Of a DNA stretch of 35,100 nt, positions 1 through 35,100 are shown piece by piece. A program made the position numbers and the translations under genes. Below the pieces are notes generated by a model. That model was not told the DNA's origin, made no database searches, and saw nothing but the letters and a program-made list of their open reading frames with translations. The DNA lies in the NCBI GenBank assembly GCA_003024175.1, contig MDYQ01000265.1, forward strand, positions 1 to 35,100, given 5' to 3'. Within the stretch, counting starts at the first letter, position 1. Each line of letters begins with the position of its first letter. The stretch is from Planoprotostelium fungivorum. Its lineage: Eukaryota > Evosea > Variosea > Cavosteliida > Cavosteliaceae.

Positions 1-225
1 TGCCCGTTCTGGGTCCTCTTCAATCGAGACACGAAAGACATCAGACAGCAGATCTCGCGATGTGACCTGCGTTTCCCTCCATTCGCGTGGGCGGGAAAAT
101 CACAAGAGAGCGTGGACTTTATCAGAGATGTGCTGGTGCCCGATGTGGACAAGAGAAAGACAGCTGCAGAGCTACTGGGGCATCCTTGGTTGAATCTAGA
201 AGAGAAGACGGAGGAAGCGGATTGA
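1..225 (+). CDS. Protein kinase, C-terminal end only (CAMK-like)
   Basis: The window opens inside this gene. The 74 visible residues are the last part of a Ser/Thr kinase catalytic domain. They include FPPFAW and ESVDFIRDVLVPDVDKR, matching the 'P.w..iS..akdfI..lL..d...R' stretch of subdomains X-XI with its conserved Arg, and then AAELLGHPWL, the typical 'ta.elL.HpWl' ending of CAMK-type kinases. It stops 11 residues after HPWL, so there is no C-terminal regulatory extension. The catalytic residues lie outside the window, so activity cannot be judged. No intron is seen in this last exon. Kinase membership is firm; the subfamily is inferred from the HPWL ending. Confidence 0.85.
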   Translation, partial: CPFWVLFNRDTKDIRQQISRCDLRFPPFAWAGKSQESVDFIRDVLVPDVDKRKTAAELLGHPWLNLEEKTEEAD

Positions 226-493
226 AATGGAGATAAACGTGTAAATGGATGTAGATGTGACGAGATGTGATGTTATAGACGATGATGATAATGGTCTCCA
301 CACATCGATGAAGGGTATCACCTATTGTATTCAATATTGGTATTTCGTGTCAGCAGTCTGGCACGATCACCGAGGGTTATGACACAAACACATCCGCTTC
401 AGGGTTCGCGATCGAACTTCAATGATGCCTCGGGGCGGATAACATGCGACAACAGTCCAAACCAAAGTATCTCAGGATAGAACAAAGACACAC

Positions 494-1348
494 ATGTGGA
501 ACCCTCTCGGATATTCAGCTGTTCAAGGACAAGACATCACATCGGGTTTCAACTTGTGGCGATTGGTGTCTCTCGTGTGGGCCGTCACAGCACTGGTGTG
601 TCTTTGTGTCGGGTGCAATGGATGACATATAATCAGTTGATGGGTGTCACATCTTTTGCATGTGCACAAGAGGGGGAGCTGGCATGGCCGTATGAGCTCG
701 GCGTGGGATCAGCAGGTATGTTCTACGCGGGCCTCGGATTCTTTGGTATCGTGGCCATTCTAACTAAGAGAAGCCACACAGTTGTATCGGTGAGCGTGCA
801 TACATGTTCTACGAGAAACTCACCGTGATGACAGTACTGCACGGCCGTCGTCGCTGTGATGACAGCAGTGACGATCTATTACTTGTACAGGACGATCGTT
901 CGTGATCACAAAGTGTTGAGGCCACTCCTCTGTACTTTAGCCATGGCAGCTGTTTGTGTGAGCATCTGATGGAAATTCGAACGCGGCTGATCATCACAAT
1001 CAGACTCTATGGACGGTGTGCAATTATACGTATCTGATGTTGCTGAAGAAGATGGAACAATTGGCTGCCACCGACGTAGAGGCGGTGAGAAGAGCAGTCG
1101 ACATGAGCTGGACTGATGGATGTTCAGACTCGTCAGCATGAGATGAATTCAGTCGGTCCTGCCTCAATCACAACCTCCTCCTCAGGTACGTCAATCATCC
1201 AAGATCAGTGCTGAATGTGACAGTACCACATCAACAGCTCCAACATCCAACGTTGCCCGCACACTTACAGAACGCACCCAGTGGTTACGATAGAGGGATC
1301 ATTTCTTCACAGTACATCGTGAACCCCCAGCAGCAAGGTTTCAGATGA
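494..1348 (+). CDS. Four-helix membrane protein of unknown function
   Basis: Six exons join to a 217-residue protein: 494-607, 637-789, 835-957, 1004-1084, 1128-1185 and 1224-1348. Introns are 29-46 nt long. Four hydrophobic segments are visible: one around VSLVWAVTALVC, then GMFYAGLGFFGIVAIL, CTAVVAVMTAVTIYYLY and LRPLLCTLAMAAVC. A polar tail follows that is rich in Gln and Pro and ends in NPQQQGFR. The first intron, only 29 nt, lies inside the first membrane segment. I do not recognise a family. The arrangement is tetraspan-like, but there is no CCG motif or large Cys-rich loop, so it is not a classical tetraspanin. The tail exons (1128 onward) are less certain than the membrane exons because no conserved motif anchors them. 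Confidence 0.6.
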
Positions 1349-1543
1349 TCACCCTATAACACATCCATCAGGGCTAAAAGAGTAGATTGATAAAGAATTG
1401 GATGTTGATATCGTTCATCAGGGCATGATGCGATGATCACACCACGTTCATGGATGAATTGTAGATCTGTCAATCACCCGTTCAGAGAAACACGTTCTCC
1501 TCCAGAATCATCATCAGAACGATCGAACGCTGACATTCTAAAT

Positions 1544-2437
1544 ATGAAAACCTTTCCCTATAATATCCCACCAACCGATGACAACTGTTACATCACCATC
1601 ATTCGACATGGAGAGACAGAGGATAACATCAGGGGGATCATACAAGGACAGAAAGACACTGACCTGAATGAAAAAGGTGAGTCAGATGTGCTATAGACAA
1701 TGGATGGTTGATGATGTGTGTAGGATTTGCACAGGCCAGACTCGTTGCAGACAGAATACAAGGGGAACGAGTTGACCTCATCATAAGCAGTGACCTGAAG
1801 AGGGCCAGAGACACAGCCAAAATCATCCACGAGAGACATCCCAATGCAGAATTCAGGATCGATCCCAGGATCAGAGAAAAGGTATACACCATTCCTCCAC
1901 TCTCACCCTCACACGAATCATTATCGAATGGTGTTGACATCATAGCAACAGATTGATTTTATTTCAGGCTTTTGGACCTGAATTAGAAGGCCGTAATTGG
2001 AACGACATCCAAAGGATGTTGCTCACCTCTGGAACTCACTTTGATGATTACGGAGAGCCAGAGACACAAGTCATCGAGAGGTTGTCTTCCATCTATCACG
2101 AGTCCATCGATAAGGCCACTTCCTCTGATTCTCCCCTGCACATCGTCTTTGTCAGCCATGGAGGCGCCATCAGCAGGTGATCGATCGAAAATGAAGATCG
2201 CGATGTGATACCGATGACAGATTACTCAAGTGGGTCGCAAGACAATCGGGCCAACCAGTTGAAGGTCCAAAGTTAGGCAACACGTGCGTGTCTCGCATCA
2301 TGGTGAAGAAAGAGGACGGGAAGAGGGTGGGGAGGATCGTGGAGAGAGCAGATACGAGACACCTGCAGGAAGATCGAGAAGCGAGGAAGTTGGCCGATAA
2401 TGTCGATGAGAAATTAGAAGATAAGCTGACGAAATAG
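1544..2437 (+). CDS. Histidine phosphatase / phosphoglycerate-mutase family enzyme
   Basis: Four exons (1544-1676, 1724-1881, 1968-2176, 2221-2437) join to 238 residues. The RHGE motif at residues 21-24 carries the phospho-accepting His, and a second His sits in VSHGG at about residue 161. Between them are LNEKG.AQA and [11 protein letters not shown], which are characteristic of the dPGM/phosphatase branch of the histidine phosphatase superfamily. Members of this branch hydrolyse or transfer phosphate on sugar phosphates and related small molecules in the cytosol. The substrate cannot be told from sequence. It could be a cofactor-dependent mutase, a fructose-2,6-bisphosphatase/TIGAR-like enzyme or a broad phosphatase. 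The C-terminus is basic and charged. No targeting signal is evident. The gene is tail-to-tail with the P450 relic, with a 24-base overlap. Confidence 0.85.
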
Positions 2438-3059
2438 ATAACGGTGGTGTTCGTGTGATGATCGGTGCATCACTGTTTCTCTTCTCACTATACTCGTGCC
2501 GCGATGAGGGATCATGAGTACTGTGCCCTTGGGTATGTCGTAGCCACACAGGACGTCGTCTTTCTGGGCCTGACGGCTGGTCGATGGAACCGGAGAATCG
2601 AGGCGGAGGACTTCTCGTGTGACGGCGGTGAGGTAGGGGAGCGAGTTGATCTCGTCGTAAGAGAGATCTCTGTCTTCAGGGAAAGCCTGCGAAGGCATGT
2701 CAACCGATGAGTGTGATGATGACGATCGGAACATCGATGATCACCTCGAGTAACTCTCGTCTCAATTTGTCTTGCACTTGAGGATTCTCTGCCAACCTCT
2801 GGAGTGTCCAAGTGAGAGAAGTAGAAGTAGTCTCGTGTCCGGCGGCCAAGAAGGTCAAGCACTGGTCCGTGATCTCTTTGTCGTTGAGAGGATCTTCACT
2901 GCCCAGATTGTCTCTCACGAGAACGCTCAGAATGTCCTTCTTCTCTGACCGATTCATCTCTGATCTTTTCTCCTCCAGCAGCCTCTGCGTGATGACTNTC
3001 ACACGATGACCTTGATCCGTAATGATCGCGTCTTCTGTCAAGGAGGAGAACTCCAGCAC
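2414..3059 (-). pseudogene. Cytochrome P450 fragment (I-helix to K-helix)
   Basis: On the minus strand this stretch encodes the I-helix oxygen-binding motif AGHETTS within LTFLAAGHETTSTSLTW. A 58-nt intron-like gap (about 2700-2760) follows, and then the K-helix ExxR motif in [16 protein letters not shown] and [10 protein letters not shown]. Those are the middle and late parts of a microsomal-type P450 monooxygenase. The roughly 290 N-terminal residues are missing. Just after [10 protein letters not shown] the reading departs from the family, so there is no heme-binding Cys loop. The fragment is wedged between two intact genes on the other strand. Its 3' end overlaps the mutase gene, and its apparent 5' exon would overlap the DAHP synthase start. 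The only ambiguous base of the window (N at 2998) is inside it. It is best read as a relic. An assembly collapse of a longer gene is possible. Confidence 0.7.
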
Positions 3060-3127
3060 GGAAAAATGAAAATTTTCCGTTCTGTGTCAATCTCACCTTT
3101 CATCACAGACAGCAACCGAACAGCAGC

Positions 3128-5061
3128 ATGGACCCAACAGCAACTCAAGGACATTCTAAAGAATGGTCTCCAGAGTCCTGGAAGACCTTCCCCATCAAGC
3201 AGCAACCAGATTATGCAGACCCTGAGGCAGTTAAGAAGGCCGTTTCCAAGGTCAAGAGAGCTCATCCATGTGACAACGTCTGAATCTTAACTTCAGGTAC
3301 GTCAGCTGCCTCCCCTCGTCCATCATAAAGAGATCCGGTCTCTCAAAAATTACCTGGCGAAAGCAGCTCAAGGAAAGGCCTTTCTCCTGCAGGTGATTCA
3401 TCGAATGAAGCATGATTTCACATGGTGACGTGGAATGATAGGGAGGCGATTGTGCTGAGAGATTCATCGATTGCTCTCAGAAACCGATAGAGGACAAGTT
3501 CAAGATATTATTGCAGATGTCTCTCGTCATCATCTATGGTGCTCGTGTGCCAGGTGATCATTCGACATCATTCGGTCGCTGACAGACGACAGTCGTTCGC
3601 CTTGCCAGAATGGCTGGTCAGTTTGCCAAGCCCAGAACATCAAACTACGAGACAGTCAACGGCAACAGGGTGATGCATTCCACCATCCACCATCGTCTGA
3701 CCCCATCAGATCCCATCATTCAAAGGCGACAACATCAACGATTACGACATCTCGAAGAGAGAGCCCGACCCAGACAGGTGCGTCATCCTCTACATCTCCT
3801 CCCGATGTGAACACGCGCAGGATGGTCCAAGCGTACTTCCACTCCGCAGCCACTCTCAACTACATTCGAGCTATGATCTCTGGTGGTGTCGCTGATCTAC
3901 ACAATCCAAGAGCCTGGATATTGGACCACGTGAAGGAGGACGCTACGTACGTAACTCGAAATCTCCATCGATTCTCCATCCTTTCCACGCCTGACGATGT
4001 GTTGTAGGAGGAGAGAGTACGAGACTATGATCGAGCAGATCACGGACAACATCAGCTTCTTCGATCTGCTGCATGATCATCGACAAGATGAGAATCTGAG
4101 TAAGGTCGAGTTCTTCACATCTCACGAGGGATTACTGTTGGAGTTTGAATCTGCTCTGACAAAACAGATTGGAGGTGAACATCTCATCTGTTCATCATCA
4201 CGTGTTGACTCTAGATAGGCAAGCACTACAACCTGGGTGCTCACTTCTTGTGGATCGGTGATAGAACGAGAGACATCGATGGAGCTCACGTCGAATACTT
4301 CAGAGGGTACTTTATTCTACTTTATTCTCCTCTCATACTTCTCGCTGTCCATCATCATCATCTGCAAGTCTATCATCATCACACGTGAAGAAGAGACTCA
4401 TCGACGCAGTATCGCCAACCCTATCGGCATCAAGCTGGGCCCCACGAGCGAGCCCGACATCATCATCAAGCTGATCCACCTTCTCAACCCCGACAAAGAA
4501 GAGGGCAAGTTAACACTCATCACTCGCTACGGTGCAGACCAAGTCGAGAAACTTCTCCCCATCCACATCCAAGCCGCAAAATCGACAGGTGGTCATATTC
4601 TTCATCATCACGATGGATGACCCTGTGCTGCAGGTGTGCCCGTTCTGTGGATCTGTGACCCTTGTCACGGCAACACGGAGACATCACCTAGTGGTGTGAA
4701 GACCAGGAACGTAGAGAGGATGTCTTTAGAGCTCATTCGCACATTCCAGATCCATCAGAAGGTGATCTCATCGTCCTTCAAAGATCATCGTAATTATCAT
4801 CATCGACACGGACCATGAGAGGGAACCTAAAGATGAATTCAGGAAGGAAGTCGATTGGGAGGAGTCCACCTCGAGATGACGGGAGACAATGTGACCGAGT
4901 GCATCGGGGGTTCCATCCATCTCGATCATCCCGACCTGACACGAAATTACGAGACCTTCTGCGACCCCAGACTCAATTACACGCAGTCTCTAGACATTGC
5001 CTTCACCATCTCTCAACATTTGAAAGAGAAGAACGTTGCGATGAGAAAGATGACACAGTAA
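3128..5061 (+). CDS. DHS: Class II DAHP synthase (3-deoxy-D-arabino-heptulosonate 7-phosphate synthase)
   Basis: Eleven exons join to 466 residues, the usual length of the plant/mycobacterial class II family. Exon ends: 3128-3277, 3306-3392, 3442-3553, 3593-3669, 3710-3777, 3821-3946, 4008-4174, 4219-4306, 4410-4588, 4634-4761, 4843-5061. The enzyme condenses phosphoenolpyruvate with erythrose 4-phosphate, the entry step to chorismate and the aromatic amino acids. Family hallmarks in order: [68 protein letters not shown] and CDPRLN. The four metal ligands known for the family (Cys of GGDC, His of DPCHGN, Glu of HLEMTG, Asp of CDPRLN) are all present. There is no N-terminal extension of plastid length, so it is probably cytosolic. 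The first intron is only 28 nt. Confidence 0.95.
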
Positions 5062-5067
5062 AATAAA
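5062..5067 (+). terminator. AATAAA directly after the DAHP synthase stop
   Basis: A perfect AATAAA begins at the base after the TAA stop. The 127 bases from here to the convergent MYB stop codon hold no other feature. Use of this hexamer as the poly(A) signal is an inference. Confidence 0.4.
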
Positions 5068-5188
5068 ACAAACCATTTTATATATCGGCTCTCCGTCCAT
5101 CACCCTCCATCACGATGGATGACTCTATCTACATGTGCCGTCGACTCTTCACAGAGGACGCTGATTCTTTCCAGGTATAAATAACAGT

Positions 5189-6221
5189 CTAGACGGCGAC
5201 CTCCCATTGATCCGTAAAGCAGATGGCATGATTGACCGGCGATGCCAGAGACTCTGTGAAGTCAAAGACCTTCTCTTCGATGTAGCTGGACAGTTCATGA
5301 TAGTGACAGATCGGTTGGATCTCATACTTGATGTCCTCGCACACTGGCAGTGAGTCATCCTCTTTAAAGTCCTCATCTGTAAGAGGTGAGAAGGTGCATG
5401 CGGAAGGGATGACTCACTCAGGTCGAAAGAGAAGTCGTCTGGAAAGAAGAGGCTCTCTGTTGCTGGGAGGTAGAGATCTGGATCGGCCTTGACGACACAT
5501 ACAGACGTCTTCTCAACGACAACCTTGGCCATGCGTGGCTTGGTAGATATCTCTGCCTTCCTCTTTCTCTTGATCCTCTTCTTCTCCATCTCTTCATATG
5601 CCGGCTCTTCATCGGAGGTCGTGTCTAACATGGAGTCCATCATGGGAGGAGGCACGTGGATCGTGTTGCTTGAGCGGTAGATATTCCCGGAGCTGTTGAC
5701 CTTCCTCTTTAATGTCGAATTCCAATGGTTCTTGACTGCATTAGAAGGCCTCCCTTGCAGCATCTTGGCGATGTCGGCCCACTTGTTGCCTATCGAGTTG
5801 TGTGCAGAGATAATGATACTGTCTTCCTGCGCCGTCCAGGGATTCTTGTTGATCTCCGGGTCCAGATGGTTGTACCAGCGCTCTCTACATTGTTTTCCGA
5901 TCCTTCCACTGAGTCGATTCGCAATGGTGGACCAGTTCTTAGGACCTAGATCACGAACCAATTGGGAGAGCATCTCATCTTCCTGAATGATGGTGAGGAG
6001 AGAAGGCAGGTATGGGCTCACCTCTTTCGTCCACGCTCCCTTTACGAGGTGCTGTTCTATTCCCTTCGTCCACGCTCCCTTGTGTCTACCTTCCATCATG
6101 TCTGTGAACTGTCTCCAGCCTTTCTGTCTCTTGGCCGAAGGCTCATGTTTCTGCGCGAATCAATCTCCATGCTGCCTCCTCCTCGTCGTCCCACCTCTTC
6201 ATTGTCTCCTCGATTCTTCAT
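5189..6221 (-). CDS. MYB transcription factor (R2R3, with an R1-like remnant)
   Basis: Four exons are read on the minus strand: 6221-6195, 6150-6022, 5982-5418 and 5376-5189, giving 302 residues. The core is two complete MYB repeats. R2 is KGAWTKEEDE...[28 protein letters not shown]3 is [11 protein letters not shown]...[25 protein letters not shown]. Both have the regular Trp spacing and the recognition helices of the animal c-MYB/plant 3R-MYB type. Before R2 lies [12 protein letters not shown], like the second half of an R1 repeat, followed by a second KGAWTK copy. A basic stretch (KKRIKRKRK) after R3 is a likely nuclear signal, and the tail is acidic. It probably acts in the nucleus on cell-cycle genes, by analogy with 3R-MYBs. 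The start is uncertain: ATGs at 6202 and 6099 are alternatives, and the small first exon is the weakest part. Confidence 0.85.
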
Positions 6222-6306
6222 CGATGCTCTTGTCTGTATAAGTAAAGAGTCTGTGTTCCTGTCGTGGGGTCTGGTGATTTAAGAATGCGGATTCGACTCG
6301 TTGGCG

Positions 6307-6468
6307 TTTCAACGGCTAGTCTGGGCGGGAAACAAACGGGAGAGAGACTTGACCGTTGTTTGCAGCTCCTGTCTCAGCCAGGCTCCCGCGTTGTAATTGA
6401 AATCTTTCCTTCAAGGAGAGAAATGTCGACACCGGGCCAACTTTCGCCCGAGAAAATTTGGCGGGAAA
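6307..6468. promoter_or_regulatory. E2F-like and MYB-binding-like sites upstream of the MYB gene
   Basis: TTTGGCGGGAAA at 6457-6468 matches the textbook E2F consensus. GGGCGGGAAAC at 6323-6333 is a second E2F-like core. Between and beside them are three YAACGG-type MYB cores: CAACGG at 6310-6315, AAACGG at 6334-6339, and CAACGG on the minus strand at 6353-6358. The first sits in TTTCAACGGCTA, one mismatch from the mitosis-specific activator element bound by 3R-MYBs. All lie 86-250 bases upstream of the MYB start. Binding and function are inferred from the motifs alone. Confidence 0.45.
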
Positions 6469-6539
6469 CGTCCGATTGGGCGAAGGTTCCTCGGCTTCTC
6501 TTACGGTGTAAGGAACGTCGACAGGATGCGGCCTGATGT

Positions 6540-7242
6540 TTGAAATATCGGCAGTTACGGGCTTGGAGCGTGTTAAGGGCTACGATTCAAGTTGAATGTT
6601 TTTAATGGGAGACATGTGATCTTCTACATTTGTTTCGAAATGTTCTTCTTGATGAGAGAGATAGCAGCTGGGACCGGTCCACATGAGACGACAATTCCGT
6701 GAGTGAAAGCGATTACAGATGCTCGAAATGTACGTGTTTCATTCATATGATCGAGGCCATTGTGAGCAGAGCTTTCGAGCTAGATGTTATATCCAGACCT
6801 CTGATGATTTGAATCACAACCGAAAACAACGAGTAACAGCAGCTCGGAGGTTCGTAATTAATCATCCAATCATATTTGGAAGCTGTCAGCTTCGCTCTTA
6901 TTCCTCCATCGTTGCAGAGAAGCTTCGAGTGGATCGTTCAGAGTGCTGCACTATATCAGACATGAAGATTTACAGACAAAAGATCATTGAGACACCTTGT
7001 AATACGAAATGAGGAGACATCTTGTTTTTGTTGTTGCTATGTGCTTTTGTCATAAGCTTTTTGTCTGTGGATGGGGTTTCAAGAAGATGTGCGTATACTA
7101 TGTCGTATTTCCGTACGATATTCATTTCGCATCTTCCATTTCCTGTGATCCATGGAATGGGAGTGGAAGATGATGTTCACGGCTCAGGTATCAACACAGT
7201 CTCTCACACTTCGACATCTTCTTCTGTAACATACCCCACGTC
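6540..7242. other. Gene-poor stretch between the MYB and secreted-protein genes
   Basis: I see no supported gene here. The base composition is more AT-rich than the neighbouring exons. One 97-codon ATG-less-certain frame (6719-7012, plus) has no recognisable domain, no hydrophobic pattern and no flanking introns, so I do not call it. The stretch could hold the promoter and 5' leader of the secreted-protein gene at 7243. Confidence 0.3.
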
Positions 7243-7998
7243 ATGAAAACATTTACCATCTTTGCGATCATCGCCCTGGCATGTGCCGCCACCGCATGCA
7301 CCACGTGTAATGATACTTCCGCTCTAGGCTCCCTCTTAGGTTCCATTTTCAATGCCCTACTCAGTGTCAAGGGTATCACCGTATCTGCTGCCTACACTAG
7401 CAACGTCTACATCCACGCCGACATCAGCACTAACATCGCCATCGACCTCTCCATCGCAGGTACCCGACACCATCTCCTCACCTTCTCACATCGACAGGTT
7501 CTATCTCTCCCCTTTCCTCTCTGATCGGCTCTATCCTCCCTCTGTCCTCCATCATCAACACCGTCCAGCCGTCGGCCACCGTCTTGAACATCCAGACGAC
7601 TGCCGATGTGAAAGTCAGCGTCACCACCTTCACCGATGTCTCTCTCGCTCTTCCTCTTGGCTACGCCCTCGTCAACAGCTCTTCTCACCTCTTAGACGCT
7701 GATGTGAAGGTTGGATTCACCATCGCCCTCTCTGCCGACGTCGATGCCACTGCCTCTATCGTCACACCCGCTCTGAACTGGAACGGCGATGCCAACCAGG
7801 TCGGTCTGTTGAAGGTGACGGACAATGTGAAAATGAAGAAGTGGATGAGCTGAACGAGTGCAGGTCAACAAGGACAACTCCTTCGCACCCGTGGCATGTG
7901 TTTGGAACGCCAACACAGGAAGAATCATCGCCAACTTGGGAGCTGATGCCGGCATCGCAGGTACTTACCTCTTTGTTGGTGTGACCGCTTCCCTCTAA
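7243..7998 (+). CDS. Secreted protein of unknown function
   Basis: Three exons (7243-7459, 7498-7826, 7864-7998) join to 226 residues. The N-terminus is a clear signal peptide: MKTFTIFAIIALACAATAC, a Lys followed by a hydrophobic core and small residues at the probable cleavage site. The mature protein is rich in Ala, Ser, Thr, Val and Asp with alternating patterns such as TADVKVSVTTFTDVSLAL and ADVDATASIV. These suggest a beta-rich extracellular fold. After cleavage only a few Cys remain: a pair near the N-terminus (CTTC) and one near the C-terminus. I do not recognise the family. A role outside the cell, in wall or matrix or in feeding, is only a guess from the signal peptide. Introns are 38 and 37 nt. 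Confidence 0.75.
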
Positions 7999-8104
7999 AC
8001 GAACCAATTCTGTCTGTAACCATAAAAGCAATTGTCTCACATGTCTCAATGTCTCTGCGCGATCGCGAATGTGATGTCGTATTTGTTTTGTCTTTTTTAA
8101 CCAG

Positions 8105-9615
8105 ATGATTCGTCCCATCGTACCATTATTCCGAAACTTGCACAGAAACATGAGTACAACGTCTACCAAGTCCTTTCGATTCGCTGGCATCCAGCTTCAC
8201 GTCACATCGGATAAAGAAGTCAATCTTCGCCACGCTGTCGAGAAGGTTAAAGAGGCATCGAAGAATGGTGCGAGAGTCGTATGTCTCCCAGTGAGTCGTC
8301 ACACGTTCGAAAATGGATGATGTCCAATGTGATCTGATGTCTTGTCAACAGGAGATCTTTAATTCTCCTTATCAGAGTTCCCTCTTTCCTCAATATGCAG
8401 AGGACGTCAGTGATCCATCATCACCCAGTCCTAAAGCCCTCTCTGATGTGGCCAAAGAAGAGAAGATCTACCTCATCGGAGGATCGATACCAGAGAGAGA
8501 GGTATTCTGATCTTACGTATGATGTATCACTTTGAATCACTGACCACATCCAGGCGATCAATGGAGAAGACAAGATCTACAACACGTGTCTCATCTATGG
8601 TCCCGATGGAAAGCTACTCGCCAAGCATCGCAAGGTGAACATCATCCATCTCCTCCACAGATCTGAAGAAGACATCAGGTGCACCTGTTCGACATCGATG
8701 TGCCAGGTAAGATCACGTTCAGAGAATCTGACACGTTAACTGGAGGAAATGATGTCACCGTTTTTCCAACAGGTGATCGTCCATCATGTTCTGTGCTCTA
8801 CACGATGAACGTGAGACTGAATGTCATCAGAGTGGTGTGACATCGGCGTGGGGATATGTTACGACGTGAGTTTGAAACGAACATCACGCATGCAGTCATC
8901 ACCTATTCATCATCACACGTTGATCATCATCCGATGACCATGATCTCTTCACATCCATGCGTCATCGATTGATCTCGATGTCCATCCATCGTCACATCAT
9001 CTGATCATCATCCGTCTCATGACTTCTTACAGATCCGTTTCCCAGAGTTAGCACAGGTTGCCACGTCTAAAGGTGACTCATGAACGTCCATGTGATGCCG
9101 ACCCCCACAGGCAGCAAGATGTTGGTGTATCCGGGGGCATTCAATATGACCACCGGACCAGCACACTGGGAGCTCTTATTACGGTCACGTGCGGTAGACA
9201 ATCAACTCTTTGTTGCAGGAGTAGCGCCAGCGAGAAATCTGGGTGAGAACTTTAAAATACTTTAAATACTTTGAATCGATTCAAAACGCTTCAAAAGACT
9301 TTAAAATCATTTAAAACAGTTTGACAAACTTTAAAATACTTGAAAATGTGACTGATAGTGCAGAATCGTCGTATCATTCGTGGGGACATACGAGTGTGAT
9401 CGAACCGTGGGGAAGTGTTTTATCTACAACAGAAGAGGGCCCTTCCATCGTCTACGCTGACATCGGTGAACTCATCATCATCGTGTTCACATCATCTCGA
9501 CGATCATCACCTGTTGACTGTCAATTCAGATCTAGACAGAGTGGACGACTTTAGAAGCAGCATCCCCACCTTACGACAGAAGAGAAGAGACCTCTACGAA
9601 CTGGTCGAGAAATAA
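8105..9615 (+). CDS. NIT2: Omega-amidase / nitrilase-like hydrolase (NIT2 type)
   Basis: Nine exons (8105-8290, 8352-8501, 8554-8634, 8679-8772, 8831-8865, 9033-9072, 9111-9242, 9364-9465, 9530-9615) join to 301 residues. The nitrilase-superfamily catalytic triad is complete: Glu63 in LPEIFNSPY, Lys139 in KHRKVHLFDID and Cys180 in [33 protein letters not shown] and [12 protein letters not shown] are typical of the NIT2 branch. Known NIT2 enzymes hydrolyse alpha-ketoglutaramate and alpha-ketosuccinamate to the keto acids plus ammonia, closing the glutamine transaminase cycle. A second ATG 45 bases downstream (MSTTSTKSF) could give a cytosolic form. The basic segment before it (PLFRNLHRN) might be a mitochondrial leader. 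The stop is one base from that of the convergent carrier gene. Confidence 0.93.
9243..9363 (+). repeat. AT-rich internally repeated intron in NIT2
   Basis: This 121-nt intron is built from imperfect copies of a short unit like CTTTAAAATACTTT, with variants such as CTTTGAATCGATTC, CTTCAAAAGACTTT and CATTTAAAACAGTTT. It is much longer and more AT-rich than most introns in the window and looks like a locally expanded sequence. Confidence 0.6.
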
Positions 9616-9616
9616 A
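9611..9616 (+). terminator. AATAAA overlapping the NIT2 stop codon
   Basis: AATAAA spans the TAA stop codon (9613-9615). The opposite gene's stop begins at 9617, so a transcript ending downstream of this signal must run antisense into the carrier gene. Use as a poly(A) signal is inferred. Confidence 0.35.
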
Positions 9617-10723
9617 TCAAGAGCCTTCTACTGAACCATTCTTCCATTTCAACTCTAAGACATCAAGCAAGGCCATAGTGAAGAAGGATTGGATGATATA
9701 TTGCACGAGCCTGGGTTGCCATCCGTTCCAAAGGACCTGTCTCAATTGAATCATCCTCTACATCATCGTGTCATGCGAAGGCGATCGTGGAGAAGAAAGG
9801 ATCGAAATGGAAGAGATTGAAACGAATTCAAGTACAGAAGAGAGGAAGAATATGAGAGACAAGATGAGAGACAAGGTGAGATGAACACCTTCCATCCGTT
9901 TTGTGATACGAGATATCTCATCGTGCTGATGATACCCCTCTGTACGTAATGTTCTTTCTGGACGGTTGTCTTCACGATGTCGAACGGCATGTTCAACATG
10001 GTGTTGAAGAGACCGACGGGGACACTGCAGATCATGAGAGTCTTGATGCTCAATTCTTTCTCTCCAGATATCTTCCTAGCGAATTTCTTCGTCTGCCATC
10101 GTCAACGATGATGTGATGTCTAACGTCACCTGATGATCTGCAAATAAGAAGGAAACCCAACTAACGAGACCCCTCGTATAGACGGCTCCCAGACCTCTAA
10201 AGAGCTCTACACGGAGTGATCTCTTGTCTCCACCTGCGCCCTCCATGAATGATCGAAGACCATGCTTGAGTTGATTCGACGTCATCAGAAAGACTTTCAG
10301 ACGTTCGAGTGGACAGACAAAGAATGATTCTAGAGAGGCGATGGCAATACCAGTCAATATTCTCTCTGTAGTTCCTCCCGCAGCATATGGTGCTGGAACG
10401 ATTTTGGAGAAGAGCGATGGAAATGACAACATCATCGGCCAACGGTACGCTTGCTGTGTCACGTTAGCTTTCATCTTAAGACATTCAATCATTACCTTGC
10501 CAGCGATCCGAAGACTGTTTGGAATGGCACCCGAGTAGAAGCCGACCAAACCTTTGGCTTGATAGATCTCGTTCGCCGCCACTCTTGGTGAACGGAGGTG
10601 GGGAAATGCTTGCATGTATGTCTTCACACAATCGAATGGATGTTCGATGGGGAGGGCCACCAGACCACGTGACGCACCCAAAATGGATGCTTCGATGTAT
10701 CTTCTGAATGTCCCCTCCGGCAT
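9617..10723 (-). CDS. Mitochondrial carrier family transporter
   Basis: Four exons are read on the minus strand: 10723-10496, 10453-10130, 10092-9889 and 9736-9617, giving 291 residues, close to the usual 300. The family's threefold signature P-x-D/E-x-x-K/R appears three times at regular spacing: PFDCVK at residues 29-34, PLERLK at 124-129 and PFDIVK at 220-225. Each follows a hydrophobic odd-numbered helix. Such proteins are six-helix exchangers of the inner mitochondrial membrane. PFDIVKTTVQ and the two PFD motifs recall the amino-acid/keto-acid carriers, but the substrate cannot be assigned. The start at 10723 is chosen because the family begins shortly before the first helix. The open frame continues upstream, but only across the ankyrin gene's 5' end. 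The gene is head-to-head with the ankyrin gene (66 bases apart) and tail-to-tail with NIT2. Confidence 0.9.
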
Positions 10724-10789
10724 GTTAATGATCCACTGATGTGATGTGATGTGATATGTCAGATCGTTCTGTGACACACAACAAAAAAG
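10724..10789. promoter_or_regulatory. 66-bp bidirectional promoter region
   Basis: This is the whole space between the start codons of the carrier (minus) and ankyrin (plus) genes. It contains a run of TGATG/TGTGATG units (10738-10757) and ends in an A-rich stretch just before the ankyrin ATG. A shared core promoter is inferred from the small gap. Confidence 0.45.
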
Positions 10790-12169
10790 ATGACGGAGAA
10801 CGAGGGCGATGTAACGAAAAACAAGACGATTCATAGTGCAGCGAAGAGTGGCCACATCTCTATTGTTCAGAAATTCATCGAGAATGGAGCTGACGTCAAC
10901 GCAATCGATGACAATGGGTGAATCACCTCGTGAGACATCTCTGACCATTGCGTTAGACACTCTCCTCTTATTCTAGCCGCTGCGTCAGACCGCGATGAAG
11001 CCGTGCAGCTGCTGTTGAAATGTGGAGCTGACGTCAATCTCGTGACGAATGGACAGACGGCTCTATTGGCTGCTTCTGCTCTCGGTTCCGATCGTTCAGT
11101 GCAGGTGAGATCTTCGATCCATCATTCTCATTGTGAATCGGTCACAGAGGCTGCTGGCCGGGGGAGCTGACGTTCACTTCTGTGATCCGAGTAAAGAGAC
11201 ACCACTCTTGTCTGCATGCAGGGGGGACCATTCCATCATCGTCAAACTACTGTCCTCTTATGGCTCCAATTACGACGCGAGAGACGCGGAAGGCTGCACC
11301 CCACTGATCATCTGTGCCAAGATGGAACACATTGCATCTGCACGAATACTTCTCAAATTCAATTTGGACATCGAGGCCAGAGATGACACTCATCTCACAG
11401 CCATCTTACACGCATGCCATCACGATGACACCGAGGTTCTTAGACTCTCTCCCATCTTCTCTCATGCATCATCCAGATGGTCCACCTGCTACTCTCTCAC
11501 AAAGCCAACCCAGAAGCGAGAGACCGAGACGGAAATACTTGTCTGCTCATCGCTTGTAAAGAGAAGAGGAGAGACATTGTGAAACTGCTGGTTGCCCATG
11601 GAGCTCATGTAGAGCCGGCCGACGAGGAGGGCAGGACTCCTCTCATCTTCTCGTGCATCCACGGAGAAGACGAAATCACAGAATTACTCCTCTTTGAAGG
11701 TTCGGACACAGATCATCGCGATACATCTCGAAGATGTGCCCTGCAACATGCGGTAGAGAACGACAGGGTCTCTTCTGTTTGTGTGCTGCTACAATATGGA
11801 GCGAGCCCTCATGTGTTTGGACCGAAGGCGAGGACGCCACTGTTCGAAGCCGTGAAGAGAAAGAACATGAAGATCACGATGATGTTGATCGAAGATGGAG
11901 CCGATGTGTTTGCAAGGGATGAAGAAGGAAAGACCATCTTATTTGAGGCTTGTGAGAGTGGAGACCTCTTTATGGTGGAGACGATCTGGAGGAAGATGGC
12001 AGCAGCGGGTGATGCGGAATCACATGAGACGATCGATCGGTATGGAAAGACACCCTTGGATTACGTTAGGGAGAATCTAAGAGAAGAGGTAAGTCATCCT
12101 TCACGTCTAAACATATTGAGTTGGTGTCAGATCAATGCGAGGATATCACAATGGAAAGAGGAAACGTGA
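10790..12169 (+). CDS. Ankyrin-repeat protein
   Basis: Five exons (10790-10917, 10957-11104, 11148-11435, 11477-12088, 12131-12169) join to 404 residues made almost wholly of ankyrin repeats. About eleven units can be counted by the pattern G.TPL..A......IV..LL..GA....D: for example NKTIHSAAKSGHISIVQKFIENGADVNA, TPLLSACRGDHSIIVKLL, TPLIICAKMEHIASARILL, CLLIACKEKRRDIVKLLVAHGAHV and TPLFEAVKRKNMKITMMLIEDGADV. There is no signal peptide, membrane segment or catalytic domain. It is likely a cytosolic or nuclear binding scaffold; the partner is unknown. Introns are 38-43 nt and split repeats at different phases. It starts 66 bases from the divergent carrier gene. Confidence 0.92.
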
Positions 12170-12395
12170 TAAACCCATGTCATGCAGTGATTGATGATGG
12201 TGATGATCAGACGAGATCAAATCGTTGCTCTGCATCACTGAACTTGCCGAAAACGAACGTATGATCACCATGCATGAGTGACATAGAGAGGAGCTCACCT
12301 GCCGGTAACGTTCATGTGGTGACATTTACAATTCTGATTTTATTCCCGTGCAGACGCGATTTACCGCAACACACAGAGCATAATCATCCAACATC

Positions 12396-13540
12396 ATGCG
12401 TGAACAAGTAGGTGTGTCTACGAGCATCGCACGCGATCCTTCTTTCATCAACAACCACTTCATCTCTGACTTCGCGAAATTCGGCTGGGTGAGTTGTGTA
12501 TCACATACCACTCTAATGTCCGACAGAATCCATTGGATAGCGATGCAGAGACATATGCAGACGTAGGGAAGTTTCTCGTAATACACAAAGAAGATGCCAA
12601 AGATCCATGCGGTTGTGTTGTCGTCTTCCCATATGAGACCAACAACTTTCTCGGCTACTTTTACATGAAGGAAGAATGGAGAGGGAAGGGCCTGGGATCG
12701 AAGTTATTGTCAGAGGCATTAGAGCTTGTCGATGGACCCATCGGTTGTGACCCATTACATCATCTCATTCTGACAGAGATACAGCCTTAGATAGCGTAGA
12801 AGAACACGTAGAAACGTATGCTAGAAGAGGGTTCCATCCGATCGGGAGTGTATTATCGATGGAGACGTCCTCATTTCACGTTCCCAACGTGCCCGTGTCT
12901 CTGTTACCCGAAGAAGTCTTGGTTGACCTTGCAGAGGTGTCTTCATTCTTCGATTTCATGATCTAAACAATGCAAGCACAGGTGTCGATCGATGATGTGA
13001 TTCGATTGGAACATGAATACACGGGAGTGAAGAGAACACCCTTCTGGAAGCATCCGAAACTCTTAGAAGGAAGCAAAGGTGTAGCCATCCTCCACAATGG
13101 ATCGCTGCGGGCTTACATCATCTGCAAACCTTCATCAGACGGCTGCAAGATATCTCCACTGTATGCGAGTGAAGTTCGACAGGCTCGGCTTCTTCTCAAT
13201 CATGTGAGATGTCTTTCATCACATCATCAACGCCATCATCCAAAACTTCTCGTGCTTTCACGTATCCATTCTATTCATCGGCTCATACCATAGAACGACT
13301 GCACCATCTTCCATCATCTGATCCAACAATCAGTTGTCCGATGTCATCTCAACCTATCCAACCACTCAATTAGACTGCTGGGGCAACAACGAAGAAGCAG
13401 AGAGATTGTTTATCGAATATGGTATGGAGAGGACTTACACCTTTACTCGCATGTGGAAAGGAGGGATTCCATTGGAACAACACAAAGGTGGCTCCTCTGA
13501 GAGGACCGCCTTCTGTTGGAACGATGCAGCGACGGGATAA
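12396..13540 (+). CDS. Two-domain GNAT acetyltransferase
   Basis: Five exons (12396-12488, 12527-12743, 12785-12936, 12982-13203, 13334-13540) join to 296 residues. The first half is a GNAT fold with the acetyl-CoA loop in EEWRGKGLGSKLLSEAL (R-G-x-G-x-G/S-x-L) after GYFYMKEEWRG. A segment LDSVEEHVETYARRGFHP follows, typical of GNATs in which a variable tail follows strand 5. The second half (VSIDDVIRLEHEYTGVKRTPFW ... LDCWGNNEEAERLFIEYGMERTYTFTRMWKGG) matches the C-terminal acetyltransferase-like domain found in the YitH/DUF1248 family. The acceptor substrate is unknown. The intron at 12937-12981 removes an in-frame stop and ATG that would otherwise suggest two genes. The last exon is read without a further intron, giving a family-like ending. 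Confidence 0.8.
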
Positions 13541-13806
13541 AGACATTCGTCGTTCGATCATCATGTTCTCGATGGCGGATGTTTCTTCCAGATGTGACGT
13601 CTAGCCTTCAACTTCACTCACGATCACATCATGTGGGTGACGTGTCATCGGTGGCGCAGCTGATAGAACTCCTGCGTCCTCACCTTCACCTCGAAAGAGA
13701 AGCCATCGCCCACACTCACTTTGGAATTTTCCGAATTCTAAGAACAGCCATCCTTTCGTTCGTCCAGCCGACACAACCCGATTCGAGTGTCAGCAGCTCG
13801 GTCACC

Positions 13807-15347
13807 ATGAACAAGTTTTCAAAGACATTGAAGGAGAAGAGCTCCGCTTTTGCGAGCAATGTGAAATCAGGTGCCAGCATTGCCGCGTCAGGGATCAAAT
13901 CGGGGGCTAGCACGGCAGCTTCAGGCATCAAGTCAGGAGCTACCAACTTGAAATCGAAGATCAAAGATAAGACGGTGAGAGATCGCGATGGAAAATGGGC
14001 CATCCATCTGTGGACGTCCTACTCATTTTGCGACTAGTCGAGAGAGAACTCCCCCGATACACCCAGAAGAGAAGAGACTACGAGTGTACCCAGCACCACT
14101 TCCTCCTCTACCAGCGTCGCTCAAAGAACTTCGAGTGATCCATCGCTTGCAATGTCCATTAGGTATTGACTCTCCACAGCGCCTTCCTTAGACAATGTCG
14201 TCCCACAGCCCATCATTCCGACGAAGGGTGAGCGATAATGTTGACATCACCACCGCTCACATCCGATCAGGAATCATGGCTTACGATCTCAGTGGAGATC
14301 CTAACAAAGTATTGGACTTGTCCAATGAGAATTACACCGAGTTCCCATCTGAAGTGATTGACGTTCTATCCTCTCCTCCATCTCCGTCATTTCACCTGCA
14401 CCTCTGACGATGAGACAGTTTAGAGAGAACCACAACCTCCACAAGACATGTAAGAGGATCAACATCAGCAACAATTACATCCCCACCTTCCCCAGAGAGT
14501 TCTTCATCGTACGTCGACCTCATCATCTGCCATCTAACAGACTCGCAGTTGTTTGAAAATCTCATCGTCCTCAACATCTCACACAACAAGATGATCAAAC
14601 TGCCCGATGGCATCAGTCGTATGACTACTCTCATCGAGCTGAATCTGAGCCACAACAACATCGATGAGCTCCCGACAAAGTTTGGACAACTACAGTGTGT
14701 CATCGCGATCCTCGAAATGAATCGAATTGAATCTCTTCCAGGAATTTGAGACGATTGGACTTGTCATGGAACAGAGTGCAGGAGTTTCCTCCTCAATTTT
14801 CAGAACTGGTTCAGTTGAGAGAGTTGAGCGTGTCAGGTGATGCATCACGACATGATCGTCTCCCATGATGGCGTCCTCGATTCGTCTCTTTTTATTTCGA
14901 TTTATTTCGTCACGCAATGATGTGCATCGCGACACGATCACCTCATGCATCTCGATTTGATAGACATTCGAATCGATGTGAAGACACGTCTGAACGGCTC
15001 AGGGAACGTTTTCAAGAAGTCTATTTTTCCCGAAGCCATCACTCGTCTCGTCAATTTGGAAACGTTAGAGATGAACAACTGTGCTTTGGAGGAAATACCG
15101 AATGGAATCGGCTACCTGGAGAATCTCGTATCGTTTGATGTCAGCTCGAACCAATTGACCACGCTGCCTGTGGAGGTGATCGTTGTTCATTATCATCATC
15201 ACATCGATCGTCGAGATGACATCGTTCAAGACATGATCGTCATCGATCATGGAAACTGATCGCGATCATCAGATCGGTCTGGTGATCAATCTCTCTGATC
15301 TCAATCTCGCCGACAACAACATCACCTCCCTCCCAGACTCCATGTGA
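13807..15347 (+). CDS. Leucine-rich-repeat protein with low-complexity N-terminus
   Basis: Eight exons (13807-13974, 14038-14162, 14209-14362, 14419-14508, 14549-14694, 14742-14836, 15003-15175, 15273-15347) join to 341 residues. The N-terminal part is repetitive (SGASIAASGIKSGASTAASG, then a Ser/Thr-rich stretch). From about residue 120 it is a run of LRRs of the LxxLxLSxNxLxxLP type: VLNISHNKMIKLPDGI, ELNLSHNNIDELPTKF, RLDLSWNRVQEFPPQF, TLEMNNCALEEIPNGI, SFDVSSNQLTTLPVE and DLNLADNNITSLPDSM. This short, Pro-marked repeat class resembles Ras-suppressor/SHOC2-like cytosolic LRR proteins, which act as protein-binding scaffolds. No signal peptide or kinase domain is seen. It ends abruptly after the last repeat without a capping motif. 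Confidence 0.88.
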
Positions 15348-15436
15348 TGCATCTCTACCTCACCCCGTCAACTTTTTTCCAATTTTCATCCGAATTTCAT
15401 CGAAATTTCTGAACGTCGACCAGCTCTCAGTGCACC

Positions 15437-16450
15437 ATGCTGTTTGACCCTTCCGGAAGAATCGATTTATCCGGCTCCACCCTGACCGACGCAGAATGCG
15501 CCACCGCCCTATCTGCGAATGCGAAAGATCTGCTCCGCCTGTACCAAGGCCGTTACACTGCGAGTGAGCTCGGGTTCGATCCCCCACCCTCGGACTCACT
15601 TTTTTTTCACAGGAGGCGGGAAGATGACACAGCTGCCGGATCCAAACGCAAAGGTGGTTCCTCTATTCGAGCCCGTGAAGCCTGTCTTTGAAGTGCCATC
15701 GGAAGAGAAAGTATCACAGCCGAAGGCCAACCATCATGATGCAGACATGCAGAAGAAGGTGATCGCGATGATGATGGCGATGATGATCGTGACGACGAGT
15801 AAGGTCATCACGTTGGCAGAATGGACGGTGACCAATGTGGACGAAGCGAAGGCCATACTGGTCAATCATAAGAGGGAGCTGAACAACCCTTACCTCCCAG
15901 TGGATCAGATCCTCGAACTTCACGACAGCATCACTGCGGCATTTCAAGTGAGATACATCACATCATCTGAAAAGAGAAATTTGCATCACAAAACGAGAGA
16001 AAAGAGATTTGAATCACAAAGCGAAAGAAAAGAAATTTGCATCACAAAGCGAAAGAAAAGAAATTTGCATCACAAAGCGAAAGAAAAGAAATTTGCATCA
16101 CAAAGCGAAAGAAAAGAAATTTGCATCACAAAACGAGAGAAAAGAAATTCGCATCACAAATGGAACTGAAGAGATAAATTATAATCCTATGAGAGAATAA
16201 ATGAGGACAGGAACTGGCATCGAAGAGGGATCAACTGCCTCGCAGTCGAGAGCCAGAGACAGTACAATTAGACGACAGCATGACAGAAGTGGAGAAGAAG
16301 AGGAAGATCACGGAGAATCACATCTACAACACGAACATCATCCTCCACTCCATTGGAAGACACGCAGCCACCTTGGATCAAGCTTCTCAATTGGAGGACG
16401 TGTTGGTGTTGGTCAAGACGGTCAGAGCTGTGCGTCAGCATATCAAATAG
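15437..16450 (+). CDS. Hypothetical protein with helical, charged C-terminal half
   Basis: Four exons (15437-15563, 15613-15758, 15804-15947, 16211-16450) join to 218 residues. The N-terminal half is Pro-rich (LPDPNAKVVPLFEPVKPVFEVP). The C-terminal half is charged and probably helical or coiled-coil (ILELHDSITAAFQELASKR, MTEVEKKRKITENHIYN, SQLEDVLVLVKTVRAVRQHIK). I do not recognise the family. A small subunit of a larger nuclear or cytoskeletal complex would fit the shape, but nothing specific supports that. The 45-nt second intron is a multiple of three with no stop, so it could be retained. The third intron (15948-16210) carries a minisatellite. It converges on the GH13 gene with 91 bases between the stops. 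Confidence 0.6.
15972..16163 (+). repeat. 28-bp minisatellite inside an intron
   Basis: About seven tandem copies of a 28-base unit containing GAAATTTGCATCAC followed by AAAGCGAAAGAAAA, with scattered substitutions (GAAATTCGC, AAACGAGAG). It lies wholly inside the 263-nt third intron of the gene at 15437. It makes this one of the longest introns in the window. Confidence 0.85.
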
Positions 16451-16534
16451 AAAGTGTAATCTGTATCGAGTGTTTATATTCCAAACGTTTTGTATGATTG
16501 ATCGACGTAGAGCGATATAAGCCAGATTAATGTT

Positions 16535-16540
16535 TTTATT
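16535..16540 (-). terminator. AATAAA one base after the GH13 stop
   Basis: On the minus strand the TGA stop is followed by one base and then AATAAA, repeating the pattern seen after DAHP synthase and NIT2. Function as a poly(A) signal is inferred. Confidence 0.4.
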
Positions 16541-16541
16541 T

Positions 16542-18784
<2,243 letters not shown>

Positions 18785-19062
18785 TCACAGAGGCACCACG
18801 ATTTCGCGTAATCGAAATTTTCGTTCGAATTTCATCGCTCAGCCGGGGTATTGATCGATCATACGTACTGATGCTAGAAGTCGGAGGTGTTACCCTCATC
18901 ATCCATCGACGCACAAATATCCGACGCATTCGCATCCGCCTGTGATGGACGATGATCAACCCGATGAGACGAACAATCGTCGACGATGCGTTTCGTCTTT
19001 CATTTCGCACGTTCGGTTGCGATGTCAGGAGGTGCCGAGGAATGCAGGAGAAGAAGGTACAC

Positions 19063-19653
19063 CTACAAGTCCTTCTCCAGCAGCAGCATGTTGAACTTGA
19101 CTTTCGGCAGGCTGTACCCTCCTATCGGCTCGTCTGGAAAGCTACCGACACCTGTTCAGCTCGATGTCACGTTTCAATTTTTCCATCACGATCGTCCATT
19201 CACCCGTTTGATGATATCCTAATTTTCCGTAGAAGGACTGCAGACTGGTTCTACATTCGATGATGTCGATCTCCATCTTGTTCATGCCGGCAGCTCTCGC
19301 AGTATCTTCTGCTGCCGTCACCAATAGACGACTGTATCCTTTCTTCTATGGAGAATGAGGTGAGATGAGATTACGGGTGCAGGGTGCGATACCTGTTGGG
19401 ACAGAGCGACAGATAGCATTCCAAAATGGGCGACTTTAGACGTATGATCGATGGACAACAGGATGGAGCCTGATGGCTTCCCGTCGATTTCGAGGACTAG
19501 AATTTGATTATTCTCCTGACTCGTCAGTTTGGATAGGTCGGATAGATTGGTCCTCGTTCCATCGAAAAGATGTGACTCATCGATGAGGTAACTGGAATTG
19601 ATGATGTCCACGAGGAGTGGAAGATCACTGGCAGTGCACTTGCGAATGGACAT
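19063..19653 (-). CDS. GNAT-family N-acetyltransferase
   Basis: Three exons on the minus strand (19653-19393, 19345-19204, 19151-19063) join to 163 residues, the length of a single GNAT domain. The N-terminus IRKCTASDLPLLVDIINSSY is a standard GNAT beginning. GSILLSIDHTSKVAHFGMLSVALSQQKKGYSRLL covers strand 4 and the CoA loop (Q-x-K-G-x-S, a variant of R-x-x-G-x-G/A). EDTARAAGMNKMEIDIIECRTSLQSFYGKLGYHQTG covers strands 5-6. The last intron (19152-19203) restores the usual tail FPDEPIGGYSLPKVKF.MLLLEKDL. Without it the frame ends early in a non-family sequence. The substrate is unknown. It is head-to-head with the C2 gene. Confidence 0.85.
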
Positions 19654-19734
19654 GATGTCGATGTGATGTCGATGTGATGTTACGTATCAATTACAACGTG
19701 CTGATCTGATACGGTATCTCATTCCAATAGAAGC
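19654..19734. promoter_or_regulatory. 81-bp bidirectional promoter region
   Basis: This is the whole space between the start codons of the GNAT (minus) and C2 (plus) genes. It begins with tandem GATGTCGATGT/GATGTGATGTT units (19656-19681), similar to the run in the 10724-10789 promoter. Promoter function is inferred from position. Confidence 0.4.
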
Positions 19735-20305
19735 ATGACAGGTATCCCTCTGACTGACTGTTCGCGTTGAGATTTTGAACAGGAGAGAAACGAAGGGTCA
19801 GGATTGAAATCACCGATGGTGTGGTCTACAAGGCCACCGATGATGATGGAAAGTCTTCAGACCCATACGTCCAGATAGGTTGGTTTCATCTTTTTCATAC
19901 TCTTGAACGAACGGCCTACAGGAGAGTGTGACGATGGAAAATGGGGAAAGAAATTACTCGAGACTCCGGTTCAGAAGAAGACACTCCAACCCAAGTGGAA
20001 TTACACAGGAGTAATACCATACGATTTGGACACCTGCTTCGTATTGATGTGATACAGGAGACGATCATCAAGATGAAGCAGGATATCATCATCAGGATGT
20101 ACGACCAAGACACCTTCTTCGACGATTACGTCGGACAATATATCACTTATTACAATGGCACCACCAACTCGATGGAGTTGAAGTGATTTCATCCCGTGAT
20201 TGTTGGCATGCTGAATCTTCCAGGCTGTCTCAGAACGGCGAAGCCATTCCAAAGATGGTCAACGCTACGGTCAATATAAAGTTTACCGATCTCGGATCTG
20301 CATGA
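19735..20305 (+). CDS. Single C2-domain protein
   Basis: Five exons (19735-19741, 19783-19878, 19922-20010, 20058-20182, 20224-20305) join to 132 residues, about one C2 domain. The order is RVRIEITDGVVYKATDDDGKSSDPYVQI, KKTLQPKWNY, DIIIRMYDQDTFFDDYVGQY and a final beta strand VNIKFTDL. The Asp residues of the calcium-binding loops are largely present: SSDPY in loop 1, and YDQDTFFDD in loop 3. It may therefore bind calcium and acidic phospholipids. The first coding exon is only 7 nt (ATGACAG), which makes the start less sure than the domain. A free-standing C2 protein of this size is common in protists and plants. It converges on the MAPEG gene with 150 bases between the stops. Confidence 0.82.
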
Positions 20306-20455
20306 GCAGACCAACACTCTCTTCTTCTCAGTCATTACGTTCGATCACCTCCGATGATCCTTCTCTCGTTGCAGTGTCGATCAGAGTCCATCGATATATC
20401 TGCCAAAACAGTGCGTTGAACGACAGACACAGACGTAATTGTGATGTTTATCATC

Positions 20456-20902
20456 TTAGTTGGTTTTAATGAGGACCCAAGCTGCCTTCGCTGTGATGCT
20501 CGCAAGCACGATGGAGCTGGCCACGAAAGCGGGGAATCGCAGGTGCAAGTTGTTTGTCGAAACATGCACCACGCTGTGGAAGAGCCTCAATCCCACGTAG
20601 CTCCAGGCCAAGCCCACAGTCGTCTTGTCCTTGACGTCCATCATGCTCAACGCGAGCATCGCGGCATAGAATTGAGTCGGCTGTTCGAGGAGGTGGTTGT
20701 AGTTGTCTGCCGCCCATTGTACGAAGGGAGGCAGTTTCTCTTCGAGTTGTTCCTTTGCTGTGGCTGGATCATCGAGAGTGACACCGTATTGGCTGATTGC
20801 GGGAATCCTGCGTTTGTAGAGCAGGGCTTCCATGATGAAAGTCCAAGAGCTCAGGCAGATGAGAGGACCGAGGAGTGGCTTGTCAGTGATGAGAGGTGGC
20901 AT
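20456..20902 (-). CDS. MAPEG-family membrane protein
   Basis: A single-exon frame of 148 residues with four hydrophobic segments, the size of microsomal glutathione transferases and related MAPEG proteins. Diagnostic parts are ADNYNHLLEQPTQFYAAMLAL, matching the 'N..E..p.f' helix 2 region, then WSYVGLRLFHSVVHVSTNNLHLRFPAFVAS, matching 'Y...R..H......n....R...f'. Family members sit in the endoplasmic reticulum or other internal membranes and conjugate or isomerise lipophilic substrates with glutathione. This one is closer to the divergent bacterial/protist branch, so a specific reaction is not assigned. It is intronless, unusual for this window. An additional upstream exon is not excluded. Confidence 0.8.
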   Translation of the reverse strand: MPPLITDKPLLGPLICLSSWTFIMEALLYKRRIPAISQYGVTLDDPATAKEQLEEKLPPFVQWAADNYNHLLEQPTQFYAAMLALSMMDVKDKTTVGLAWSYVGLRLFHSVVHVSTNNLHLRFPAFVASSIVLASITAKAAWVLIKTN

Positions 20903-21574
20903 GACGGACGATAGCTGAATGATTGTTGAGAGAGCTGGGGTGATTTGATCGAATCGAAAGAATGTGATGTGATGGGCTGATCGTATGTGACGATTCTTCG
21001 AACAGAAAGTATCCCGATTCCGTACTGTTTCGGTACTTCAAAATCAATGCCTGCCAGTTGAGGGGGTCCATTGGACCAAATGAAAACACAGTCATTTGAA
21101 ACAGACAGTGAATATGAGACTCTCAACCGATATCAGTTGAATTGTAGGAGACGATATTGTCAGAAGGTGAGGGCTATTAGCCATCGTTGTCTGACTGCAA
21201 TCGCATGATACCTAAACAACAGTTAAGATGATCCAAATCATGGTTCGATCGGGAGATTTGGGTCCGTCGGATGCAAATGGATAGCGAAAGCTGAAACAGG
21301 TTCTATCGATCTCGAAAGGAAGATGGCTGGCACGGATAGAGTGATGAAGAAGCGAGCCGAAGCAGCTGAGCCTCACCGATGGAATCTAGACAATCTCACC
21401 AACCACCTTTGTGGCACTGATCGATAGATCTACGACACGTTCATAGTAACTGGTCTCTCCTGTGACCTCAACTCTGCCCTTTTTGAGAATTTCACTCTAA
21501 AACCTATCAACGCGTGTCACCCAAGTCAGACCGGCTGAACTCGTACATCCCCGTCCACGAGACCGACGCTGACC
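20903..21574. other. 672-bp intergenic region between divergent genes
   Basis: This lies between the MAPEG start (minus) and the STRA6-like start (plus). It has TGTGATGTGATGGG near 20964-20977, like the repeats in the two short bidirectional promoters. A 34-codon frame at 21323-21427 (MAGTDRVMKKRAEAAEPHR...) has no support and may be chance. No RNA gene is recognised. Confidence 0.35.
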
Positions 21575-24500
21575 ATGAGCGTCCAGAAGAAGTCGGCGTG
21601 GGAGCCCACTTGGCCCGAGAAGGAGTATGAAGACATGAACTTGGACGAGAAGATGGGCTGGAAGCTCGATCGGGTGAACGAGAAGATCGAGCGGTTCAAA
21701 GATCTTTTAGACACACAGCTGAGCAAGATCGATCCATACGTGCCGGTGATCGAAGATGATGTCTACATGTTGACTGATCGAAAATGCACAGCTCTTCTTC
21801 GATATCATCAACAACAGCTTTCGGCTCAAATGGTGGACGGTCCTGACCATCTTTCTCATCTGGGCTTTCGTTGGCGATCGGATATTGAGCCCCGTATTAA
21901 ATTCAATTACAGATCGTCAGAAAGAAGCAGATGATGTGAGGGCGGCACTGATTGACTTCTAACCAGAACAGATCCAATTCATCGTGGTTTCCACGGGATC
22001 ATCGTTTACCCTCGGCCAAAACTCTTCTCTTCCAACTCACGTGAGATGATCTACCCTTAGATATTGATTCAGTGACGGTTGTTGATACCATAACAGGCCA
22101 AAGTCACGACCATCACGGGTAATCTGGCCATCAATCGAAAATGGAATGTGACCCTGGCGCGGATCCAATATTTCGATAGCAACGACGAGATCCAGTCCAT
22201 TCGATGTGATCGTGGACCGACCGTTGCCATCGAGCCCCTGTATCGAGTCACTTGTGGTGCCACTCTGCATTCAGTGGCACCATCTGGTGTGACGGATGAT
22301 TTCGGTATGATTGCCGTTCCTTCCATCCAGGTGAAGATTACCATCTCTCATACTCTCCCGAATCACATCCGATCGGTGATTCCATACATCGTCTCACCTA
22401 CTCCAGATCAGCGACGGCATCCCCGGAATCTACAGCTTCCTCGTCAAGTGATTGACTCTCTATCACATCATCACATCCCATCACGAAACATCTCATCACC
22501 CCTCGTACTGATCTCCACTACAGTGTGGACTCTGTGAGTCAATCCATGCAGGGTCCTGTCCTCTCTGACGTCGGTTCGATCTCCCTAAGTCCCATCCTGA
22601 CCGATGGAGCTACTTCTCCATCCAATTCCCAGTGGAGCATCAGCTCCACCACTAGATTGTCATTCCAGGTCGCAGTCTACGATTACTCGAACCATCCCCT
22701 CTCCAACAAGACAGTGTACGTATTGTCCGACAACGGCCTGCCCGACAGTCCGGAGTATACATACCAGCCAGACGAGTACAAAGCACGTCACGCTGTGCTT
22801 CAAAACTACTTAGCTGTGACGGGCTCGGACGGTGTGGCAGTTTTCAGTGGAATTTCTGTCAGCAGCTCTTCTTCTCGGTGGGTATACCTCAAATTGTACT
22901 GTGAGGGTATCACGCTACCATTTCCCAACCTGCCCATGTTTTATGATTCTACAACGGGGCAAGTCAACGTGGTCAACACGAGAGACGCCACGCAGAGAGT
23001 GACCGAGGGCGAAATATTTCCAATTATGCCCGTAGTGAGGGTGGTGGATGGGTTAGAGATTTCGTGGAAATTTCGCGGATTGACCGAGTAGACGAGGTAA
23101 ACCCATGGTGAATCAGACGGTGTACGCATTCGTTGTAGATCGACTCTTTTCTTCCAATTTACAAGTCACGGATCCGCTGAGCGCTCGGTACGATAACGAT
23201 AAGGGGTTGGAGGATGCCATCAGTCTTCCAACGGATAATGATGGATTGTGAGTTCTAACTTCATCATCGTGATCATCGTGATCATCAATCACCCCCTCCA
23301 TCGATGATGATGATCATCACACCTTCTTCATCTCACTTGCGTTACGATGAGTGACTGAACATGATCCAGGGCCACCTTCGAAAATCTCAGATTTAATACG
23401 GCCGGCTCTGCCGATACCATCTACAACATCTACTTCCTCTGCAACGGTGTTCGATCTACAACGATCTCCCTCAACGTCTCTTCCGTTGTAGATTCCATCG
23501 TAGTGCTGTGGGACACCAGCCAACCTTTTTTGGCGGGAACAAAACTGTCCGATCCACCCACCATCATCGTGTACAATCACAACGGTTACAGTGAGTGATG
23601 ATGTCACGTGACGTCACTGATGATGAGCGGGTGTGCCTGGTAAGAAGATCTTTCTGTGGTCGGACGATGTGAAAACTCAAGTTACGTACGACGCCGACCT
23701 TTCTGAGTGAGAGAATTCGACGAAATTTTACTGACTTTCCAAAGTGAAACGGGTACCATCTTCTTTGGAAATTTCAGTCTATTGTCTTACACATCATCTA
23801 CAACGACCACCCTCACCTTCACGGTGGACAGTGCAGTCGTGAAAATGACAGTGAACGTGATCCAATCTGTGCCTCTCTTGTCTCACTTGATGATCGATTC
23901 TGTCATCATGAACCATTGGGAGCAGACGATCACTCTCAATTGTAACGACAGCCACGTCATACAACCGCTGGTGAGACATGAAGTGGTTCCATTCGATTGA
24001 AACGTTGTAGATCGTCACTACCGCCGAGAATAATCTGACCGGGCAGAATTTTCAGGCGATTTTTGATGGAGTGGCGTTGGGAAATCTATTTGTAAGATCT
24101 GCTCCTGAATATCTCGTTACCCTGGGACTGACAGAAGACTATTCTGTGTGGACGGCATCGGCTGATCTATCTCTATCCGGTTACACGCGAGTCAGTGAAT
24201 TACGATGTGAGAGAAAATTCCGGGAAATTTCTCGTAACGTTAAACCTTGAACCAGTGTACACTCTGGATGGTACACCCATCAGTCGATCTTTCAAGATCA
24301 GAACGATCAACCCCATATCCTCCGTGACCTACGTACAATTATCCGCCGAGAAATTTCGAGTGAAACTGCATCACCAAGTCGACCGATTGACGCGTACAGG
24401 TCACTCCATTGGATTTGGCGGGAACGCCCATACCCACCACTGCCTCACCGAATGGAGAGGTCATGGAACTCGATGGAAAGTCAATGAAGGATCTACTCTG

Positions 24501-27500
24501 GCCACTGACGGTCGCCTACACTACGATCAGACCCCAGGCACCAGTATCCGACGGAATTTCCAATACGGTGAGGGTGAAGTGATGACGTATGATGACGTCA
24601 TCATCAGTTCGTGATGCCACTGGCCGTGAACACGAATACGAAGGTGGCGATATCGATGGGTGGTATCTACTGTCCTCCCTTGTATATACAGCAGAGAGAT
24701 GATGATGCAGCCACGTTGGAGATTGTATCGGGCAGACTGAACGATCCCATCATGCTGGGACAACTTTTGGCCAACGACACGATCTCCGTTGCTCTGAAGA
24801 ACAGCTCGGGTGAGATGTTCATTTCTCTCACTCCCACCATGATGATGATTGTGTCGCGATCATCATGACATGACGATGATGATCGTGTCGCGATCATCAT
24901 GACATGACGATGATGATCGTGTCGCGATCATCATGACATGACGATGATCATCGTCGCGATCATCATCATGACTTGACGATGATCATCGTCGCGATCATCA
25001 TGACATGACGATGATCATCGCGTCGCCATCATCACGTGAATCTAACGAATGTAGGCTCTCCCCTTGTCGGTCGGTTTCTCACCGCACGAATCATGTCCAA
25101 AGAAGGTTCTAACTCGACCGCAATTGTGGGTAACCTGTACGATGACATCTACATCACCATGGTTCTCACGTCGGAGGACAAGAGAAAGACTCTGCTCTCT
25201 ACCTTCAGCTCAGAAACAGATACCAACGGTATCGCCAATTTTCCGAAATTATCCGTGCTGATGGCTCAGCGAGGTGATCACATCATCACATCATCATCAC
25301 ATCATCATCACATCATCACATCATCACATCATCACATCATCACATCATCACACATCATCCATTGACATCGATCAGGAACATATCACGTCGAATTTGTTTA
25401 CAGTCGTTACTATCAAGACGACAATCCCATCACCGTTGCCACTTCAGAGTTTTACATCGGTCAGACGGTCAAATTGAACGTAGACCTGACGAGCACCAAA
25501 GTGAGCATGTACACTCCTCTGGAGGCTGTAAAGGTTTCTGCATTGGTGAGTTTTATTCGAGTGAAAGAGATTGAGATGGGTAGGCTGTGGATGAGTCGGG
25601 AGGGAGTGTGACGTTGGAACATCCGATCTATTCGATGGATATGGTGCCGACGGACAGTCAGTACAATCCTACTTGGGGGATCGTCAGTGTGCCCAAGGTC
25701 AGTCATAACGTTATTGTATCGATTCTCGTTCATACATCATCTATTCACAATCCCATTCATCATCCATTCATCATTCTTATATCATCCTTTCATCATCATC
25801 CATTAACAGTCATCATTGAGAAATGATCGTCCAATCATCATAAAAATCTGACGGATACAGATGCACACCACAACATCACCCACAGGGGCTCAACTTTGGG
25901 GTGTTCCACCACCATCCATCGGTCTCTCCGATTACATCACCCTCAGCGTACGTGATATCTCCTCGAAATCTCGCTGAAACGAACAGTTGGCCTTGGCCAC
26001 TCGCAATATCGTTGGCAACCAGATCCACGCTGATGCTGTTCCAGATCTGACCGACTATCTGACTCGACTCTTGAACGGTTCGACCAAGATCGACCAGTGA
26101 GTGAAGTCACGTGACGTCATCGTCTTAATTCCTGCAGGTACTTGGTGTCCGCTCTCGCTTCACAGTCTTCTCCTTTCACTTTTGTCGGCAGCTACCAATC
26201 GAGCCCGACCGACGACAAGAAGGGAAACCTATCCGATTACGCTTCACTCATCCGCAGTAAGAACGTAACGCAGCAAGTGACCGCACTTCGGTCGATATCC
26301 AACGCCGTGGGAGAGGGCTTGATCGACGTCGTTCAGTATCTCAGTGAAGTCACACCGAAAACTTGTCGATTTTTCATCTCTGCACTCGGTGGAACGAGCG
26401 AAGAATTGAACGCCGTCAGCATGTGAGAGATTTCACGTTACGTCGATGACGTCATCGTGACGTGTGATGACGCCATGCAGTCCATTCGTTCCTACGAACG
26501 AAGCGAAGACGATCAGTGTGGTACAGAGTCCTCCGCTGCAGATCAGAGTGGGTAGCAGTTTCTCTACTTCTGTTCTCCTCTTGGCTGAGGATGGATCGCC
26601 GGTGCCTTCGGTTGCCGTGACGGTGTCGATTCAGGGACAGAAGAATACCGTATCGTCCATCATACGATCACAGTCTCTGGGTGAGTGTGATATCATTGCA
26701 CGTGACCACATCATCACATCATCATCGTCACATCACACCATCACATCATCATCACATCGTCATAGCTCATCCTACACAGCGAATGCATCGGTGTCAGACT
26801 TGATATCAAGTATAAAGAACAAGAGAGATATCACCCCGGTGGCCACGCTCGATCCACTGCAGACGACGGCCATGACCAACAAGAAGGGAATTGCACAGTT
26901 CAATCTCGTAGTCAAGACCGGATTGGAAGGTGTGACGAAGTAGTATGACGTATGATGACGTCATCAAGGTAGTTATACCTTCTTGTATCAGACTTCCACG
27001 AAGAGTAAGGTCTCCTTCAGAAGTGATCCCGTATCACTGAGCAACAACGTGGCCAGCGTGAGTGAAATCTCGTCGAAAACTCGCAGGCTGATCTATAAAT
27101 AGATCACCATCGTGAGACAACCTGCCGTGGCGAGCGGTGATTACGTCACGATATCGGCCGATGTAGATCACGATGTGAACTCACTGGTACAACCTGTTCT
27201 ATTGGTGCGAGACAACCACGGCAACCCCATCGCCGACAAATTCGTCGTCATCACTTCCAATCCCGCGGGTCTACGCGCTAGTTACGTACGTCATTACGTC
27301 CTCGAAATTTCACTCAGATTTCACAGAATCACTCGGTGCGTACAAATTCCACGGGCCATTACACCTTCAACGATCTACGCTTCTTATCCGGAGGAAACAA
27401 CAATTTCAGTCTCACCTTCCAAGTGGATGGATTGTCATCCAACACTTCGAATTCCTTCATCGTCATCAACAAAGAGCAACCCGATCTGAGTCAATTGAGT

Positions 27501-29807
27501 GAGTGATTCATTTCGATGGAAGAGGCTGAGGCAGTGAAGGTCAGTTCAGTAATAACGTGAGGGTGTACCTAGCCATGGCGCTATGCATTCCATTCCTGTT
27601 GGTCAACGCTTCGTTGATCGAGATATTCTGGGAGGTGTTGATCGGTATCTTCTGCTGTCTCGGTGTCACGGGTTATCTATTGTGGCTGGCCTATCAGAGT
27701 TTATCGGTGTGTCATTGACAAACATTGCATCATCACGATCACAAATTCGTCTTCATTCGATCACATCACGATGTACATTACGATTTATATTGAATCACAT
27801 CACAATAGATATCAAACCACATCAGACATCCATCAGATGAACGTCGATTCCTTACATCAATAGGACGTTCAATTCTCAGGCTCTTACGTCTTCATATCAC
27901 TCAAGGCTATCTATGCTGCCGCCATTGTCATTGGAATCTTACCCTTACTCTACGTTATTTACCTTCTCATCAGAAACGTAGACAAGAAGTTCTACGACAA
28001 CCAACAGAAGAATCTGTCTTCCGGTCACGTGACCTGGCTGCTGCGCTACCGTCGCCCTCTCCCTCTCCCTCCCAATCGAGGACTCATCCAGCGGATGAAG
28101 GTGGCAGTTCTCGGTGAGTTTTCCACGAGATTTCTTCTCGCTGTTTGCTGACGTCACCAGGCCAGCGTACCATATGGAACGATCTGCAGAGAGACGAATA
28201 TTTTGCCTTCAGCACGAGGATATTGGTTGCCTGGGGTTTATCTCTGTTGATGACCCTCTATGCCATACTCATCACGATCAACCTCACTCAAGCTGCATCT
28301 GCAGCTCTCGTTCGATCTGGTATCGCATTCAGACAACTACTGGTGAGTTACAAGTCGAAATCTCCCTTCGTGATCTCCAACAGATCTCTCTCGTGTATCT
28401 TCCCAACGAAGACATTCCGATCGCTTCACTTCGAGTGTACCTGAATACGAGTCTGTTCAACAGTGGAAATCCACTGTTGACCATGATCAGTCTGTCAATA
28501 TCACAGGGATCGATCATCATATTGTACACTGGTTATGCCGCTATATTTGTGAGTGAAACACACACGAAGAGATTGATTGATATCGTCAGGTTGCCGTTTT
28601 GTTCACCATCGTCAATTGGTACCTGTTAAAGATGAACACAATCAACATGGTGAATCATCTCGTGATCGACACGTCAACTGAATATCACAGACGTACCGAG
28701 TCAGACAGGGCAGACAAAGTTACGATGGTGTCAGCATCACGACAGCCAGTGGTTACATCGGAGCTCAAGCAATGCACACCTTCATTGGATTCTTCTTTGT
28801 TTGGTTCACCATCTGGATCGTCTTGTCTGTCATCGTGATGTTTGCAAAATACTGCACGGTGGACTTCTGGCTCCTCTTCCTATTGGGACAGGTGGGATTT
28901 GGCGAAAAAACAGAATTGAGACTGATGAGAGGAGATTCTGGCTGTTGTGCTGTCTGTTGCCTTCTTGGCCAAATTATTGAGACTCATGTGACAAAGATTT
29001 CTGTTTCAATTCGTCTCACCCTCTGCAGTTTTGCCACACTCACCATCAGAGGTCCATACCAAATCGCTCACAAGCATATCTTCAGTCTGTTGGAATTCAT
29101 CAACGTCTTTGTCTCCTTGTGAGTCTGTACCTCACAGCATCTGCTGACTCTATCCAGCCTCACTGCCCTCATTCAAGCCATTGTCCGGTTCTTCATCATG
29201 ATTGTCACAACTCTCTTGTTCTTCCAACGAGTTGATTCACCCATGCTACCCAATCAGCTGCAATTCTTAGACAGAGGCTATCGCTCGTGGATCAGCGCAG
29301 TAGCTGTTGATGCCATGCTCAACAAGTGAATCACAACATCCTCTTTACAACTGACATCATCAGTCCAATTGTCATCACATTTGTTCAAGTCACCCAGCAG
29401 TGTGTTCCACCCAAACCGGTGAGTTGACATGGAGAGGTGGAAGTTGATTGATTGCAGACAAATCAATGGAACCGTAGATGGAAGAGTGTGCTGCCATGGG
29501 GAACTGCCAGGAGGGATGAAATGGAGGCACTTGAGCTGTTTGAGATGACAGATGAAGCACTGGCCACAAACTTGCAGAGAAAGAGAGCCATCACACACTG
29601 GAAGTTGGCTTATCTTCTGTTGAAGAATCCAACCTTGATTCAGTACAGAAAGAGGCATATGGAGGAGAAGGCAACGAGAGAGTACAATGAAGCAATGCAG
29701 AGGTGGGAGGTGGAAAGACAATTGAGTTGACACGTTGTAGATATGAGATGGCACTGGAGAGGGAAGAGAATATGTACAGGGGGCTGACTGTTCCAATTGA
29801 TGTTTAG
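21575..29807 (+). CDS. Giant membrane protein: repeated ectodomain fused to a STRA6-like polytopic C-terminus
   Basis: A very intron-rich gene (roughly 35 exons, only partly resolved) in one direction. Exon 1 (21575-21760) gives a charged cytosolic N-terminus. Exon 2 (21792-21935) has a membrane anchor, WWTVLTIFLIWAFV. A long Ser/Thr/Val-rich region follows (about 21970-27540). It is built of repeated beta-strand units marked by T-D/N-x-x-G-x-A-x-F: TGSDGVAVF, TDNDGLATF, TDTNGIANF, TNKKGIAQF, as in bacterial Ig-like/invasin domains. From 27570 come about seven hydrophobic helices (LLVNASLIEIFWEVLIGIF, IYAAAIVIGILPLLYVIYLL, GFFFVWFTIWIVLSVIVMF and others). The end, FLDRGYRSWISAVAVDAMLNNPIVI ... 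HWKLAYLLLKNPTLIQYRK, closely recalls the C-terminus of STRA6, the retinol-binding-protein receptor. The last exon splices to YEMALEREENMYRGLTVPIDV. It likely sits at the cell surface; the ligand is unknown. Confidence 0.7.
24843..25035 (+). repeat. 34-bp palindromic satellite inside an intron of the STRA6-like gene
   Basis: About five to six tandem copies of a 34-base unit made of GATGATGATCGTGTCGCGATCATCATG plus ACATGAC. Within each unit GATGATGATC and GATCATCATC face each other, so each copy can fold back. It lies in the 245-nt intron that starts near 24809 and ends at 25053. Later copies are shortened and diverged. Confidence 0.85.
25273..25360 (+). repeat. CATCATCACATCATCA microsatellite in an intron
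   Basis: A run of CATCAT and CATCACATCAT units inside the next intron of the same gene. A related run lies in the intron near 26700-26765. The same ATC/GAT word is common in many introns of the window, so it seems to be a general intron bias expanded here. Confidence 0.8.
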
Positions 29808-30922
29808 ATAAACAGCAAAAGTATCCTAATTGTGATTTGATGTCAGCGTACTTCTACTGATTGCTATTACACAGTTCACAATTTTGACCACAAAGCCTGA
29901 TTGTAAGAGATATACAATAAACGCAAAAGTCAACCAGAAAAAATGATGAAAGAAACGGAAACATGATAAGGAACTTCAGCATGTCAGGATCATAGACTTC
30001 TGAGAGACTCTTCTACATGAGTCAAAAGGAACAAACTCTGACAGTCTACAACAAAGTTGGTCCATCTGTATCCATGTGTTTACACATGGATAAATCTCTT
30101 AAGCCATTATCACACTTGATTGAAAAATTGGTTTGTACATTGAATATTGGGGAGGGGGGGTGACTGAGTTTCCTGTTTCTTCATGCGCTTGATATGCTGC
30201 TTTTTGTTATGACGCTATGTTGTAGAGAAGGAATATTGACGACAAAAGGAATTGATTTAACGGTCTACAATTGTATTGTGTAATAAAAGGGGATTGTTCA
30301 AAGCCCATCCCCAAAAGAAGAGGTCTTGAACTTATACCATCCAACTAGTCCATCCTTGTGAATCCTTTACCCTGTTATCAAGCGTGAGATCATCCATCTC
30401 TAACAATCTTTGAACCTGTCTCCTTGATATTATATCATACATCTTCCACTAGAGGAAGAAAGAGGGAAAAGGGAGAAAGAGCATTGTCTCGAAAGAGAAG
30501 GGGTCAGCAGTGTCTCGTTGACAGATCATCAGACAACATATCATCTTATCCATCACTTTGGGGAGAGAGAAAGCGGGTGGTGTCAGATTGGGATTGGAAG
30601 GGTTCCACTACGGACTGCCATCTAGTGATTGCACATTGAGCCCATTAGAACATCATAATTGACAGTATCATTGTCAGACTTATTCAGATAAATAATCTAT
30701 GCCAATTGAGTCGTTAATTGCTGCTTGTGTGTAAGAGTTAGACTCACGTCAGAGGCGGATTCCACGATAGAAATGGACTAGAAAAGGTTCCTGACTTCTT
30801 CTTTGGCGAAGAGGCCTTGAATGGTTTATTTATGACAAAGTTGTGTGTCGTTTGGAGATATCTCTTTCCAATATTTTGGTCTACAACTCGGAATCACAAA
30901 TCGATTCTACGCTTCCTTACAT
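29808..30922. other. Gene-poor stretch before the chromosome end
   Basis: No supported gene. AATAAA at 29916-29921 is a possible poly(A) signal for the STRA6-like gene. A 9-bp inverted repeat (TCCATGTGT/ACACATGGA, loop TT) sits at 30071-30090. Composition shifts to AT-rich and the GATCATC word typical of the gene region disappears. The right part may contain the 3' LTR of the adjoining fossil element, whose outer boundary I cannot see. Confidence 0.4.
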
Positions 30923-31249
30923 AGTCCCCCTCAATTAGTGATGCAGAGTTCTCTTTCGTCTCTTGGTCTTCTCCTGTGTAGATTTAGAATGGCGCAGGTA
31001 ATCTTTGAGAGCGTCTTTACAGTGGCCTGTATCTGTGATCCAATCTTCATTGTTCTTTGGGTCAAGGTCATAACCCTGCCACTTAACAAGATATTCTGTG
31101 TACTTGTGTTTGCAACCTCGCTGTCAAAAATCCACAATACGTTCCACGACATATTCCTCGTTATTCTCAATCATCACTGGCTGTGAAGGAGGATCCTTCC
31201 GCCCGTTGAAAGAGTTGGCATAGCACGGGGTGAGAAGACTAGTATGAAA
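30923..31249 (-). mobile_element. Fossil Ty3/gypsy chromovirus, integrase C-terminus with chromodomain
   Basis: On the minus strand the sequence shows the end of a chromoviral integrase. FHTSLLTPCY matches the 'vFHvSlLrPy' motif. A Pro-containing linker with EYVVERIVDF follows, and then the chromodomain core KYTEYLVKWQGYD. A purine-rich tract (minus-strand GAGGGGGAC) directly follows the coding end, as expected before a 3' LTR. Only this tail is present. The 5' side is cut by the internal telomere tract at 31250. The copy is broken, with the truncation plus at least one internal defect. It looks moderately old, since the protein motifs are still readable. Confidence 0.75.
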
Positions 31250-31290
31250 TAGGGTTTAGGGTTTAGATTTTAGGGTTTAGGGTTTAGGGT
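31250..31290 (+). repeat. Interstitial telomeric repeat
   Basis: Five to six TTTAGGG units with one variant (TTTAGATT), in the same orientation as the terminal telomere 3.65 kb to the right. It joins the chromovirus fossil directly on the left and the recombinase-bearing block on the right. Confidence 0.93.
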
Positions 31291-31339
31291 CGTCAAGTGC
31301 TCTGATCAGCTCTATGACTGGAGCTACTGTCAATCACAA

Positions 31340-31384
31340 TATATCATTCAATAGATCTCGTCAAGAGGTGTTGAATGACATATA
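31340..31384. repeat. Inverted repeat near the left end of the element
   Basis: ATATATCATTCAA at 31340-31352 faces TTGAATGACATATA at 31371-31384, an 8-bp perfect core stem (TCATTCAA/TTGAATGA) with an extended AT-rich base. It lies 50 bases inside the left telomere junction. Confidence 0.5.
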
Positions 31385-31445
31385 AATGTTGTGCCAACTA
31401 TGTCGTATAGTGGATATATAGCACTCGCAATGGTATTCCTCTTTT

Positions 31446-31806
31446 GACCCCCGTCAGGGGGTCCTGTTACAATGTCTCCACAATGATTCCACCATATGAT
31501 GACCACTTTGACCCCCTTCAGGGGGTCCTGTTTGAAGAAGACAATCACCAAGTGAACATAAGTCCATTGTGACCTCCGTCAATAGGTCCTGCCCCATTTT
31601 CAGTCCTTCCCCCATTGACCCCCGTCAGGGGGTCCTGTTTGAAGTCTAATCATCACACTTGAGTGGACTCTGCTCTCATACCAAGTGTGAGTCCATTGAT
31701 ATCACCACTTCATCTATCCTTTTTGACCCCCGTCAGGGGGTCCTGCCTCATACACGGTGACAAATGCCACTCATTCTATATCCCCTTTGACCCCCGTCAG
31801 GGGGTC
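31446..31806. repeat. Array of six GC-rich hairpin units
   Basis: Each unit is GACCCCC-GTCA-GGGGGTC, a 7-bp inverted repeat with a 4-base loop, usually flanked as TTT...CTG. Units lie at 31446-31463, 31510-31527 (loop TTCA), 31571-31588 (degenerate), 31617-31634, 31725-31742 and 31789-31806. Start-to-start spacing is 64, 61, 46, 108 and 64 bases, so most are about 62 apart, with one missing or shifted. The spacers are AT-rich and only loosely alike, while the hairpins are nearly identical, which suggests selection on the hairpin. The array begins 77 bases past the stop codon of the recombinase gene. Possible roles are recombinase binding sites, RNA hairpins in the 3' untranslated region, or a terminator. 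Confidence 0.85.
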
Positions 31807-31882
31807 ATGTATGTCATTGGTCAACACTTGTACAAAATTGAGACACTCTGATGTTGATGATGATGATTACTTTATCAAAGTT

Positions 31883-34675
31883 CTATTCCTTTCTAGACTT
31901 CTTTCTCTTGGCAATCTTGCTCTTGAGACCCCTGGTGGATGCACTCTTCTTCACAGGAGTATACTTGGGCGCCTTCTTGGTCCTCTTCCTCTTCTTGGAC
32001 TCAGATACTCTTGGTGCTCTGACTCTAGTAATCTTCTCGCCAGGGTGGGGATTCTGGGCAATCCACTCCTCTTGATCCAATTCCTCCAAGTCGGAAAGCT
32101 CCTCTTCATATATCTTGTTGTCCTCTTCCTCATACTCCTCCAAGGCATCAGGATCTACACCAAATTGCTCTTCCATCTGAGCCACTGAAGGCATGACCAA
32201 GGCAAAGAGGTCTTGTAACATGTCCCTCTGAGTGGATTCAACAGGATGAGTGTCAGCCACTATCTCCTGTTGAACTGATCTGTATATGATCAGTACAAGA
32301 TGTATTGACCACTCACCTCATCTTGTTGGTACCAGTGTCTCTCACATAGAAGTCTCTGAACATCCTCTCAGTGGTGTTGATGAGAAGGCAGTAGTCCGCC
32401 ACTTCAATTGGAGTGCCATCCCTCTTGGCCCAACCTTGAAAGACATAAGTGCTGAAGGTCCTTCTCAGAGTGGCAAATGTGGCATTCTCTGCCTCTGGGC
32501 AGTATGTCCTCACAAATCTGACCAAGAGAGGGAGGACACTCTTGGGAATGCAACCATCACCCTTGGAGTTGATCCTGCATCCATCAACACTTGACACTTG
32601 AACATCACTCACCACATGTGTAAGTCTGCCTTGCTTCTCAACTGTGCCACTTCTACCTCAGGTCTCTGACCCTTGTAAGCTGCCTGCCACGCCTGGAATG
32701 CTTTCCTCTTGTCACTGCTCATCAAGGCAGGCCTACCATACTTGATGAAGAAGAGCCACATCTGAGCCACAGAAGGAGGAAGAGGGACACAGGAGCCTAG
32801 CACTCTATCTGTCTTCTCTCCAGTGACAATGACATGCCAACCATTGATCCTGTTGTAGCGGATGCTGTCAAACAATTGTCTAGTGACAAATTGTGCCCTC
32901 TGTCCACCTACCACCACTGTGGACATCAGTATGATAATGTATGGAATGTTCTCACCTGATAACATGTACACAAATGCATCTTGGAGTCTGACGGCCATTG
33001 GACGGGATAACTTCTCATGATCTTCTTTCTCACTTGTTTGTACATAGTGTGTTGCTCTTCTGAAGATCTGAACTGATGAGAAAGTGAAATCTGCACATCT
33101 TTCACCTTGTACACTTTGAAGATGAGAACTCTGATGTTGTTCTTGGATAGCCACTGTTTGTTCTCCTTCATATCAGATACACTCCTTCCGTAGATACTGG
33201 TGGATCCTGCCATGGCTGTTGCAAAGTTCTTTGCCTGCAGTAGTAGTCTGATGGTCGTCTCACTCTTATTGACCTCTTCATCAGAAGGAGATGGGAGAAC
33301 TGATATGATCCCTCTGATCATCTGCACACTTGAGATGAGATATCCATCACACTCTCACCTCCTTGATACCAGCCATCACATTTCTCATTGTTCCCCACTT
33401 GTGAGTGCCCAACTCAGTGGCCAAGTACTTCCATAGCCAGATCCAGGCCTTGACAAAATCCACGTCTAGCATGGACTTGTAAGTGAACTTTGACTTGGGC
33501 AGTAGTATGTGATGAAGTCTTGCCATCTGACGCAGGTAGGTCTTGTTGTAGGTCACTATGTTGTATGCTCTAGCAGCAAAAGTGGATTCATTCAAGATGT
33601 CTTGACGGTGTGTATGTGCATCCTGGTGAAATCAAAAATGATATCCTCAGTGCACTCACCTTTTGTCTCATCAGTCTAGCCTTAGTAGTTGGATTGACCT
33701 CTGCCATATCAGCCGAAGGTCTTGCAGTATCTGTCTGCCTGTTTGTGACTGGAACTGCTGCATTGATCTTCTCATAGAAGACATCTCTATTGATCTGAGT
33801 TTGATAGATTATGATATCTCACCTGAACACTGGAGTAGTGGTAGGATCAAAAGTTGGATGGCCCTCAAAGACAAGAGTTTCCTCAATCTCCCTTGCTAAC
33901 TTCTTCATGTCCTTCCTCCACTCTTTCTTGACAGATTGATCAGAGTGCTCATATGCCTTCTCAATCAATGATGTGACTTGAAATCTAGAAGTTGAAGCTC
34001 TTTCACGGGTATGCGCCTACATGCTCAGAATGAATTTGTGAATCAGCACTCACTTTTCTCCCGTCATCTTCCTCTTCTTCTTCACTCTCTTCTTCACTCT
34101 CTTCTCTTTCCTCTTCACTCTCTTCTCTCTCTTCCTCACTCTCTTCTCTCTCTTCCTCACTCTCTTCTCCGTCCATCATGTGAGAGATCTCCTACTGATG
34201 ATGAGGATGACACTTCATCATCACTCACCTTCTGCTCAACAACACTGCTGACCCTCACTGCCCAAGTGACAAAGTTCCTAAGCTGTTGCCATCAGTACAA
34301 CCACAGTGATACTCTCACCTCTCTAAGCTCCTTGTCATTGAGGTCAATCTCAGTCTCTCCATCTTCTTCCTTGCCCAAGTTGTTGTCACTGATGACTTGT
34401 TCTCTCAGCTCAGTCTCCCTCTCTTCAATTCTTCTGATGGCAAGTTGAACAGCCTGATGTGATCAGACTTGAACATATGACTGGCTCACCCTCATCCTGT
34501 CTATGGAAGACATCCTTCCTGGATTGTCAAACTTGGAGTGTCCTGCCATGGTGATGTTCTGGTCCTGTTGGTGGTTGTCCTGTGGCGCCTGTGCTGTGTT
34601 GGTGTCTGTTGAAAGTGATTCACCAAGTGTGGAACTCAAATCCTTCAGAAGCTTCTGAAGCTTCCAAGGTTCCAC
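31883..34675 (-). CDS. Tyrosine recombinase, 794 residues, 12 exons
   Basis: Exons on the minus strand: 34675-34490, 34453-34319, 34282-34229, 34191-34054, 34016-33823, 33786-33660, 33622-33359, 33321-33106, 33067-32956, 32916-32613, 32574-32317, 32279-31883. All eleven introns are 36-39 nt, and the join is open to the end. A Glu-rich segment (EESEEERE repeats, about residues 130-165) precedes a helical region. The catalytic domain follows: GGQRAQF with Arg482, VTGEKT with Lys510, FATLRRTFST with Arg614, and TTERMFRDFYVR with the likely nucleophile Tyr653. The 171-residue Arg-to-Tyr spacing suits the family. The His usually found three before the second Arg is Ala here, and the His/Trp before Tyr is not obvious, so activity is likely but not proven. 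The tail is acidic and then Lys/Arg-rich, like a nuclear signal. It probably cuts and joins DNA to move the element. Confidence 0.72.
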
Positions 34676-34699
34676 AACTTCCTAGGAATTCTATCATTT

Positions 34700-34770
34700 C
34701 TGAGGATTACAAACCTTCCATGGGATTACATAGCATCCCGTGGATTTACAAACCTTCCCATGGTCTACAA
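34700..34770. repeat. Imperfect direct repeat upstream of the recombinase gene
   Basis: GGATTACAAACCTTCCATGG and GGATTTACAAACCTTCCCATGG lie about 38 bases apart, with a third weaker GGGATTACATAG copy between them. They lie 25-100 bases upstream of the recombinase start codon, so they could be promoter elements or binding sites of the element's right end. Confidence 0.5.
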
Positions 34771-34943
34771 ACTCACACTTGGATATTTTTCACAAGTCCC
34801 CATCCTGCTCCTATCTCATTGCCACTCATGGTAACTTCCCCAACCTCTCCACAGACCAACTGCCATATCATGGCAGATTGATGACAGCTTTCTGACACTT
34901 TCACATGAAATTTTTCTCAATTTTCTCTCAATTTTCTTTGACT

Positions 34944-35100
34944 AAGGGTTTAGGGTTTTAGGGTTTAGGGGGTTAGGGTTTAGGGTTTAGGGTTTAGGGT
35001 TTAGGGTTTAGGGTTTAGGGTTTAGGGTTTAGGGTTTGGGGGTTTAGGGTTTAGGGTTTAGGGTTTAGGGTTTAGGGTTTAGGGTTTAGGGTTTAGGGTT
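34944..35100 (+). repeat. Terminal telomere, (TTTAGGG)n
   Basis: About 21 units of the Arabidopsis-type repeat running to the end of the window. Variants occur near the inner edge (TTTTAGGG, TTTAGGGGG, TTAGGG) and one TTTGGGGG block lies near 35036. The G-rich strand runs 5' to 3' toward the end, as expected for a right chromosome terminus. Confidence 0.97.

Follow-up and report, generated by a model that had tools for sequence, protein, structure and literature searches.

The window analysed here is the whole of a 35,100-base contig from the amoebozoan Planoprotostelium fungivorum. Towards its end, a body of 3.66 kb (31290-34945) is located between two TTTAGGG tracts sharing one orientation and contains a single gene, followed by a hairpin-bearing 3' region of 0.6 kb and preceded by about 0.4 kb. 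The features are as follows:

30205..31249, no strand: proximal flank, composed of pieces of dispersed repeats and including the unbroken form of the attachment site on contig C40 (breakpoint after 31111)
31250..31289, plus strand: 40-nt TTTAGGG tract on the inner side, interpreted as a telomere-like tail at the 3' end of the element with a few additional repeats
31290..34945, minus strand: element body, family A, with its 3' end at 31290 (TTTAGGG, then TCGTCAAGTGC)
31290..31406, minus strand: 3'-terminal domain, beyond the stretch that is 87% identical in the relative on C66
31446..31806, no strand: array of five perfect hairpins GACCCCC[G/T]TCAGGGGGTC, starting at 31446, 31510, 31617, 31725 and 31789
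31883..34549, minus strand: single gene, putative tyrosine recombinase (a motif-level call only), 11 exons, ten introns of 36-38 nt, 765 aa
32317..33067, minus strand: exons 9-10, conserved core of families A and B
34550..34945, minus strand: 5' leader of the window copy, absent from all other copies; a natural 5' end is not implied
34946..35100, plus strand: outer TTTAGGG array, closing the contig and interpreted as chromosome-end telomere added onto a truncated element

The first-pass annotation had described a block between TTTAGGG repeats in one orientation, and this holds: tracts like those at 31250-31289 and 34946-35100 gave no match in 100 shuffles. Their G-strand runs outward to the end of the contig, the direction it has at a genuine chromosome terminus. 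The outer junction (34945/34946) was observed a single time. The gene likewise reads as a single intact unit, being free of stops once ten GT-AG introns are removed. The gene model, a prediction whose last intron agrees with P0001, the gene predicted by NCBI in the C66 copy, gives 765 residues and not the 794 first reported. The hairpin sequence has 18 exact matches genome-wide, every one of them within these elements.

The inner end of family A has the identical junction base on seven contigs, and the 3' end of a related family, D, was found on 11, so that several copies do meet TTTAGGG at one and the same internal position, as the first-pass annotation had envisaged. A single-copy locus is ruled out by this recurrence, and an assembly chimera at the inner junction by the mutually unrelated proximal flanks of the seven family A contigs. 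In all 18 of 18 copies the 3' end points inward and the body faces the nearer contig end. Distal ends are cut at varying points and, where read, are capped by TTTAGGG or by the next element; each differs, and no second fixed end was seen among those that could be read. Six of the eight distal arrays lacking a directly following element 3' end start with GGG. Copies are nearly identical to one another, all except the window's are truncated or run off their contig, and family D can be traced only over its last ~900 bases in this assembly. In the related copies on C220, C66 and C438, the 3'-terminal domains are alike in size (~104-120 nt) but not in sequence, each ending at its own tract; the C66 relative meets its telomere tract ~120 nt beyond the shared 87% identical stretch.

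The inner tract measures 13-19 nt at 21 of 29 junctions (17 nt at 10 of them) and 23-40 nt at seven, the window's own being the longest. This prevalence of short inner tracts makes the tract look like a tail belonging to the element itself; probably the inner tract is this tail and the outer one alone is host telomere. Three sites have a non-telomeric breakpoint: in a flank search with telomere repeats left out, family A on C329 interrupts a repeat whose intact copies run on and family A on C114 comes after a fold-back, and family D on C40 interrupts a dispersed repeat at TGTGTTT. Different families are also joined head to tail (A-D on C3, D-E on C40 and C188, D-F on C450, C111 and C138), with D cut at another point in each join and with F meeting D at a 4-nt AGGG on C138. 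Family B copies are internal to contigs (C101, C110) and not at their ends.

One protein is common to families A, B and D. Families A and B share the core motifs GGQR, EK..RV.GS.VPLP, R.F..Y and the tyrosine in Y.R..G, and family D also carries the R.F..Y and tyrosine parts. The protein is under purifying selection (dN/dS of 0.23 between C220 and C66), while the D copies are too alike for dN/dS among them to be informative. Judged by its motifs, it is perhaps a divergent tyrosine recombinase. The earlier reading as such is plausible at the level of motifs, but no profile or sequence search supported it. Alignments with hhalign against six E. coli recombinases, and against 85 sequences comprising 79 Xer-like loci and these six, were not significant, and 5/60 and 3/60 permuted alignments scored equally high, which places the profile score within its null. 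XerD alone reached an E-value of 0.029 (best of ten decoys, 0.17), and the best profile alignment lies in a sensible register at the VPL strand and at the arginine of box I. Of the tyrosine-recombinase motif, the protein lacks the histidine of HxxR as well as the later His/Trp, and two out of three copies of B type have not kept the first R-R arginine. A single-protein search (residues 230-680, E-value 0.01, with a length filter that drops short fragments such as P0001) found no homologues elsewhere, a three-row alignment search matched solely the host's own C66 protein, and none were found in the viral contigs searched. The Pfam integrase PF00589 had no match in the genome at E-values up to 1.

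No reverse transcriptase was found in any copy read, none of which is known to be full-length; this includes Penelope-type enzymes, and the window copy, whose 5' end may be incomplete, has no RT/RNase H open reading frame. The reverse transcriptases of the genome appear Ty3-like and LINE-like, and at the 30 of 43 matching loci that were retrieved none was linked to a copy of family A, B or D. On C31, a Ty3-like reverse transcriptase lies ~1.8 kb from the telomere array at the contig start, and others near telomere tracts are on C20 (beside an assembly gap) and C359 (beside N). The host telomerase gene is present (PF12009, E-value 1.4e-14). Rfam returned nothing at gathering score for the window and weak, unrelated matches only for the 3' ends at relaxed thresholds, so that no hammerhead, other ribozyme or known RNA fold was detected there. 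Five aligned 3' ends have no convincing common fold; ATATCTCYRYTATG or a near-variant recurs in four of these five, with A itself deviating.

End attachment, as in rotifer terminons, fits these observations better than the insertion into a telomere proposed at first, with which inner tracts of mostly 13-19 nt adjoining non-telomeric DNA agree less well. We consider it somewhat probable that elements of several families attach, 3' end first, to chromosome ends and broken ends. The copying route is our proposal. The element transcript would end in about two CCCTAAA units (for families A and D, the tail-priming view puts its 3' end at CCCTAAACCC), and these units could anneal to a 3' DNA end rich in G or in GT. 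A reverse transcriptase acting in trans, either host telomerase or a genomic LINE enzyme, would copy the transcript onto the chromosome, an early stop would leave a 5' truncation, and telomerase would afterwards heal the new end. The substrate of the protein might be the RNA-protein complex, a circular DNA form or the ends. Introns are kept in C220 and C66, the two copies with well-readable introns, so that spliced mRNA did not serve as the template. This counts against end attachment, as do the lack of a reverse transcriptase in the copies read, the lack of a ribozyme, known RNA fold or convincing common fold at the 3' ends, the seven longer tracts, the internal B copies and the chance that short inner tracts are what is left of longer, unstable ones. 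It seems rather unlikely that host telomerase itself does the copying, by elongating a bare or broken end along an element RNA that finishes in a telomerase-RNA-like template (~CCTAAACCCTAAACCC), with read-through into the body.

Several known systems share parts of this arrangement. Penelope-like elements keep introns, HeT-A lacks a reverse transcriptase of its own, and Cryptons are single-gene elements with introns and a tyrosine recombinase. The present elements resemble Cryptons in having one gene with introns and a putative tyrosine recombinase, but give no sign of a second fixed end or of recombinase-driven integration. Terminons, as described in PMC6431247, are truncated at the 5' end by telomere repeats, have reverse-complement telomere repeats at the 3' end and form head-to-tail arrays. 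Like these endonuclease-deficient Penelope-like elements (Athena, Coprina), the elements found here have a fixed 3' end with a short telomere stretch, 5' truncations capped by telomere repeats and head-to-tail arrays; however, terminons have a Penelope-type reverse transcriptase and a hammerhead, neither of which was found here, where the common gene is a putative recombinase and the host an amoebozoan. The first-pass annotation knew of no well-described tyrosine-recombinase DNA element targeting telomeres. A telomere-associated retroelement with a tyrosine recombinase had already been described in trypanosomatids, TATE of Leishmania braziliensis: PMC6681497 reports a tyrosine recombinase, a position at GGG^TTA of the telomere repeat and an RT/RNase H frame (ORF3). 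TATE shares the telomere location beside GGG and the recombinase (putative here), whereas the window copy is without the ORF3 frame. Like the present elements, MoTeR combines a telomere location, truncated copies and short interstitial tracts (PMC7367193), and SART/TRAS and HeT-A belong to the same group (telomeric non-LTR retrotransposons are listed in PMC10088271), but MoTeR and SART/TRAS have their own LINE-type reverse transcriptase, of which there is none in the copies read here, and the protein differs. In TERC-ITS, telomerase RNA is copied into double-strand breaks beside telomere repeats, according to PMC2246262; the likeness is a telomere-template RNA copied into broken DNA, with the RNA here proposed to be that of a protein-coding element.

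The elements might alternatively be passive subtelomeric DNA, with eroded or broken ends that retain a few TTTAGGG units invading short interstitial telomere tracts at other chromosome ends, the donor being copied by break-induced replication and telomerase healing aborted copies. This would account for the fixed junction, the orientation, the kept introns and the near-identical copies, and the GGG start of six of the eight distal arrays is expected of telomerase healing. Inner tracts of mostly 13-19 nt count against it, as does the AGGG at the F-D join on C138, too short at 4 nt for a homology search. Recombination events of this sort are documented in MoTeR arrays, where short inner tracts can also arise by loss of longer unstable ones (PMC7367193). 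The D-F and D-E junctions vary every time and so are not one donor's copy, and a shared protein under purifying selection with separate fixed 3' ends per family is unexpected of passive DNA. We give passive recombination a rather low probability.

Integration of a circle at TTTAGGG by a Crypton-like tyrosine recombinase, with the distal part later eroded and healed, we regard as decidedly unlikely. It would suit the recombinase-like motifs, the register and XerD score of the profile alignment, the introns expected of a DNA element and a window copy that abuts TTTAGGG at both ends. However, the profile score lies within its null, key residues are missing, distal ends differ where readable and attachment points may be non-telomeric. 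A tyrosine-recombinase DNA element, as first proposed, is not established, the call being at motif level and the 5' truncations resembling those of end-attached retroelements. Very unlikely, in our view, is an origin of the block as the 3' portion of a much larger retroelement, terminon-like or TATE-like, with a reverse transcriptase further 5' that is missing from all assembled copies. Copies besides the window's are indeed incomplete, D being followed over ~900 bases only, and cloned rotifer units of ~6 kb proved to come from the 3' part of elements as long as 40 kb (PMC6431247), but no reverse transcriptase adjoined a copy of A, B or D at the loci retrieved.

Telomere-attached mobile elements inform the origin of telomerase and the survival of chromosome ends without it. 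To our knowledge, known elements of this kind encode a recognised reverse transcriptase or borrow one. The amoeba studied here has at least three families with a common protein that is not a reverse transcriptase; they appear to attach by a telomere-like tail, and are also found on broken non-telomeric DNA. Should host telomerase do the copying, a protein-coding parasite whose sole gene is recombinase-like would be using telomerase as its reverse transcriptase while healing broken chromosomes, and the conversion of telomerase into a transposition enzyme would become testable.

Between two TTTAGGG tracts lies the body of the window copy of the element, a member of family A, and it contains one gene, on the minus strand. 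The window takes up all 35100 bases of its contig, C220.

Features of the window
5149-6099, host-like gene with Myb repeats
10076-10960, host-like mitochondrial carrier gene
11477-12169, host-like gene with ankyrin repeats
15975-16160, tandem repeat, 28-base unit, 6.6 copies
24841-25034, tandem repeat, 34-base unit, 5.7 copies
26464-26943, host-like gene with a macroglobulin MG4 match under its cut-off
31250-31289, inner TTTAGGG tract, 40 nt
31290-34945, element body (family A)
34946-35100, outer TTTAGGG array

Removal of ten introns of 36-38 nt leaves 765 stop-free codons; the introns start with GTGAG in nine cases and GTGAAA in one, and all ten end with AG. Downstream of the stop is a row of five perfect hairpins, GACCCCC[G/T]TCAGGGGGTC. 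Across the 36.9-Mb genome there are 18 exact occurrences of this motif, which share a single orientation and are confined to contigs C3, C66, C220 (the window's own), C329 and C438, and its reversed control has 0. The proximal flank (30205-31249) is a mosaic of dispersed repeats with 54 genome matches, the window counted in, and six matches on five contigs extend to the final base before the inner tract.

Search of the genome with the window body returned 63 matches, 52 of which, confined to a single acidic stretch of coding sequence (query 766-897), were left out of the copy count. The 11 others are on C220, C66, C3, C329, C438, C293, C114, C84 and C248. The 60 bases that begin at the inner junction are present seven times (C329, C220, C3, C293, C114, C84 and C248), each time preceded by TTTAGGG repeats (7/7), and the seven flanks have no mutual relationship. 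Distal ends vary, with 58 bases present on C293, about 436 on C3 and 3656 on C220; the copies on C114, C84 and C248 leave the contig end after 45-47 bases, and the C329 copy has an internal deletion between hairpins followed by an assembly gap. A relative on C66, 87% identical, has another 3' end (family G) and stops about 1.38 kb from its own junction. Family D, first met on C3 beyond the A fragment, has 11 copies on 11 contigs. The body faces the nearer contig end in 18/18 A and D copies, at a distance of at most 6.8 kb (median 0.7 kb). Contig breaks at repeats could account for this proximity, but not for the constant orientation.

Family B copies in the interior of contigs C101 and C110 have disrupted reading frames and a 3' end of their own that is joined to telomere sequence, and a partial broken copy on C343 has no telomere tract in its locus; these B copies look like internalised relics. 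Family E, on C101 at 40057-41205 (locus L052), has a 17-nt telomere tail at 3/3 junctions, and no clear open frame was found in this copy. On C20, around 3219-3345 (L063), a telomere tract stands beside N with identical sequence on both sides, which looks like an assembly gap artefact.

Elements are also joined in arrays: A then D on C3, D then E on C40 and C188, and D then F on C450, C111 and C138, with a different D truncation point in each of the D-F arrays. Distal junctions begin with at least GGG in 10/13 cases. A GGG start is expected where telomerase heals a bare end, and once five tails of following elements are excluded, the 6/8 remaining GGG starts fit this expectation, one of the eight junctions (C329) being an array that caps gag-like sequence and not an element.

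For the opposite end, attachment to non-telomeric DNA was followed through 21 flanks, of which 17 were long enough for comparison with the fetched loci; four D flanks, C40 included, were shorter than 26 nt and were dropped. Two were informative. On C329 an A copy interrupts a repeat whose intact versions, on C329 and C327, continue beyond the breakpoint. On C114 the flank directly ahead of the tract folds back on itself; this palindrome adjoins the telomere tail at about 59174-59223 (L018) and might be the trace of a broken end that was self-copied before capping. A third case is the 96% match between the C40 flank of D and window 30727-31111: the flank passes into telomere sequence after TGTGTTT, whereas the window past 31111 continues with other sequence.

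Inner tracts were measured in families A, B, D, E, F, G and H, at 29 junctions in all; two F-like junctions noticed by eye (C292, C3) lie outside this set, and tract calling may include one or two chance bases. Lengths are 13-19 nt at 21 junctions (17 nt at 10 of them) and 4 nt at one (F on C138). The remaining seven measure 23-40 nt, with the window copy at the upper limit of 40 nt. In our reading the common 16-17 nt tract is probably a tail of the element itself. The tracts could also have been longer formerly and then been lost, and in MoTeR arrays of the blast fungus the interstitial tracts that are stable do not exceed two repeats (PMC7367193). The scarcity of very short tracts argues for a functional tail. 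The 3' ends at L010, L011 and L014, from different families, have in common the stretch ATATCTCYRYTATG or a near variant, with GATCTA and CTACAA words closer to the end; these recurring words may mark a common RNA structure absent from Rfam.

The A and B proteins are 37-38% identical over a 400-residue core with invariant residues throughout (among them GGQR, EK..RV.GS.VPLP and a late tyrosine), the B rows of this alignment being pieced together from broken copies. A D fragment matches the A/B C-terminus (hhalign E 7.6e-5, a score reached by 0/60 shuffles) in a three-row profile, one row of which combines two B copies. Between the window copy and C66, 648 common sites contain 27.2 synonymous and 26.8 non-synonymous changes (dS 0.234, dN 0.054, ratio 0.23), a selection estimate from a single pair of copies over the final third of the gene.

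Tyrosine recombinases have the motif order R, K, R-R, Y, which the residue order of the element protein resembles; in the C101 and C343 copies the R-R pair lacks its first R. Pfam, NCBIfam, PHROGs and PDB searches gave nothing relevant for this protein, and PF00589 has no match in the genome. By hhalign, E was 0.27 (not significant) against six E. coli recombinases as a profile and 0.029 against XerD alone, where the best of ten decoys reached 0.17. Against 85 sequences the best alignment has a sensible register, and its score was reached by 5/60 (whole) and 3/60 (core) permuted alignments. The element protein is somewhat more likely than not to be a tyrosine recombinase. When 5.8 billion proteins were searched with a profile (E up to 0.1), the single match was PROFUN_02090, a partial 'hypothetical protein' of the amoebozoan P. 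fungivorum, and it is the protein of the C66 copy.

PF00078 has 43 matches in the genome, and none of the reverse transcriptases at the 30 loci fetched was found to belong to an A, B or D copy. Those read look Ty3-like and LINE-like by eye; one Ty3-like gene (C31 1-2316, L061) is separated by about 1.8 kb from a telomere array at the contig start and points away from the telomere. A telomerase gene is present. The best account is that an enzyme provided in trans would copy element RNA onto a 3' DNA end. The retained introns imply either that the template was unspliced or that copying went through DNA; they are the strongest argument against a plain mRNA route. A precedent for the copying of telomerase RNA into breaks is TERC-ITS (PMC2246262).

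The open-licence text accessible to us yielded no account of these P. fungivorum elements, nor a telomere-attached element whose sole known gene is of the putative-recombinase type. Terminons (PMC6431247) are alike in tail, truncation, orientation and arrays but have their own reverse transcriptase and hammerhead, neither of which was found in the elements here. TATE is a published telomere-associated tyrosine-recombinase element (PMC6681497), and telomere-attached elements are an already known kind.
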